From assembly GCA_014237145.1 (NCBI GenBank), contig JAAXOC010000065.1:62001-126000 (forward strand): DNA of 64,000 bases, written 5' to 3'. The translations under genes were made by a program, and so were the position numbers. Positions 1 to 64,000 of the stretch are shown here, piece after piece. How positions within the stretch are numbered: position 1 is the first letter of the stretch; the number at the start of each line of letters is the position of its first letter. Below the pieces are notes generated by a model. It searched no databases, was not told where the DNA came from, and saw nothing but the letters and a program-made list of their open reading frames with translations. This stretch comes from ANME-2 cluster archaeon. GTDB taxonomy: Archaea; Halobacteriota; Methanosarcinia; Methanosarcinales; Methanocomedenaceae.

Positions 1-122
1 TGAAGGTACGGTATGGTTGAAAATCTGCCAAGGAACGGTATAACTCACTGACGACACTTGGACTAAAGTCCAAGGTCTCCAGAATCACCAGACCAATGCA
101 AATAACAATACAAAAAAATAAA

Positions 123-196
<74 letters not shown>

Positions 197-288
197 AGGT
201 AGGGATATTCTCTTTTCCTTAATAATATATCAAATCTTCGTTTTATCCAGTCGCAACCCGCTTTTGTAATTCGATTGAATATACAGTC

Positions 289-319
289 CACGTATGAAGC
301 CCGCAGGGCTTCATACGTG
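289..319. repeat. Perfect 14-bp hairpin between two tRNA genes
   Basis: CACGTATGAAGCCC at 289-302 pairs perfectly with GGGCTTCATACGTG at 306-319 around a 3-base loop. It lies between tRNA-Val and tRNA-Phe, both on the minus strand. It could be a processing or termination signal, or a mobile-element footprint. No long T run follows on either strand. Confidence 0.8.
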
Positions 320-369
320 TGCAGCCCGCTACTGGCTTGAGTAGCTGTGCCTGAGTAGCTGCGAGTATA

Positions 370-443
370 TGGGCCCGCGGAGATTCGAACTCCGGACCTC
401 CGCCATGTCAAGGCGACGTCATAACCTGCTAGACCACGAGCCC
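370..443 (-). tRNA. tRNA-Val(GAC)
   Basis: The minus strand gives the acceptor stem GGGCTCG/CGGGCCC with discriminator A. The anticodon arm is CGCC-TTGACAT-GGCG, giving anticodon GAC, and the T loop is GTTCGAATC. There is no encoded CCA and no intron. It is upstream of tRNA-Phe in the same orientation and may be co-transcribed with it. Confidence 0.95.
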
Positions 444-680
444 TCAATGCTTACAACATCCTTTCCCTAAGTAATTATTTTAGATAAACCTTTGGATATG
501 TTAGCGTTTTTTCAGGAATTTATTAGCTCAATTTTCATTTATGAACCACAGAGGACTCAGAGAAAACAGAGTATTTCCCATCTGTAGCTGTCATAATTCA
601 TCTCCTGAAATCATTATTGCTGGAAATGCAGTCAAATAGAATAAATAGTTATATCATTATTTGCAAACAGATTATCTATT

Positions 681-947
681 GTGATAATTACAGCAGAGTT
701 AGTTATCAGGCTTATAATCGAGTTGTTCTGGATATATGCAAGTATTTTTGCGATTCAATCAACAAAGCTTCAATACTGGAAGCAGTGCTGGTATATCATC
801 CTCTTGGGCAGCATAATACATATGGTTTATCTACTTGCTGCCTTTGCAGAAATTTCTGATGGAGGAATACTCAGGAATCTTGGAATGGGAATAGTAGCCA
901 TAGGCATCATCATGCTTGCAAGGCGGACAAAACACATTCTCGGATGA
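681..947 (+). CDS. Small hydrophobic protein, uncertain
   Basis: An 88-residue reading frame opens with GTG. Its predicted protein has two or three strongly hydrophobic segments (about residues 5-25, 35-57 and 62-80) and a basic end, ARRTKHILG. It finishes one base before the convergent KaiC-like gene, so it fills the gap exactly. It may be a small integral membrane protein or the rest of a longer membrane domain that lost its start. No family is recognised and no strong ribosome binding site precedes the GTG. It could also be chance coding in AT-rich DNA. Confidence 0.35.
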   Translation: MIITAELVIRLIIELFWIYASIFAIQSTKLQYWKQCWYIILLGSIIHMVYLLAAFAEISDGGILRNLGMGIVAIGIIMLARRTKHILG

Positions 948-1637
948 TCAAATTATACAAAATCCTTCATCAGTGATCTTGTAATTAGCTGAAACATTAT
1001 CACATCCGGTCATTGCTTCAACATCTATCTTCTCACCATCCAGATGTATAATGTTGTCCACTGTTGCCTTTAACATTGTTTCGATCTGGGAGTCCGCAGC
1101 CCCTTCAGTATAAGCAATTATCCCGGTACCTCCGGCTACTTTGATCCTCATGACATATGACTTGAGTACACGTATAATAAGTATCGGGGAATTGAACGAG
1201 AACAATGTTGTCGTCGAATCAAGAACAGATCTGAACCTATGGGTTTTTTGGTAGATTAACTGCAAATCGTCAATTATCTTACTGACCATCTCAGTTGGAT
1301 TCTGCGGGGAAGATATCTTGAACGTAGCAGTTTCCTTTTGTGTAGCACCAATTGATCCGGAAGCAATGTCCAGCACATACAACATTTCTTTTTGAAAATA
1401 TTCATGAATGAGCCAATTGAATTGCATCATTTTTTCTTCAAGCTGGAACATGTTATAGTCAGTCATTAAGTAAAGGCAGATCTCATCATCAAACATTGCC
1501 TGTTGCAGGAAATGGTAACAAAATACGGATGTTCCTGTTTTGGGAGGGCCGTAGATAAGTGTAATGGTATTATCTGGCAGTCCACCACCTATCATTTCAT
1601 CAAAAGCCGCGATCCCAGTCTTGATTTTAGGTATCAT
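948..1637 (-). CDS. KaiC-like RecA-superfamily ATPase
   Basis: This 229-residue single-domain protein has the KaiC/GvpD-type opening (KTGIAAFDEMIGGGLP). A P-loop GPPKTGTS lies near residue 30, and a Walker-B-like strand RSVLDSTTTLF lies past the middle. It is about half the length of the two-domain cyanobacterial KaiC, as is usual for archaeal single-domain members. It is the last gene of a four-gene minus-strand operon, directly abutting the KaiC-GTPase fusion gene. Family members act as ATP-dependent signalling or scaffolding proteins; the substrate here is unknown. It may supply the ATPase activity that the upstream fusion protein appears to have lost. Confidence 0.85.
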   Translation of the reverse strand: MIPKIKTGIAAFDEMIGGGLPDNTITLIYGPPKTGTSVFCYHFLQQAMFDDEICLYLMTDYNMFQLEEKMMQFNWLIHEYFQKEMLYVLDIASGSIGATQKETATFKISSPQNPTEMVSKIIDDLQLIYQKTHRFRSVLDSTTTLFSFNSPILIIRVLKSYVMRIKVAGGTGIIAYTEGAADSQIETMLKATVDNIIHLDGEKIDVEAMTGCDNVSANYKITDEGFCII

Positions 1638-2822
1638 TTAAACTCGGTATATAAGATCGAAAAGAGTATCAAGTGCTTTATCCACACCTTCATTTTTCTG
1701 TGCGGAAACAGTTACTATAGGTACATCTTCCCATAAAGCCATCCGTTTTTTTATCTCATCAGGTGTCAGGGCACCCGGGAGGTCATGCTTATTTGCAACA
1801 ATTACTTTAGGTAAAGCCTCTGCCCGGCACATATTGATCATTTCCTTAGCGCGTGCAAACGTATCCGGTTTTGTCGAATCAATTACAATAAACGTGCCTA
1901 TGGACTCCCTTGCCAGCGGTTCCAGCAGCAGGTCAAACCGTTCCTGCCCGGGAGTACCAAACACATCAGCAGAAAAACCTTTGTAATCCATATGTCCGAT
2001 ATCCAGTCCCACTGTGGTCGGAAACAGTTCAAATGCCTGCCGCTCCACAGAAACGGCCTTTTCTGCGATCGCATGGACAAAAGTGGTCTTCCCTGCATTA
2101 TATGGTCCGGTTACCAGGAGTTTTGGAATAAATACCTTAACCCCACCGGGTTCAACAAGCTCAAAGAATGTTTTACATTTGGATGCCCTGGTCCAGTTGG
2201 ATTTTACCACCATGAATACCTGTCTGTACATCACTTTCTCTTCAATACTAAAAAGTTGTATTTCACAATCGACCAGGTTTTTTAATTGTTCTACTAACCG
2301 ATCCTCATAATCCCATCTGGTGAAAAGGTATACAATATTCACTTCATGCTTAGCAGCAGCCTCATTCAATATCTTTATACATTTTATTGTGTTATCCGCA
2401 CCAATAGAATCAATTAAAGTGGCCACGTTTTCAATCACTGCTGTTCCACCGGTGATATCTTCAATTGCAGGTAGGATCATTTCTTTACTTTTTTCAAGAT
2501 CATCAATAATGTACTTGCCCATCGGGGGCACACCCATCATTCCTGAGATAGAGTCAATAAAAAATATTTGCCCGGAATTCAATGGGGTTTTTAGGTCCCA
2601 TCCATATTTATCAAATACACGCTCTATCTCAACGGGTGTTCTGGTATTAGTATAAATAAAACCGATCTCACTGTCCAACTGTACCCGTTCTGAAATGATC
2701 TGGTACCCAAAGACATCAGATACGATACCAGGCATTGCCTGGAACAACATCGATGATCCCTTCGGCACACCACCACCAAGGATATCATCCAGCCGTGGGA
2801 TGTAGGTTTTTTTCAAGTCCAT
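1638..2822 (-). CDS. Degenerate KaiC-like domain fused to a Ras-like small GTPase
   Basis: The 394-residue protein has two parts. Residues 1 to about 225 are KaiC-like (IPRLDDILGGGVPKGSSMLF). The P-loop position reads QAMPGIVSD, without the GKT/S signature, although a Walker-B-like IFFIDSIS remains. From about residue 235 there is a complete small GTPase: G1 GPYNAGKTT, G3 DVFGTPGQERFD, G4 ANKHD and G5 VSAQ. The GTPGQ form of G3 is typical of prokaryotic MglA- and Rup-like GTPases. The gene follows the roadblock gene by 4 bases and abuts the single-domain KaiC-like gene. A pseudo-ATPase joined to a GTPase, next to a roadblock protein, suggests a signalling switch. The fusion is read directly from the sequence; the role is inferred. 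Confidence 0.9.
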   Translation of the reverse strand: MDLKKTYIPRLDDILGGGVPKGSSMLFQAMPGIVSDVFGYQIISERVQLDSEIGFIYTNTRTPVEIERVFDKYGWDLKTPLNSGQIFFIDSISGMMGVPPMGKYIIDDLEKSKEMILPAIEDITGGTAVIENVATLIDSIGADNTIKCIKILNEAAAKHEVNIVYLFTRWDYEDRLVEQLKNLVDCEIQLFSIEEKVMYRQVFMVVKSNWTRASKCKTFFELVEPGGVKVFIPKLLVTGPYNAGKTTFVHAIAEKAVSVERQAFELFPTTVGLDIGHMDYKGFSADVFGTPGQERFDLLLEPLARESIGTFIVIDSTKPDTFARAKEMINMCRAEALPKVIVANKHDLPGALTPDEIKKRMALWEDVPIVTVSAQKNEGVDKALDTLFDLIYRV

Positions 2823-2826
2823 TATC

Positions 2827-3204
2827 CTATACCTCTTCCAGTATATCCTGGACCTGTTTACTCCTTATCTCGATCTCCAGTGTTATCAACCCGAACTGGG
2901 CCTCCACTTCAGCCAGGGCAAAGAGCAATGCCTTTTCTCCTGCAGGTTTAAGCAGCAATATTCCATGCTCGGTTTTAATGTTTACCTCAGATACCGCTCC
3001 GGTTCCCATCTGGGAACTTGCAGTTTCCGCACTTGCAATAATTGTCGAGCAGAGTGCACCCACAATACGTTCATTCATATCAGGCGGCATTATAGATGTT
3101 ATCAGCAGGCCTTCTACACTCACGATACCCACTGCTTTTATCTGTCCTACCTGCATGAATTTGGCCAACACCTGATCCAGCTTTTCCTTCTTGGTTTCGA
3201 CCAT
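2827..3204 (-). CDS. Roadblock/LC7 (MglB-like) protein
   Basis: This 125-residue protein has the roadblock/LC7 fold pattern: an N-terminal helix with LDQVLAKFMQVGQIKAVGIVSVEGLLI, a central segment PPDMNERIVGALCSTIIASAETA, and strands such as VNIKTEHGILLLKPAGEKALLF. Roadblock proteins are dimeric regulators or platforms for small GTPases; MglB acts as the GAP for MglA. The gene sits 9 bases after the PAS/STAS sensor gene and 4 bases before the GTPase fusion gene, so the GTPase is its most likely partner. That pairing is inferred from gene order. Confidence 0.88.
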   Translation of the reverse strand: MVETKKEKLDQVLAKFMQVGQIKAVGIVSVEGLLITSIMPPDMNERIVGALCSTIIASAETASSQMGTGAVSEVNIKTEHGILLLKPAGEKALLFALAEVEAQFGLITLEIEIRSKQVQDILEEV

Positions 3205-3213
3205 ATTTTCACC

Positions 3214-6200
3214 TTATTCTTCCTCATCTATCATTGCTATAGTATATCGCAGACCATCAAGTAATGACTTTTCAGTAGTTATGGGGGCCAGGTTGGCACC
3301 AGCATCTGTTAATCTTAGTACTGCCTCATGCTTAATACCTGTAATAATACATGTGGCACCGAGCTGTCTTGCAAAATTTGCAATCTTTATCAGGGGTTCT
3401 GTAACTTCGACATCAGGCGGTAATCCTGAGATGTCAAGGATCACTCCTTTTGTTTTTTCCACTGTGATCTGGTCTAACATGGTTACCATCAGGCTGTTTA
3501 TCCGGGTAGTATAAACCTCAAGCCTGTTGACGGTTTCCTGTAATTCGTGCTCTGCCTTCTTTTGCAGGGTGATGTCGCGTGACGCAGCAAATGCGCCCAC
3601 AACTTCTCCTGTCTGGTCCATATATACTGAAGCATTAACCGCTACAGTGGTCTGGGTCCCATCCTTTGGTTTCATGACCAGTTCGTAATCCCTTATCTCC
3701 CCGGTTTCAAAGACCTTCATTGCGCCCTTATGCGCCTTTTTAGGGTCAGTGAAATAATCAGCAAAGGGTGTTCCGATCAACTCGTTCCTGCTTCTGCCTG
3801 TAGTCCGTATTGTGGCAGTATTCACATCCATAATGATCCCTTCCTGATCAAAGGTGACCAGAGGATCAAGGCTTACCTCGATCAATCCACGATTGTAACG
3901 TTGAAGTTCATGAATTTCTTCTTCAGCCTGCTTGCGCTCTGTGATATCTTTAAAATCCTCTACGATCCCAACAAATTTACCTTTTTTCTCCAATCTTGCA
4001 GCATTCACAAGAACCGGTATCTCTTTGCCGTCTGATCGAGTCTTGACACATTCAAGTTCATCAAATCGTTCTCCCTTTTGTATCTTCTTAAGTGGACAGT
4101 CTTTAGTATGGCAGAGCCCCCCGCTGAAGATATCGTAGCATTTCTTACCTATGATTTCATCCTCATCTATGTCCACCATCCGGATAAAGCTCTTATTCAC
4201 CTTGACAATGTTAAAATCAGCATCTATTACACACATTCCATTAGCAGCGATCTGGAAGATCAGGTCGATCTCTTCTTTACTTTCAGACAGTGCAATTTCA
4301 GCCTGCTTACGCTCTGTTATATCTTTAAAATCCTCTACGATCCCAATAAATTTGCCGTTCTTCTCTAATCTTGCAGCATTCACAAGAACCGGTATCTTTT
4401 TACCGTCTGATCGCTTCTTAACAGATTCGTGTTCAACAAATCGTTCTCCCTTTCTTAACTTCTCGAGTGGACAATCTTTTGAATGGCAGAGTTCTCCGCT
4501 AAAGATATCGTAGCATTTCTTACCTATGATTTCATCCTCATCCATGTCCACCATCCGGATAAAGGTTTTATTCACCTTGACAATGTTATGATCAGCATCT
4601 ATTACACACATTCCATTAGCAGCAATCTGGAAGATCAGGTCGACCTCTGCTTTGCTTTCAGACAGTGCAATTTCAGCTTTTTTTCGCTCGGTGATGTCAC
4701 GTGCTGCTGCAAATGCGCCCACGACCTTTCCGGTCTGATCCTTGTAGACCGAAGCGTTGTATGAAACGACAGTCTCGTTTCCATCCTTTGCTTTCATGAC
4801 CAGTTCGTAATCCCGAACCTCTCCGGCTTCAAAGGTCAGCATGGCACCTTTGTATGCTTTATCAGGATCTGTGAAATAATCAGCAAATGGGGTTTTTATC
4901 AACTCGTCCCTTTCTCTGCCTGTAGCCCGTATCGTTGCCTCGTTCACATCCATGATGATCCCTTCATGATCAAAGGTGACCAGAGGATCAAGGCTTACTT
5001 CGATCAATCCACGATTGTAGCGCTGAAGATCACGAATTTCTTCTTCTGACTGCTTACGCTCTGTAATATCTTTAAAATCCTCTACAATCCCAACAAATTT
5101 GCCGTTTTGCTCTAATCTTGCAGCATTCACAATAACCGGTATCTCTTTACCATCCGGTCGCTTCTTAACAGATTCATGTTCAGCAAACTCTTCTCCTTTT
5201 TTTAGCTGCTCAAGTGGACAATCTTCTGAATGACAGAGTTCCCCGCTAAAGATATCGTAGCATTTTTTGCCTATGATTTCATCTTCATCCATGTCTACCA
5301 TTCGGATAAAGGTTTTATTCACCTTGACAATGTTATGATCAGCATCTATTACACACATTCCATCAGCAGCGATCTTGAAGATCAAGTCGAGTTCTGCTTT
5401 GCTTTCAGACAGTGCAATTTCAGCTTTTTTTCGTTCGGTGATGTCACGGGCAGCCGCAAATGCACCCACAACCTTTCCTGTAAGGTCTTTGTAGACCGAA
5501 GCATTATACGATACAATAGTCTCTGTCCCATCCTTTGCTTTCATGACCAGTTCGTAATCCCTTACCTCCCCGATCTCAAAGGTCAGCATGGCACCTTTGT
5601 ATGCATTATCAGGATCTGTGAAATAATCAGCGAACGGGGTTCCTATCAACTCTTCTTTACCCCTGCCTGTAGCATGTATTGTTGCCGCGTTCACATCCAG
5701 TATGGTCCCTTCCGGGTCAAAGGTTACCAGCGGGTCCAGGCTGGTCTCGATCAATCCACGAGTGTAGCGCTGAAGATATTGTATCTCCTGCTCTGCTCCC
5801 TTTCGCCCGGTAATGTCACGTGCCGCTGCAAATGCGCCCACTACCTTTCCTGTCTGGTCCTTGTAGACCGAAGCATTATACGATACAATAGTTTCGGTTC
5901 CGTCCCTGGCTTTCATGACCAGCTCGTAATCCCTGACCTCCCCGGTTTCAAAGGTCAACATGGCACCTTTGTATGCTTTATCAGGATCTGTGAAATAATC
6001 AGCAAACGGGGTTCCTATCAACTCTTCCCGAGTTCTGCCTGTAGCTCGAATTGTAGCCCCGTTAACATCCATAATGACCCCTTCCTGGTCGAAGGTTACA
6101 AGAGGATCAAGGCTTACCTCAATTAATTCTCGATTGTAGTGCTGAAGATCCTGTATTTCATGCTCTGCTCCCTTTCGCTCGGTAATGTCACGTGCCGCTG

Positions 6201-6918
6201 CAAATGCGCCCACTACCTTTCCTGTCTGGTCCTTGTAGACCGAAGCATTGTAGGCCACAATAGTCTCGGTTCCGTCCCTGGCTTTCATGACCAGCTCGTA
6301 ATTCCTGACCTCCCCGGTTTCAAAGGTCAACATGGCACCTTTGTATGCTTTATCAGGATCTGTAAAATAATCAGCAAACGGGGTTCCTATCAACTCTTCT
6401 TTTCCTCTGCCTGTAGCATGTATCGTTGCCTCGTTTACATCCAGTATGATCCCTACCGGGTCAAATGTCACCAAAGGATCCAGGCTCGTCTCAATTAATC
6501 CCCGGTTGTAGTGCTGTAGATAATGCAGTTCCAGCACTTCACGCTTGTGTCGGGTGATGTCATAGCCAGCGGCAAATGCCCCTGTTACCTTTCCGGTCTG
6601 GTCTTTGTAAGGCGATATGTTGAATGCAACAATGGTATTGGATTCATCCCCTGTTTCTACGACCAGTTCATGATCCCTAACCTCTCCAGTATCAAATACT
6701 TGCTCTACTGCATTGTTTGCTTTAACCGGATCACTAAAGACATCAATAAAAGGTGTTCCTATCAGTTCATCCCGTTTTTTCCCGAAAATCCGAACTGTTG
6801 TGTTGTTCACATCAACAATAATACCTTTTTTATCAAAGATTAACAGAGCATCCTGACTAATTAGTCGTAATTCCTTTTCCAGGAAAAGAAGTGGTAAATC
6901 TTGTATGGTCTTATTCAT
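3214..6918 (-). CDS. Nine-PAS sensor with C-terminal STAS domain
   Basis: The 1234-residue soluble protein holds nine PAS domains of about 125 residues each, followed by a STAS domain (about 1135-1234; ILDISGLPPDVEVTEP, CIITGIKHEAVLRLTDAG). Six PAS units are of one type (SLDPLVTFD, IMDVN, GTPFADYFTDPDKA, DITERK). Units 5, 7 and 8 are another type carrying a conserved Cys-x8-Cys-x4-Cys set (GKKCYDIFSGELCHSEDCPL). No kinase, GGDEF or membrane segment is present. PAS plus STAS is the layout of RsbR-type stressosome proteins, so output probably goes through STAS contacts. It is the first gene of a four-gene operon; a TATA-like CATATATAAATT lies upstream (about 6960-6972). Unit DNA sequences are close to identical, which indicates recent duplication. 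Confidence 0.92.
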   Translation of the reverse strand: MNKTIQDLPLLFLEKELRLISQDALLIFDKKGIIVDVNNTTVRIFGKKRDELIGTPFIDVFSDPVKANNAVEQVFDTGEVRDHELVVETGDESNTIVAFNISPYKDQTGKVTGAFAAGYDITRHKREVLELHYLQHYNRGLIETSLDPLVTFDPVGIILDVNEATIHATGRGKEELIGTPFADYFTDPDKAYKGAMLTFETGEVRNYELVMKARDGTETIVAYNASVYKDQTGKVVGAFAAARDITERKGAEHEIQDLQHYNRELIEVSLDPLVTFDQEGVIMDVNGATIRATGRTREELIGTPFADYFTDPDKAYKGAMLTFETGEVRDYELVMKARDGTETIVSYNASVYKDQTGKVVGAFAAARDITGRKGAEQEIQYLQRYTRGLIETSLDPLVTFDPEGTILDVNAATIHATGRGKEELIGTPFADYFTDPDNAYKGAMLTFEIGEVRDYELVMKAKDGTETIVSYNASVYKDLTGKVVGAFAAARDITERKKAEIALSESKAELDLIFKIAADGMCVIDADHNIVKVNKTFIRMVDMDEDEIIGKKCYDIFSGELCHSEDCPLEQLKKGEEFAEHESVKKRPDGKEIPVIVNAARLEQNGKFVGIVEDFKDITERKQSEEEIRDLQRYNRGLIEVSLDPLVTFDHEGIIMDVNEATIRATGRERDELIKTPFADYFTDPDKAYKGAMLTFEAGEVRDYELVMKAKDGNETVVSYNASVYKDQTGKVVGAFAAARDITERKKAEIALSESKAEVDLIFQIAANGMCVIDADHNIVKVNKTFIRMVDMDEDEIIGKKCYDIFSGELCHSKDCPLEKLRKGERFVEHESVKKRSDGKKIPVLVNAARLEKNGKFIGIVEDFKDITERKQAEIALSESKEEIDLIFQIAANGMCVIDADFNIVKVNKSFIRMVDIDEDEIIGKKCYDIFSGGLCHTKDCPLKKIQKGERFDELECVKTRSDGKEIPVLVNAARLEKKGKFVGIVEDFKDITERKQAEEEIHELQRYNRGLIEVSLDPLVTFDQEGIIMDVNTATIRTTGRSRNELIGTPFADYFTDPKKAHKGAMKVFETGEIRDYELVMKPKDGTQTTVAVNASVYMDQTGEVVGAFAASRDITLQKKAEHELQETVNRLEVYTTRINSLMVTMLDQITVEKTKGVILDISGLPPDVEVTEPLIKIANFARQLGATCIITGIKHEAVLRLTDAGANLAPITTEKSLLDGLRYTIAMIDEEE

Positions 6919-7063
6919 CTAAAACCCCCGGCAAGTAGCAATATATGTTCTCTCTCTCAATTTATATATGTTACATTATTTTATATTAGTCTATTGTTAG
7001 GATGAATTCTGACATTTTGTGTATACACATTAGGTAGTATTCACGGAATTGTACTTTGTAACA
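6919..7063 (-). promoter_or_regulatory. Promoter region of the PAS/roadblock/GTPase operon
   Basis: On the minus strand a TATA-like CATATATAAATT (about 6960-6972) precedes the PAS/STAS start by about 45 bases. A GGGGGTTTT stretch lies just before the ATG. The rest, towards 7063, is AT-rich and separates this operon from the next minus-strand gene. Confidence 0.5.
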
Positions 7064-8059
7064 TCAAATATCAGAACGGGAAGTATCAGTCCATTTAGTC
7101 TTTTTCTTCCTTGCGCGGTTCAATATTGCCTGCACACCGCAAAAGCTGATCAGCCATACATGGAACACCAGCCCCACAGTCTTGAACAATACACGACTCT
7201 GCCCCTTTGACCAAAGCCTTAATCCATAGATCGGGACAATGGGGGTCAGCAAAAATGCCGCAAAAGGTAGCGTCATGGACGTAAACCATGCCAGCTTCTG
7301 GTTCACAGGGATGGGCGCAGAGTAAAAACGCACCATATTTTCCTCTACTCCTTCCAGTGCACCTGACATCCATCGTATCCGCTGGTTATAGAGTTCTTTC
7401 AGGCTGGTGGGCCCCTGCTCACCCACTTTTGTTTCTGCAAGTACAGGTTTTTTGCCGCTGATATACACCCTCTGCGTGAATTCCAGGTCTTCACAGTATA
7501 CATCTTCGTTGAGACTCGTACCATCAAGTGCCCTTGCATCTATCACGCCGATAAGCCCATTGAATTGTTTGAACCCGTCAAAGCGTTCATACAGCCGGTA
7601 CACATCTGCGAAAAATGAATATTCGGCAGCGATTATCATGGCCACCCACCCTAAATCCTGGTTAGTGATGTACCGTGTGCCGCTTGCTATCGCGGCATTT
7701 GCATCCATTTTAAGGGCATCGATACACTTCAATATAAAATCTGGTTCGGGGCGACTATCCACATCAAAAAGTGCAATGTGATCGGCATCCAGTATCCCAT
7801 CCGGTCCCCTGATGGCATCCAGGCCGTCATTGATGGCCCCGCCCCTGCGCCCCCGTGTATCAAACCGGGCCAGGTAACCAATATTTTCAGATTTCAAATA
7901 CCGGGTCCGATGGTCCGGTCCTTTTGGACAATCTATTATGTAAGTAACATTAACGCTCAGACCTGATGTATCCAGTTGTTTCAGTGAATCGACTGATTTT
8001 TGAATTATTGAAATGGGTTCAAAAGGCGCAACCGGTATCAGTACACAAACTTTTTCCAT
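7064..8059 (-). CDS. GT2 glycosyltransferase, processive-type membrane protein
   Basis: The 331-residue protein begins with a GT-A nucleotide-sugar fold. It has an aspartate motif ALFDVDSRPEPDF near residue 95, an acceptor-side EDLEFTQRV near 190, and a QRIRW sequence near 228 matching the Q-x-x-R-W motif of processive GT2 enzymes such as cellulose and hyaluronan synthases. Two hydrophobic stretches near the C terminus (about 257-285 and 295-315) are membrane segments. It probably adds sugars to a lipid-linked or surface polysaccharide at the cytoplasmic face. The neighbours, a flippase-like protein, another GT2 and a sugar nucleotidyltransferase, support a surface-glycan role. The sugar is unknown. 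Confidence 0.88.
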   Translation of the reverse strand: MEKVCVLIPVAPFEPISIIQKSVDSLKQLDTSGLSVNVTYIIDCPKGPDHRTRYLKSENIGYLARFDTRGRRGGAINDGLDAIRGPDGILDADHIALFDVDSRPEPDFILKCIDALKMDANAAIASGTRYITNQDLGWVAMIIAAEYSFFADVYRLYERFDGFKQFNGLIGVIDARALDGTSLNEDVYCEDLEFTQRVYISGKKPVLAETKVGEQGPTSLKELYNQRIRWMSGALEGVEENMVRFYSAPIPVNQKLAWFTSMTLPFAAFLLTPIVPIYGLRLWSKGQSRVLFKTVGLVFHVWLISFCGVQAILNRARKKKTKWTDTSRSDI

Positions 8060-8308
8060 ATAGGCATTATAAAAGTATTAATAGTTTATACAAATATCTG
8101 TAAATTTATATTATCGGCCGGAACAGAGAAAATTAAGACAAGAAAATATTGAGAAAATAAAATAAAGAGTTTAAAGAAAACCCCCGCCCCAACCCTTTTG
8201 ATGATATACTCCCTTTGATAATTTGAAAGTATTACATATTTTAGAGAGGGTATCACTAATATATATCATTGTGTGGATATAGTAACACTATATTCATACT
8301 ATATAATT

Positions 8309-9334
8309 TTACTTACTGTTCCATTCACTGAGAATATCCACATCTTTTAATATTTTTACACTTACCGCACCGCCGATAACAAGATTCAGGTAGTATGTAA
8401 TTAACCGCCATGCTGCCACCACTATCCCCAATATGGAAACTGGGACCAATATTCCGAAAAGTGCGGCCCCGCCCAGTTCTGCAATCCCGCTGGCTCCTGG
8501 TGTAACCGGCACTATCATGATAAATGTCAGGAACACCTGTACTGCCATAGCCACCGTAATAGATGGCGGCTGGTTCAATCCCAGCAGGATCAGCGGCAAT
8601 ACCATGAATTCCACGATCCAGTATATCATGGTACATATACACCCAAAAAACAAACCCTGCTTACCTGTTCTCATAAAGGCCCACAGGCTGTTATGGAAAT
8701 TCAATAATTCTTTATCAATGAACTGTATCAGGTGTTCTGTCCTGTCAAATCTTCCAACTCTGTGAAGACCACGAGAGATAAGTGATGAAAGCCAGTCTAT
8801 GAATGTCGGGTTCAACAGGCCGCCAATAGCCACAAACACCATTAGCAGGACAAATAACTCTGCACCAATTATTGCCAGGTCCATCTCCCGGCTTATCAGT
8901 GAACCACTTAACACCCACAGCGCAAACGGAGTGGCAATTAAAAGCAGCAAGGCATCCAGTATACGCTCACCTATAACCACAGCCGAGGCATCGCCCACCG
9001 GTACATTTGCATTGCGGTTCAGCATATGTATCCTGACAGGTTCACCGCCTGCCATTGATGGCGTCACTGAAGCAGCGAACAGGTTTGCTATTACAATCTC
9101 AGTAGCATCTTTTACCCCTATCCTGTGTCCCAGGGCCTCAGTCATCACTTTCATACGCAACCCCCATATGAAGTAAGAAACTACATGCAGGGCAGCAGCA
9201 GCAAGAAGATATACTGGTTCCATTCTCTGCAGGGTGGGCAGGGTGTCCGGGCCTATGGTAAAAACTGTGACAAGTACCAGAACGATGATACTTATTATTA
9301 ATGAGATGATAAACAGTTTTTTCAGTCGTTCCAT
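8309..9334 (-). CDS. Flippase-like membrane protein (UPF0104/LPG synthase TM-type)
   Basis: The 341-residue protein has about eight hydrophobic segments and the family pattern AAALHVVSYFIWGLRMKVMTEAL, then ASVTPSMAGGEPVRIHML, a central VVIGERILDALLL, and MIVPVTPGASGIAELGGAALF near residue 275. This family covers the membrane part of lysylphosphatidylglycerol synthase and archaeal AglD-like C-terminal domains, and is annotated as flippase-like. In this glycan cluster it probably helps move or modify lipid-linked sugars; the exact role is unknown. It is transcribed in the same direction as the processive GT2, 249 AT-rich bases upstream, and diverges from the second GT2 gene. Confidence 0.88.
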   Translation of the reverse strand: MERLKKLFIISLIISIIVLVLVTVFTIGPDTLPTLQRMEPVYLLAAAALHVVSYFIWGLRMKVMTEALGHRIGVKDATEIVIANLFAASVTPSMAGGEPVRIHMLNRNANVPVGDASAVVIGERILDALLLLIATPFALWVLSGSLISREMDLAIIGAELFVLLMVFVAIGGLLNPTFIDWLSSLISRGLHRVGRFDRTEHLIQFIDKELLNFHNSLWAFMRTGKQGLFFGCICTMIYWIVEFMVLPLILLGLNQPPSITVAMAVQVFLTFIMIVPVTPGASGIAELGGAALFGILVPVSILGIVVAAWRLITYYLNLVIGGAVSVKILKDVDILSEWNSK

Positions 9335-9413
9335 ATTGCCATTGAGAGATAATTATTATGTTATATATACCTTGATAGCTTCCATAAACTGTTGAACAAC
9401 GAAGAAGTTGACA

Positions 9414-9502
9414 CATCCTGATGAGTGATGCATCCTGATGAAAGAACATACCCTAATGAAATAACACACCCTGATTAAATGACAAAACCTGATGAAGTGA
9501 TA
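9414..9502. repeat. Five degenerate 18-base tandem repeats
   Basis: Five units, one of 17 and four of 18 bases (9414-9430, 9431-9448, 9449-9466, 9467-9484, 9485-9502), follow the pattern CA-y-CCTGATGAAATRACA. They fill the gap between the flippase-like gene and the GT2 start at 9505. Each unit carries a stop in the GT2 frame, so the array is non-coding there. It may act as a leader or regulatory array. Confidence 0.75.
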
Positions 9503-9504
9503 TA

Positions 9505-10158
9505 TTGGTCTCAATAATCCTGCCAACAAAAAATGAAGAGTCCTGTATCGGTCCCACCATTACGAGGATAAACGAGATATGCCACAATCCCAGGATAGTC
9601 GTAGTTGATGGCAATTCCACGGACAGGACCATTGAGATTGCAAAGAAGTACGGCGTAGAGGTCATATTTGACCATGCTCTTGGCAAAGGCGAAGCCTTGA
9701 GGTGTGCGTTTGACCATGTGCAGGATGATGTAGTGTTTTTGGATGTAGACGGCACGTATCCACTGGAACTGATCCCTGATTTTATTGAGGCACTTGCCGA
9801 ATATGATCTGGTTGTAGGTGAAAGGGTCAGGTTTGACGGTGATGCCCTCCCCAGGTTATTCCTGGTAGGTGATGCCCTTTCAAGGGGATTGTTCAGGCTG
9901 CTTTATTCATCAAGGGTGGATAACCTTTCAGGACTCAGGGGACTCAGGAGGCAAGCCATACAGAGAATGTCACTTGAATCTGATGATTTCGGGATAGAGA
10001 CTGAGATAACAGGCAAGGCTGTGCGGCTGGGACTTAAGATAAAGAAGATACCCATAACCTATACAGCCCGTACCGGCAATTCCAAGTTCAGGCCAATACA
10101 AGATGGCATTATCGTACTAAAGGCCATGTTCAGGTACAGGTTCAAGGACCTTTCATGA
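9505..10158 (+). CDS. GT2 glycosyltransferase, DPM/AglJ-like
   Basis: The 217-residue protein opens with VSIILPTKNEE and continues with IVVVDGNSTDRTIEIAKKYG and VVFLDVDGTYP, the GT2 nucleotide-sugar site of dolichyl-phosphate sugar transferases. An acceptor region (LSGLRGLRRQAIQRM) and a basic end follow. There is no membrane segment. The start is a TTG directly before the VSIILP strand; an in-frame TGA lies only 12 bases upstream, so no longer version exists. It diverges from the flippase-like gene and is probably part of the same surface-glycan pathway. The donor sugar cannot be read from the sequence. Confidence 0.87.
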   Translation: MVSIILPTKNEESCIGPTITRINEICHNPRIVVVDGNSTDRTIEIAKKYGVEVIFDHALGKGEALRCAFDHVQDDVVFLDVDGTYPLELIPDFIEALAEYDLVVGERVRFDGDALPRLFLVGDALSRGLFRLLYSSRVDNLSGLRGLRRQAIQRMSLESDDFGIETEITGKAVRLGLKIKKIPITYTARTGNSKFRPIQDGIIVLKAMFRYRFKDLS

Positions 10159-10175
10159 ATTATTGATTTGGGTCG

Positions 10176-11339
10176 TTATTCGTTATACTCCAGGTTGAGC
10201 TGGTCTTCGGTAATACTGGTCCCTTCAGGTATGACAAGTTCCGGCCACAGGACAACATTAGAATGAACTGTGACATTATCCCTGATTACATCCCTTGGTC
10301 CGATCACAGTTCTAGTCTCCAGGATGCAATTGTTCCCTATCTTTGTGTTATTGTCAATGATGGCCCCTGAGATACAGGTATTCCTGCCTATTTCCACGTC
10401 ATCGAACACAATGGCAGACAATAATCTGGCACCGTCCTTGATCACACAGTTCGAGCCTATTGATGTATAGGGTCCGATAAGTACCTGGTTACCGATCGTA
10501 GTATTCTCACCGATCATGATCGGACCCACAAGGGCAGAATCGGAACCCACCGATACCCCGTTATCCACATTGATCGGTCCAGCCACGCTTGCGTCCTTAA
10601 TGTTGAAATGGCCTTTGATTATTGTACCGGGTAGTTTCTCAAGTTTCCACCTACAGGCCTGCCTGTATGCTCCTGCATTGCCGATATCGGTCCAGTGGCC
10701 CCTGACCAGGTATCCATTTATTCGTTCACCTTGTTCCATCATTTTAGGGAACAGGTTCCTGGCAAAATCGAAAAACGTATTTTGTGGTATCATTTCAAGT
10801 ACGGCTGGGTCGCAGACATATATTCCTGTACTTGCAAGATTACTGAATATCTCTCCGGGACCTGGCTTTTCTGCAAACCTGTGTATCTCATTATACACGT
10901 CCATATCTGCAATACCATAATCCTTCGGGTCTTCAATAGGCAGGAGTGCGATTGTTACCTTTGCAGTAGTTTTTTCATGGAAGCGGTAGAACTCGCGAAG
11001 GTCCAGGTCCATTACATGATCCCCGCCGATCACAATGAAGGGTTCGTCCTTTAACAGGGACTCTGCATTCTTGATACTGCCTGCAGTTCCGAGTTTGATG
11101 GGGTCCCGTACGTATTCGATATGGACTCCGAATAACTGCCCATCTCCCAGTGCATCTTCTATCTCATTACCCAGATAACCTATGGTTAAGACTATCTCAT
11201 TGAACCCTTCTGTAACCAGATGTTCCACAAGGTGTACTACTGAGGGTTTATTCAGTATGGGTATTGTAGGTTTAGGACGGTCAAAAGTCAGCGGGCGAAG
11301 ACGTGTGCCCTCACCACCACACATAATACAGGCCTTCAT
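10176..11339 (-). CDS. Sugar-phosphate nucleotidyltransferase with left-handed beta-helix
   Basis: The 387-residue protein starts with the pyrophosphorylase signature GGEGTRLRPLTFDRPKPTIP and VIGGDHVMDLD near residue 105. From about residue 245 it has hexapeptide repeats (IKDASVAGPI, IGENTTIGNQVLIGPYTSIG, IDNNTKIGNNCI) that form a left-handed beta-helix. This is the layout of archaeal GlmU-like and mannose-1-phosphate guanylyltransferase-like enzymes, which make NDP-sugars for surface glycans. The substrate cannot be decided from motifs. It converges with the GT2 gene, leaving 17 bases between stops. Confidence 0.88.
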   Translation of the reverse strand: MKACIMCGGEGTRLRPLTFDRPKPTIPILNKPSVVHLVEHLVTEGFNEIVLTIGYLGNEIEDALGDGQLFGVHIEYVRDPIKLGTAGSIKNAESLLKDEPFIVIGGDHVMDLDLREFYRFHEKTTAKVTIALLPIEDPKDYGIADMDVYNEIHRFAEKPGPGEIFSNLASTGIYVCDPAVLEMIPQNTFFDFARNLFPKMMEQGERINGYLVRGHWTDIGNAGAYRQACRWKLEKLPGTIIKGHFNIKDASVAGPINVDNGVSVGSDSALVGPIMIGENTTIGNQVLIGPYTSIGSNCVIKDGARLLSAIVFDDVEIGRNTCISGAIIDNNTKIGNNCILETRTVIGPRDVIRDNVTVHSNVVLWPELVIPEGTSITEDQLNLEYNE

Positions 11340-11406
11340 TTTTTCACCGATTTTATATGGAAATGAGACTATATATCAGTACCGATTTTTATAATAAGAT
11401 AGCCTT

Positions 11407-11516
11407 CCACGCTCAGTACTTACTGATGAGTTTCGCGATACTTCGGTGCAGTGCATGGATATTTGGTCTTCTTTTTACATAAGTGGGATGCTTAAAATAT
11501 CTGTGTCGAAGATCAT
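11407..11516 (-). pseudogene. Stump of a toxin gene next to the UPF0175 antitoxin
   Basis: An ATG at 11516 overlaps the antitoxin stop as ATGA, the usual start of the second gene in such pairs. It encodes MIFDTDILSIPLM and then a TAA. MIFDTDILS resembles the first strand of PIN-domain (VapC) toxins with their first acidic residue. A different frame then stays open through KHPTYVKRRPNIHALHRSIAKLISKY to a stop at about 11407. The toxin appears broken by deletion and frameshift. The PIN identity rests on nine residues and on gene context. Confidence 0.45.
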
Positions 11517-11824
11517 GTTTGGAGGAAATTTTTAAGCTTCCGGTCCATTTCTTCAGCCGGTCTCGCCTCTATCTCCCTGATAATCCCCCGTTTACCTAAA
11601 ATCTCCTTAAATTCGATTGTAGTTACTCCCGCTATCTCAGCCGCTTTGCCCAGTGATACTTCTCCTTCCTTATAGAGTTTTATGGCCGCATTAATCTTGA
11701 GTTCCGTATTCTCCCTGAACAGGCTTCTCATGGCATCTTTTATTACTTCTAATCCACTTGAATAATATCCCGCCCTTAATAAAGCCTTGATTTTGCGGTC
11801 CGTACCAATGGTTGGAGCTTCCAT
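11513..11824 (-). CDS. UPF0175 family antitoxin-like protein
   Basis: The 103-residue protein has the UPF0175 layout: an N-terminal ribbon-helix-like part (LLRAGYYSSGLEVIKDAMRSLFREN), then KINAAIKLYKEGEVSLGKAAEIAGVTTIEFKEILGKRGI, an HTH-like segment with the family's GEVSLGKAAEIAG core. Proteins of this family are usually DNA-binding antitoxins whose partner PIN-like toxin is encoded just downstream. Here the downstream gene is a stump (11407-11516), so the antitoxin is an orphan. It may persist as an autoregulator or as protection against related toxins. Confidence 0.8.
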   Translation of the reverse strand: MEAPTIGTDRKIKALLRAGYYSSGLEVIKDAMRSLFRENTELKINAAIKLYKEGEVSLGKAAEIAGVTTIEFKEILGKRGIIREIEARPAEEMDRKLKNFLQT

Positions 11825-12610
11825 CTATATACCTTTTTATTGTGACCCATCTTCGCCAGTTTAAAAAAAAATCGATAGCAGCAAAACACTACATTTTTGG
11901 AGTCTGTTCTACATTTTGATCAATTCAATCACTTGTTATTGGTTTTTTTTCTAATGCTGGGAAGCACACATTAATATAAAGGAGTATATATAATCTGAGA
12001 TTCAGAGTTTTGAGGGCTACAAAAATTTAAATAATATAAAAACGCATGCAGTATAGTTGAATGAGAAATTTGTAGCCTATATATGCTACAGAAATCCAAG
12101 TGTAATCAAGTACGGTCGGCTGATTATGAATGGGTGTAGCCTATGAAACCCATAATGTCAGGATATAAATATTTTGTGCAGAGGGTCTGTTCCTAAAAAA
12201 AAATAAATTTTCACTCTCTACATTTGGAAAAAACGCTAGAATTAAGACACACGAGTAGTTTTTTAGGCAATTGAAACGGTTAATTAAACCATTAATCTGA
12301 CGAAGATGGGTTATAACGGAAATGTCGTCAATCCTAAGGTCACCTTGCGTTTGATTGCGCTTTGGGATGTGGCTGCATATACTAGGGAACTCCACACTGC
12401 ACCCCACGATGCCACACTTCCCATTCTCTTCATCCGGGAGCAGACCCAGATGGAGAATTTTAATCCGCAGTAGGACTTGGTTTTTTTACCTCCAATGTCC
12501 TGTTTATTTATCTTTCTCTTTTATGCTTCAAGGCACGCCGTCATGCTCTGCAGCTCTGCTGTGTTTCGGTGTATCGTTGGAATGTCTGACTTTTTTTGAA
12601 ATACTTCAGT
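11825..12610. other. Intergenic region with possible structured RNA
   Basis: No convincing gene is seen in these 786 bases. AT-rich DNA with TTTAAATAATATAAAA (about 12026-12041) could be a promoter. Downstream, TGTAGC(8)GCTACA at 12071-12090 is an inverted repeat. A second hairpin with ATGGGT/ACCCAT arms lies at about 12130-12152. Both contain TGTAGCCTAT (12071-12080 and 12136-12145). This could be a small structured RNA. The remaining open frames look like chance. Confidence 0.4.
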
Positions 12611-12625
12611 TCATAATTCACTCAC
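12611..12625. repeat. 15-bp direct repeat, copy 1 (gene end)
   Basis: TCATAATTCACTCAC occurs here, covering the stop codon of the S-layer/cohesin/dockerin gene, and again at 15664-15678, covering its start codon. Read on the coding strand both give GTGAGTGAATTATGA, an ATGA stop/start overlap. This fits a former tandem array of overlapping paralogues. Confidence 0.85.
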
Positions 12626-15600
12626 AATCCCTTCCAGATAGGCCGCAATCTTAGCTGCATCTCCAATATCCACGCGCCCGTTTCCATTAAAATCAGCATT
12701 CAGGTCTTCCGGCACATTCCCGGCTACCATGAATGCCACCATTGCAACATCGCCGATATCGACCATGCCGTTACCGTTGAAGTCGCCCTTTATCCCAACA
12801 GTGATCTGACCATCCACCACAACTGCAGGTGTGTACGGATTAAACTCAGCATCGCTGAATTCTACGTTCTGTAGATCCAGGGACGTAGAACTACCAAATC
12901 CTCCAATGATAATAAAAGTAATATCGATCACAGGAGTTTCTGCTGATGTGGATATAAGATTTGAATTGGTCAACACGATACTTGTGATACCATCGACATT
13001 GTCAACGTTAAGGTTGATGCCAGAACCAGAAAAGCTCTCGTTAGTACTGGCGCTGCTTAAGATTGCGACACTTGAATTGTAGAGCAGTTCAAGATATATT
13101 CCTGAAATGTCAGTGACGTTTGCAACACTGATCGGGACCGTTATTGTTGAATTCGTCGGTGCGCTTGCTGATCCGATTGAGATAAACTCACTACTACTCT
13201 CATTTTCAGCCATCACTGTCCATGTCCAGTTTTGCGTAGCAATACCGTTCGCATTGTTAGCTATTGCACTAATGATCCATGTACCGGCAGACGCACTTGT
13301 ATTGGTATATTCTGCATTCGATACACTTTCATTAAACTGTATTTCTGTTCCATTTATATACCAGTTGACATTTACACTCTGATCCATGAATATAGTAAAT
13401 TTCCTTGTTGCGCCTAAATAATCACTGATGAGTGTCGTTGGTTCAAAGCTGGTTATTGCTGGCGCACTGGGTGGAGAATAACGTCCTAATCGTAAAAACA
13501 AACGATCATAATACTTTAACAATGAGCCATCTACTTCAGAATACTGATAAAAATCTTCGAACTTAATAATTTCAGTAGTCATACCCATGAAAATCACATC
13601 TAACTTTGTGGAAATGATTTTTATACTGCCACTGTAGTGTGAATAATCCTGTCCTTCTAAAAGGATTACCTCATCTACCATTATGTCATCTTTGTATAAA
13701 CGCAGCCAAAGTGATTCATCTGTATTATAATACCTTGAGTCTGGATACCATGATACTTGGACGTCAACCGGAACGATTGTATAATTTTCATCCAGTGACA
13801 GTTTTTCATTTGAATCCATAACAATTTCAACATTTCCTGGATAAAAAGAATATGTTGCATCTGTAATTAACGGTGTACTGGCGACTTCTGAATATTGACT
13901 GGCATTAGTAAGTGTCAACATGTCAAGGTATCTGCCGCCAAAAGCTGACTTTATGTACCCTTCAAAAAGCAACACGCTGTTGTTATAATATCTATATTCC
14001 CCACTTTGAGCCACAACATTGTCATCAACTGGCACCCCATTCTTTTTCATCCTCAACCATACCTGGTTTGGATCTTCTTTGATGTCAATATCCATGAAGG
14101 AAAGAGTGTAGTTTTCATATAATTGCCAGTCATTGCCTGTTGCAGATCCAAAAATAAAAATATGTGGTTCATTTTCAATTAATATATCCTTCTTTTTAGT
14201 TTCAGAATATTGGTAGACATCTGATATGAAAACGAGGTCTGCTTCCTTACCATCAAAAATGGCTCCCACATTTAAATCAAGTATCTTCGTACCACTATCA
14301 TAAAAGATTGCACTGTCCCCTGAGTATACAAATTTATCTTCCAGGGTGTTTCCATCTTTATTTAACCTGAGCCAGACTTTACGAGGTGTATCCTTAGAAT
14401 CAATATCCATAGCAGACAAGGAATAATTCTGGTTAAGTTGCCATTCAACCTCCCTTGTATCTCCTACTGAATAAAGGTGCATTGCATCACTTAACAATGT
14501 TTCTCCAGTGTCCTCTGAATATTGATATACATGATTCAGCCGGACCACAGATACTCCTTCGCCACTGAAGATCGTTTCGAGGTCAGCAGTTAGTATAAGG
14601 GTTTCATTTTTATAATAAGTAAAGCTATCACTGACATTAATTATTGTATAATCAACGTGAGTACCATCTTTTGTAATAAGCAACAATGCCTCCCGGGAAT
14701 GGCCAGCTATATCAATGTCAATAGCATGTAATTTGTAATTTTCTTCAAGTTGCCATTCGAGTCCTCCTCCCGTAAGTATGAACTTACCATTTAATCCTCC
14801 AAGAAGTAATGCAGATTCATTCTGGACTATAACACTTGAATTAATTTCAGAATATTGATAAATATTAGTAATTTCAATATAATTCCTCGATGTGCCTACA
14901 AATACTTTATCAAGTTTAAAGCTTAATAATGAATTGTAGTTAAATGATTCACCGACTGATACGACCTCATTATAAACTTCTCCACTATTATTGGATAATG
15001 ATATCCATGCTTTATTTCCATCAACATCCAGTTCCAATAATGTAAGGCTGTAGTTTTCTTTCAGGAATTCCAGGGAATAACCCGATGCTGGTGGAAAGCT
15101 TGAGCTCTGTAACACATTTTCATTTAATGCCGGAAATCCTTCTATATTGTTATAATCAGCGGCATTCAAATTCAAACTCCCACTACTTCCGCTGCTGTAA
15201 ATTATGGTAAAAGTTTCATTGTCTATGATAGTATTTTCATCAGAGATTTGATAAACATTATTGAAAAAAACTACATACATGCTTGTACCAACAAATATTT
15301 CCACATTTAAAGTAATATAATCCCCATTATTATTCCAGGAATATTCGTTTTCAGTCCCTATAATTTTATTGTCAAGTTCAACACTATCTTTTTCAAGAAT
15401 TAACCTGATTTTATATGGATAATCTTTGTCAATGTCTGTTATTTTAATTGTATATCCATTTTCCAAATTAAGTACTTCTTTGTTTTCTGTTTCTCCAGAG
15501 ATTTTATTTAAAGTGGGATCTAATGTAACATCCACATCTTCCGCCGCGCCCACTGCTGCACTTAGCAAACATACGGAGGCGGTCATGAGCATTAGAATCA

Positions 15601-15667
15601 ATATCCTGTGTGTATTCATGCTGTTACTTACGGCGGTATGGTTAATTTTAATTTCTTTAAGAATCAT
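12611..15667 (-). CDS. S-layer-repeat surface protein with cohesin and dockerin domains
   Basis: The 1018-residue secreted protein has a signal peptide (ILILMLMTASVCLLSAAVGA, about 21-41; translation may start at Met17). Six S-layer-type units follow, each ending in a YQYSE-like motif (near residues 139, 268, 378, 486, 592 and 709), with NYTL...DID lines as in Methanosarcina S-layer domains. An Ig/PKD-like segment (about 730-830) comes next, then a cohesin-like domain (about 840-955; PISVANVTDISGIYLELLYN). A type I dockerin ends the protein, with two Ca-binding loops DFNGNGMVDIGD and DFNGNGRVDIGD. No C-terminal anchor is seen. Cohesin and dockerin in one chain could allow self-assembly or binding to other surface proteins. 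A 15-bp direct repeat lies exactly at both gene ends. Confidence 0.88.
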   Translation of the reverse strand: MILKEIKINHTAVSNSMNTHRILILMLMTASVCLLSAAVGAAEDVDVTLDPTLNKISGETENKEVLNLENGYTIKITDIDKDYPYKIRLILEKDSVELDNKIIGTENEYSWNNNGDYITLNVEIFVGTSMYVVFFNNVYQISDENTIIDNETFTIIYSSGSSGSLNLNAADYNNIEGFPALNENVLQSSSFPPASGYSLEFLKENYSLTLLELDVDGNKAWISLSNNSGEVYNEVVSVGESFNYNSLLSFKLDKVFVGTSRNYIEITNIYQYSEINSSVIVQNESALLLGGLNGKFILTGGGLEWQLEENYKLHAIDIDIAGHSREALLLITKDGTHVDYTIINVSDSFTYYKNETLILTADLETIFSGEGVSVVRLNHVYQYSEDTGETLLSDAMHLYSVGDTREVEWQLNQNYSLSAMDIDSKDTPRKVWLRLNKDGNTLEDKFVYSGDSAIFYDSGTKILDLNVGAIFDGKEADLVFISDVYQYSETKKKDILIENEPHIFIFGSATGNDWQLYENYTLSFMDIDIKEDPNQVWLRMKKNGVPVDDNVVAQSGEYRYYNNSVLLFEGYIKSAFGGRYLDMLTLTNASQYSEVASTPLITDATYSFYPGNVEIVMDSNEKLSLDENYTIVPVDVQVSWYPDSRYYNTDESLWLRLYKDDIMVDEVILLEGQDYSHYSGSIKIISTKLDVIFMGMTTEIIKFEDFYQYSEVDGSLLKYYDRLFLRLGRYSPPSAPAITSFEPTTLISDYLGATRKFTIFMDQSVNVNWYINGTEIQFNESVSNAEYTNTSASAGTWIISAIANNANGIATQNWTWTVMAENESSSEFISIGSASAPTNSTITVPISVANVTDISGIYLELLYNSSVAILSSASTNESFSGSGINLNVDNVDGITSIVLTNSNLISTSAETPVIDITFIIIGGFGSSTSLDLQNVEFSDAEFNPYTPAVVVDGQITVGIKGDFNGNGMVDIGDVAMVAFMVAGNVPEDLNADFNGNGRVDIGDAAKIAAYLEGIVSEL

Positions 15668-15678
15668 AATTCACTCAC
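15664..15678. repeat. 15-bp direct repeat, copy 2 (gene start)
   Basis: This is an identical copy of the 15-mer at 12611-12625, offset by 3053 bases, which is nearly the exact gene length. It contains the ATG of the annotated start and a possible GTGAG ribosome binding site. Confidence 0.85.
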
Positions 15679-15770
15679 TTTCTTTGCTAGATGGAACGTA
15701 ATCTTACCAAAATATCCAATATATATGCTCATATTTTTATTATAGTATATAATATTTTCGAAATTGTTGG

Positions 15771-16199
15771 TTTTGGGACAAAATTCATTTAACACTTCAA
15801 TCAATGAATGACTCTAATGTCAAGTCAACTATGAAACGTATAGCTGCAATCTGCCCTATTTTATATGACGCTGACGTATTTAAAAAGAATCAATACGACA
15901 TTTTACGCTTGACTTGACACTAACCATCATTATAAGATTTTAATATCATTCAATATCCCTTTCATTTTCAGATGTTAATTTAATATATCAAAATACAATA
16001 AACGTCTCCAGCATATACAATTTTTCACAAAGTATATAATATTAATGAACAACAATATTATTATGATAAGGAAAAAAAGCTGGCCTTACAAATACGTTAC
16101 ATGGGATAGAATTACAATAGTATTTAAACCAAATTATAATAACATATTCCATCTTATTGATAAAAATATCGATAAATATTAGACAGTTTTGTCCCAAGG
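15771..16199. repeat. Segment bounded by inverted TTTTGTCCCAA motifs
   Basis: TTGGGACAAAA at 15773-15783 is the inverse of TTTTGTCCCAA at 16187-16197, enclosing about 425 AT-rich bases without a gene. Relatives of the motif recur at 37650-37661, 39882-39890 and 62044-62053. This could be a decayed mobile element with a dispersed terminal sequence. The IS630-type MITE lies inside it. Confidence 0.4.
15815..15922. mobile_element. MITE with IS630-type terminal inverted repeats
   Basis: This 108-base element is bounded by TA dinucleotides. Its left end, TAATGTCAAGTCAA, matches the inverse of its right end, TTGACTTGACACTA, at 13 of 14 positions. The right end is identical to the end of the IS630-type transposase remnant at 19699-19712. 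IS630/Tc1 elements insert at TA and duplicate it. The inside has no coding capacity, so this is a non-autonomous derivative mobilisable by a related IS630. Confidence 0.8.
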
Positions 16200-16320
16200 C
16201 CGTATTCTATGTCTTTTGTCAATGATTTATTAATATGTATATATCCGTTGGACATAAATTATAATTAATTACACAAAATATAAACTTTATTAAATATTAT
16301 AGTACATTAATATAACAGTC

Positions 16321-16600
16321 ATCCGAGAAAGGAATTTTAAATGTGGTTGCCACCAGAAAATAATAAAAAGTCTTCAGCCTCCATAGGAAAGTGTATAATT
16401 TCCTATACGTGAACAAAGGCTGCAGGACTGTCAAGGATATGTTAGACCAGATCAGATGGAAAAGCCTTTGTTCTGTTTGATGCCTGGGGATTGTTAGATA
16501 TTCTAAAGTGTAATATTTCAGTTATTCGTTAAGTTTATTTAACGAATAATGATATTATTCGTTAATTTGTATTAACGAACAAGAAAATTTAAGAAATATT
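16321..16600. repeat. Cluster of inverted repeats upstream of an ATPase fragment
   Basis: Four inverted repeats are visible. ATAGGAAA/TTTCCTAT lies at 16383-16390 and 16399-16406. GAACAAAGGCT/AGCCTTTGTTC lies at 16411-16421 and 16463-16473. TTATTCGTTAA/TTAACGAATAA lies at 16522-16532 and 16539-16549. TTCGTTAA/TTAACGAA lies at 16558-16565 and 16572-16579. The last two share the TTATTCGTTAA half-site and look like a doubled operator. The first two could fold as RNA. Confidence 0.6.
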
Positions 16601-16611
16601 ATCTTATACAT

Positions 16612-16956
16612 CCATGTATCGCTCTTGCGCTTGCAGATGCTTCAATTGGAAAGGTCGCAGAGAATCTTGTTCATTTTGCTTCAAAAGCAAATCTTTTCTG
16701 GCGTGAGGCAAACAAAGAGGTTGATTTTGTTTTGCAGGATGGTTCCCAGATATTGCCGATAGAGTCCAAGTATTCTTCAAAAATCAGGATGCGTGACCTG
16801 AAAGGTCTTCTGAGATTCATGGATCAATTTGGCGTTGATACAGGTTTTGTAATAACGGAAGATTGTGAAGCATTGGAAGTCTATAAAGGTTTCAATATAC
16901 AGTTTGTGCCACTTTGGAAATATCTTTTAGGTATAACTTCACAAAAAACCATTTGA
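16612..16956 (+). pseudogene. C-terminal fragment of an AAA ATPase with DUF4143
   Basis: An open frame reads IGKVAENLVHFASKAN, WREANKEVDFVLQDG, PIESKYSSKIRMRDLKGLLRF and GFVITEDCEALE, then stops. This is the PD-(D/E)xK-like end (DUF4143) of the archaeal/bacterial AAA_14 ATPase family, including the EVDFVL...PIESKY nuclease-fold residues. The family is normally about 400 residues; the N-terminal ATPase part is missing, leaving about 114 residues. No start codon with a ribosome binding site fits the remaining frame before about 16732. It is interpreted as a deletion remnant of a mobile accessory gene. Confidence 0.75.
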
Positions 16957-17069
16957 ACTATCCGGTGCAATTATTTGTATGACAACCATGAAATCTTACT
17001 ATATTTGTAAATAATTCAAATACATGATAAATACAGTGGAAACAGGGGGGTAAATGCAGAACTGTTTCC

Positions 17070-19178
17070 TCACTGGAATTTATCAAGAAGATGTTGGTAA
17101 AAATCCCCCTTAACGCCATCTGCCTGCCTCACTAATCTCTCTACGATAAGTTCAGGTGTGCTCTTAGCCACATAATTATACCTCGGGTTCCGGTCCACGA
17201 TCAGGTTAAGGTTCTTATCCAGTCCCCGTGCTTCGATGCCGTCAACCCGCACAGGTGCCGATGTATGTTCCATTATATTCTCTGCAAGGTGACTCACGAA
17301 CACACCGATTGCCCTTGGATTACGGGCAAGGGATTCAAGTATGCCGCCGATTATCCTGGCTGATGCCCCCGGCTCGGTGATGGATTCCAGTTCATCCACA
17401 AGTACTGCCATCTTACCCGTTCCCGATACAACAGAGAATTCCCTTATAGTGGACTCAAAAGCACCGGCATCCATTGTACCACCGGATTTACCGAAATAAT
17501 ACATCTCATCCACTAACCCAACAACTGCAGCTTCGGCAGGCACAGGAAATCCCATATGGGACAGTATCATGGTCTGGGTGATAAGGTCCAGTGTGGATGT
17601 CTTGCCGCCCGAGTTAACCCCGCTAAGTACGGCCACCTGTTCAGGTGAATAACCATCTCTGTCGTAATTTCGTTTTGTGTCTCCAAGTGAATAATTGACA
17701 GGCTCTACATTGCCTGAAAGAAACAGGTTTATGCCGCTCTTGATATCAATTCCCGCCTCATCGACTATCTGCGGGGTAACAAGCCCCCTGTCCATTGCAA
17801 AGAGCCCGATAGCGAACCACATATCCAGTTCCATGGCTTCAGATACAAGCTGGCGGGCAGTATCCTTAAGCTCTGACAGGCTGCGGGCAGTTTCCTTTAG
17901 TATCTTCATGTTACGGTTTGCCAGTTCCGCATGGAGGTACTGCCTGAGCTGTTCAACTATCTCCATGTCAGCCTGGATAGTGGTAACGATGTCATCGGAA
18001 AAAAGACCATCCAGATACAGTCCTTCTTTAGGATTCAAATCCAGGTCCTCAATAATAACTAAGACCGATTCTTTTATGATCTGCCTATAATGTTCGGCCA
18101 TCTCCCTGTCCAGCAGGTCCCTGACCTCACCACCTATTGCATCCAGCAAGTCCTTACCTGTCAGGGTAACGGTACTGCTGTTAAGGTATTCCTTGAAACG
18201 TGTATCAGCATTTTTTTCGGCAGACTTTATTGTGCCATCCAGTTGTTCCAGAGCCGATTGTATTCTGTCTACATCAGGGTCAAAACCTGTCCTGACCCCA
18301 CCATCATCTGCCAATCCATCCAGTATAGTCTCAAGACGGCTGACATCGGATCGTTTGATACTGGAAAAGAAACGGCTTTTAGTATCGATGACCAGGTCAT
18401 AGGCATATGCAGCCGATGTAATAGATGTGAGGTTGCCTGAAAATAAAGTGATCTCCAGTTCAGGGACAACCTCCCACGCTTCCAGTGCCTCCAGGTCTGC
18501 ATATGTGATATTTGCACTATAAGGCAGGTCCACACCTTCGAGTTTCATTGAGGCCGTAACGTGGTGGTACGCTGCTGTTGCATCTGCAAGTTCCCTGGGT
18601 GAGCCTGCCAGTATCACGTCTATTGCGTGTCTAAAACCCGCCAAAGCTTTCTCATATTCATCGTGGTCTGCTGCTACCAGCACCCTGTCCCGTACTTTTT
18701 TTAAGGGTGTTCCTTTTATGGGCCTTACACCTTTTAGTGCTTTTTTCAGGTCTACGATACCGTTTTCGACTGCAGCGATCCCGTTGACCATCAGGCATGC
18801 TTTAGAAACACCGCTCATTACTGACATGATCTTTTCTTTTTTCGAGGAAGGCAGGGGAAAATAAATATTCAGCTTATCCTTTGCATATGGGGTGCTGGCG
18901 TATGAGCGTATGATATCAAGCAGTCCCGTGTAGACACGCCATGCCTCTTTCGTTTTTAGGAAATCATCTGGTGAGAAGTTCTCGTCCCTGAAAATAAATC
19001 CCTGTATAAGAGTCACAGCATTCTTCTGTCCAACACCGGGAGCACCTGCAATAGCAGCCACGTCATGCCGCTGAAATGCATCCAGTACAGCATCCTCTGA
19101 CCCGAAATGCTTAATAAGGCGCATGGCTGTCTTTTCACCTATACCGGGAATCTCCCTGATCTCACTCATTCGTGACAT
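17070..19178 (-). CDS. HhH-MutS-type ATPase (archaeal MutS-like)
   Basis: The 702-residue protein begins with two helix-hairpin-helix motifs (EIREIPGIGEKTAMRLIKHFG and IAGAPGVGQKNAVTLIQGF, residues 5-60). A long helical lever/core region follows. The MutS-type ATPase has a P-loop GVNSGGKTS near residue 530, Walker B MAVLVDELESI near 590, and a signature stretch ARIIGGILESLA followed by GVFVSHLA. The mismatch-binding N-terminal domain of MutS1 is absent, as in MutS2-like proteins and the archaeal HhH-MutS group. It probably acts on branched or recombining DNA rather than mismatches, which is a family-based inference. It stands alone on the minus strand, facing IS debris on both sides. Confidence 0.88.
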   Translation of the reverse strand: MSRMSEIREIPGIGEKTAMRLIKHFGSEDAVLDAFQRHDVAAIAGAPGVGQKNAVTLIQGFIFRDENFSPDDFLKTKEAWRVYTGLLDIIRSYASTPYAKDKLNIYFPLPSSKKEKIMSVMSGVSKACLMVNGIAAVENGIVDLKKALKGVRPIKGTPLKKVRDRVLVAADHDEYEKALAGFRHAIDVILAGSPRELADATAAYHHVTASMKLEGVDLPYSANITYADLEALEAWEVVPELEITLFSGNLTSITSAAYAYDLVIDTKSRFFSSIKRSDVSRLETILDGLADDGGVRTGFDPDVDRIQSALEQLDGTIKSAEKNADTRFKEYLNSSTVTLTGKDLLDAIGGEVRDLLDREMAEHYRQIIKESVLVIIEDLDLNPKEGLYLDGLFSDDIVTTIQADMEIVEQLRQYLHAELANRNMKILKETARSLSELKDTARQLVSEAMELDMWFAIGLFAMDRGLVTPQIVDEAGIDIKSGINLFLSGNVEPVNYSLGDTKRNYDRDGYSPEQVAVLSGVNSGGKTSTLDLITQTMILSHMGFPVPAEAAVVGLVDEMYYFGKSGGTMDAGAFESTIREFSVVSGTGKMAVLVDELESITEPGASARIIGGILESLARNPRAIGVFVSHLAENIMEHTSAPVRVDGIEARGLDKNLNLIVDRNPRYNYVAKSTPELIVERLVRQADGVKGDFYQHLLDKFQ

Positions 19179-19243
19179 TTTAGTGAGGTTAAACGATATA
19201 TGGTTTATGTTTCAATCCTTGTTTTGGTGGATGTCGGTTTGCA

Positions 19244-19712
19244 ATGAGAGACTTTTTATTATTTAGCATGAAAGTACCCTTGGGTTCTTTCATCTTTTTG
19301 TGCATGTTATTCGAAGAATTTCATGTAAGTTTTCTAGAGAAGATTGAGGATCAATACGAAACAGCAGAAAAAATAACGTTGGTGATGGACAATCTGAACA
19401 CACACGTTCCAGGATCGCTCTATGAGACGTTTCAGTCGGATAAGGCAAAGGCAATATTGGACTGATTCGAGTTTGTATACACTCCAAAGCATGGAAGTTG
19501 GTTGAATATGGCTGAGATTGAGTTGAACGTGCTCAATGGGCAGTGTTTAAACAGAAGAATCGATGACATTAAGGTTGTCGGGAAAGAGGTACTGGCATGG
19601 CAAAAATACAGAAATAATAAAAATGCGAAAGTTAATTGGCAATTTACAACTGAGGATGCAAGGATTAAGTTATCTAGACTTTATCCGACACTTGATGATT
19701 GACTTGACACTA
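19244..19712 (+). pseudogene. IS630 family transposase remnant with right-end TIR
   Basis: The frame covers the C-terminal DDE half of an IS630 transposase: ITLVMDNLNTHVPGSLYETF, then an in-frame TGA at 19463-19465, then FEFVYTPKHGSWLNMAEIEL, VLNGQCLNRRI and a basic end. The second Asp (MDNLNTH) and the catalytic Glu (NMAEIE) are present. The N-terminal HTH half and the left end are missing. The right end TTGACTTGACACTA (19699-19712) overlaps the gene's stop and matches the MITE at 15815-15922. The gene is inactive here, but shows that this IS family has been in the genome. Confidence 0.85.
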
Positions 19713-19988
19713 GATTCATAAAAAAAAGAAACACAATTGTATAAACTAATCATTGAAGTGTTGAGAATTACGACCAACAAATAGCAGAAATTTTGGAGGC
19801 ATGTAGCCATACGATAGGGATTTTAATTTTTGGGTGGGAAACTTGGGTTATAATTCAAAAGACCAGAAGGAAATAAAAAGTCTCCTAAACAAAAACACAA
19901 AAAGTAACTGATATACTTCCTCCCGTATGTCAAAGACCTAAAAAACGAAACCAAAAAATTGATAGTAATATGAGTAGTTGATTTGTCT
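19713..19988. other. AT-rich intergenic region before the polyphosphate cluster
   Basis: No gene is seen in these 276 bases. A-rich stretches precede the CYTH gene, and GTAATATGAGTAG lies just upstream. No clear TATA box stands out from the AT background, so the promoter position is uncertain. Confidence 0.5.
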
Positions 19989-20561
19989 ATGATAGAGGTG
20001 GAGGCAAAGCTGAAGATAGACAGTATAGATCACAAAGAGGAGCGGATAAAAGAACTTAAAGGGGAATATAAAGGAGAAAAAACCGAGATAGATCTTTATT
20101 TTGGTTATCCGAATTCGCAGATTTTAAGTGGCGGGGCTGCTCTTCGGGTCAGGGATGCTAATGGGAAGTACAGGTTAACGTACAAGGGACCTAAAAAAGA
20201 TGATAAGACAACGAGCAGGGAAGAAATTGAGATACGGATAGAATCTGCCAGTGAAATGATAAAAATACTCGATGAACTTGGTTTTTATGAGCTGTGTCAA
20301 GTGAAGAAACTCAGGAAAACATATAATCTTAAAGATTTGGTAATCACACTGGATAACGTGGATGGACTGGGGAAATTCATAGAAGTTGAAGGTAAAGCAA
20401 ACAATGCTGAGGAGTTTAAGGAGCAGAAGGATGAGATATTCAAGCTTATTAAAAAACTCGGACTCTCAACAGATGAAATAAGCCAGAGGTCATATCTGGA
20501 GATGCTCCTTGATGTGAAAGAGGAATCAAACAATATTTCAGGAGAATATGATATCTTATGA
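19989..20561 (+). CDS. CYTH domain protein (class IV cyclase/thiamine triphosphatase type)
   Basis: The protein of about 190 residues starts with the CYTH signature MIEVEAKLKI (E-x-E-x-K). It has the alternating charged strands of the family: DLYFGYP, ALRVRDANGKYRLTYKGP, TSREEIEI, KLRKTYNL, ITLDNVDGLGKFIEVEG. CYTH enzymes bind triphosphates in a tunnel and hydrolyse inorganic tripolyphosphate or thiamine triphosphate, or cyclise ATP (CyaB). With PPK1 directly downstream (ATGA overlap), a tripolyphosphatase role is more likely than a cyclase. I place the start at the ATG two codons after an in-frame TTG because MIEVEAK is the conserved beginning. Confidence 0.87.
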   Translation: MIEVEAKLKIDSIDHKEERIKELKGEYKGEKTEIDLYFGYPNSQILSGGAALRVRDANGKYRLTYKGPKKDDKTTSREEIEIRIESASEMIKILDELGFYELCQVKKLRKTYNLKDLVITLDNVDGLGKFIEVEGKANNAEEFKEQKDEIFKLIKKLGLSTDEISQRSYLEMLLDVKEESNNISGEYDIL

Positions 20562-22705
20562 GTAAAAGTGATGATGGAATTGAACAGGTCGTTGCCACGG
20601 AAGAAGAATTAAGACTGCTTGATGATCCATCACTCTTCATTAACAGGGAATTGAGCTGGATAAAACTGAATGAGCGGATACTTGAGGAAGTAAATGACAG
20701 GGCACACCCGCTTTTGGAGCGGATTAAGTTCCTTGCGATTTGTGGTAGTGGTCTCGATGAATTTTTTATGGTGCGGGTTTCGGGTTTGAGGCGACAGGCG
20801 TTAAAAGGTGCTCTTAAAGCACCACCTGATGGCATGACACCATACGAACAGCTTGCTGCCATAAGAATAGAGGTTAAAAAGCTTCTGAAGAGATACTCAA
20901 AATGCTGGAATGAAGAGATACTCCCGGATTTATTAAATGCTGGTATCGTAATTAAAAAGGTTGAAGATCTTGATAAGGATCAACGCAATTATGTCAGGGA
21001 TTATTTCGATAATACTATCTTTCCGACCCTTACGCCTCTTGCTATGGATTTTGCACATCCCTTCCCTTTCATCTCAAACATCAGCTTAAACCTTGCCGTA
21101 ATCGTCAGTGATCTTAAGAACGGTGAGAAGTATGCCCGGATTAAGATACCAACTGATCTCTTTCCAAGACTGGTTGAGATACCAGGCAGAAGAAAAAAAC
21201 CCAAAAATGAAATTAAATTAGAAAAAGAGATAAATCTTGTTTTTATTGAAGATATCATTGCGTCAGAGATTACTAAATTATTTCCAGGCTTAAAAGTTGT
21301 TGCCACCTGCCCGTTCAGGATGACCAGGAATGCAGAGATAAAGATAACAGATGATTTTGCATCAGATCTTCTAACTGCAATGGAGTTGGGCATAGAGTCA
21401 AGAAGGACAGGTTTTCCTGTGAGACTGGAGATCGATGGATCGATGCCTGATAAATTAAAGAAACTCTTTATTCGCAATTTCATGCTTACTGACGATCTTG
21501 TGTATAAGGTTAATCTGCCACTATCTAGTGTTGATTTCTGGCAGTTTCTTGACATAGATAGACCTGATCTTAAGGATGTACCTTTCATGCCATACACCCC
21601 ACCTGCTTTTTATGAGGGGAGGGATATCTTTTCTGTGATAGAAAAGCGGGACTGGGTCTTTTATCACCCTTATGATAGCTTCAATACGATAGTGAACCCA
21701 CTTAAGCAGGCAGCAGAAGATCCGGATGTTTTAGCAATCAAGACCACGATGTACAGGGTTGGTAAAAAATCACCGGTCATAGCTGCCCTCTTACATGCAA
21801 GAAAGAAGGGTAAAGCCGTAACAGTACTCGTGGAGTTGAAGGCAAAATTCGATGAGGAGAAAAATATTGGTTGGGCGAAGGTTCTTGAGGATGCTGGTGT
21901 GCATGTGATTTATGGGCTTGAGGATCTCAAGGTACATGCAAAGATACTTCTTATCGTTCGAAAGCATAGTGGGAAAATCGTGCATTATTCGCTTGTAAGT
22001 GCTGGTAACTTCAATGCTGTCACGTCAACAACTTATGCGGATATCGTTTACCTTACCGCAAGTCCCGAAATCGGAGCAGAACTTGCAGAGGTCTTTAACC
22101 TGCTCACAGGATATTCGAAGAAGGATGATTATAAACATCTCGTGGTTGCTCCGGCGACGCTTCGAAGAGAGATTATTGATCGTATCAACCGGGAGATACA
22201 TGCTCATGAACAGACAGGAGACGGATACATAGCCCTCAAATTAAACGGTCTTGTTGATAAGGGTATAATTCAGGCGCTCTATAGGGCGTCGATGGCTGGT
22301 GTGATAATCAATCTCAACGTTCGGGGTCTGTGCGCATTGAGACCGGGTGTAAAAGGCGTAAGTGAAAATATAACCGTAACCTCGATACTCGGGCGATTTC
22401 TTGAACATTCAAGGGTCTACTACTTCAGGAACGGTGGAGCTGATGAGGTGTTGATAGGTAGTGCGGACATGATGCCAAGAAACCTCAATAAAAGGGTTGA
22501 AGTACTCCTTATTGTCCCGGACCCGGAACTCAAAGAGATAATAATCGAGTACATGTTAAATATTCATCTGAAAGATAACGTAAAAGCAAGGAGACTTTTA
22601 TCTGATGGTACTTATGAACGTATAATACCGGGCCCTGATGATGAACGTATAGACTCGCAGAAATGGCTGATAGAACACCGGGGAATCTGGCATGGTGACA
22701 CATGA
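20558..22705 (+). CDS. ppk1: Polyphosphate kinase PPK1
   Basis: The 715-residue protein shows the PPK1 order: N domain with LFINRELSWIKLNERILEE, head domain (GSGLDEFFMVRVSGL), C1 domain (PYDSFNTIVNPLKQAAEDPDVLAIKTTMYR), the first catalytic region LEDLKVHAKI, and C2 with ILGRFLEHSRVYYF. The two histidines in KVHAK and LEHSR are the phospho-acceptor and second active-site His of the family. The length is standard. PPK1 polymerises ATP gamma-phosphate into polyphosphate, usually at the membrane or granule. It overlaps the CYTH gene by 4 bases (ATGA) and precedes the CHAD gene by 23 bases. Confidence 0.97.
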   Translation: MSKSDDGIEQVVATEEELRLLDDPSLFINRELSWIKLNERILEEVNDRAHPLLERIKFLAICGSGLDEFFMVRVSGLRRQALKGALKAPPDGMTPYEQLAAIRIEVKKLLKRYSKCWNEEILPDLLNAGIVIKKVEDLDKDQRNYVRDYFDNTIFPTLTPLAMDFAHPFPFISNISLNLAVIVSDLKNGEKYARIKIPTDLFPRLVEIPGRRKKPKNEIKLEKEINLVFIEDIIASEITKLFPGLKVVATCPFRMTRNAEIKITDDFASDLLTAMELGIESRRTGFPVRLEIDGSMPDKLKKLFIRNFMLTDDLVYKVNLPLSSVDFWQFLDIDRPDLKDVPFMPYTPPAFYEGRDIFSVIEKRDWVFYHPYDSFNTIVNPLKQAAEDPDVLAIKTTMYRVGKKSPVIAALLHARKKGKAVTVLVELKAKFDEEKNIGWAKVLEDAGVHVIYGLEDLKVHAKILLIVRKHSGKIVHYSLVSAGNFNAVTSTTYADIVYLTASPEIGAELAEVFNLLTGYSKKDDYKHLVVAPATLRREIIDRINREIHAHEQTGDGYIALKLNGLVDKGIIQALYRASMAGVIINLNVRGLCALRPGVKGVSENITVTSILGRFLEHSRVYYFRNGGADEVLIGSADMMPRNLNKRVEVLLIVPDPELKEIIIEYMLNIHLKDNVKARRLLSDGTYERIIPGPDDERIDSQKWLIEHRGIWHGDT

Positions 22706-22728
22706 TTCCTGATTTTTGAAAAGGAGTA

Positions 22729-24312
22729 ATGGGAATGGAGAAAAGTATAACTTTTACGCTGCTTGAAGACCAGGATCACCAAGACCTGATCCGTACAATA
22801 TCAGAATCATACCAGTTTGCTCATGACCCGCCCTCCACTGTGCAAGAGAGCTATTTTGATTCCTTTGACTGGCTCCTCTATAACGGGAATCTCGTTCTCT
22901 TGAAGCAGGATGGTACATTTTGCTTAAAGGACCTGGAATCCTCTAAAGTGATTGCAGAGTGCCCATGGGAGCATAAGGACGTAGCACAGTTCTGGTGGGA
23001 CTTTCCTGATTGCGAGATAGCGGCGTTGCTTAAGACGTGCTTGGATGTCAGGGCACTTCTGCCGTTTTTAGAAATTGAGAAGAGGAGCGAAAAACTCCAT
23101 ATCCTGAACAAAGATGAAAAAACGGTACTGTGGGTCTATCTCGACGAGATCAATAAAAGCACAGACGTCCCCATTCAGGAAACCATCCGTACTATCACGC
23201 TTGCGCCAGTCCGTGGCTACTGGAAGGAGTTTCGTGATTTTCATCAGTTTATTGAGGGGATTAAAGTAGCTGAGCCCTGTGAGAATTTATTTAACATGAT
23301 GCTCAAGCTGACCCAAAGAAAACCAGGGGATTACAGCTCTAAAATGAAGGTCGCCCTCACAAGAGACATGAACGGGAGTGTGGCTACAAGGAAGATCCTC
23401 CTCTACCTGCTAAACATCATGACACAGAACGAGGAAGGGGTTATCAGTGATATGGACACCGAGTTTCTCCATGATTTCCGGGTCTCCGGGCGCAGGACGC
23501 GCTCTGCCATAAGCCAGATAAAAGACGTGTTCCCTCTGGAAAAACTTGATCGGTTCAAACAGGATTTCAGGGAGCTTGGCCAGTCTTCAAACAAACTAAG
23601 AGACCTGGATGTGTACCTGCACACGAAGGAGGAGTACCTCGCCATGCTACCCGAAGATCTCAGACCGGGACTCAACCCTTTTTTTATATATCTGGAAAAA
23701 CAGCGGGAAAAAGAGCTAAAAGGATTTACTGAAGTGCTCTGCTCAGGTTTTTACAGGCAGCTTGTCACCGATTGGGAAGCATTCCTCGTTTATAATGAGG
23801 ATTACGAAAGGATGCCTGCAAACGCGGAAAAACCTGTGATAACACTTGCAAGAGAGTTCATCAGGAGGCGGTACACAAAGATCATGAAGGACGGGGAAAA
23901 GATAGACAATAATTCACCTGACGAAAAACTTCATAACCTGCGGATACAGTGCAAGAAACTGCGTTATCTCATGGAGTTCTTCGCATCCCTGTTCCCCTCT
24001 GATGAGATTGCACTTCTGACAAAACAACTGAAGCGATTCCAGGACAACTTAGGAGAGTTCAACGACCTCTCGATGCAGCAGGATACATTAAAAGAGTACC
24101 TTGATACGATCGACCCCAAATCAGATCAGAATATGCTCATTGCGGCTGCCATCGGTGGACTGATCATGAACCTGAATACAAGACAGCAGCATGTACGGGC
24201 TGAGTTTTCAGATCAGTTCAGGCATTTTGGCCAAAAGAAGAACAGTTTGCTCTTTAAACAACTCTTCAAAGATGGTGACAGGACGACCGCAAAAAAGGAA
24301 GTGATATCATGA
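22729..24312 (+). CDS. CHAD domain protein with CYTH-like N-terminal half
   Basis: The 527-residue protein has a degenerate CYTH-like N-terminal half (about 1-190; SITFTLLEDQDHQDLIRTI, LEIEKRSEKLHILN, VLWVYLDEI). A CHAD domain follows (about 205-510), with the conserved basic helices FLHDFRVSGRRTRSAI and KLHNLRIQCKKLRYLMEFF, and LGEFNDLSMQQDTL near the end. CHAD domains bind polyphosphate through these His/Arg/Lys surfaces and localise to granules. It follows PPK1 closely and overlaps ParA by 4 bases (ATGA). The CYTH-like half lacks the clear E-x-E-x-K start, so catalysis by it is doubtful. Confidence 0.88.
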   Translation: MGMEKSITFTLLEDQDHQDLIRTISESYQFAHDPPSTVQESYFDSFDWLLYNGNLVLLKQDGTFCLKDLESSKVIAECPWEHKDVAQFWWDFPDCEIAALLKTCLDVRALLPFLEIEKRSEKLHILNKDEKTVLWVYLDEINKSTDVPIQETIRTITLAPVRGYWKEFRDFHQFIEGIKVAEPCENLFNMMLKLTQRKPGDYSSKMKVALTRDMNGSVATRKILLYLLNIMTQNEEGVISDMDTEFLHDFRVSGRRTRSAISQIKDVFPLEKLDRFKQDFRELGQSSNKLRDLDVYLHTKEEYLAMLPEDLRPGLNPFFIYLEKQREKELKGFTEVLCSGFYRQLVTDWEAFLVYNEDYERMPANAEKPVITLAREFIRRRYTKIMKDGEKIDNNSPDEKLHNLRIQCKKLRYLMEFFASLFPSDEIALLTKQLKRFQDNLGEFNDLSMQQDTLKEYLDTIDPKSDQNMLIAAAIGGLIMNLNTRQQHVRAEFSDQFRHFGQKKNSLLFKQLFKDGDRTTAKKEVIS

Positions 24313-25055
24313 CGAATTTGGCATTCTACAGTATAAAAGGTGGTGTCGGGAAAACGGCCGCAGCGGTTAACCTTGCATACCTTTCGTCCAGTGACGGGTA
24401 CAAGACATTGCTCTGCGACCTGGACCCGCAAGGTTCGGCGTCATACTACTTCAGGGTGCGAACGCCCAAAAAGTTCAATTCCGAAAAACTGTTAGAAGGC
24501 GGTAAAAAGGTTGATAGAACCATTCGCGGAAGTGATTACGCAAATCTGGATATCCTCCCTGCTGATTTTTCATACCGGTTGCTCGATATCGCACTCAGCA
24601 ACAGGAAACGCTCTATAAAATGGCTCAAAGAGGTGTTAACACCATTCGAAGATGAATACGATAATATATTCCTGGACTGTCCGCCAAACATCACCCTGCT
24701 CTCTGAGAACGTCTTTTTTGCCGCAGACTATATCATCCTCCCGTTTGTCCCAACCACCCTTTCCAGGCTCACTTATGATAATCTGCTGAAATTCTTCAAT
24801 AAATCCAAACTCGACCAATCCGGGATCGTCGCGTTCTTCTCAATGGTGGAACAACAGAAAACGATACATAAGGAGATCATCAGGGAGATGGAAGTAGACA
24901 AGCATTTCCTGAAAAGCCAGGTTCCATATGCCGCTGACATCGAGAAGATGGGAATTCACCGCCAGCCGGTTGCATGCACGCAAGCCCGCTCAAAAGCTGC
25001 AGCATCTTTTGTGGAACTCTGGAATGAGCTGAAAGAGATTATCAGCAGGGAATAA
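24309..25055 (+). CDS. ParA/MinD family ATPase in the polyphosphate operon
   Basis: The 248-residue protein has the deviant Walker A KGGVGKTAAAVNLAYL near residue 11, Walker A' CDLDPQGSASYYF, Walker B IFLDCPPNITLLS, and a late SRLTYDNLLKFFNKS region, all typical of ParA. ParA-type ATPases use nucleoid DNA as a track to position plasmids, chromosomes or protein compartments. No ParB, parS-like repeats or plasmid genes are nearby. It overlaps the CHAD gene by ATGA and sits in a polyphosphate operon, so spacing of polyphosphate granules is the best-supported guess. That role is an inference. Confidence 0.93.
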   Translation: MTNLAFYSIKGGVGKTAAAVNLAYLSSSDGYKTLLCDLDPQGSASYYFRVRTPKKFNSEKLLEGGKKVDRTIRGSDYANLDILPADFSYRLLDIALSNRKRSIKWLKEVLTPFEDEYDNIFLDCPPNITLLSENVFFAADYIILPFVPTTLSRLTYDNLLKFFNKSKLDQSGIVAFFSMVEQQKTIHKEIIREMEVDKHFLKSQVPYAADIEKMGIHRQPVACTQARSKAAASFVELWNELKEIISRE

Positions 25056-25094
25056 AAGTGAAAGGGAGGAGAATCATGAATTACGAGTGGGAAC

Positions 25095-26474
25095 ATGTAT
25101 AAGGTGATCAATCCTTTGATCATATCTGCCAAAGATCATCCTGAAATCGCGATAATTTCAGATGTACACGCCAACCTCCATGCCTTAAATGCAGTAATGG
25201 AGGATGCGAAAAGTCGTGGCGTAGAATGTTTTTTAAATGCAGGGGACTTTCTTGGATATGGGGCATTTCCTGAGGAGGTGGTTTTGAAGCTATCATCAGA
25301 GAATGTCCTTAGCATTATCGGTAACTACGATTTGAAAGTGCTGAAAAAAAGAAAAGAGAAAAAACGAGCGCATATCAAGAATGAAAAGCAGATAGCCTTT
25401 GATTACGCAGGCAAAAACCTTTCAGGATCTTCTGTCAGTTATCTTCGCTCACTTGATCGTGAGATGAGGATCTGTACAGGTGACAAAAGTATCTTGATGG
25501 TGCATGGAAGCCCTGAATCAATCGATGAGCACATCACACCCGACACAACCGACGAAAGGATGAGCGAGCTTGCTTTAATTGCCGATGCAGACGTTGTCAT
25601 CATGGGGCATTCGCATCTTCAGTTCAAACGAACAATAAATGGTGTTACGTTCATAAACCCCGGGAGTGTTGGAAGACCAGATGATGGTGATAATAGGGCT
25701 AATTATGCCATCATGGATATAAGCTCTCTTTCCATTAATCTTATTAAGGTTGATTATGATGTAGAGAGTGCAGCGGATTCGATACGAGATAGGGGACTTC
25801 CGGAGAACTTTGCACAGATGTTTCTCCGTGGTGTTTCGCTGGATGCCGTCATTGAAGATGAGGATAGGATAAAAGAGAGGGGAAAGAAATTGGGGTATAA
25901 AAAGAGATCAGGTAAGATACGGGAGATTGCCCTGAAGTATAATTCTGATCCTGAGCATTCTGATACTGTTAGAAAGTTGTCACTTGAGCTCTTTGATAAA
26001 ATGGGAGATATGCATCTTCTGGGTCAAGAGGAACGCTACTGGCTGGGGTGTGCCGCAATTCTCCATGATATCGGGTGGTCACAGGGTCCGAAAGGACATC
26101 ACAAATCCTCACTGAGATTGATACTGAACGACCAGGAATTTCCGTTCACATCAGATGAGAGATACCTCATAGGCAGTATTGCGCGATACCACAGAAAAGC
26201 ACATCCAAAGAACAGCCATTTTCATTTTGCAGCCATGAGCCAGGACAACAAACAGAAAGTCAGGATTCTCGCATCAATCTTAAGGATCGCTGATGGTATG
26301 GATGCTTCGCATTCGTCAGTCGTTACGAACATTGATCTGAAGATAGACTCCAATAGCGTTATGCTGAAATGTTTTGTCTCAAACGATACAAGTCTTGAGC
26401 AAAAGTCGATCCCCAGGAAGAAAGACCTGTTTGAAAGCACTGTTGGGAAAAAACTTATCGTAAAATGGATTTAG
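25095..26474 (+). CDS. Metallophosphoesterase fused to a Ppx/GppA-type HD domain
   Basis: The 459-residue protein has an N-terminal calcineurin-like phosphoesterase (IISDVHANLHAL, LNAGDFLGYG, SIIGNYDLKV, LMVHGSP, VVIMGHSH; residues 18-180) of the YfcE/COG0639 kind. A C-terminal HD domain (about 280-459) reads CAAILHDIGWSQGPKGHHKSSLRLI, as in the C-terminal domain of bacterial Ppx/GppA. The two parts are usually separate proteins. It follows ParA by 39 bases and overlaps the Ppx stump by 10 bases. It is probably a phosphatase of the polyphosphate or nucleotide pathway; the substrate is not evident. Confidence 0.88.
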   Translation: MYKVINPLIISAKDHPEIAIISDVHANLHALNAVMEDAKSRGVECFLNAGDFLGYGAFPEEVVLKLSSENVLSIIGNYDLKVLKKRKEKKRAHIKNEKQIAFDYAGKNLSGSSVSYLRSLDREMRICTGDKSILMVHGSPESIDEHITPDTTDERMSELALIADADVVIMGHSHLQFKRTINGVTFINPGSVGRPDDGDNRANYAIMDISSLSINLIKVDYDVESAADSIRDRGLPENFAQMFLRGVSLDAVIEDEDRIKERGKKLGYKKRSGKIREIALKYNSDPEHSDTVRKLSLELFDKMGDMHLLGQEERYWLGCAAILHDIGWSQGPKGHHKSSLRLILNDQEFPFTSDERYLIGSIARYHRKAHPKNSHFHFAAMSQDNKQKVRILASILRIADGMDASHSSVVTNIDLKIDSNSVMLKCFVSNDTSLEQKSIPRKKDLFESTVGKKLIVKWI

Positions 26475-26660
26475 AAGAATTGAGACCAGACGACCGGGTC
26501 CTTGCTTTCATTGATCCTGGAACAAACTCGATACACATGTCAGTTGTGAGGATCAAGGCAAATCAGGCGTACGCCATTTTGCGGGAAGGGAGGAGATCGT
26601 CAGGCTGGGTGATCATGTCTTTAGCAGGGACAATCTGCAGATTTAAGCTATTAGTATCCA
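26465..26660 (+). pseudogene. Truncated, frameshifted exopolyphosphatase (Ppx/GppA) N terminus
   Basis: The frame from 26465 reads VLAFIDPGTNSIHMSVVRI and YAILREGRR, the first phosphate-binding strand of Ppx/GppA. After this the homologous sequence continues in another frame as REEIVRLGDHVFSRDNLQI and then hits TAA. This shows a single-base frameshift near 26585 and a stop about 65 codons into a gene normally of about 300 or more codons. The rest is gone. An upstream overlap of 10 bases with the phosphoesterase-HD gene shows it was the last gene of the polyphosphate operon. Confidence 0.82.
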
Positions 26661-26692
26661 CTTCAAATCTAAGGGTAATTTAAAAATTATTA

Positions 26693-26760
26693 GACAGGAT
26701 TAACAGGATCGACAGGATATACCGCAATGTCAACATCCTGTAAATCCTGTAAATCCGGTC
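26693..26760. repeat. Imperfect 26-bp inverted repeat
   Basis: The left arm at 26693-26718 holds three ACAGGAT-type units. The right arm at 26735-26760 holds two ATCCTGT units and an ATCCGGT. About 22 of 26 positions pair around a 16-base loop. It lies between the Ppx stump and the convergent PPK2 gene, so it could serve as a bidirectional terminator or be an intergenic repeat family member. Confidence 0.7.
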
Positions 26761-26841
26761 AAAATACCATGCTTTTTGAAGTTGATACAGCTATTAAAAT
26801 ATCTGGAACCCAGGATAGCATAATTAGCACTTCTATCACAA

Positions 26842-27741
26842 TCATCCCGGCAATTCGATCGGTTTTAACAGATTATCTTCCATGTGTTTGAGTTCATCAA
26901 TACCCGAAATCACGATCTCCGGATCTGTCTCGAGTTTACTTTCATGAACCTTACCTTCGTAATCCAGGTTATATAGTATATATTTGATACAGTTGAGTCT
27001 CGCTTTTTTCTTGTTGTCGGATCGGATAATTGTCCAGGGAACAATGGTTCGGTTTGTTTCACTAAGCATCTGGAATTTTTTTATAGTGTACTGATCCCAC
27101 ATTTCCTGTGCCATCTCATCAACACGGGAGACCTTGTAGTGCTTTAGCGGATCGATCTTTCTTGCATCAAATCGTCTTACCTGTTCATCTTTAGAGACTG
27201 AGAAATAAAACTTGAATAGAAAAATTCCATCTTTTACAAGCAATTGTTCGAAGAGAGGAACATCCTTTAAGAAGCGTTTATTCTGCTCATCGGTGCAGAA
27301 TTCCATCACAGGTTCAACCATTGCCCGGTTGTACCAGCTGCGATCAAACAATACAATCTCTCCTGCTGATGGTAGATGCTGGACGTATCGTTGAAAATAC
27401 CATTGAGTTTGTTCCCTGTCGCTGGGCTTTTCGAGGGCCACAACCCGCATACCCCGTGGATTCATATGTTCGGTAAATCTCTTTATCGTGCCCCCTTTCC
27501 CGGCAGCATCCCGTCCTTCAAACAATACCAGAATGCGCAGTCCATGAGTCTTGACATGGTTTTGCACCTTTATAAGTTCGGTCTGCAGATTGCGCAGTTC
27601 TTTTTCATATTCAAGGGTACTCTTTTTTACCCATACACTAACTCTGTTATTCTTTTGCACCATGTCAATATTTTTGATGGCAGTATATTCAGCTAATTTC
27701 ACTTTTAATTCAGATTTTTCATTGTTGTTCTTTATTGTCAT
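26842..27741 (-). CDS. ppk2: Polyphosphate kinase 2 (PPK2)
   Basis: The 299-residue protein carries the PPK2 core: Walker A FEGRDAAGKGGTIKRFTEHMNPRG, the lid region KPSDREQTQWYFQRYVQHLP, and Walker B IVLFDRSWYNRAMVEPVM, followed by KFYFSVSKDEQVRRF. The length fits one-domain class I PPK2 enzymes, which use polyphosphate to phosphorylate nucleoside diphosphates. It converges with the PPK1 operon across an inverted repeat, so this locus holds both the ATP-to-polyP enzyme and a polyP-to-nucleotide enzyme. Confidence 0.95.
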   Translation of the reverse strand: MTIKNNNEKSELKVKLAEYTAIKNIDMVQKNNRVSVWVKKSTLEYEKELRNLQTELIKVQNHVKTHGLRILVLFEGRDAAGKGGTIKRFTEHMNPRGMRVVALEKPSDREQTQWYFQRYVQHLPSAGEIVLFDRSWYNRAMVEPVMEFCTDEQNKRFLKDVPLFEQLLVKDGIFLFKFYFSVSKDEQVRRFDARKIDPLKHYKVSRVDEMAQEMWDQYTIKKFQMLSETNRTIVPWTIIRSDNKKKARLNCIKYILYNLDYEGKVHESKLETDPEIVISGIDELKHMEDNLLKPIELPG

Positions 27742-28079
27742 CTTTTACCCCCTTAAGTATGTAGCCATGTGATAAACACTTATACTTGCCATATTTTCTC
27801 CTGTTCTTTTTCATTATATTCATTTCCTTATTTCAGGGGATTACGATCTCCAGATACAGATTATAATCCAACGTCCACCTTCTGCCTATGTATTTTACTG
27901 TATTGAGGATTATTTAAAATGTTTCCAGTTGGGCCAAAGAATTGTTATTATTTCCTGATCGACATTTAAGTATTTCCCAAACTATATAAACAAATATGGT
28001 ATTTCCAGAACAAATCAAAAAGTCTCATTTGGAAAGGCGTAAACTTTAAATAGTGTTACTCTACTAATTTTCCGTTGTT
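27742..28079. other. AT-rich intergenic region upstream of PPK2
   Basis: No gene is seen. The promoter of the minus-strand PPK2 gene should lie near its 27741 end. The right-hand part (GTAAACTTTAAATAGTG, about 28039-28055) could be an old promoter of the transposase remnant that follows. Confidence 0.4.
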
Positions 28080-28310
28080 TGTGGGTGTACTCCATCAGGG
28101 CACACATTTTCTTGCATATTATTGGGATGATTTTCTACAGATATTTGGAATGGAAATGTAACATCCTTGAGCCTTAAACGACTTGTGGAGGAGTCTGGGG
28201 GGAATTCGTCCTGCCCTTGTGCAGGGGAAGACAGATGTCAAGGTTGATTTGGTGGTTGAGAAGATGGATGCAAAATAAGACAGGTTGCTCTCTTTGATGG
28301 ATTAGGGGAT
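28080..28310 (+). pseudogene. IS1634/IS4-type transposase C-terminal remnant
   Basis: The plus strand encodes scattered pieces of a DDE transposase C terminus in shifting frames. These are SIRAHIFLHIIGMIFYRYLE, then LSLKRLVEESGG, then GIRPALVQGKTDVKVDLVVE and a stop. These match in kind the end of IS1634-like transposases (RAHVFLCFLALLLYR...LRLALV). Several frameshifts show it is dead. No terminal inverted repeat was found. Confidence 0.6.
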
Positions 28311-28479
28311 ATTTATGGGAAAGTAGGTAAATCGGTTGCTTGCGGATTAATGTTTTAATCAGGACTACACAAATTGGTTTGCTTGTTATTGTTTTTAGTG
28401 GATCTTTAAAACTCAAGTTTAATATCCGTCTTCTTTTGGGCTTTTTTTTATCTGTGCTACTTTCAGCAGCCGATGTTTT

Positions 28480-29955
28480 TTATTTAGCAGTAGCCTTTTT
28501 TATTGTTGTTTTTTTCTTAGCTGCTGTCTTTTTTGGCTTTGTTTTCGTGTCAGTAGCAGTCTTTTCAGAAGTGTTTATCTCCTTGTTTGTCTTTTCCTTC
28601 TCAGCGGCAGCCGTCCTGGCCGTCGTTTTCTTTTCAGCGGCAGTCGCCCTGGTTGTCGTTTTCTTCTCAGCAGCAGTAGTTCTTGTTGTCGGTTTCTTCT
28701 CAGCAGCAGTAGTTCTTGTTGTCGGTTTCTTTTTAGCAGGAGTGGTCCTTGTTGTTGTTTTCTTCTTAGCAGGAGCAGTCCTTGTTGTCGTTTTCTTCTT
28801 AACAGGAGTGGTCCTTGTTGTCGTTTTCTTCTTAGCAGGAGCAGTCCTTGTTGTCGTTTTCTTTTTTACAGGCACGGGTTTTATAATATCGCCCAGTCTA
28901 ATGGCGGTTGTCATTCTTTTTGCCGGGATGTCATAACTAACAGCCTCTGGTGCCCCGGCCCCCATCCCGATTCCTGATCCGGTTGCAATGGTTTCTTCTA
29001 CTGCTTTACCAGGGCCCGTTTCATCTGCCTTTATCTTATCAGAAGTAGATTTCGTCTTCTTTGGTACGGTAGGCTCTGGCACCATATCCAGCAGACCACC
29101 TGTTTTGTATTCCTCTTCCATCTCATCCCTGGTAATTAACACGCCATTGGCAGCCCGCATAGCCCCGTCCACCCTGGCTTCCTCGTGGATAATGATCTTA
29201 CCGCCATTGATCTCACCCAGGATATGTGAGTCTTTATTGATATGCACATCACCCCTGGTCACAAGGTTTCCGTGTATGGTATTACCTTCACCAATGACTA
29301 TCTCATTGGTAGTCTTGATACTGCCGAACAGGGTATTATTGTTCCCCATCACAATTGAGGAAGCCCTGATATTCCCCATCATCCGGCAGCCACTGCCAAT
29401 AACAGCTTTATCAGGAACCTTAATTGATTCAAGGTCGATCTTCGAACCGCTGGGAATGATAAGTAGTTTATCTTCCTCTAGGTCATCACTTTCATCGGAA
29501 AACAGATTTTTCAGGGCATTATCAACTTCTTCGTCTTTCCCCATCCGAATTAATTCTGTCAGGTACAGGAAAATGTAAATGATCACCGGGATGGGATTCC
29601 TGACAACTATCCAGCCTCTGGCTTCATAGCCTCCGTTTATTTTTACATCCTTGCCAATATCCAGGTCTTTGCCTACGATCAGTTTTCCAACTATATTGAC
29701 AAATTCACCGATATATGCATCATTCTTGGTCCTGACATCACCATTCACCTGGGACCACATATCGATCCTTACTTCTTCGGTCCCTATGACATTCCCATTG
29801 ATCCTGACCCTTTCCCCGGCAATGACCGAATCAGCAATAATGCCAAAACCCATAACGGTATGGTTGCCTATAATGGCTCCTCCGGTAGTAACAATGGAAT
29901 GTTCTTCCATTATAGTATTATCGGGAATGGTAAACGTTTTCAACAAATCTTCCAT
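28480..29955 (-). CDS. Bactofilin-like beta-helix protein with histone-H1-like basic tail
   Basis: The 491-residue protein has a repetitive beta-helix N-terminal region, about residues 5-125 (TTGGAIIGNHTVMGFGIIAD, VRINGNVIGTEEVRID, IVGKLIVGKDLDIGKDVKIN). A hydrophobic segment VIIYIFLYLTELI follows near 126-138, then an acidic linker. A second beta-helix spans about 155-275 (VIGSGCRMMGNIRASSIVMG, VIGEGNTIHGNLVTRGDV), in the style of bactofilin-like polymer-forming proteins. The last about 130 residues are built from 12-residue units such as KKKTTTRTAPAK, ending KPKKTAAKKKTTIKKATAK. The tail is strongly basic and resembles histone H1 tails. It may bind DNA, polyphosphate or acidic surfaces. Scaffolding is inferred from the fold. 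Confidence 0.8.
   Translation of the reverse strand: MEDLLKTFTIPDNTIMEEHSIVTTGGAIIGNHTVMGFGIIADSVIAGERVRINGNVIGTEEVRIDMWSQVNGDVRTKNDAYIGEFVNIVGKLIVGKDLDIGKDVKINGGYEARGWIVVRNPIPVIIYIFLYLTELIRMGKDEEVDNALKNLFSDESDDLEEDKLLIIPSGSKIDLESIKVPDKAVIGSGCRMMGNIRASSIVMGNNNTLFGSIKTTNEIVIGEGNTIHGNLVTRGDVHINKDSHILGEINGGKIIIHEEARVDGAMRAANGVLITRDEMEEEYKTGGLLDMVPEPTVPKKTKSTSDKIKADETGPGKAVEETIATGSGIGMGAGAPEAVSYDIPAKRMTTAIRLGDIIKPVPVKKKTTTRTAPAKKKTTTRTTPVKKKTTTRTAPAKKKTTTRTTPAKKKPTTRTTAAEKKPTTRTTAAEKKTTTRATAAEKKTTARTAAAEKEKTNKEINTSEKTATDTKTKPKKTAAKKKTTIKKATAK
28630..28880 (-). repeat. 36-bp coding minisatellite for the basic tail
   Basis: About seven units of 36 bases encode the KKKTTTRT-x-PAK or EKKTTTRTTAA blocks of the bactofilin-like protein. 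The units differ at few positions, so copy number may vary between strains. All units keep the reading frame. Confidence 0.8.
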
Positions 29956-30072
29956 TTACGTTTAACTCCGGAATGATTTGTTTATTCAACATCAAGAGAA
30001 TATAAAGCGTTTTGGTTTCTTTCCTGCTGTTTACCAGAATATATACTATCTTAAAAACCAGTTATTTCGACA

Positions 30073-30338
30073 GAAGATTTATCAGAATCTTCGATTGAAG
30101 ATTTATCAGAATCTTCGATTGAAGATTTATCAGAATCTTCGATTGAAGATTTATCAGAATCTTCGATTGAAGATTTATCAGAATCTTCGATTGAAGATTT
30201 ATCATCAGAATCTTCGATTGAAGATTTATCAGAATCTTCGATTGAAGATTTATCAGAATCTTCGATTGAAGATTTATCAGAATCTTCGATTGAAGATTTA
30301 TCAAAATCTTTGATTGAAGATTTATCTGAATCAATCCG
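30073..30338. repeat. Tandem array of palindromic 24-mers
   Basis: Ten full units start at 30073, 30097, 30121, 30145, 30169, 30193 (27 bases, with an extra ATC), 30220, 30244, 30268 and 30292. A partial unit starts at 30316. The unit is GAAGATTTATCAGAATCTTCGATT. Adjacent units create AATCTTC-GATT-GAAGATT hairpins (7-bp arms). Read on the minus strand the array encodes DKSSIEDS repeats without stops, and the one length change is 3 bases. Coding and DNA-structural roles are both possible. Confidence 0.95.
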
Positions 30339-30459
30339 TGTGCAGCCAGTACACAGGAAAACCCTGCGCATGGGCATACCGGATCTTCTGCGCCGTACCC
30401 GAATACACATCGAAATCTACATCCGCTCCACATTCACATCCACAACGACGAAGAGTTCA
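30331..30459 (-). pseudogene. Unidentified protein C-terminal remnant
   Basis: One minus-strand frame reads CGCECGADVDFDVYSGTAQK then IRYAHAQGFPVYWLHTD and stops at the edge of the 24-mer array. The SGTAQKIRYAHAQGFPVYW stretch has the look of a Rossmann-like SLOG/DprA-type end (SGT..TIR.A...G.PVY). No start codon fits and the rest of the protein is missing. The family guess is weak. Confidence 0.3.
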
Positions 30460-30551
30460 GGGAGCCAAAAAATTGGGGACCAGTTTTTACTCGGGCACAG
30501 TATCCATTCTCAAATATACTACTCCGTAAGTATAATTTGGAACTGTATATG

Positions 30552-30636
30552 ACTGCCACAGAGCTCACAGAGAGCACAGAGAAAGGAGTTTGGGGCGGAA
30601 AAAGCATCTCGGTGTTCTCTGTGCTCTCTGTGGCAG
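30552..30636. repeat. Intergenic inverted repeat (CTGCCACAGAG type)
   Basis: The left arm (30552-30583: CTGCCACAGAG, a short bulge, then AGAGCACAGAGAA) pairs with TTCTCTGTGCTCTCTGTGGCAG at 30615-30636. It lies downstream of the surface-protein operon, about 110 bases beyond the last stop, and may be a terminator or a dispersed intergenic repeat. A related ACCACAGAGGACTCAGAGAA stretch occurs near 545. Confidence 0.7.
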
Positions 30637-30749
30637 AAAGTCACAAAAAACATATACGGTTTAGTATAATCCTGAACAGCTCATATTGGGATAATACATT
30701 TTCATTGATTTTTTGTGTATCTTACTCTTCTTCTTCATCATTCATTCTT

Positions 30750-32009
30750 TCATCTTTTAGCGAATAATATCCAGAATAATGAAAATATCAGCACAACAAA
30801 AATGATTGCCCCGATTATTTCAGGCAGGTTATTTTCTTGATCAGATGTGACTTGAATACCGGATTTTCCTTGAGCCAATTCTATAGGAGGGATCTCATCC
30901 TCATAGGGTTTTGTTTCCTTTTCTTCTCCATTACCCGGTCTTATCACCCTGACCACGTGATGTGATGTGTCAAGTGTACTGGTAACAGTAGATTTTAAGA
31001 TGAATCCTCCACTTTTAACCGGTGTCATCGGCATTGACAGTCCTGAGAGATCACAGGGAATTGAATAATAGATCCGGGTAAAGAACACGGGAACGCTTGA
31101 ATAATTATACAAAAAGCTATCATGCCAGGATTCTCCGGGCTGCAGATTTACATTCAGGCTGTAGTTTTTGATCATCACAGATCCATTCAACTGAGGGTCG
31201 GACAGGTAGACCTCTACCCCATACAACGAATAATTGAACTCAGTTTCATCACACACCCTGACCCCGACCCTCCATATGTCGATTGTGATTTGTTCCTTCT
31301 CAAGGGTAAAATTGGTAGTTGTGACAGCCGATAATGACAGGGCTGTGGACGCCGAATATGAAGGAACACTGAAGACCAGGTTCGAAGATGGTATCAGTAT
31401 ATCGGATGTGGGGGTAGTATAGAAAGTAACCTGTACCTGTTCACTGGTACCAGGGAGGATGGTAAAACCTGCCCATGACAGGTTATTGCTTACCACACTT
31501 GCAGCACCGGTCGTGGCTGAGAGATTAAAGAAGGTCAGTCCTGGGGGGAACGTCTTCTCGAACAGGACGATGCTTACATTTTCGCTTCCTGAATTATTGA
31601 TGGAGACATTAAAAACAATAGTCTGGTTAACTTCATGGTCCAGGATTTCCGGGGTGAAGGTCTCAAATACTGAAAGGGGGATCGTGATCATGGAACTATC
31701 AATCTGGTAAGATACCACCTGGGTTATATTGGGACCGATGGAATTGATGTGGATACTGGCAGGCGTGATACTTCCCGTGAAATCAATATTAACATCTGAC
31801 ACCGTCAGGTTCAATGAGGGATTAGTAATAAAGAGAGATCCTGTGGCATTAATCAATGTATGAGAACCATCCGAATAGAAGATGAGCCCGTTAATATATT
31901 CAGTGGAATTGAGCTGGAGATCCAGGGGTATTGCTGATACTTGAGATGTACAGAGGAGAGTTATTGACGTAATAAGAAGCAACTGGGATAATGTTACATT
32001 CCCTCTCAT
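30750..32009 (-). CDS. Secreted, C-terminally membrane-anchored surface protein
   Basis: The 419-residue protein has a signal peptide (LSQLLLITSITLLCTSQVSA, residues 7-26) and a beta-rich ectodomain with many N-x-S/T sites. One C-terminal transmembrane helix (about 392-415, IIGAIIFVVLIFSLFWILF) is followed by AKR. The middle has DUF11/CARDB-like lines such as NQTIVFNVSINNSGSENVSI. No enzyme motif is seen. It overlaps the giant surface gene by 4 bases (ATGA) and ends the three-gene operon. It resembles the plus-strand 566-residue protein at 37876, so the cluster holds a family of related envelope proteins. Confidence 0.8.
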   Translation of the reverse strand: MRGNVTLSQLLLITSITLLCTSQVSAIPLDLQLNSTEYINGLIFYSDGSHTLINATGSLFITNPSLNLTVSDVNIDFTGSITPASIHINSIGPNITQVVSYQIDSSMITIPLSVFETFTPEILDHEVNQTIVFNVSINNSGSENVSIVLFEKTFPPGLTFFNLSATTGAASVVSNNLSWAGFTILPGTSEQVQVTFYTTPTSDILIPSSNLVFSVPSYSASTALSLSAVTTTNFTLEKEQITIDIWRVGVRVCDETEFNYSLYGVEVYLSDPQLNGSVMIKNYSLNVNLQPGESWHDSFLYNYSSVPVFFTRIYYSIPCDLSGLSMPMTPVKSGGFILKSTVTSTLDTSHHVVRVIRPGNGEEKETKPYEDEIPPIELAQGKSGIQVTSDQENNLPEIIGAIIFVVLIFSLFWILFAKR

Positions 32010-35000
32010 ACTGGATCCACCCCCACAGTGAAAACATCGCTGATCCTGTACAGACCGGTCCCGACCAGGTTGTAGGCTATTGTCCTGCTCTCCCCGGCGG
32101 TCATGTTCATGGTCCAGTAGTACCTGTTGGTCTGGGAGCCGTTATAATCGGGCACGGGATTGACAATGCTGAAATTGGCCGGGACCAGGTCATAGATGTT
32201 GACATTGGTCTGGTTGAAGTTCACCAGGCTTGTCAGGTTCAGGGTGATAGAATAATTGTCTGCAAAACCGGGTGTTATGCACTTGCTGGCTGAAAAGCTC
32301 ATGTAGTTGATGGTCTGCACGGTAATGCAGTGGGAAGATGTGATAACTTTGTTCCAGTTGTCATCATACACAACCGTGGAATCCAGTATCATCAGGTCTG
32401 TTGGCAGGTCCGGGGGCGGAGTGATGGCGATCTCATATGAGAACAATGTGCCGTTGTGTATTGCCGACTTGTTGGGGCTGCCCAGGTTGAATTCCAGGGT
32501 ATTGTTGGATGTATGGTAGGTATAGCTGCCCGGTGCATTGAGGGTGACGGATGAATTGTTCAGGCTCACATATGTCGGCAGTTCATCATATATCCTCAGG
32601 TCATATACCAGCATGCCCGAATCCACGGTGCCGGTCACTGTCAGGTTGGAGGTGCCGCCATTTCTGATATCAGGGTAATTGAGGCTGTGATCGAATTGTG
32701 GGGTGACCACGCTGAACAGTACCGAATCCAGGGCCAGCCGCATCTCAGGGATGGTCATCTGCTTTTTGCCCACCAGGGCTGAGGTCACACCACCGTAGGA
32801 ATTTGATACCACAAAGGCATAATTATCCTCAGAGGCACCCGATATACAGTCCATGTATGCCCCATTGTTCACTCCCTGGTCCCACATGACCCCGAACCCG
32901 TCATTGATCCCTGATTCCGATACTCCGGCCAGGGCCAGGGTGTTGGTACGCCAGTTATTGTCATGTTCGAAGGCATCGAAGGGCAGCGGGTTCTCGAACA
33001 CTAAAGTCCCGTAGGTCTGGCCCAGAGGATGGTCTGCTGAACTGTTCAATACCGAATATTGCTGTTTGTTGGGGTAATCGTCCTCCTCATAGGTGGCTGT
33101 GGTTGTGGTCAGCCAGGACGTGCGGGTGTTCATGGTGACACCCTTGCCCTGCAGGTGCACGTGGCCGGTCTTGTTCACGAACAGGTCAAGTTGGGAGAAC
33201 AGGTCGTCCCCCACAGGGAAGAAGGCCGTGTCCCAGAAATCATCATCGTCAAGGAACACCCAGTCATACACCTTGCGCTTGGAACAGTTTACCGATGCGT
33301 TGGTCAGCAGGTCGCCGCTGCGTATCTGAGCCAGGGTAAGGGCGTTCATGTTCATACCCGCAGTTGGGGATGCGGGGAATAGGGTGGTGTCCCAGATGTA
33401 GTCAATGAATGTATTATCGGTCTGCCGAACAGCGATCCGGGCCGGACGGTCCAGGATATAATCATCCCTGGTCTCTATATATAGCGTCTGGTTAAGCTCG
33501 TGCACCACCACATCATTGTATCGGCCGGTATCAGATCGGATCTGCTGGATGGTGTTGTATGCCTCGTTAAAGAAGGTGCTGGTATCGGGGTCCCGGATGA
33601 GGAACGGACCCGATGAATAGTTCCTGTTTGCTATAGTACCTGTGGTGTTGGAAGCGTCATCATCGGTGGTAGCATTGAAATCAAATCCATCGTAGGCTTT
33701 GTCGTGCAGTATCACCCAGTCCACCCATGTATCGTTGGCCAGCAGCCAGTGGACCAGGCCGTAGGCTGATACCTGGGAGGGATAGTTCCCGCCGGCGGCA
33801 CCGACATCCTGCTGGGAACCCATGGGTATGACCAGGGTGCCAGGCGCAAAACTGGTATAGATGGGCAGGGTAAGGGTATCGGTATCTATACCGGTGATGC
33901 CGTTAGGTGTAGTGGCCAGGGCATAGAACTGGTAATCACTCCCAGCCTGGGTAGTACTGAAGTTGCACCGGTAGATGCCCGGGCTACTCTCCACCATAGA
34001 GACCACATAGATCGTGTGGTTTGGGACGGTCACGTTAATGCTGTCCAGGGCACCGCTGAGATTGGTATAATTGCTATAGGTCACATAAGTCCGGATATAG
34101 ATAATGTCATTGATGTTAAAATCCCTGGTCTGGGTGGTATAGCTGCTGTCCGAATAAAAGCTGAAATTAACCCTCAGGAATTCCACCATGAAATTGGAAG
34201 TGGAGGAATTCCAGTTGTCTGATGTGTCGTTTGCATATATGGTTACATTATACAGGCCAGCAATGGGCGGCGTGTAGTTATAGTACCACAAATTGCCGCC
34301 GTTCTTTGTCATGGAGAGATTGCCGGTGGAGGTGCTGTTGGGGAGAATGATGTTGATATAAGTCGTATTAACATCCAGGTTGTCAGTTACATTTGCAGTG
34401 ATATTGACTGGATTATTAGCTGCTTGTGGGTCAGGAGTTACAGAAATATTTTCAATGACGGGTTTGGCAGTGTCCCGGACAGTAAAATTTGCTGTTGTAG
34501 GTGCTGCATTACTTCCGGCAGAATCAGTGGCATAAACGGTATAATAATATATTCCAGGTTTGAGATCGCTTGTGTTATAGTCATATTCCCATGTATTTTC
34601 TGTTGCATAAATGTAGTCAAAATTATCCTTGGGGTCGGTGCCACTTCCCATCCCTTCCCCAAGCCATATCGCATCTGTTGGCGTTGAAATATTAGCTAAA
34701 GTGATATTATGCCATTCACCGCCTTTCGAAACAACTGTGAATGTGCCGATAGGATTTGACCCGGAGGTATCGGACAGATCATAGATTCCAATAATACGAC
34801 CCTGGTTTTTTTTGGCATATATTCTTAAGACGCTGCCGTTTACTAATTTGTTAGAAAAGTTTAGGTAGAACCTTCTATTGGAGTCCTTTAAATTAGCAGG
34901 GTAATATGTTTCATCCTTGGTGAAAACCTGTGGTCTATTAACACCACGATGGATGGCAGATAACAGGTAAAGATCTGTTATTTTAACAAGACTATAATTC

Positions 35001-36697
35001 GTTCCTTCAATATCTACCCAGACAGAACTGACAGTAAAATCATCTATGACATTTGCCCGAATAGTAATGTTATTCCCATTCTCAACGGGATCAGGGATAT
35101 CAGAAATTGAATTAATTACCGGTGGTCCGTCACCTGTAAAATTACCTGTGTAAGAGTTCCAGTTGTCTGATGTGTCGTTGGCATAGATGGTTACATTGTA
35201 CAGGCCAGCAATGGGCGGCGTGTAGTTATAGTACCACAAATCGCCGCCGTTCTTTGTCATTGAGAGATTGCCTGTGGAGGTGCTGTTGGGGAGGGTGATG
35301 TTGATGTAGACAGTACTGACGCCAATGTTATCTATGATATTTGCTGTAATATTTACCAGTGTATTGATTACCTGCGGATCAGGATTCGATAAAATATTGG
35401 TTATGACCGGTTGTTCTGTATCAGGGTCGGACACCACAACCATCCAATCCTTACTCATGTCAGATCCAGCGTCATATACCAGTTCGGTGTTGAAGAAATA
35501 CTTGGTGCTAGGCATTGTCCGCCGGGGGCTGAATATGGTATATGTGCGGGACACATTATTTTCCACATCGCCCGCATCCCATGTGATGGTGTTATTTTCA
35601 GTATCCACTGTCCCGCCATTTGAATCTTTTATTGTCCATCCGTCGGGGTAATATTCAACGAGCGATGTATTGATTACTGGTGATAAGACCGTGGCAGTCA
35701 CTGTTACCTGAATATCTGCCAGCGGCGGCACCTTATGCTGCACGGTCCTGGGTCCTGACAGCAGCCTTGAGAATTCTACACCGGCATCCTGGAGTGCTGT
35801 TAACAACTCGACAGGAGCTGTTACATTGAATGCAGCCTTTACATGGTCAGCCGGGTTCTCGGTCTCAGCCTCTGCCCAATATTCACCCAGGATGATGTGT
35901 TTATCAAGGCTGTACATTCCTGAATATATACCACACTTGCCAGAAACTTTGACTGAAGTAAAGATTCCCAGCGGGTCCATCACCCATACTATAGGTGTAA
36001 CCTGTCCCGATACCACACGAATATCCACATTCTGGCCTGCTTCATATAGCACCTGTGACGTGGTAATAGACAGGTTTTCAGCAGGGTGGAAATGTACTTC
36101 AAAACCTGTGGTAATAGTACCTGTAATGTTCTCATCGTCAACGGCTGTGATGGTCAGGGTCTTATACCCCGTAGTAATAGCAGAATAGTTAAGGAAAAAA
36201 TCACCGGCTTTGGCGTAACTGTTGATCATCTCATCATTAATAGTAACATCCAGAGAAGCATTTACTCCATTCCCACTTTCTGCATCCACCACTTCACCTG
36301 GGAGAGATACATTACCCAATGGATATGTTTCATTAATATCCGGATGAATGGATAATGAACGTATTTTAAACATGCTACTATCTGAAAAACCCTCCCCGAA
36401 TACCTGCACTGTGTAGGTTCCTAGTATAACACCCTGTTGAGGGCTGTATTCTGCCAGATAACCCAAGTCCGATGGGGTCAGGACCAGCGGGTTCTGGCTT
36501 CCATATGGATCTATCACTGATGCAGTGATATTTGAAGTATGATTGATGGTGATATGCACCGTTTCTCCTGGATTATAAGCGGATTTGTTCGTGGACACAT
36601 TACTTACATCCGGGAGTGCTGAACTCCCCCACAATAAGAACAATACCACTAGGAGGACTGCGTATGCTTTGGGGAGTTTCCAATTATCCTGCCCCAA
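32006..36697 (-). CDS. Giant secreted protein with repeated Ig-like domains
   Basis: The 1563-residue protein has a signal peptide (AYAVLLVVLFLLWGSSALP, about 11-29). Ig/CARDB-like domains follow; two nearly identical copies lie at about 430-530 and 750-850 (ITNILSNPDPQVINTLVNIT; NGGDLWYYNYTPPIAGLYNV). A region at about 920-1350 (TLVIPMGSQQDVGAAGGNYP, WLLANDTWVDWVI, YDWVFLDDDDFWD) has the look of a large alpha/beta surface domain also seen in other archaeal giant envelope proteins. DUF11-like ends finish it (PPPDLPTDLMILD; SASKCITPGFADNYSI). There is no C-terminal transmembrane helix of its own. Many N-x-S/T sites suggest heavy glycosylation. It is the middle gene of the operon and overlaps the anchored 419-residue gene, its probable partner. 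Confidence 0.82.
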   Translation of the reverse strand: MGQDNWKLPKAYAVLLVVLFLLWGSSALPDVSNVSTNKSAYNPGETVHITINHTSNITASVIDPYGSQNPLVLTPSDLGYLAEYSPQQGVILGTYTVQVFGEGFSDSSMFKIRSLSIHPDINETYPLGNVSLPGEVVDAESGNGVNASLDVTINDEMINSYAKAGDFFLNYSAITTGYKTLTITAVDDENITGTITTGFEVHFHPAENLSITTSQVLYEAGQNVDIRVVSGQVTPIVWVMDPLGIFTSVKVSGKCGIYSGMYSLDKHIILGEYWAEAETENPADHVKAAFNVTAPVELLTALQDAGVEFSRLLSGPRTVQHKVPPLADIQVTVTATVLSPVINTSLVEYYPDGWTIKDSNGGTVDTENNTITWDAGDVENNVSRTYTIFSPRRTMPSTKYFFNTELVYDAGSDMSKDWMVVVSDPDTEQPVITNILSNPDPQVINTLVNITANIIDNIGVSTVYINITLPNSTSTGNLSMTKNGGDLWYYNYTPPIAGLYNVTIYANDTSDNWNSYTGNFTGDGPPVINSISDIPDPVENGNNITIRANVIDDFTVSSVWVDIEGTNYSLVKITDLYLLSAIHRGVNRPQVFTKDETYYPANLKDSNRRFYLNFSNKLVNGSVLRIYAKKNQGRIIGIYDLSDTSGSNPIGTFTVVSKGGEWHNITLANISTPTDAIWLGEGMGSGTDPKDNFDYIYATENTWEYDYNTSDLKPGIYYYTVYATDSAGSNAAPTTANFTVRDTAKPVIENISVTPDPQAANNPVNITANVTDNLDVNTTYINIILPNSTSTGNLSMTKNGGNLWYYNYTPPIAGLYNVTIYANDTSDNWNSSTSNFMVEFLRVNFSFYSDSSYTTQTRDFNINDIIYIRTYVTYSNYTNLSGALDSINVTVPNHTIYVVSMVESSPGIYRCNFSTTQAGSDYQFYALATTPNGITGIDTDTLTLPIYTSFAPGTLVIPMGSQQDVGAAGGNYPSQVSAYGLVHWLLANDTWVDWVILHDKAYDGFDFNATTDDDASNTTGTIANRNYSSGPFLIRDPDTSTFFNEAYNTIQQIRSDTGRYNDVVVHELNQTLYIETRDDYILDRPARIAVRQTDNTFIDYIWDTTLFPASPTAGMNMNALTLAQIRSGDLLTNASVNCSKRKVYDWVFLDDDDFWDTAFFPVGDDLFSQLDLFVNKTGHVHLQGKGVTMNTRTSWLTTTTATYEEDDYPNKQQYSVLNSSADHPLGQTYGTLVFENPLPFDAFEHDNNWRTNTLALAGVSESGINDGFGVMWDQGVNNGAYMDCISGASEDNYAFVVSNSYGGVTSALVGKKQMTIPEMRLALDSVLFSVVTPQFDHSLNYPDIRNGGTSNLTVTGTVDSGMLVYDLRIYDELPTYVSLNNSSVTLNAPGSYTYHTSNNTLEFNLGSPNKSAIHNGTLFSYEIAITPPPDLPTDLMILDSTVVYDDNWNKVITSSHCITVQTINYMSFSASKCITPGFADNYSITLNLTSLVNFNQTNVNIYDLVPANFSIVNPVPDYNGSQTNRYYWTMNMTAGESRTIAYNLVGTGLYRISDVFTVGVDPV

Positions 36698-36714
36698 TCG
36701 TTTTCACCCCTGTA

Positions 36715-37497
36715 TCATTTTTCCGGTTTCCAATGACGGTAAGACCATACTACAGCTGCGGCCAGGATAAATATCCATAATAACAAAGACCACCGTATGG
36801 GTGATGTGGGCAGCGGGATCCTGCTATATTCGAATTTCAACAGCCACGGATCTGTTCCCAGGGATTCCTTTGACCATGAGACCAGATCCTGCGAGGTACT
36901 TTTCCTTGCGCTTGAATAGGTGACATGGCTGCCAGTGGGCAGGTCAAGATCGATGTGTGCATTGTTGATGGGAATATTGGCAGCCATTGGATAGTAACCC
37001 CGGGTGAACAGAATGCCGGGGTCTGCAAAATCAAGATAGTCATATTCCAACACCACGGTCTGGCTTTCGCCGGGAGATATGGGGAACCAGAGCCCGTATC
37101 GTATGGTTGTACTTTTATCGGTCTGGGTCACCTGCACGTCAGTGATACGGCTGGTACCAAAGCTGACTACCACATTTTCCACATCTACAGAACGATCCTT
37201 CTTTCCTGGAAGAGGGATAAACAACAGTTTGTTTTGTGACGAACATATAAGGGTTTTGTCTACATATCCGGGAACAATAGATTTAGTAATTACGTTTTTT
37301 ATTGTAATTGTCTCCTTAATGTGAGCCTTGTCCTTATCCAATGTTATTGAAACATTGTAATGATCGTACACCTCTACTACTGTTTGACCTGAACTGCTTC
37401 CGATTATCCAGCTCAAAATCAGCAATGTCCAAATTATCCTGAAACTTAAGCCCATCATTTTCCCTTTTTTTAAAATGAAAATATTAAGCGTTCTCAT
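36715..37497 (-). CDS. Signal-peptide protein with C-terminal membrane anchor
   Basis: The 260-residue protein has a signal peptide (ideal start MMGLSFRIIWTLLILSWIIG near residue 14), a beta-rich ectodomain (VEVYDHYNVSITLDKDKAHI, SPGESQTVVLEYDYLDF), and a membrane helix near the end (WSLLLWIFILAAAVVWSY) followed by RHWKPEK. No catalytic motif or named family is recognised. It is the first gene of the surface operon, 17 bases before the giant gene. It may be an anchor or chaperone for it. Confidence 0.75.
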   Translation of the reverse strand: MRTLNIFILKKGKMMGLSFRIIWTLLILSWIIGSSSGQTVVEVYDHYNVSITLDKDKAHIKETITIKNVITKSIVPGYVDKTLICSSQNKLLFIPLPGKKDRSVDVENVVVSFGTSRITDVQVTQTDKSTTIRYGLWFPISPGESQTVVLEYDYLDFADPGILFTRGYYPMAANIPINNAHIDLDLPTGSHVTYSSARKSTSQDLVSWSKESLGTDPWLLKFEYSRIPLPTSPIRWSLLLWIFILAAAVVWSYRHWKPEK

Positions 37498-37875
37498 TCA
37501 TCTTAATTTAATTCATTATTTATAATTACACTTTTTTTATCTCATATAACATTAATCATTATTTATGGATTATGATAAGGTACTTACCAATCCCTCCTTA
37601 AATCCATTGGTAACTTATTCACTACATCTTTGAAAATCAAGTCTAATAATTTTGTCCCAAGACCGTAATCACCATAAAATATATATATAAAAGTAACTAA
37701 ACATAATTCAATTAATTTTGAATATATTGAAATATATATAAAAATAACCAAACATAATCTAGTTAATTTAAAATATATTAAAATAGAAGTATAAAATTAA
37801 CTGGATTCAAATTCGTTGATTTTGAATATAAAAGCAATAATCATAAAAAGAGTAAATTGGTTTTAAAGGCAGGAT
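37498..37875. promoter_or_regulatory. Divergent promoter region with 51-base tandem duplication
   Basis: This AT-rich 378-base spacer lies between two divergent surface genes. A 51-base segment is duplicated in tandem (37681-37731 and 37732-37782), each copy starting ATATATATAAAA and containing AACATAAT; about 80-85% is conserved. TTTTGTCCCAA lies at 37650-37660. The duplicated TATA-like stretches could give two promoters for the 566-residue gene. Confidence 0.6.
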
Positions 37876-39576
37876 ATGTATATGAATAAAAGTTATTTAA
37901 TGACGATTGTGTTGATGCTGGTTCTATTATCCATTGTACCGGTATCTGCAACTGATGTACTGGACATTGAAGTTACTGAATACATCAGTGTGGCAGATAC
38001 CTATAATGGGACTATGGCCAATGGCCCAGTTAGTGGTACCGGTCAGATCAACATCACCAATACATTGAGCAGTACTACACTATATGATATTTCAATAAAT
38101 TTCAATTCCGGGACCACATCTCCTGCTACCTGGAGCACTACATCGACCGACACCAATGTGACCGTTCAGGGAAGCAATGTGATCGTTCATATCAATTATC
38201 TGGATGCAGGTAGTTCTGTGCTTGTCAATTATAGTCTGTCTTCAGCATCAAGACCTATCATTTTCTCAGAATCCTATACTTCAAATATGATCATGGTAAA
38301 TGATTCAACCAATGCAACCCTGACATTGACCCGCAATACCACTGCAGATATTACCGGCATTACATTGATCAAAACCGCAGCCAACATAAACAGCAACGGT
38401 GCATATGATTTCAATTTCTCAAATGACAATCCCGATCTGGGTTCATCGGTTATAACCAACAACAATGCCACCATCACGTGGACCATTGCAGAATTGAACA
38501 GCTCAAATCCGAACGCCACGTTATATTTTACCATCAGTGAAAGCGATCCTGATGCACATAACAGTTCCACGCCCCAATCATCCCAGGAATTCGATGTAGG
38601 AAATGCAAGTCTCGCATTTACCATTTCCAATACCACCATTTCAGGAAGCGGGATAACATTGAACGAGGATCCGACAGCCACAACGCTTGGTTTCAGGATC
38701 AACCTGCAGAAGAACCAGCTCGGTACCAGTGAGAACGGGACCGGAGGAGATGATTGGGGATTCACTCCTGAAATACTGAATATTGATACTGAAAATATTA
38801 ATTACACTATTTCATTGGTCACTGTGTATGTCACCAATGATACAAACCTGAACCTGAGTGCGGCATTCGACAGCCAGACGTATACTCCCGGTGAAATATC
38901 GAATTCAGTGAACAATCCCTGGAGTGCATCGGAATGGAAGATTTATGATTTCCCTGATCCGGTACCAGTGGGCTGGATAGATGTTGATCTTTCGGCGAAC
39001 CTTACCGGTGCCGGCGGTCAGATCAGCAAGTTGTATCTTACCACTAACGATTCATATGTACTGCGGGAAAAAATCTTTGTGATCAACGGCTACCTGATCG
39101 AGGTACGTAAGATAATTACCAAGAATGCCACCGCTGATTACTATGACATCTCGCTGTGGATACATAACAAAGGTAACCTGAAGACCCCACCAACGGTCAT
39201 TGTCTATGATATCATCCCGACCAACTTTACCAGTGTATATTGGGGTACGGCATATGACGGCAGCCAGGCAGTGGTCACACCCATCCAGGGCATGGCATAC
39301 TGGTGGAATGTCAGCACCCTGGAAGCGGACGGTATCCCGGGCAATCAGACCTACATTAACTATACGATCAATGGTGTGGGCATATACCATATGACCGATC
39401 TGTTCATTGTTGGTATTGATCCTACCTACTCTCTGACCATGCAGTGCACGCCATTGCTGTCCATCTCAAACAAGCTGGTGATGGGCGCTAACATAGAACC
39501 CCTGCTTTGTATCATAACAATTTGTGTGCTGCTATTTGGCTATATGTGTAAAAGAAAAAACGGTAAGGGGAGTTAA
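37876..39576 (+). CDS. Secreted surface protein with C-terminal anchor
   Basis: The 566-residue protein has a signal peptide (YLMTIVLMLVLLSIVPVSATD, about 6-26; the third codon is a second ATG), a beta-rich ectodomain crowded with N-x-S/T sites, and a transmembrane helix near 536-556 (LLCIITICVLLFGYM) followed by CKRKNGKGS. The end of its ectodomain (TYINYTINGVGIYHMTDLFI, VGIDP) parallels the end of the giant 1563-residue protein (TGLYRISDVFTVGVDP), so the two share a domain. It diverges from the surface operon, separated by the duplicated promoter region. It is probably an envelope or S-layer-associated protein; function unknown. Confidence 0.8.
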   Translation: MYMNKSYLMTIVLMLVLLSIVPVSATDVLDIEVTEYISVADTYNGTMANGPVSGTGQINITNTLSSTTLYDISINFNSGTTSPATWSTTSTDTNVTVQGSNVIVHINYLDAGSSVLVNYSLSSASRPIIFSESYTSNMIMVNDSTNATLTLTRNTTADITGITLIKTAANINSNGAYDFNFSNDNPDLGSSVITNNNATITWTIAELNSSNPNATLYFTISESDPDAHNSSTPQSSQEFDVGNASLAFTISNTTISGSGITLNEDPTATTLGFRINLQKNQLGTSENGTGGDDWGFTPEILNIDTENINYTISLVTVYVTNDTNLNLSAAFDSQTYTPGEISNSVNNPWSASEWKIYDFPDPVPVGWIDVDLSANLTGAGGQISKLYLTTNDSYVLREKIFVINGYLIEVRKIITKNATADYYDISLWIHNKGNLKTPPTVIVYDIIPTNFTSVYWGTAYDGSQAVVTPIQGMAYWWNVSTLEADGIPGNQTYINYTINGVGIYHMTDLFIVGIDPTYSLTMQCTPLLSISNKLVMGANIEPLLCIITICVLLFGYMCKRKNGKGS

Positions 39577-39629
39577 ATAACTCCCACATTTTTTGTTTGA
39601 ATTTACCAGGAACCTGATTTCTCAGCTGA

Positions 39630-39788
39630 TCACTCTTCCCTGCCAATCCTGAAAAATAAAAAAAATGAATGAAGCTCCCTACAGCAGAGCTGTTGGGTAT
39701 AACGATTAAGATCACCACATACAGGACAATGTGGGTTCTTTCGAAACTTAATTTCATCAAAGGTCATGTGAAGTGCGTCACAATAAAT
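39630..39788 (-). pseudogene. ThiF/MoeB-type adenylyltransferase C-terminal remnant
   Basis: After an in-frame TAG, the minus strand reads IYCDALHMTFDEIKFRKNPH then CPVCGDLNRYTQQ. This is the usual C-terminal end of ThiF/MoeB/HesA E1-like enzymes, where the strand before and the C-x-x-C pair bind zinc. About 25 recognisable residues remain and the adenylylation domain is absent. It is interpreted as a deletion remnant. Confidence 0.55.
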
Positions 39789-40220
39789 CTATGAAATCAA
39801 TTTAATTTTTGTGTCAATAAAATTAGACAGCCACGTGTTAACATTCTCATCCGACAAGTCATTAAACTCATCCGCACAAGCTGTCCCAAAACCAATTTGC
39901 ATTATACAAATAAACTTGATGCCAGATTAGTGACAACCTTCTTGAATCAATTCGCGGGTATCCGCGTCATTCGCGAGATTTGTGTTCCATATCCTAATTT
40001 TTCTCTCAACCGATGACGGGTAAGCGCACAATTTATACTTCTGATTGCTATATGCGTAGAATGCAAAACCCCATCGATCATCACCAAAATATCGAAGTCG
40101 ACATAGATGGACAAGAATATTTTGTCCTGGAATGGTTTTAGATGGACCTGTGGGACGGGAAATAAGGCGTACATGAGATTAATAAGAACATTTACGTTAT
40201 TTCCCGATAATTTTAGGTTG
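39789..40220. other. Intergenic region before the DUF357 operon
   Basis: No firm gene is seen. GCTGTCCCAAAACC (39880-39894) belongs to the dispersed GTCCCAA motif. GCGGGTATCCGC and TTCGCGAG form short inverted repeats near 39955-39980. A TATA-like AATTTATACTT (about 40030-40040) could drive the plus-strand operon. A short frame at 40062-40140 (MQNPIDHHQNIEVDIDGQEY) is open but ends at once. Confidence 0.4.
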
Positions 40221-40511
40221 ATGCAGTCTCAACCTGCAAATCTTGAAGAGAAGACCAAACGGTATATGGTTATGCTGGAAGGGGCACTGAAAGACGTCAA
40301 GACTTCAGCAGGAGAAGGGTCATATCTCAAGAAGATAGCTGATGATTATCTTGAGATGGCCAGGTCTTATTACAATGACGGTGTCCATTTCATAAAGAGT
40401 GAAGATCAGGTCAATGCCCTGGTATGTTTCAGTTATGGTCATGCATGGCTGGATGCCGGCGTACGATTGGGAGTATTTACAGTAAAAAATCCCGAATTGT
40501 TTGCCATTTAG
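40221..40511 (+). CDS. DUF357 family protein
   Basis: The protein of about 96 residues is mostly helical, with the DUF357 ending YYNDGVHFIKSEDQVNALVC FSYGHAWLDAGVRLG. This archaeal family is small, conserved and without known function. I place the start at the ATG before QSQPANLEEK because it is preceded by an AGGTTG ribosome-binding-like site; the frame is open further upstream but the added residues do not look conserved. It is the first gene of a five-gene plus-strand run. Confidence 0.85.
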   Translation: MQSQPANLEEKTKRYMVMLEGALKDVKTSAGEGSYLKKIADDYLEMARSYYNDGVHFIKSEDQVNALVCFSYGHAWLDAGVRLGVFTVKNPELFAI

Positions 40512-40586
40512 GATTTCAAAGATAAAACATTGCAAAACAGATGATAAAAGTTGAAAGAATATGTGAGGATTGATTGTTGTATGTTG

Positions 40587-40943
40587 ATGAATTACAAGGT
40601 AATATTAGAAGCAGCCTGGTTGGTAAAAGACATTGAAACAGTTGATGATGCAATGGGAGTGGCCATTGCAGAGGCAGGAAAACGCTTGAATCCACAGCTG
40701 GAATTTATTGAAATAAATATTGGCACCACGTATTGTCCTGCCTGTGATGAACCATTTGATAGTGTGTTCATCACAGCCAACACCGCACTTGTGGGACTGA
40801 TGCTTGAGATGCGTGTATTCGATGCCGAGAATGAGGAACACGCTGCCAGGATAGCGAAATCTGTTATAGGCAAAGTAATGAAAAATATTCCACTCAATGT
40901 GATAGAGGTCACTGAACTGGAATATTCTGATGAAGATGAGTAA
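40587..40943 (+). CDS. UPF0212 (DUF555) family protein
   Basis: The protein of about 118 residues starts [20 protein letters not shown] and continues [21 protein letters not shown] zinc-like [12 protein letters not shown] follows, then the family's [20 protein letters not shown] end. UPF0212 is an archaeal conserved family of unknown function. The ATG two codons upstream (40581) is an alternative start. It lies between DUF357 and the PfkB kinase and is probably co-transcribed. Confidence 0.9.
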
Positions 40944-40960
40944 GATAAGGGGTATTTCTC

Positions 40961-41854
40961 TTGGACAAAACCATTTCTATAATAGGGCACACCGCATATG
41001 ACCACCTCTTCGATGTAACACGGTTTGCACCGCCCAACTCGTCAATGCCCATAAATAATTACCACATTTACTTTGGCGGTGGTGCAGCAAATATTGCAGC
41101 AGGAATAGCCACCCTTGGAGGAAAAAGCCAGCTGGTCTCGCCTGTAGGTTGTGATTTTGAAGGGTCTGATTACCAGCGGCACCTGGAACGACTGGGTGTG
41201 GATATCAGTCTGTTGTACAACATCAGGGACAAAAAAACGGCTTCAGCATTCATATTTACTGATGAAGACCATGATCAGGTAACCTATTTCTACTGGGGGG
41301 CATCAAATGATTTCCCAAAACTTGAACCGCCCCGCCTGGAATTCGTACACCTGGCTACTGCCGATCCTGTGTTCAATTCAAAGGCTGCCAGGCTCGCTGA
41401 CTTTGTCTCATTTGATCCTGGACAGGACCTGGTAGTGTATTCCAGGGAATGCCTTGATATCATACTGGAACATACTAATATCCTGTTCACCAACCGCCAT
41501 GAGATAGAACGGCTCGCCCGGATGACAGGGCGCTCCCGTGAAGACTTGGAAGCGGATATCGGGTTGGTAGTGGTCACACTGGATAAAGGTGGCAGCGAGA
41601 TATACACAGACGGGAAGAGGATGTTCATCCCTGCCGTACAGGTGGATGCAGTGGACCCAACGGGTGCGGGCGATGCATACCGTGTAGGATTCCTGGTGGC
41701 ATATACCAGGGGTTTTTCCCTGGATGTGTGCGGACGGGTGGGGTCTGCTACGGCATCTTTTGTGGTGGAGAAAGTTGGCTGCCAGACAAACCTGCCCACC
41801 TGGGAGCAAATGCGGGAAAGGTTTAATGATTATTATAAGGAATTTGAATTATGA
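40961..41854 (+). CDS. PfkB family sugar/nucleoside kinase
   Basis: The 297-residue protein has the ribokinase-fold signatures: an N-terminal glycine region YFGGGAANIAAGIATLGGKS, and the C-terminal anion hole and catalytic base DAVDPTGAGDAYRVGF. It phosphorylates a sugar or nucleoside, with archaeal members often acting on adenosine/cytidine; the substrate is undetermined. The start is TTG, preceded by AAGGGG. It overlaps the following lipoprotein gene by 4 bases. Confidence 0.92.
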   Translation: MDKTISIIGHTAYDHLFDVTRFAPPNSSMPINNYHIYFGGGAANIAAGIATLGGKSQLVSPVGCDFEGSDYQRHLERLGVDISLLYNIRDKKTASAFIFTDEDHDQVTYFYWGASNDFPKLEPPRLEFVHLATADPVFNSKAARLADFVSFDPGQDLVVYSRECLDIILEHTNILFTNRHEIERLARMTGRSREDLEADIGLVVVTLDKGGSEIYTDGKRMFIPAVQVDAVDPTGAGDAYRVGFLVAYTRGFSLDVCGRVGSATASFVVEKVGCQTNLPTWEQMRERFNDYYKEFEL

Positions 41855-42303
41855 CTCACCAGGTTTTTGCAAACGTAGCAGGAGTAATTATTCTTATCAG
41901 TGTAATTATTGCAGTTTCTGCATGCATTGATATTACAGACCAGCAAGGTGAACCGGAAGAATCTCCAATTAAGATAAACGCATCACAGGCAATTGAAATC
42001 GTAAAACAAGACCCTGTTGCTGTGGAATACATGTCAGAGAACTTTAAAAGGCCCGAATGGAGGGGTAATAAGACCGTGTTAGTCCAGGGTTTCGAGACTA
42101 ACAACAGCGCGCTTCAGGAAGATGAGACATACTGGAAAGTAGAGATGATGGAGCGCAATTGTGCATGTTCTGGCATCAAGTCCCTGTATGTTGTAGAGAG
42201 TTATGTATCTCCTTATACAGGGGAGATCGCTAACCTGACTACTGGCATGGTTTCGGAGAGCAATTATGAAACAGAGACCTGTACTTCCACTGCATGCCAT
42301 TAA
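41851..42303 (+). CDS. Small putative lipoprotein with cysteine-rich end
   Basis: The 150-residue protein has a hydrophobic leader (VAGVIILISVIIAVSAC, about 9-25) ending in a lipobox-like AVSAC. The rest is acidic and exported, with INASQAIEIVKQDPVAVEYM resembling a PepSY-like helix. Later cysteines (ERNCACSGIK, TCTSTACH) could bind metal or form disulfides. It is translationally coupled to the PfkB gene (ATGA) and overlaps the next, thioredoxin/CcdA-like gene, suggesting the latter keeps its cysteines in the right redox state. Function unknown. Confidence 0.7.
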   Translation: MTHQVFANVAGVIILISVIIAVSACIDITDQQGEPEESPIKINASQAIEIVKQDPVAVEYMSENFKRPEWRGNKTVLVQGFETNNSALQEDETYWKVEMMERNCACSGIKSLYVVESYVSPYTGEIANLTTGMVSESNYETETCTSTACH

Positions 42304-43414
42304 TAGCTTCACTTTACTGGTATTGTTGTCAATAGTCCTGTTTTTTCCCATTACGGCAAGCGGCCAGGCAGGTTCAGTGGTCCAAGCGGATTCAGTAGTA
42401 GTGGAATATTTTTATGAGGGCGGCTGTTTAAAATGCGCCGATGCCGAACCTATAGTGGACAAGGTTGTCCGGGGATATGACAACATCTCCTATTCAAAAT
42501 ATGAGATATGGTCGGACTATGGTGATATGAAAGTATATGACCGCATGGTAAGTGAGTACGGAATAGCTACCGTCCCTGCCGTGGTCATCAATCACCAGGT
42601 CACTATAACATATCCGGACTATAATGGCGATGAGAAACGACTGGAAGAACTGCTGGTTGCAGGGATTGAAAATGCACCTCCAATTCCTGAAAATAACTCT
42701 GTCCAGCCTGCAGATGGCAGGAATATATTACCTGAGTTATCTCTGCCTGTTGTATTGTTGGCGGGTCTGCTGGCCGGGTTCAATCCATGTTTACTGGCTG
42801 TAATGGCATTTTTGGCATCATTGACCCTATCTTCAAAAGGAAACCGCACTGAATTGCTGAAGATCGTGGGTGGCTTTTGTGCAGGTATATTTGTTATGTT
42901 CATGGTAGTGGGGATGGGCCTATTGGGTGTGATTAAACAGCAGCCTGAGATCAAGGATACTATTACTGTGCTGTTGGTGGTATTGATCGGACTGCTTGGA
43001 TTGTGGCATTTTTATGATGCGTACCACCTGAAGGTGCATGACAGGTCGAGTTTCAAAACGTCCGGGTCATTCTTACAACTGGTTGAAGGAATTGAGCACA
43101 GGAATACGGTCATGGTTTCATTTCTTGCAGGTGCAATGTTCTCAATGATCAAGGCACCATGCGTGGGTGCGGTCTATTTTGCCATACTGGACATGTTGAT
43201 AGCACAGGGCAAAATCGCTGACGGGGCCATATACCTTTGTTTCTATAACCTGGGTGTGATACTGCCGGTGCTTATCCTGGGTATTATGCTGGCGTTCGGG
43301 CTCAGCCCCGAACGGGTCAATGACCTCAGGGAAAATAGACGTGTCGAGATACGGATTGTGACGGGAGTCGTGCTGCTACTGCTTGCGGTGTTGATATATT
43401 TTAATATCATTTGA
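42266..43414 (+). CDS. Thioredoxin-like domain fused to CcdA/DsbD-type membrane domain
   Basis: The 382-residue protein has a signal segment (FTLLVLLSIVLFFPITASG, about 14-32). An exported thioredoxin-like domain follows, with the redox pair GGCLKCADAEPIVDKV near residue 53 and a cis-Pro-like TVPAVVI. From about residue 150 there are six hydrophobic segments with the CcdA/DsbD signature LAGLLAGFNPCLLAVMAF and later SMIKAPCVGAVYFA; the two cysteines shuttle electrons across the membrane. It is the last gene of the DUF357-to-CcdA run and is probably a thiol-reductant exporter. Confidence 0.88.
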   Translation: MKQRPVLPLHAINSFTLLVLLSIVLFFPITASGQAGSVVQADSVVVEYFYEGGCLKCADAEPIVDKVVRGYDNISYSKYEIWSDYGDMKVYDRMVSEYGIATVPAVVINHQVTITYPDYNGDEKRLEELLVAGIENAPPIPENNSVQPADGRNILPELSLPVVLLAGLLAGFNPCLLAVMAFLASLTLSSKGNRTELLKIVGGFCAGIFVMFMVVGMGLLGVIKQQPEIKDTITVLLVVLIGLLGLWHFYDAYHLKVHDRSSFKTSGSFLQLVEGIEHRNTVMVSFLAGAMFSMIKAPCVGAVYFAILDMLIAQGKIADGAIYLCFYNLGVILPVLILGIMLAFGLSPERVNDLRENRRVEIRIVTGVVLLLLAVLIYFNII

Positions 43415-43739
43415 ATCGATAACCCATCCTGATTATCATTTATGTAGCCAAGATTTTTATATCTTTAAACCGAATAAGTAATAACCGTGTTGTATAGGTC
43501 CTTGCGTGAGTTATTGACAAAGTCTATCTATGATCGATAAGACAACCCCAATGCGGTATATTCCTGCGATATTGCCTGGCATAGAGGGTTACTGGAGTAG
43601 ACAACGGTATTGGCCAGTGGATGAAGCTCCGGAGTTAGTGCGTCAGGCGACAGCACACTATCACTCATTATTATAAAATATACACTATTATCGTATCCAT
43701 TTCAAAAAGTATGGCAATTACTATTTTTGCAAAGTATCT
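43415..43739. other. Intergenic region with a MITE end and a short frame
   Basis: ATCCATTTCAAAAAGTATGG at 43695-43714 matches one terminus of the 141-bp MITE found at 53066 and 55109. A 41-residue frame at 43551-43676 (MRYIPAILPGIEGYWSRQRY...) is open but unrecognised. No ribosome binding site is obvious, so it is treated as a probable relic. Confidence 0.45.
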
Positions 43740-44120
43740 TTACCCCAGTATCTTTACATCACCAGGTTGCTCCACCACAATCTCTTTTTCTCCCTGGTAT
43801 TCTTCCACGGTACCTGTAATCTCAACTGTATCTGCAATATCAATTATATTATTGACCTTTTCAGCACCATTATTACAGTGGATAAAGACTTTGACCCTGC
43901 TGCCTTCACTATCTACTCTAAGTATCAGGTGGTCACCGGTAACGGTCCCTCCTTTTCCGACTACCACACCATACAATACAACCCGGTCGCCTGTGACCGA
44001 TTGATCTGAAAATTGGGAGGTTTCCATACTATCAACAATAAAACCGAAGTATACAATGATCAATACCAGTAGTGACATAACCATCAGGATGATAGTTATT
44101 TTTTCTTCCTTTTGCAGCAT
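43740..44120 (-). CDS. Membrane-anchored OB-fold protein
   Basis: The 126-residue protein has an N-terminal transmembrane helix (IILMVMSLLVLIIVYFGFI, about 10-28). An exported or cytosolic OB-fold-like domain follows (VVLYGVVVGKGGTVTGDHLI, VKVFIHCNNGA, DTVEITGTVEEYQGEKEIVV), similar in pattern to tRNA_anti/CcmE-like OB folds. No family name is certain. It lies between the redox operon (convergent) and ilvD (same strand, 85 bases apart). Confidence 0.65.
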   Translation of the reverse strand: MLQKEEKITIILMVMSLLVLIIVYFGFIVDSMETSQFSDQSVTGDRVVLYGVVVGKGGTVTGDHLILRVDSEGSRVKVFIHCNNGAEKVNNIIDIADTVEITGTVEEYQGEKEIVVEQPGDVKILG

Positions 44121-44205
44121 CCGGGCTCCATTTTGACTTGATCAATATCCATTCAAGTGAATCATGACAGCCATAACAGGTAAAAATAGTGTGCTAAACA
44201 TCCTC

Positions 44206-45876
44206 CTATTCAAGGATGCTGCCGCGGGATGCAGTACCCACGTACCGCTGGTATCTGGCAAGATAGCTATTTTTAGTTTCTACTACAGGATTTTTCCACC
44301 TGGCTTTCCTCTCTTCCAGTACATTACCTGGCACCTTTATGTCCAGAAGCCGGTTAGGAATATCTATCTCGATGGTATCGCCTTCCTCCACCAGTGCGAT
44401 GGGACCGCCCTGTGCAGCCTCAGGTGTCACGTGCCCGATACAGGGGCCACGTGTGCCACCTGAGAACCTGCCGTCTGTGATAAGTGCCACGGAGTCGATC
44501 AGGCCCATACCTGCAATGGCAGATGTGGGTGAGAGCATTTCCCTCATGCCGGGGCCGCCTTTTGGTCCTTCGTAGCGTATGACCACTACATCTCCGGCCT
44601 TTATCTGCCTGTCCATGATGGCATGCATGGATTCCTCCTCGCTGTTGAACACCCGGGCTGGCCCGGAATGTACCATCATATCAGGATGGACCGCAGTCTG
44701 TTTGATGACCGAACCCTCAGGTGCAAGGTTGCCTTTAAGTATGGCGATCCCGCCTTGGGGATGTACTGGGTCATCCAGGGTCTTGATGACACTGGCATTG
44801 GTCCTGGGGTTTACTGGTATGAAGCCTTCCAGGTTCTTTGCCATGGTATCACCTGTTACGGTAAGCACATCAAGGGACAGCATGTCACCGAGCCGTTGCA
44901 TCACGGCAGGCACGCCACCCGCACGTTCGAGGTCGAGCAGGAAATGGTTCCCGCCAGGTCTCAGGTTGGTAAGGTGGGGCGTGGTGCGGCTCATCTCATC
45001 GAACCTGTCCAGCGGCAGGTCCACTCCGAACTCATGGGCTATGGCTGGCAGGTGCAGGGCCGTATTGGTACTGCCGCCGATGGCCATATCCAATATGATG
45101 GCATTGTCGATGGCCTCAGGGGTTACTATCTGTCTGGCAGTGATGTCCTTCTCTACCAGTTCCATGATCTTCATACCTGTCTCTTTGGCCAGCCTGAACT
45201 TCTTAGCATCCACGGCATGGGTGGTACCGCAGCCCGGCAGGCTCATGCCAAGTGCTTCTGTCACACAGGCCATGGTATTGGCTGTAAATAATCCGGCACA
45301 TGAACCGGCACCGCTGCATGAGCAATCTTCCAGTGCCTTTAGTTTCTCATCTGTGATCTTGTTGTTCTGCCGCTCTCCCACGCCTTCGAACACAGATATC
45401 AGGTCCCTCTCCTCATCGTCCACGAATCCGGGCAGCATGGGGCCTCCTGTGACTACTGCTGTGGGGATGTCCAGCCGGCCCGCTGCCATCAGGTGACCGG
45501 GTACAATCTTATCGCAGGTGGGTATCATTACCATGCCGTCGAACCTGTGTGCCTGTACCATTAGCTCGATGGTATCGCGTATGAGTTCCCTGCTGGGTAG
45601 TGAATATTTCATTCCCTCATGGCCCATGGCTATACCATCACATATGCCGATGGTGGAAAATTCGAATGGTACGCCTCCGGCCAGCCTGATACCTGCTTTT
45701 ACTGATTCTCCCAGTTTGTCGAGGTGTATGTGGCCTGGTATTAATTCGCTCCAGGAATTGACTACACCTATGAACGGGCGGTCCATTTCGTTATCGATAA
45801 TTCCCATGGCTTTTAGCAGGGAGCGGTGGGGGGCTCGTTCTATTCCTTTTGTGACTTCATCGCTTCTGAGTGTCAT
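44206..45876 (-). CDS. ilvD: Dihydroxy-acid dehydratase
   Basis: The 556-residue protein is a full-length IlvD. It shows [17 protein letters not shown], the Fe-S cysteine regions [12 protein letters not shown] and [40 protein letters not shown], and [20 protein letters not shown] with the C-terminal [11 protein letters not shown]. It dehydrates dihydroxy acids in valine, leucine and isoleucine synthesis in the cytoplasm. It stands alone here; no other ilv or leu gene is in the window. Confidence 0.97.
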
Positions 45877-45932
45877 GTTGAATTGCTCCGGTTGTTGTGA
45901 TGTTTATTGATTGTAGTTATTGGATATATTAG

Positions 45933-46352
45933 GTGGGGGTTGTTTGTATACTGTACTGGGTGAAAATATTATTTGTGGTACAAGTGGGGAGAATGGGGTA
46001 TTTACTATGGTCTCTATGTTTGAGCTTTCAAGTGTTCATAGTATTTTTCAATCATCTCCAGCAAAATCCCTCGCCCTATGAACCCGTCCACACCTGCATG
46101 GACTACGTCGTGAACTTCCCTAACGTCTTCTATGACGGCTCGCACATTTTTCGCTTAAGATTAGTGAACGTCAGGTGGTACTACGCATTTGTGCACCATG
46201 ACCATCTTATGCCCTATTTCTATTCATCGGTCAGAACTGGTATCAGGATTGCCGTTGATAATGGTGGAATCGTCTTTAAGACGGGACAGAAGGGTGAATA
46301 TGAAGAATCGGTGTGTGAAAGGGGGGTACCGTATACGTTGAAATTACAATGA
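45933..46352 (+). pseudogene. Unrecognised ORF, probable C-terminal fragment
   Basis: A 139-codon frame is open, but only the later part looks protein-like (YEPVHTCMDYVVNFPNVFYD; GIRIAVDNGGIVFKTGQKGE, YEESVCERGVPYTLKLQ). The last 28 residues are repeated in diverged form at 47065-47147, where IVFKTGRKHEYDEPVCERVV can be read directly behind the next gene. I take both as relics of one ancestral gene end, with the 183-residue gene in between. No family is recognised. Confidence 0.35.
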
Positions 46353-46419
46353 CGTTTATTGAGGTGTATATTTATATTTAGGCCGTAATTTCATGTTTTT
46401 GTTTCAATATATGTAGAAA

Positions 46420-46499
46420 ATTTCATTGAAATTACTATTTCATTAAAATCAATGAAAATCTTTAAATACCATTGATTTCATTTTAAAATCGGTGAAAAA
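46420..46499 (+). promoter_or_regulatory. TATA box surrounded by repeated TTTCATT/AATGAAA sites
   Basis: A TATA-like CTTTAAATACC (46460-46470) lies 30 bases before the ATG at 46500. Around it are TTTCATTGAAA (46421-46431), TTTCATTAAAATCAATGAAA (46438-46457, a palindrome with 7-bp arms) and ATTGATTTCATTTT (46471-46484). Half-sites on both sides of a TATA box are a classic archaeal repressor layout. Confidence 0.65.
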
Positions 46500-47051
46500 A
46501 TGAAACTTTCAGAATTAATATTTAATAAAAATGGTATGAGTATAAGAACAGAACTGCCTATAATAGGCGAAATGTTGACAGAACCAATGCCTTATGATAA
46601 ATTATCATATGATGGTTTCAATATAACAGTAACATCTATAGAACCACTCATAGAAGATGGGGTTCTTGTTGAATTAAAATTTAAAGTAAGTAATACCAGT
46701 AGCATCAAACCTACAAATAATGAATTAATCTCTTTAAAATCTCGGAATATCTCGGAAAGAATCCCACAAAAGATTGTAATGCGATTAGAAGAACATAATT
46801 GGCCTGACCATTATGCTAGATTTACCCGCCAACTTTACAACCCTTCTACCGCACCATATTTAATCAGAATGATTATTAAAGAGAGAGGAAGTATCAATGA
46901 CACGGATTTGCGAGACCTATTAGAGAAACAGGGATATAGTAAAACAAGTGGTGGCATCGCAGCTTCAATAAATGTTCTAGAAAATGTCACTCAAGAAGTT
47001 AAAGTGGAAGGTAAAGCTAAGAATAAAAGGTACATATGGGTTGATAAGTAA
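46500..47051 (+). CDS. Unknown protein with winged-helix-like C terminus
   Basis: The 183-residue protein has an N-terminal beta-rich half (about 1-80) with no recognised family. The helical half (about 95-183) reads YLIRMIIKERGSINDTDLRD, LLEKQGYSKTSGGIAASINV, then a strand pair EVKVEGKAKNKRYIWVD; this pattern fits a winged helix (helix, helix-turn-helix, wing). It is AT-rich compared with ilvD, which suggests transfer. Operator-like palindromes flank its TATA box, so autoregulation is likely. A short repeated gene-end fragment lies on both sides of it. Confidence 0.6.
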   Translation: MKLSELIFNKNGMSIRTELPIIGEMLTEPMPYDKLSYDGFNITVTSIEPLIEDGVLVELKFKVSNTSSIKPTNNELISLKSRNISERIPQKIVMRLEEHNWPDHYARFTRQLYNPSTAPYLIRMIIKERGSINDTDLRDLLEKQGYSKTSGGIAASINVLENVTQEVKVEGKAKNKRYIWVDK

Positions 47052-47181
47052 TTGTAGACTTGAGATCGTCTTTAAAACAGGTCGAAAACACGAATACGAT
47101 GAACCTGTGTGTGAGAGGGTCGTGCCATATAAACTGAAACCTAACTAATAACGAAAGGGTATCTGTTCAGCTGGTTTTTAG

Positions 47182-47513
47182 AAAATATCGATGCACGGTC
47201 CAAACAGCCAGACCCCGGGCAACAACCACGCCGAAGGCGGCACGTTTTGCTGCTTCCACTCACCCGCAATCGCAAGATATGCAATTCCCACTTCCTGAGC
47301 AATGTAGTCAAACCCAAAGATGCAGGCGATTGAAATCTCAATGCACATTCTGGACGGTGATAGAGCACGGTGCCGCATGCAGCGTAATGGTAGCACCGCT
47401 TTCCTTCCGGAACTCGTTAAACCACCTGGGTCCCCTCTGCCTTGTTCGCTGAAACCGAACCCACCGCCGTGACACAGGTATTTTCTTGCGACCTTTGAAG
47501 ATCAGCTGAATGT
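47182..47513. repeat. 332-bp direct repeat, copy A
   Basis: This is nearly the same sequence as 50783-51115, in the same orientation, starting AAAATATCGATGCACGGTCC and ending near GATCAG-x-TGAATG. The copies differ at scattered positions, roughly 5-10%. One minus-strand frame (MCIEISIACIFGFDYIAQEV) is open through the copy, but substitutions between copies do not favour silent sites. It could be a broken mobile element; no transposase motif is recognised. Confidence 0.88.
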
Positions 47514-47539
47514 ATGTGGTAGATGTGATCATCTCAGGC

Positions 47540-48484
47540 TCATTTTGGTTTGCCGCAGCATTTCTTGTATTTTTTCCCGCTGCCGCATGGACATGGTTCA
47601 TTGCGACCGATCTTTTTTTGCCCAACACCCGCGGTGTGCTTATGCGGCTTCTTAGAGGGATGCCTTTCAACTAAACTTTGACCAACCCCTTTCATCTTCA
47701 TGTATCGGGTTTCCAAGACGTCCATAATCTCTGGATCAGACTTCAGCCAGTGATCATATATCATTTCAATCTCTTCTTTTGTATATCTGGCAAGTTTATC
47801 CTCAATTTCGATCTCATTCTGAAAAGGTACTCTAATGGCAAACATGTCATAAGCAATTCCGGTTCCTTCATCCACCTTTAGAAAAATAAGGCGAACCGCA
47901 CCACAATCACATTTGGGATCAATACAATACTGGTCATCGACAAACAATTTTAGCCCTTCATATTCGACAAGAAAACTAACTCCCGTTCCCCCGGACATTA
48001 TACTTCCGTCATCACCAAAAACGTCAGCGTACGACACCATTTTTCCAGCATAGACATCTTCGACAGGCATTTCGAACTTTGCCATATTACGTGACTCTGT
48101 CTTCGTATTGTTATAATTCTCCTTAAATTCGCTCTTCATTTCATCAGGGAGATCGCTAACGAACTCATCAATGAGAGATTGAACATTTTTTGGCCGTTTT
48201 ATTTTTCTTTTCTCTTGCCACGTAAAATGATCCAGAGCGATATCAAATGTTATTGGATTCGCAATTTGGGCTCCCGTCTCATCTATTTCGTTAAAAGCAA
48301 GAACGGTTTCGTTGCAATCACAGTCAGGATTCTGGCAATGGTTCTCAAACATAAAAAAAGGACGTTCATGAGAGGAAAATCTAACCAATGGAAGATTTTT
48401 TACTTCAACCACATCTTCCACATCCACATCAGGATGGTAACTGCGAACATGTACCGTTTCTTTGAATTTTTCAATTTTTATCAT
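47540..48484 (-). CDS. SEC-C motif protein with two Cys-rich modules
   Basis: The 314-residue protein ends with the SEC-C zinc motif [22 protein letters not shown]. Two related upstream modules each hold C-x4-C-x-[18 protein letters not shown] (near 48) and [18 protein letters not shown] (near 196). The protein seems to be an internal duplication of about 140 residues plus the SEC-C tail. SEC-C is a zinc-binding accessory motif seen in SecA and many proteins of unknown role. The gene lies just inside copy A of the 332-bp repeat, downstream of the deoxyribosyltransferase. Function unknown. Confidence 0.82.
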
Positions 48485-48628
48485 ATATTCACCTTAATTA
48501 TAGGATTCACCACGTTCCCACGTGGTCGAATATCTCACATACCATCTTTTTGATTACTCCTTTAATAGCAAGAGTGTATTCAAACCACGTCTTTACATTT
48601 CATTATTACCATTCCAATTCCCATAGTC

Positions 48629-49057
48629 TCAATCCCACTCCTCCACCAGCATCTCCCCAAGTTCCTCCAAACTCCCTGCCACCTGAAACTTCAGTGCCCC
48701 CAGTACCATAGGATTATCAACGCCGCCAAACGCACCCCGCACATCAGTCTTCAATCCTATACACTCCTTCCCCAGTGCATACCCAATCCCTATCTCAACA
48801 CATGCCCCCTCATCTGGCACCCTGCCATCCATATTAAACACCACCACATCACAATCCTTGATCTCCTGCACATCCCTTTCAAAAATAATCCCCAGAGCTT
48901 CTGACCTGCCGACCTTCTTCTCAAGCTCTGCCAGCTTGTACCCATCCCTCTGGGGAAGAAACGTGGTAAAACCAAGGTCAGACAGGAATTTATCAAGCTT
49001 TTCATTGTATTCAAGTTCTGCGTCACAAAAAAGCGGTCCTGCAATATATATCTTCAT
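48629..49057 (-). CDS. Nucleoside 2-deoxyribosyltransferase family protein
   Basis: The 142-residue protein begins KIYIAGPLFCDAELEYNEKL and has FLPQRDG, FERDVQEIKDCDVVVFNMDG and VPDEGACVEIGIGYALGKEC, the motifs of the nucleoside 2-deoxyribosyltransferase fold. The catalytic Glu should be that of DEGACVEIG. Members swap or hydrolyse bases on deoxynucleosides or their monophosphates. It follows the dNTPase-like HD gene by 15 bases, so the two probably work together on deoxynucleotides. Confidence 0.9.
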   Translation of the reverse strand: MKIYIAGPLFCDAELEYNEKLDKFLSDLGFTTFLPQRDGYKLAELEKKVGRSEALGIIFERDVQEIKDCDVVVFNMDGRVPDEGACVEIGIGYALGKECIGLKTDVRGAFGGVDNPMVLGALKFQVAGSLEELGEMLVEEWD

Positions 49058-49072
49058 AATAGTTCCTCTACA

Positions 49073-50248
49073 TCAGGTAACAAATTTTTCGCATTCTTCT
49101 ATGTTATATCTGCATTTTTTCGGGAGAAATAGTTCTTTAAAAGTATTATTGAAATATTTATCTGTCATTCCTGCAAGGAAATCTCTCACAATCTCAGGCT
49201 CAGAAAATCTACTACTGTACCCTGTTTTATAATAATTAATGTGGTGATTGTAGATATTTGAATCAAGATTCTTACTTTTCAGGTCGTTCAGGAAAGTTTC
49301 ATACATAAATTCATACATCCTCTTGATTTTAGCGGATTGAGTCTTCAATCTTGGGCTTGTGTAAATCATTTCCATATTAAAATCCCTTAACTTTTCCAAT
49401 GCCTGCCAGACTTCACTACTAAACTTGATGAAATCCATACCATAACTATTCTCGATTATATCAATAACAAGCGTGTTTATAATGTCCCTGTTATTATTAC
49501 ATATTACTTCCGCACAACTTTCGGGAACCTGTTCCCTTGTTATCAATCCCACAGTGATGGCATCCTCTATGTCCCTTCCTACAAAGCTGATCATATCAGA
49601 TATCCTTACAACACACCCTTCCAAACCCATAGGTGTTAACTCAATGTTTTCATTTATTTTAGCTTCAATTTCCTTGTCCAAAATATCCCAGGATTTATTA
49701 CGATTCGGCGTCAAAACCTGGTTATAACTCTCACCATCATGGCTTAGAATTCCATCTAAAACCTGAAGCGTTAGATTCTGGTTTTCAATTTTATCAAGAA
49801 ACTGCACACTCTGAACATTGTGATGAAACTCACCAATACCATGACTTTGGCATAATTCGGAAAGATAGGTCTCTCCTTCATGCCCATAAGGTGCATGACC
49901 TATATCATGCCCCAAAGCGATTGCTTCAATGAGGTCTTCATTCAAATCCAGCGCCCTTCCTATCTGTCTTGCAATTTTCGAGACCAACTGAACATGAAGA
50001 ACTCGGTGGGTGATGTGGTCGTTTTCGAACAGATAGAAAACCTGCGTTTTATCAATATATCGTGTATACGCCTTAGAATGAATTATGCGGTCAGAATCCC
50101 GGAAGAACTTTGAGCGCACTTCATCAGGCTCTTCAATTCTGCGGATGCCGTCAGAGCTTTTCGTGGCGAATTCAGATAATAAATTCTCCCGGCTTTCATT
50201 TCTTATAAGAATCTGGCCCAATAATACGTCATTTATTCCACGTCTCAT
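49073..50248 (-). CDS. dGTPase-like HD-domain deoxynucleotide triphosphohydrolase
   Basis: The 391-residue protein has the dNTPase/HD signatures RDSDRIIHSKAYTRYIDKTQ, the metal ligands HITHRVLHVQLVSKIARQIG and ALGHDIGHAPYGHEGETYLS, and further FHHNVQSVQFLDK with a later SDMISFVGRDIEDAI. dGTPase-type enzymes cut dNTPs to deoxynucleoside and tripolyphosphate; some act in antiviral dNTP depletion. A TATA-like TGTATATAGTA lies just upstream, so it is probably the first gene of a unit with the deoxyribosyltransferase. The gene pair sits between two 332-bp direct repeats. Confidence 0.9.
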   Translation of the reverse strand: MRRGINDVLLGQILIRNESRENLLSEFATKSSDGIRRIEEPDEVRSKFFRDSDRIIHSKAYTRYIDKTQVFYLFENDHITHRVLHVQLVSKIARQIGRALDLNEDLIEAIALGHDIGHAPYGHEGETYLSELCQSHGIGEFHHNVQSVQFLDKIENQNLTLQVLDGILSHDGESYNQVLTPNRNKSWDILDKEIEAKINENIELTPMGLEGCVVRISDMISFVGRDIEDAITVGLITREQVPESCAEVICNNNRDIINTLVIDIIENSYGMDFIKFSSEVWQALEKLRDFNMEMIYTSPRLKTQSAKIKRMYEFMYETFLNDLKSKNLDSNIYNHHINYYKTGYSSRFSEPEIVRDFLAGMTDKYFNNTFKELFLPKKCRYNIEECEKFVT

Positions 50249-50423
50249 CCATCCTATACTATATACACATTACATTAAATAACATCCCGATGAATGACGA
50301 TTAATACACAATGTCAAAACTCATCCAATTTGAGTTGATTCCCCATGAACTGCGAAATCTGCAACCAAAAACCCGCCTGATGTCCATAACAAATTAAAAT
50401 ACTCATCAAGAGAATAAATTTCC

Positions 50424-50591
50424 TCAATACCCAGGATTTTTTGTTCGTATGACTATTTCCTCTTGCCCTGCCAGGATAGAAAGCACACTCCCACATTCGG
50501 CCTCATCACCAGAAAATTCCAAAACCGGCCTGTTTTTGTCATCCCTGCCGACTACTTTAACCCGACACGAAGTATTCTCCTCTTTGTTCAT
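50424..50591 (-). CDS. Small protein, 55 residues
   Basis: A 55-codon frame reads MNKEENTSCRVKVVGRDDKN, RPVLEFSGDEAECGSVL and SILAGQEEIVIRTKNPGY. The sequence looks like a compact beta-alpha-beta protein rather than chance. Its start overlaps the end of the upstream frame (50557-50769) by 35 bases. No family is recognised. It is transcribed towards the dNTPase gene, 175 bases away. Confidence 0.5.
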   Translation of the reverse strand: MNKEENTSCRVKVVGRDDKNRPVLEFSGDEAECGSVLSILAGQEEIVIRTKNPGY

Positions 50592-50769
50592 TGATCTTTT
50601 CTCCTGATTCTTCCTGAATAATAATTCTTGGTTTAATAATCAGTTGAGTTTCAAGTTTCCAGACTACTGAATATGTATCTTCGATCATATTATTATGCAC
50701 TATATCAGTTCTGTATTCATAGTTTATATCATTTGGTCTTTGAACTAATGAAAGGAACCCATCGGTCAT
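50557..50769 (-). CDS. Small unrecognised protein next to the direct repeat
   Basis: From the ATG at 50769 a 70-residue frame reads MTDGFLSLVQRPNDINYEYR, TDIVHNNMIEDTYSVVWKLE and TQLIIKPRIIIQEESGEK. The frame extends upstream into copy B of the 332-bp repeat, but the two parts do not look like one protein, so I start it after the repeat. It may be a gene whose beginning was replaced by the repeat. Confidence 0.4.
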   Translation of the reverse strand: MTDGFLSLVQRPNDINYEYRTDIVHNNMIEDTYSVVWKLETQLIIKPRIIIQEESGEKINEQRGEYFVSG

Positions 50770-50782
50770 TTGGGAGTTTAGT

Positions 50783-51115
50783 AAAATATCGATGCACGGT
50801 CCAAACAGCCAGACCCCGGGCAACAACCACGCCAAAGGCAGCGCGTTTTGCTGCTTCCACCCACCCGCAGTCGCAAGATATGCAATTCCCATTTCCTGAG
50901 CAATGTAGGCAAACCCAAAGACGCAGGCGATTGAAATCTCAATGCACATTTCGGGTGGTGATAGAGCACGGTGCCGCATGCAGCGTAATGGTAGCACCGC
51001 TTTCCTTCCGGAACTCGTTAAACCACCTGGGTCCCCTCTGCCTTGTTCGCTGAAACCGAACCCACCGCCGTAGCACAGGTATTTTCTTTTGATATGTAAA
51101 GATCAGGTGAATGAA
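50783..51115. repeat. 332-bp direct repeat, copy B
   Basis: This is the second copy of the element at 47182-47513, same orientation, 3.6 kb away. The two bracket the SEC-C, deoxyribosyltransferase, dNTPase and small genes. Differences cluster in GCCAAAGGCAGCGCG and ATTTCGGGTGG. Confidence 0.88.
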
Positions 51116-51214
51116 CACTGTCCTATTTTCCAGTTATTTTCAAGACGCTGATTCACGCAGATCTACACTGATTTAAGGTTGCATCTGCGGGTTAATTTCT
51201 GCAGAAATCCAGCA

Positions 51215-52147
51215 CTATTCCTTCCTTCCATCTCCCGCCTCCCGACATTTCCACTCGCTTGCCCTGCCCACCCGGCCGCTCCTCACGCTTAGCCCCACAC
51301 CCTGCGCCTGGTTGCTAGATATGTGGGTTGCGGCCTCGGTTGTTGTGTGGATGCGATGATTTACTTGTTTTTCAAAGTCTAAGAGTTCTGAAGAGAAGTC
51401 TTCAAAGGATTCAAACTTATTGTCTGCAATAAAGTGGTTTTCAAGGTATGAAAATGGATTTTCTACTTTGCCCTTGGACCAGGATTGGCGAACCTCAGAT
51501 CGCGATGGTTGGAAACCATAATGGCTGGCAAATCTAATATATCCTGGATTCCACTCCCTCTTCTTTGCATCGTATAATGTTGCATAATTATCAGTCTGCA
51601 TCGTTTCCGGGACTCCTCCAATTTTACTCAAACCTTCTTCTAATGCTTCAAACACAGATGATCGGGTCTGGGATAGAGAATACATGTATGTTCTATATCG
51701 ACTGCACCCCAAAATTAAACAGAACACCTGGACTGTGACCAGTTTGCCTTCGATCATTACGGTGTATGGCGACCAATCGAATTGTCCTTGTTCTCCGGGC
51801 TTTGTCTCATATCGCATATAGGCCCGTGTAAATTCTGTCTTATACTGTTGAATATACCTCTAAAACGCCGATCTTGAAACGTTACAGCCCTTTGAACGCA
51901 GATCATTAAGAACTCGACTTCCTTTTAGTTTCTTAACAAAGTATTGCTCAATGATATATCCCTGAAATGGTTGTAGTTCCGGATTTGTATACGGCTTTCT
52001 TTTATACGCTGGTGGATCTTCTGATCGTAGCGCATTTTTCACAGTGTTTCTCGATAAATCAAGTTGCTTTGAAATTGACCTTGTTCCCATTTTGGAATTT
52101 CGCTTCTTTAGGTTCTTTATTGTTATCCAATCTTCCATTGAGATCAC
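51215..52147 (-). pseudogene. IS21 family transposase IstA, broken
   Basis: The N-terminal part (52147-51860) has an HTH (TKNLKKRN-like start, RSISKQLDLSRNTVKNALRS). A single TAG codon at 51860-51862 interrupts the frame, which continues directly as RYIQQYKTEF and into the DDE core: QGQFDWSPYTV, VFCLILGCSRYRTY, PETMQTDNYATLYDAKKREW, and GKVENPFSYLENHF. After HRIHTTTEAATH homology stops and unrelated sequence follows to 51215, so the C terminus and istB are gone. The lone amber could be a mutation or, if the organism uses pyrrolysine, a read-through codon. Confidence 0.88.
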
Positions 52148-52188
52148 CCAAAACCTCCTGCAATAAAACAGGAGGATTTTAGTATATA

Positions 52189-52284
52189 GGGTGGGTCAAT
52201 TTTCAATGGGAAAAGTGGGTCAATTTTCAATGGGAAAAGTGGGTCAATTTTCAATGGGAAAAGTGGGTCAATTTTAGGTGGGAA
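52189..52284. repeat. IS21 end with four 24-base direct repeats
   Basis: The unit AAAAGTGGGTCAATTTTCAA-TGGG is repeated four times directly upstream of the istA start. The last unit diverges to AATTTTAGGTGGG. Multiple direct repeats at the ends are typical of IS21 elements, where they are transposase binding sites. This is the intact left end of the broken copy. Confidence 0.88.
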
Positions 52285-52694
52285 TTTTCAGGAACAACTT
52301 AAGCGAACAAAAGTTGAATAAAGTCGGTAAAATACTAAAAGATGAACCAGAACTTGGAAGAGTAATGGCTATGCGTAAACATGTTTATGTAGATAATTTG
52401 AATGTAAGAAAGATGGTTGAGTATTTTGGGTATTTGATTCTTAAGAATGTTTCCCAAATGGCGTTCCCAATTGATGATATATGCAATACGGTTGAAAGGT
52501 CAAATAATCTGAAGAAAAAAACAAGAATAGTAGAGGGAACTAGAACAAGAGTAGAATCGGCTGAAGCTGAATTGTTGCCAAAATCGGCAGAACTTATTCT
52601 TTGCATCGTGGGACTGTATCATCTTTTGAATGGATGGAGTGGTTATGGTAGTCCAATTAATTTGGCGGATGTTAGGTTGATCAGACCTGCATGA
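52278..52694 (+). pseudogene. Truncated unrecognised gene interrupted by the IS21 end
   Basis: A 138-codon frame begins inside the last IS21 repeat and reads LSEQKLNKVGKILKDEPELG, RVMAMRKHVYVDNLNVRKMV and, near the end, LCIVGLYHLLNGWSGYGSPI. The first codons come from the IS end, so the true N terminus was lost when IS21 inserted or recombined. The protein is mostly helical and basic, and could be the C-terminal part of another transposase. I do not recognise the family. Confidence 0.4.
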
Positions 52695-52942
52695 TATGAT
52701 AAATATAATTAACGTGTACGTTGGTGGGAATAATATAGGAACAACTTGTAAGGCAGGAGAAATAGTGAACAATAATGTGAACAGGATAGCAATGGATTTA
52801 TTAATATTCATGTTTTTAGCCACTGGATTGTTTTTCAATAAATTAATTTTGCCTTATTGTTACTAATTACTATCGGGGCATATAAATAAAATTCCCAGCT
52901 AAAATAGAAATATTTAAATTTTATGAATATAGGAATACGCTT

Positions 52943-53027
52943 TGTGAGCGGGTAAAATAGTTTTTTTAACTAACCCCCACTCCCTATCCGCTCACACATT
53001 ACTAATGTAACGGTAGGGAACTGTTAC
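52943..53027. other. Structured intergenic segment, possible RNA
   Basis: TGTGAGCGG (52943-52951) pairs with CCGCTCACA (52988-52996). TCCCTA (52981-52986) can instead pair with TAGGGA (53013-53018). GTAAC (53007-53011) pairs with GTTAC (53023-53027). The alternative pairings could form a switch-like structure. No promoter is certain; TATAAATAAAATT lies at about 52880-52892. The rest of 52695-53065 shows no gene. Confidence 0.35.
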
Positions 53028-53065
53028 GACTTACTTTTATTATTACGCTATCAAGAAAATGTTGT

Positions 53066-53206
53066 ATCCGTTTCAAATTAAATGGTAATTGCTCATATTG
53101 CTCGGAATTTTGAGACACATATTACACAGATTAATAGTTGTTGTGAAAATCAGTGTAATCTGTGTCTATATTAATTTTGCATTTTGCCATACTTTTTGAA
53201 ATGGAT
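53066..53206. mobile_element. 141-bp MITE, copy 1
   Basis: The ends are imperfect inverted repeats: ATCCGTTTCAAATTAAATGG on the left and the inverse ATCCATTTCAAAAAGTATGG on the right. The centre holds a hairpin of ACACAGATTA/TAATCTGTGT type. A second copy of identical length is at 55109-55249 and a lone terminus is at 43695. It has no coding capacity. No parent transposase is identified in the window. Confidence 0.75.
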
Positions 53207-53350
53207 GCAAAATGCTCACTTATTCCGCATTTTTTAAGCCTACAGGAAAGTATTACTTTCCTATATGTTAAAAAAGCAGGAATAATATGAAACCAGAATG
53301 AAGCGGGGGAGGTAATCTTAGCTAAAAAACATAGTTCTAATAATCTTTTA

Positions 53351-53455
<105 letters not shown>

Positions 53456-53482
53456 ACATGGTGCTTTTATTAATATAACTGG

Positions 53483-53557
53483 CGGGCCCGGAGGGATTCG
53501 AACCCCCGACATCCGGGTTAGAAGCCCGGCGCTATGTCCTGGCTAAGCCACGAGCCC
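53483..53557 (-). tRNA. tRNA-Arg(TCT)
   Basis: The minus strand gives the acceptor stem GGGCTCG/CGGGCCC with discriminator G. The anticodon arm is CCGGG-CTTCTAA-CCCGG (anticodon TCT), and the T arm contains GGTTCGAATCC. There is no intron and no encoded CCA. It lies 27 bases upstream of tRNA-Thr on the same strand and is probably co-transcribed. Confidence 0.95.
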
Positions 53558-53655
53558 ACAGGCGTTTAACCATAATACCAGTGGACTTTCAAATAGTACT
53601 TTACCCATAAAAACTCTTTGGTGTAAAACAGTATTCCGCCTGAATTACGTACCAG

Positions 53656-54045
53656 CTACCTTCCTTCCAGATATGTAACCTCATCCGCTTCCACTACGAA
53701 CGGTTTTTCGAGAGCAAACTCCACAATTTTCCTGACCCTGCCTATGCTTTTTAATTCAAGTTGAAGTCTCGCAGAGAAAGTCTCACATTCCTCTAAAACC
53801 TCATTTGTCATATGCGTGATACGGTGCATGGCCACCTGCTTGTTTTTTATCCTGGCAATCAGGCCTAATGTTCCAACTTTGACATCATGATAGCTGGTCC
53901 GTGTCAGGAAGACTAAATCCCCCACATCAGAACCATGTACCGAATAAAAATTATGAGGGCTGCGAATCTCAATGGTTCTTATGCGATCATCCTGCAATTC
54001 CTTTAGCACCTGAGATGATATTCCTGTAAGTATAATATATTTCAT
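53656..54045 (-). CDS. DUF473 family protein
   Basis: The 129-residue protein reads MKYIILTGISSQVLKELQDD, RTIEIRSPHNFYSVHGSDVG, DLVFLTRTSYHDVKVGTLGL and IARIKNKQVAMHRI, the pattern of the archaeal DUF473 family (unknown function, small beta-rich domain). It is 15 bases downstream of the PAC2 gene and probably co-transcribed, which hints at a link to proteasome assembly or protein quality control; that link is only contextual. Confidence 0.82.
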   Translation of the reverse strand: MKYIILTGISSQVLKELQDDRIRTIEIRSPHNFYSVHGSDVGDLVFLTRTSYHDVKVGTLGLIARIKNKQVAMHRITHMTNEVLEECETFSARLQLELKSIGRVRKIVEFALEKPFVVEADEVTYLEGR

Positions 54046-54060
54046 TGATACACCCCCCCA

Positions 54061-54813
54061 TCAACCATACATTGGGAATTCACGCCTGGGTTGTTCGCCT
54101 TCCTCACTGGTCTTAACCTGTTCAGCAAGTTTCTGTAGTTCGACTTCGATCTGTTCGGCCTGGTCCATCAGGTTTTCAGTGTCAATGGGAAGACCATAGA
54201 TTATTTTCAATATGCTGATTACAGAAGCTGCAGCCCTTGGGTCCGGATTGGGGCTATTGGTCTCACCCAACAAGCTTATGGCATGGATATCACGCATGAC
54301 ACATTCTGTCATCACACTACCAGAAATGCCGCTTATGGTCCCAACCTGGAATATTTCAACATAATCCCTTATCTTGTCAAGCATATCATCATTGGTCGCA
54401 GCACCAAAGACCTTTTCCTCACTGCTCATAGTGGCTATCCCGGCAATGGAAACAATCTCCTTTACATTTATTGATTGTGCCCAGTCTACTAGAACTTTGC
54501 TGACCTCATAGGATATAGTGGGATGAATCGGGATATCAGAAATGACAGTGAGAATGTTATGCTCTTTACTCTGATAGATCCGTACAGGCATATTTATGAT
54601 GCCATTAAACAAAACTGCTATGGGTGGGAAGTATTTTGATTCCATACTTCCAACATATTCCATATTGAGTTCATCTATTAAATGCTGGCCTGCAATATTC
54701 CCAACAAGTCCGATACCTGGAAAACCTTCTACTATAATCGGGTTCTTAAGTGATAGTGGTTTAGTAATGATCTTGACATTATACACAAATTTAGATTGTT
54801 CATCACCTGGCAT
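54061..54813 (-). CDS. PAC2 family proteasome-assembly-chaperone-like protein
   Basis: The 250-residue protein has the PAC2 opening NPIIVEGFPGIGLVGNIAGQ with HLIDELNMEYVGSM, then YFPPIAVLFNG, LTVISDIPIHPTISYEVSKV and the family's VSIAGIATM. A late GLPIDTENLMDQAEQIEVEL helix and an acidic tail follow. The end PMYG is open but lacks the HbYX motif of some archaeal proteasome chaperones. PAC2 proteins of archaea (PbaB-like) bind proteasome alpha subunits. The role here is inferred from the family. Confidence 0.87.
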   Translation of the reverse strand: MPGDEQSKFVYNVKIITKPLSLKNPIIVEGFPGIGLVGNIAGQHLIDELNMEYVGSMESKYFPPIAVLFNGIINMPVRIYQSKEHNILTVISDIPIHPTISYEVSKVLVDWAQSINVKEIVSIAGIATMSSEEKVFGAATNDDMLDKIRDYVEIFQVGTISGISGSVMTECVMRDIHAISLLGETNSPNPDPRAAASVISILKIIYGLPIDTENLMDQAEQIEVELQKLAEQVKTSEEGEQPRREFPMYG

Positions 54814-54904
54814 ATTTTCACCTTAATTAACTATTGGACGTTTTACTATAAACATAAACGCCCTATTTCTATTTAAGTTTCTATTTTAATTTGAGGACTT
54901 AAAA

Positions 54905-55021
54905 AGATTTTTAAACGCTTATGTTTTATGATAAAATGTTTAGGCTTGATATCGAGAATATTTTTCACAAATAAATAGCGCACATAAAATTCATAGGTCA
55001 TCTGAGTCAAGCCTATTTTTT
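54905..55021 (+). ncRNA. Candidate small RNA with paired ends
   Basis: A TATA-like GATTTTTAAACG lies at 54906-54917. About 25 bases on, TAGGCTTGA (54941-54949) starts, and its inverse TCAAGCCTA (55007-55015) is followed by a run of six T. The expected transcript would be about 80 bases, closed by a 9-bp stem and ended by a T tract, a known archaeal termination signal. No protein frame covers it. Confidence 0.45.
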
Positions 55022-55108
55022 CAAAGGGAAATGGAAATGGAACTAATTCCATTAGTCATCGGTTAAGGAGTTTGACTGGCTCGATATGGATTGTTTTCCA
55101 AATAACTT

Positions 55109-55249
55109 ATCCCCTTCAAATTAAATGGTAATTGATCATAGTGCTCTGAATTTTGAGACACAGATTACACAGATTGATAGTGGTTGTGAAAATCAGTGAA
55201 ATCTATGTCTAAATTAATCTTGCATTTGACCATACTTTTTGAAGCGGAT
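55109..55249. mobile_element. 141-bp MITE, copy 2
   Basis: This copy matches the element at 53066-53206 along its full length, roughly 85-90% identical, in the same orientation. It has the same inverted termini (ATCCCCTTCAAATTAAATGG; inverse of CCATACTTTTTGAAGCGGAT). It lies directly before the end of trpA. Confidence 0.75.
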
Positions 55250-55286
55250 ACCTTTTCACGCTAAAAAAAGGATATTTACCGATTCA

Positions 55287-56051
55287 TTATCCCAAACTCG
55301 ATTTTATCTCCCGCGCCAGCACCTCAAGCCTTCCCACAACATCCTGCCCGCTGGCTATAATATCCACAAAAGCCGAACCCACAATTACACCCTGGGCACC
55401 GCTCTTAATGATCTCGGCAGCCTGTGCGCCAGATGAAATACCAAAACCCACAGCTTTGGGCTTATCAGTCTTAACCCTGTCCAGCACTTCCTTTGTAGAG
55501 CCTGCAACATCGTCCCTGGCACCCGTGACACCCAGCCTGGACACCAGATACAAAAACCCGGTGCCCCGCTTCAGGATATCCTCAAGCCTGTCGCCTGTGG
55601 TTGTGGGTGCTATCAAGAATATCAGGTCAACTCCATTTCCCTCGCAATACCCGCCCAGTTCCCCGGATTCCTCTGGCGGCAGGTCTGGCACGATAATACC
55701 GGTAATGCCAGAATCTTTGCAGTCCTTTACGAACCTCTCAAGTCCCCGCTTGAAGATCAGGTTGTAGTAGGTCATCACAACAAGCGGTACATCCACACCA
55801 AGCCCCTTCACCATCTCAAAGTACCTGTCAGGGTTCATACCCGCGTCCAGTGCCCTCTCGATGGATGCCTGTATGGTAGGGCCGTCTGCTATAGGGTCAG
55901 AAAAAGGCAGTCCCAGCTCCACAATATCAGCACCGCCCCTTATCAGTGCATGCACGATTCCTGCAGTATCACCATCACCGGCGCACACATAAGCGATAAG
56001 TGCTCCATCACCCTTTATTTTCAGTTCATCGAACTTATCAGAGATCCTCAT
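55287..56051 (-). CDS. trpA: Tryptophan synthase alpha chain
   Basis: The 254-residue protein has the TrpA catalytic Glu in VELGLPFSDPIADGPTIQAS, where the second catalytic Asp is also found, and later VPDLPPEESGEL, FLYLVSRLGVTGARDDV, AVGFGISSGAQAAEII and GVIVGSAFV. It splits indole-3-glycerol phosphate and passes indole to TrpB. It overlaps trpB by one base and is the last gene of trpCBA. Confidence 0.97.
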   Translation of the reverse strand: MRISDKFDELKIKGDGALIAYVCAGDGDTAGIVHALIRGGADIVELGLPFSDPIADGPTIQASIERALDAGMNPDRYFEMVKGLGVDVPLVVMTYYNLIFKRGLERFVKDCKDSGITGIIVPDLPPEESGELGGYCEGNGVDLIFLIAPTTTGDRLEDILKRGTGFLYLVSRLGVTGARDDVAGSTKEVLDRVKTDKPKAVGFGISSGAQAAEIIKSGAQGVIVGSAFVDIIASGQDVVGRLEVLAREIKSSLG

Positions 56052-57241
56052 TACATAACCCCCTTCTCAAGCACAGCCTCAAGGTCCTTATCGCCCCGCC
56101 CCGATAGATTGATCACCACGATCTCGCCAAGTTCACCTGAGCCTGCAGCCTTTGCCAGGTAGGCAAGGGCATGAGACGATTCCAGTGCCGGGATAATACC
56201 CTCCATCCGGCTCAGTTCGTGGAAGGCAGCCAGTGCCTCATCGTCACTGGTGTTCGCAGGCTTGATCCTGCCAGTCTCGGCCAGGTATGCCAGTTCAGGA
56301 CCCACACCGCTATAATCAAGCCCGGCTGCGATGCTGTGGGATTCCAGTATCTGGCCGTAGGGGTCCTGCAGTATCTTGGTCCGCGCGCCGTGGAGCACGC
56401 CTTCCTCGCCCACACACAGGGATGCAGAGTGAAGAGCAGCCTTTTTGGTTGACTCCATACCACTGCCGCCCGCTTCCACAGCGAATAATTTTACGTTAGT
56501 ATCTGAAATGAATGGATAGAAAGTGCCGATAGCATTACTGCCGCCGCCCGTACATGCGATAATGGAATCAGGCAAACGCCCCTCCTTCTCCATGATCTGT
56601 TGTTTGACCTCGTTGCCTATCACACTCTGGAAGTCGCGCACAATAGTTGGATAAGGATGGGGACCGACCACCGAACCGATAAGGTAATGTGTATCCTCCA
56701 CATTGCTAACCCAGTCCCGCAGCGCCTCATTGATGGCATCCTTCAGGGTCTGGCTGCCAGAAGTTACAGGAATAACCTTTGTTCCCATAAGTTCCATGCG
56801 GTACACGTTCATGCGCTGACGCTCCATATCCTTGGCACCCATATAGACCTCTGTGGCAATCCCCAGGTTTGCGCCAGCCATGGCCGTAGCAGTACCGTGC
56901 TGGCCCGCCCCTGTCTCGGCGATGAGGCGGCGCTTGCCCATATACTTTGCCAGCAGTGCCTGGCCCAGTGTGTTGTTAAGTTTATGTGCACCTCCGTGCA
57001 CCAGGTCCTCACGCTTGAGATATACCTTGATCCCGTATTTTTCACTCAGGCGCCGGGCATGGTACAGTGGGGTGGGGCGGCCTGCAAAATCCTGTAGATA
57101 ATAGTCCAGTTCCTGCTTGAATAGGGGATCGTCCCTGAACCGCTCATATCCTTGTTCCAGTTCCTTTACTGCAGGCATGAGCACTTCGGGTACGAACTGT
57201 CCGCCGAAGCGCCCGAACTTGCCTCTTTGTTTTTTGTTCAT
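56051..57241 (-). CDS. trpB: Tryptophan synthase beta chain
   Basis: The 396-residue protein is a standard TrpB1: [54 protein letters not shown] with the PLP lysine in [25 protein letters not shown], and the PLP phosphate loop [17 protein letters not shown]. It condenses indole with serine to give tryptophan. It follows trpC by 21 bases and overlaps trpA by one. Confidence 0.98.
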
Positions 57242-57262
57242 GAAGTTATCCTCTGTAAGTTA

Positions 57263-58063
57263 TCAATTTGATGTGTTTGACGTATGTGAGTCAGATATGC
57301 CAGCCTCAACTAATAATCTGGTGTTTTCGTAGATGTCACCTTTCATAATGGACGTGCCTACCAATACGGCATCGGCACCTGCCCGTACTACCCGGACAGC
57401 ATCCTGTGGAGTTAGTATACCGCTCTCGCTTATTATAATCCTGTCAGGACTGTGTTTCCTGATAATGGGGGCCAGTTCTTCGGTTGTGGCAAGGTCGATC
57501 TCCATAGTCTTGAGGTTTCGGTTGTTGATGCCTATAATATCTGCATCAGTCTCCAATGCGGCCATAAATTCTGCGTGATCATGTACTTCCACCAGCGGCT
57601 GGAGTCCCCTGTCCTTTGCAAGTGAGATGAATCCAGGCAGCCTGTCGCCCAATATTCCAACTATCAGTAGTATCAGGTCGCTTTCTACCTCATAGAGCTG
57701 TCGTTCGTCTATTATAAAGTCCTTCCTCAATACCGGGATGCTTACGGCCTGCCTGACATGTTCCAGGTTCTCCAGGCTGCCGTGGAAAAAATCCGGCTCT
57801 GTAAGTACGGAAATAGCACAAGCGCCAGCCTTTTCCATCGTCCGGGCTATCTGTGCGGCATCGGCAGGGCTCACTTCCCTGTTGTGGGTGGTGGGAGATG
57901 CGGGTTTGACCTCGGCTATCACAGGTATATATTGCGAATCCTTCGCATTCTTTATGGACCTGGTAAGGCTCCTTGTGCTTATTGTCTGTACTGTACCTAT
58001 GTCTGCCAGTTTATTGACACGGTTTTCGGTTGCTGAAATGATATCTTGTATTATTCTGTTCAT
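57263..58063 (-). CDS. trpC: Indole-3-glycerol phosphate synthase
   Basis: The protein of about 266 residues has the TrpC motifs VIAEVKPASPTTHNREVSPA, VLTEPDFFHGSLENLEHVR, VLRKDFIIDERQLYEVE, DIIGINNRNLKTMEIDL, IISESGILTPQDAVRV and AVLVGTSIM. I use the ATG (NRIIQDII) at 58063; a GTG four codons upstream is possible. It is the first gene of trpCBA. A TATA-like ATTATATAC and a TGTACA palindrome lie directly upstream. trpD, trpE, trpF and trpG are not in the window. Confidence 0.95.
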   Translation of the reverse strand: MNRIIQDIISATENRVNKLADIGTVQTISTRSLTRSIKNAKDSQYIPVIAEVKPASPTTHNREVSPADAAQIARTMEKAGACAISVLTEPDFFHGSLENLEHVRQAVSIPVLRKDFIIDERQLYEVESDLILLIVGILGDRLPGFISLAKDRGLQPLVEVHDHAEFMAALETDADIIGINNRNLKTMEIDLATTEELAPIIRKHSPDRIIISESGILTPQDAVRVVRAGADAVLVGTSIMKGDIYENTRLLVEAGISDSHTSNTSN

Positions 58064-58100
58064 GTACCAGACCACATTAATGTATATATCTATTCAATGG

Positions 58101-58130
58101 TGTACAATATTGTACATTGTATATAATACT
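58101..58130 (-). promoter_or_regulatory. trp promoter with TrpY-type TGTACA palindrome
   Basis: TGTACAATATTGTACA (58101-58116) is a perfect 16-bp palindrome of two TGTACA boxes, the sequence bound by TrpY in Methanothermobacter. On the minus strand it directly follows a TATA-like ATTATATAC (about 58119-58128), covering the expected transcription start about 35 bases ahead of the trpC ATG. Tryptophan-dependent repression is the likely function. No trpY gene is in the window. Confidence 0.75.
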
Positions 58131-58362
58131 TATGCAGGATTCTTATTGGAAGGGGATATAAAAAATATATCCTACAGGCTGTGCCAAAATACCTATAAGT
58201 CATGGACTTTGGAATGGAATTTCTGAGCCATCGAAAGGATGCATGAGGATTGCTAAAATTCATTCGTCGTCTTGACTCGTGAAAAAAAAGGGGCATGGAA
58301 ATCCAGTGTAACAGTGCTCTCAGCAAAATTATAAGTATAATTGAACTAAATACTTTTAATAA

Positions 58363-58665
58363 ATGACCCTAAAATCAAAAATGCATAAGAAATCTGCCTT
58401 TACAGGACGCAGTATAAGAGGTTCTGATATAGGTGCATCAAGTGAAGATGTTGAAGTGCCAGTTAGAAATGTGCACGACGTAGGTATTCCAAGCGTCCAT
58501 ATTTTAAGCAAAAACGATATTGAAAATGAGCTATCTCAGATCGAAAAAAAGTTCGGAATGACCTCTGAACAATTTTATAAAGCTTGGAGAGAGGGTAGAG
58601 TACACGGACACGAGGCCGTAAAGCTGGGTAGTTATTTTGAGTTCTATAAGGATGAGTATGAGTGA
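58363..58665 (+). CDS. TumA-type antitoxin candidate
   Basis: The 100-residue protein has a disordered N terminus (KSAFTGRSIRGSDIGASSED), and a helical C-terminal part ENELSQIEKKFGMTSEQFYK AWREGRVHGHEAVKLGSYF. It overlaps a TumE-type toxin gene by 4 bases (GTGA). Size, order and overlap fit the TumA antitoxin. The family match is based mainly on the partner. Confidence 0.65.
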   Translation: MTLKSKMHKKSAFTGRSIRGSDIGASSEDVEVPVRNVHDVGIPSVHILSKNDIENELSQIEKKFGMTSEQFYKAWREGRVHGHEAVKLGSYFEFYKDEYE

Positions 58666-59153
58666 AGGTACAGGACCGGGTATCTGAAATAAGAGGAGTT
58701 ATCTATTCTTATTGTAATGATATTATTGATCAATCAGCGTCGTCAACTTTTGAGGTAAACCGAAGTGAAAAACGTCCAGATTATGGGACTATTTCTGTAG
58801 AAATCAGGTGTTTTGACGGGTCTTTGCTAAAATTTTTCGAAAAAATCAATCGTGGGATTATTGAGATATATAGCTATGAATATATACGACTTAATACAGG
58901 CTTTTTCTATCATTACCAAAATGAAGGAGTTGAGAATGGGATTAAAAAACCTCTTCATCATTTACATGTTGGGATTAAAAAAGATGCTAATGAAAAATTA
59001 TTGGAATTACTTCCAAATGAACTAATAGAACATGGTGGGCCGCACTACAAAGTTTCAGAAATCAGTTTCAACGAGTTTATGGCCATGATAATCGTGAACT
59101 TTTTTGATGGTCATAGAAATTTCGATAATATGCTTAAAAATTTAGGTTTTTGA
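58662..59153 (+). CDS. TumE family toxin
   Basis: The 163-residue protein reads SVEIRCFDGSLLKFFEKINR, IEIYSYEYIRLNTGFFYHYQ, KPLHHLHVGIKKDANEK and HYKVSEISFNEFMAMIIVNF, in line with TumE/DUF6516 toxins: a beta core with YRYHYQ-like strand and a LHH/H pair. The start is GTG, overlapping the antitoxin stop. TumE toxins are thought to act on RNA or translation. The pair lies in a clean spacer between trpC and queH. Confidence 0.75.
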   Translation: MKVQDRVSEIRGVIYSYCNDIIDQSASSTFEVNRSEKRPDYGTISVEIRCFDGSLLKFFEKINRGIIEIYSYEYIRLNTGFFYHYQNEGVENGIKKPLHHLHVGIKKDANEKLLELLPNELIEHGGPHYKVSEISFNEFMAMIIVNFFDGHRNFDNMLKNLGF

Positions 59154-59496
59154 ATTAGGGACATCGCGCCCTTTTCATTGCCGCAATTGCTGTAATGTTC
59201 AAGATGCTCAAATGATGCACGAGATTATCCTATGTGCAGTCAAGGTATACCATGGACAAATGTCCCGGCCCTGTATATAGCGATTTCGAGGAATATTTCC
59301 GTTCCTACATTCTACAATACATAACATGAGCAATTAATTTTTCGAATGTACCGCCCTCCAACTGCAAAAACCACCTTGATATCCCTTAAAGGCTGGCCCC
59401 CACCAATACAAATAGCCAGGCAAACGGCACCGCGCATGATATACACATTGATGCCGGGCTGTCAAAAACTTTCATATACATTATCCAAATAACATC
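59154..59496. other. Intergenic region, no firm gene
   Basis: No supported gene is seen. On the minus strand a 44-codon open stretch (about 59328-59460; MRGAVCLAICIGGGQPLRDI) reads protein-like, but has no recognisable family and no ribosome binding site. It may be a relic. Confidence 0.4.
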
Positions 59497-60036
59497 TCAC
59501 CCATCAACCAGCTTACGATAATATCTCTCCTTTTCACTGAATATGCAGCCGCAGTACGCCTGTCGGTACAGTCCCAGGTCGCGGCATAACTGGAAAGTCT
59601 CCCTGTATCCTTCACGGAAATCCTGGTAATAGAACTCCACGCCATATTCAGATGCAAGACCGCTGGCAATGTCCCTTATCATCTCATGTTTCTGGTAAGG
59701 GGATATAAGCAGCGTTGTCGTGAACCTGGAGATACCCATATCCGATGCCTGCCTGGCAGCCTCCTCCAGCCGCAGGGAATAACACAGGGCGCACCTGTCA
59801 TCGACCTCAAGGGCCTGACTGATAAAATCCTCTAATATATATTCGTCCTTGTACACCACATCCAGTTCCACAGCCCTCGCATACTGCTGCAAAGTTTCAA
59901 ACCTGCGTCTGTACTCTGTGAACGGATGGATATTCGGGTTGTAGAAATAGCCAACTGGATCAAAGCCACCAGACCTTAACGCCTTTACCGTATAAGTGGC
60001 ACAGGGGGCACAGCAGATATGCAGCAGAATTTCCAT
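59497..60036 (-). CDS. queH: QueH-type (DUF208) epoxyqueuosine reductase-like protein
   Basis: The protein of about 179 residues begins MEILLHICCAPCATYTVKAL and has DPVGYFYNPNIHPFTEYRRR, VDDRCALCYSLRLEEAARQA, TTLLISPYQKHEMI and RQAYCGCIFSEKERYYRK. The two Cys pairs (CC, C-x2-C and C-G-C) are the QueH iron-sulfur and redox ligands. QueH reduces epoxyqueuosine to queuosine in tRNA. Archaea normally make archaeosine rather than queuosine, so the substrate here is uncertain. The ATG is chosen because GGTGA lies 9 bases before it. It diverges from nrdJ. Confidence 0.85.
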   Translation of the reverse strand: MEILLHICCAPCATYTVKALRSGGFDPVGYFYNPNIHPFTEYRRRFETLQQYARAVELDVVYKDEYILEDFISQALEVDDRCALCYSLRLEEAARQASDMGISRFTTTLLISPYQKHEMIRDIASGLASEYGVEFYYQDFREGYRETFQLCRDLGLYRQAYCGCIFSEKERYYRKLVDG

Positions 60037-60116
60037 GTTTATTTTCACCAACTTTAATAATACAAGGAATTGAATTATATTATGTTGTATTTATCGATTT
60101 ACAGGGCTGGTATATA

Positions 60117-61856
60117 TTGGAACTCTCAGATAATGCACTAAAAGTGCTCAGGCGCAGGTACTTGCTAAAAGACGAACACAGCCAAGTGACCGAAACACCA
60201 GAGCAGATGTTTAGCAGGGTTGCCGGTTATGTGGCATCTGCCGACGAACGGTACAGGGACACAGCAGGTTCTGAGCAGGAGTTCTACTCGGTCATGTCAA
60301 ACCTTGAATTCCTGCCCAACTCCCCAACCCTGATGAATGCAGGCACCCGCATCAAGCAGCTTGCAGCCTGTTTAGTCCTGCCGATAGGCGATTCCCTTGA
60401 TGAGATATTCGGGACCCTGAAGAGTGCAGCCATCATACACCAGAGCGGCGGAGGCACGGGTTTTAGTTTCAGCAAGCTGCGGCCACAGGGGGATATAGTA
60501 GGCAGCACAGGCGGGATTGCCAGCGGTCCGGTGTCATTTATGAAAGTGTTCGATGCCGCCACCCAGGCCATCAAACAGGGGGGACGCCGCAGGGGTGCCA
60601 ATATGGGGATTCTCAGGGTGGACCATCCTGATATTGTGGATTTCATTACTGCAAAGCACGAACCCGGTGTGCTGACCAATTTCAACCTGTCTGTAGGCGT
60701 GAGTGATACATTCATGGAAGCTGTAGAAGCAGGGGGATCCTATGAATTAATAAACCCCCGCACCGGTGAGGTCACCCGTCGCAAGGATGCAATTGAGATA
60801 TTCAACCTCATAGCAGCCTCAGCATGGGAGAACGGTGAGCCGGGTCTGTTGTTCCTGGATACCATTAACCGGGATAATCCTACGCCGGGACAAGGGACGA
60901 TAGAGGCAACCAATCCCTGCGGGGAACAGCCACTGCTGCCCTATGAGGCCTGCAACCTGGGTTCGATCAACCTGGATAAGATGGTAGATGGCGGCAGCAT
61001 TGATTATGATAAACTTGGCCGTACCGTGGATATTGCGGTGCGGTTTTTGGATAATGTGATAGACCTGGAGCAGTTCCCGCTTGAACAGATAGACCTTATG
61101 GTCAAGGGGAACAGGAAGATAGGGCTGGGTGTGATGGGATTTGCTGATATGCTCATACACTTAGGCATAGCTTACAATTCCACTGAGGCTGTGCAGGTGG
61201 CTGAGGAGGTCATGACCTTTATTTGCAACCGGGCAGTGCAGGCATCAGGGGAGATTTCACAGCGACGGGGCGTGTTTGGGAACTTCAAGAGCAGTATCTA
61301 TGACAGCCCATGCAGGCCTAAAGTGCGCAATGCCACACGTATAACCATTGCACCCACTGGTACTATCAGCATGATAGCAGGATGCAGCAGCGGAATTGAA
61401 CCGATTTATGCTGTATCGTATGTGAAGACTGTGATGGAAGGCGAGAAATTTGTGGTCACTAATCCGTATTTCGAGCAGATGGCAGTGCAGGAAGGGTTCT
61501 ATTCGCCGGAACTTGTGGAGCGTATAGCAAGCAATGGCTCGGTACAGGATATCCCTGATGTCCCGGTGGCTGTGCAGCGTTTGTTCGTCACGTCACATGA
61601 TATGGGGTACGAGTGGCATATCCGGTTGCAGGCTGCTTTCCAGAAATATGCTGACAATGCGGTATCCAAGACAATCAATTTCAGGCATGATGCCACAAAA
61701 GAGGATGTGGGCAGGGCTTTCAGGCTGGCTTATACGCTGGGGTGTAAGGGCATTACTGTTTACCGGGACCGCAGCCGTAGCGGGCAGGTGCTGACTACGG
61801 TTGATGATTTGATGCAGGATTGTGAGTATTGTGGGGCCGTGCTGAATCCGACGTGA
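60117..61856 (+). CDS. nrdJ: Adenosylcobalamin-dependent (class II) ribonucleotide reductase
   Basis: The 579-residue protein shows the class II core: FLPNSPTLMNAG, the first active-site Cys in LAACLVLPI, HQSGGGTGFSFSKLRPQGD, IKQGGRRRGANMGILRVDHP, the radical Cys and Glu in TNPCGEQPLLPYEACNLGSI, and APTGTISMIAGCSSGIEPIY. The C-terminal redox pair is CEYC, close to the end. It makes deoxyribonucleotides with a cobalamin radical. There is no ATP-cone. The start is TTG directly before ELSDNALKVLRRRYL. It shares a 65-base spacer with divergent queH. Confidence 0.95.
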   Translation: MELSDNALKVLRRRYLLKDEHSQVTETPEQMFSRVAGYVASADERYRDTAGSEQEFYSVMSNLEFLPNSPTLMNAGTRIKQLAACLVLPIGDSLDEIFGTLKSAAIIHQSGGGTGFSFSKLRPQGDIVGSTGGIASGPVSFMKVFDAATQAIKQGGRRRGANMGILRVDHPDIVDFITAKHEPGVLTNFNLSVGVSDTFMEAVEAGGSYELINPRTGEVTRRKDAIEIFNLIAASAWENGEPGLLFLDTINRDNPTPGQGTIEATNPCGEQPLLPYEACNLGSINLDKMVDGGSIDYDKLGRTVDIAVRFLDNVIDLEQFPLEQIDLMVKGNRKIGLGVMGFADMLIHLGIAYNSTEAVQVAEEVMTFICNRAVQASGEISQRRGVFGNFKSSIYDSPCRPKVRNATRITIAPTGTISMIAGCSSGIEPIYAVSYVKTVMEGEKFVVTNPYFEQMAVQEGFYSPELVERIASNGSVQDIPDVPVAVQRLFVTSHDMGYEWHIRLQAAFQKYADNAVSKTINFRHDATKEDVGRAFRLAYTLGCKGITVYRDRSRSGQVLTTVDDLMQDCEYCGAVLNPT

Positions 61857-62209
61857 AGTTGAAGTGGAGTGCACCCCTTCCAGCGGACAGGTAGTTAAGC
61901 AACACAATTTAACATGCTGTCTCAAATTAAAAGCAAGTATACAACTCAAACATTGTTTATCTCTTTCAGGCGAACATACAGTTGATAAAAGTTAAAAAAA
62001 CCTGAGCAGGATAATTATGAACTAATTGTATAATGCGAAATTATTTTGGGACAGCTTGGTTAAACAAGTTTAATAAATCCACTTTACGTAAAATAGTACA
62101 ATACAATTGAATACTTTCACCCCGCTCTCCGGTTAAGTATATTAACTTGACAAGACATCTAACAATTGTCTCCCTAAACCAAACAAACCGGAGGCTTGAG
62201 GTATGAAGA
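61857..62209. other. Intergenic region with rpa promoter
   Basis: No gene is seen. A TATA-like TTAAGTATATTAA (about 62131-62143) and a strong GGAGGCTTGAGGT ribosome binding site (62191-62203) precede the RPA start. ATTTTGGGACAGCTTGG at 62042-62058 belongs to the dispersed GTCCCAA motif. Confidence 0.55.
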
Positions 62210-63451
62210 ATGAATAAAGAAATTGCAAAAGAAATTGAAGAGCTTTTTAGTCAGAAGGGATATAATGTTCCAATCAATGAGATAAAAAGCAGACTTGACA
62301 AACTCTTAAACGAGTTCAAGGTCCCGCAGGAAGAAGCACGCAGAAGTGTAGTCAATTATTTCCTGAAAGAATACAACATCCCCAGAGGAGACTTCTTTGT
62401 CCAGCAGGGTGAAACACCTACTGTAAAGGTAAGTGATATTACATCGGATGGGAAATGGATCAATATCTCTGCTAAAGTTGTACAATTATGGGATAACAAC
62501 CACGAGAGTATCGACCAGGCAGGATTGATGGGGGATGAGACCGGAACTATAAAATTCAATAAATGGGCAAAGGCTGAACTGCCTGCACTTGAAGAGGGTA
62601 AAACTTACCTGTTCAAGAACGTGGTGACTGACAGCTACCAGGAAAGGCCACAGATCAACTTTAACAGGACCAGCCAGATAGAGGAGATACAGGAAGATAT
62701 TGAGGTAAATACCCAGCAGGCTGAAGCACCTACCGTAAAAGTAAGCGACATAACAACTGAGGGGAAATGGATCAATATCTCTGCCAAGGTTGCACAATTA
62801 TGGGATAGCACCCACGAAAGTATCGACCAGGCAGGATTGATGGGGGATGAGACCGGGACAATTAAATTCATTAAATGGGCAAAGGCTGAACTGCCTTCAT
62901 TGGTTGAAGGGAAAAGCTACCTGTTCAAGAACGTGGTTACTGACAGCTTCCAGGAAAGGTTCCAGATCAATTTTAACAGGACAAGCCTGATAGAAGAGAT
63001 AACTGAAGATATCGAGATAGGTACTCTGACTGTTGAGTTCTCAGGTGCAATGGTAGATATCCAGTCAGGTTCCGGCCTGATAAAGAGATGTCCCGAATGC
63101 AACCGCGCCCTGATAAAAGGGGTATGTGGCGAGCACGGTAAAGTGGAAGGATCATATGACCTGAGGATCAAGGCCGTCATGGATGATGGGGTGTCTGTAC
63201 AGGATTCACTCTTGAACCGCGAGATTTCAGAACAACTTACAGGTATCACCCTGGATGAAGCAAAACAAATGGCTACCGAGGCCCTTGACCAGTCAGTGGT
63301 CCTTGAAATGTTTAAAGAAAAGTTATTGGGCAGGTATTATTTAGTGAAAGGTCCGAAGCTTGACAGGAATATACTGGTAGAGGATATTTCGTTACTGCCG
63401 CCTCTCGAACTAGACCAGATGGATACAATTATCGCACAGATGGAGGTGTGA
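62210..63451 (+). CDS. rpa: Replication protein A, archaeal, with duplicated OB folds and zinc finger
   Basis: The 413-residue protein has a helical N terminus (NKEIAKEIEELFSQKGYNVP). Two nearly identical OB folds follow, at about residues 68-170 and 172-275 (KVSDITSDGKWINISAKVVQ; HESIDQAGLMGDETGTIKF). Next is a third OB-like region with a zinc finger KRCPECNRALIKGVCGEHGK near 295, and a C-terminal region. It is the single-stranded DNA-binding protein of replication and repair. It precedes an RPA-associated gene by 3 bases, the usual archaeal pair. The two OB units match at DNA level with a 312-base offset, which indicates recent duplication. Confidence 0.93.
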   Translation: MNKEIAKEIEELFSQKGYNVPINEIKSRLDKLLNEFKVPQEEARRSVVNYFLKEYNIPRGDFFVQQGETPTVKVSDITSDGKWINISAKVVQLWDNNHESIDQAGLMGDETGTIKFNKWAKAELPALEEGKTYLFKNVVTDSYQERPQINFNRTSQIEEIQEDIEVNTQQAEAPTVKVSDITTEGKWINISAKVAQLWDSTHESIDQAGLMGDETGTIKFIKWAKAELPSLVEGKSYLFKNVVTDSFQERFQINFNRTSLIEEITEDIEIGTLTVEFSGAMVDIQSGSGLIKRCPECNRALIKGVCGEHGKVEGSYDLRIKAVMDDGVSVQDSLLNREISEQLTGITLDEAKQMATEALDQSVVLEMFKEKLLGRYYLVKGPKLDRNILVEDISLLPPLELDQMDTIIAQMEV

Positions 63452-63454
63452 ATT

Positions 63455-64000
63455 ATGGCTGGACAATATACAAGAGAAGTTGCATACCGCATCTTTGCCC
63501 AGGAATTCAGGGATTCAAACTTATCCTTTAAGGACAGCAATGACCAGTACTCACCACAATATCTACTTACACCCACAGGTGCCAAGGTAAACAGGATGTT
63601 AATAGTTGGTACGCTGACAGAAAAGGAGGATATCGGTAATGAAGCCGAGTACTGGCGCGCCAGGGTAGTGGACCCCACAGGAGCGTTTCTCATCTATGCA
63701 GGTCAGTACCAGCCTGAAGCAGCCCAGGTCATGGCAAATATCGAAGCCCCCCAGTACCTTGCTGTCGTAGGTAAGCCCAGCACGTTCCAGACCGAGGACG
63801 GTACGATCCTGACATCGGTCAGGCCTGAGAGCATACATATTGTGGATGCACCAACCAGGGACCGCTGGGTAGTGGAAACTACACAGCGTACATTGGAGCG
63901 TGTCAAGGATCTGAACAGCGATAATCCTGATGCAGTGCGTGCAAAAGAGCATTACAACACCGATGCATCGGTGTACAGGCAGATGGCACTGGCGGCACTG
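63455..64000 (+). CDS. RPA-associated protein, cut by the window end
   Basis: An open frame from the ATG at 63455 runs off the window after 182 codons. It reads REVAYRIFAQEFRDSNLSFK, SPQYLLTPTGAKVNRMLIVG, TLTEKEDIGNEAEYWRARVV and DPTGAFLIYAGQYQPEAAQV, the OB-fold pattern of archaeal RPA-associated proteins (COG3390 type). It is 3 bases after rpa and clearly co-transcribed. It probably forms a complex with RPA on single-stranded DNA. Confidence 0.88.
   Translation, partial: MAGQYTREVAYRIFAQEFRDSNLSFKDSNDQYSPQYLLTPTGAKVNRMLIVGTLTEKEDIGNEAEYWRARVVDPTGAFLIYAGQYQPEAAQVMANIEAPQYLAVVGKPSTFQTEDGTILTSVRPESIHIVDAPTRDRWVVETTQRTLERVKDLNSDNPDAVRAKEHYNTDASVYRQMALAAL

Follow-up and report, generated by a model that had tools for sequence, protein, structure and literature searches.

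The ten tandem 24-bp palindromic units that lie upstream of a bactofilin gene in this ANME-2 cluster archaeon most probably form a non-coding minisatellite of the VNTR type (we put the probability at about 0.82), which would have expanded recently and locally after the lineage split from its nearest sequenced relative. In that relative, the congener Methanosarcinales archaeon CSMAG_2516, the same intergenic stretch has a single full unit, bordered by the same partial edges. The array thus combines a head-to-tail unit in the range of about 10-100 bp with a copy number that varies at an orthologous site, as minisatellite and VNTR loci do. All positions below refer to the window, by which we mean the whole 64,000-nucleotide stretch of DNA that was analyzed.

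Structure and genomic context of the array

TRF reported a repeat at 30066-30332 with a period of 24, 11.0 copies, a 95% match and a score of 472. Reading the same DNA unit by unit gave ten head-to-tail units spanning 30073-30338 with the edge unit included, flanked by partial units on both sides (Table 1), and so upheld the ten near-perfect palindromic 24-mers described in an earlier, sequence-only reading. This repetition is far above chance. Eight of the ten units are exact (starts at 30073, 30097, 30121, 30145, 30169, 30220, 30244 and 30268), one carries two mismatches (GAAGATTTATCAAAATCTTTGATT), and the sole length variant is a 27-mer in which ATCATCAG replaces ATCAG (extra TCA), in agreement with the 3-base length variation noticed earlier; all unit lengths are divisible by three. 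TRF also offered an alternative view as two 123-bp blocks (30081-30203 and 30204-30326) with the extra 3 bp at their seam, a layout that might go back to a single duplication, out of register, of five units plus 3 bp. Short-read assemblies can collapse or stretch perfect repeats of about 130 bp, and since the perfect part of the array has about this length in a genome assembled into 118 contigs, the assembled copy number calls for caution.

Table 1. Coordinates of the array and its flanking features in the window
Feature	Position	Strand	Remarks
Bactofilin-domain gene adjoining the array	28480..29955	-	PF04519, E 1.4e-8
Putative TATA box (archaeal type) for the bactofilin gene, CTTTATATTCTC	29996..30007	-	From alignment; putative promoter
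Open frame of DKSSIEDS repeats, judged not a gene	30051..30410	-	ORF, 119 aa
Left partial edge unit ATTTCGACA	30064..30072	.	Reads ATTTTGACA in CSMAG_2516
Ten full tandem units of GAAGATTTATCAGAATCTTCGATT	30073..30315	.	8 exact, 27-mer at 30193-30219, 2-mismatch unit at 30292-30315
Partial edge unit GAAGATTTATCTGAATCAATCCG	30316..30338	.	Common to the one-unit relative CSMAG_2516, one base different
Decayed nucleoside 2-deoxyribosyltransferase (PF05014-type) fragment, DVYSGTAQKIRYAHAQGFPVYWLHTD followed by a stop	30331..30411	-	Stop codon 30331-30333 inside the array edge unit

Each unit contains a 7-bp inverted repeat that can be written GAAGATT-TATCAG-AATCTTC or, equivalently, AATCTTC-GATT-GAAGATT. 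A stem of at least 7 bp was found in 1.8-2% of shuffled units and in about 1% of the other 24-mers of the window when these were read as tandem units. The palindrome is real and only modestly unusual, notable rather than extreme. Self-complementarity at this level, reached by about 2% of shuffles, was significant in none of the other arrays tested in the same genome; this counts against the minisatellite reading, as do the unit lengths divisible by three.

The array occurs once in its own genome. The search for further copies proposed in the earlier reading was run and returned this single locus, and the 18-bp palindrome core has no second genome site within 1 mismatch, the next best differing at 2 positions. 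The array was absent from 59 relatives scanned for the unit at up to 3 mismatches, and zero matches came from scanning the GTDB contig and IMG/VR collections for the exact unit or from blastn searches against plasmid and phage collections.

On one side, the array edge overlaps the stop of a decayed nucleoside-2-deoxyribosyltransferase fragment, which by alignment is a truncated remnant of such a gene, in a frame other than that of DKSSIEDS. It is 78.5% identical over 79 nt to an intact paralogue in its own genome (G000:C89:66665-66979); the nearest nucleoside-deoxyribosyltransferase gene on the contig (window ~48707-49051) was rejected as its source, the contig C89 paralogue being the better match. 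The copy of the fragment in CSMAG_2516 is less decayed and reads DVDSGTAQEIGYAHAYGLPVYWLHTD up to its stop, and intact paralogues read DVDSGTAWEIGYAHALGKPVYGLRTDFRTLGIEG and then continue.

On the other side lies the bactofilin gene, and the DNA between them (29956-30060) is probably its promoter, with a TATA-like box that alignment shows to be conserved across five species of the genus, with a single change in one. The array edge is located about 59 bp upstream of this box. If the predicted TATA box is used, transcription would start near 29972, which would leave the array outside the bactofilin mRNA. The bactofilin gene contains a 33-bp coding minisatellite of its own (TRF 28580-28863), which gives its C-terminal tail a K/T/R-rich composition, and the total length of its frame varies from 412 to 491 aa among congeners.

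The orthologous site in congeners and the origin of the array

At the orthologous locus of CSMAG_2516 (L010/L069) the site reads ATTTTGACA GAATATTTGTCAAAATATTTGATT GAAGATTTATCAGAATCAATCCG, and its flanks align to the window both toward the bactofilin gene (96.3% over 214 bp) and away from it (88% over 156 bp). This one-unit site suggests that the array is a lineage-specific expansion of a local seed, and since the bactofilin coding DNA of the two species is only 3.3% different, the change would be recent on the scale of species divergence. The array is missing from congeners G001, G003 and G005 (the last being ANME-2 cluster archaeon S7142MS1), in which the promoter is retained and the DNA beyond about 30037 is unrelated.

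We propose that the common ancestor of the window species and CSMAG_2516 carried a self-complementary 24-bp sequence in roughly 1.5 to 2 copies, located at the broken 3' end of the decayed deoxyribosyltransferase fragment and immediately upstream of the promoter of the bactofilin gene. In the window lineage, replication slippage or unequal recombination would then have brought it to ten units, perhaps aided by the hairpins within the unit, and the 3-bp insertion may mark the seam of a 123-bp block duplication or have arisen by a small slip. The direction was probably a gain in the window lineage. A loss in CSMAG_2516 would be the less likely course, since the near-identical units (8 of 10 identical) point to recent multiplication; the direction is read from one orthologous site and from unit homogeneity, CSMAG_2516 being the only one of the relatives compared in which the seed was found.

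Relative to the window, both arms of the single CSMAG_2516 unit show one G-C to T-A change (GAAGATT/AATCTTC in the window versus GAATATT/AATATTT), a further point against the minisatellite reading. Selection on the palindrome could produce such a matched change, and so could hairpin-templated mutation; it is a single event. In CSMAG_2516 the pseudogene fragment (L069 ~2700-2760) bears its own small repeat of GATACG-type hexamers, absent in the window, and this pseudogene stretch seems generally prone to repeat growth.

Alternative explanations

A regulatory array is unlikely, even though it has the best claim among the functional explanations that we weighed. On this view the 18-bp imperfect palindromes would serve the bactofilin promoter as upstream operators, and the number of copies would tune bactofilin expression. 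The short distance from the proximal array edge to the conserved TATA-like box is consistent with such a role, as is the palindromic nature of the single CSMAG_2516 seed (TTTTGACA-GAATATT-TGTCAAAA), but three congeners with the same promoter entirely lack the element, a 24-bp period corresponds to a non-integral number of helical turns, and the lack of any other genome site within 1 mismatch of the core argues against a regulon. That the expanded array works as an upstream switch of variable copy number, tuning expression of a cytoskeletal bactofilin in this uncultivated ANME-2-type archaeon, is more doubtful still; were it true, it would be an archaeal case of minisatellite-driven expression variation. 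It is equally doubtful that the array encodes part of a small protein with a predicted disordered DKSSIEDS repeat. The minus-strand frame does run without stops across the array, as had been noted from the sequence, both the unit length and the 3-bp indel preserve it, and the homologous frame of CSMAG_2516 is open to the same stop (RIDSDKSSIKYFDKYSVKITGF before it). Yet before it reaches the array this frame runs through the deoxyribosyltransferase fragment in the wrong register, a Pfam search of the frame gave no match, and we agree with the earlier reading in seeing no clear start signal. The same reading had held that homologous full-length genes with DKSSIEDS repeats would make this a mere coding repeat; none was found in relatives, where the repeat appeared as protein only in the array itself and at the one-unit site of CSMAG_2516, the other matches being weak (E above 0.1). 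Compared with CSMAG_2516 over an 84-nt upstream stretch, which offers few sites, the frame shows 6 nonsynonymous and 2 synonymous changes, exactly as the neighboring dead frame does, and no sign of protein-level constraint. The suggestion of a protein repeat from a broken gene was right in that a broken gene adjoins the array and wrong in that DKSSIEDS is not in its frame.

The two remaining functions that had been suggested fare worse. A transcript of the + strand is predicted to fold into one long rod-like hairpin (-125.4 kcal/mol, z -11.5, against z -3.3 for the minus strand), which would suit a structured non-coding RNA. Tandem copies of a self-complementary unit must give such a fold, however, so its stability is not independent evidence of an RNA, and the z-score has to be discounted since dinucleotide shuffles destroy the very tandem structure that causes the fold. 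With no Rfam match at the array and no conservation of the repeat region, we regard a structured RNA as highly improbable. Lowest of all we place a partition or replication site (putatively parS- or iteron-like) served by a ParA-type gene, for which the odds are close to negligible. The ParA/AAA_31 ATPase gene that the sequence-only reading had placed about 5 kb away is indeed there (24309-25055), but relatives contradict a tie to the array in both directions: orthologues at 93%, 92% and 82% identity (G010, G008 and G022, respectively) occur in genomes without the array unit, and CSMAG_2516 carries the seed without this ParA gene. Moreover, no partition partner gene was recognized beside the array, and the period of 24 is not phased. 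The ParA gene itself has a patchy distribution, being 82-93% identical in these three more distant relatives and absent from the congener CSMAG_2516, which suggests horizontal transfer.

Comparison with known repeats

We infer that the array has no selected function and regard it as an ordinary minisatellite, although there is a slight chance that it influences the promoter next to it. Such arrays are not rare in this genome: in the 242 kb from which we estimated their density there are about six clean arrays with about five or more copies, this one included, or roughly 1 per 40 kb (the others being 27 bp x5.4, 21 bp x4.9, 33 bp x8.6, 27 bp x4.9 and 14 bp x49 at 99% identity). The last of these, at 62333-63019 of contig C89 (L111 2333-3019), is a very long clean array of TAGTTATTAAGTGA with stops in all frames. 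Further features were seen in the window itself. A MITE-like inverted repeat at 30550-30645 (TGCCACAGAGCTCACAGAGAGCACAGAGAA ... TTCTCTGTGCTCTCTGTGGCA) recurs in the genome as about ten long copies, with partial matches numbering in the dozens; at 52191-52275 there are 3.5 perfect copies of GTGGGTCAATTTTCAATGGGAAAA, which may be insertion-sequence end repeats; and a lone Rfam CRISPR-DR7 match (40.4 bits) lies at 19209-19245, with no surrounding repeat array of at least 20 bp.

Methanosarcina was the archaeal group richest in satellites in a published survey (PMC6749651). Like the prokaryotic minisatellites and VNTR loci described there, the array consists of near-identical head-to-tail 24-bp units in intergenic DNA, at one locus per sequence, and its copy number differs between close relatives (ten here versus one in CSMAG_2516), a variation seen here between two species only, with one genome per species. 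It departs from such loci in that its unit is more palindromic than the other arrays tested in its own genome. The tandem repeats of Borgs (PMC9879509) are likewise recent, made of perfect units of about 20 nt with partial flanking units, local in origin and rarely common to close relatives, but the array lies neither in a Borg element nor in a confirmed gene, and as far as tested its locus is chromosomal, since it adjoins a gene conserved across the order. REP/BIME-type repeats share the palindromic units in intergenic DNA and differ in being dispersed in many copies; the single locus rules out a REP or other dispersed palindromic element. A CRISPR was also ruled out, as the units abut directly without unique spacers.

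The array carries no evidence of a new system, and it could serve as a strain marker. What the locus offers is a clean before-and-after pair from two close archaeal relatives, one with a one-unit ancestral-like site and the other with the expanded form of ten units. The pair fits the idea that minisatellites can grow out of local sequence able to form hairpins, where intergenic DNA is decaying.
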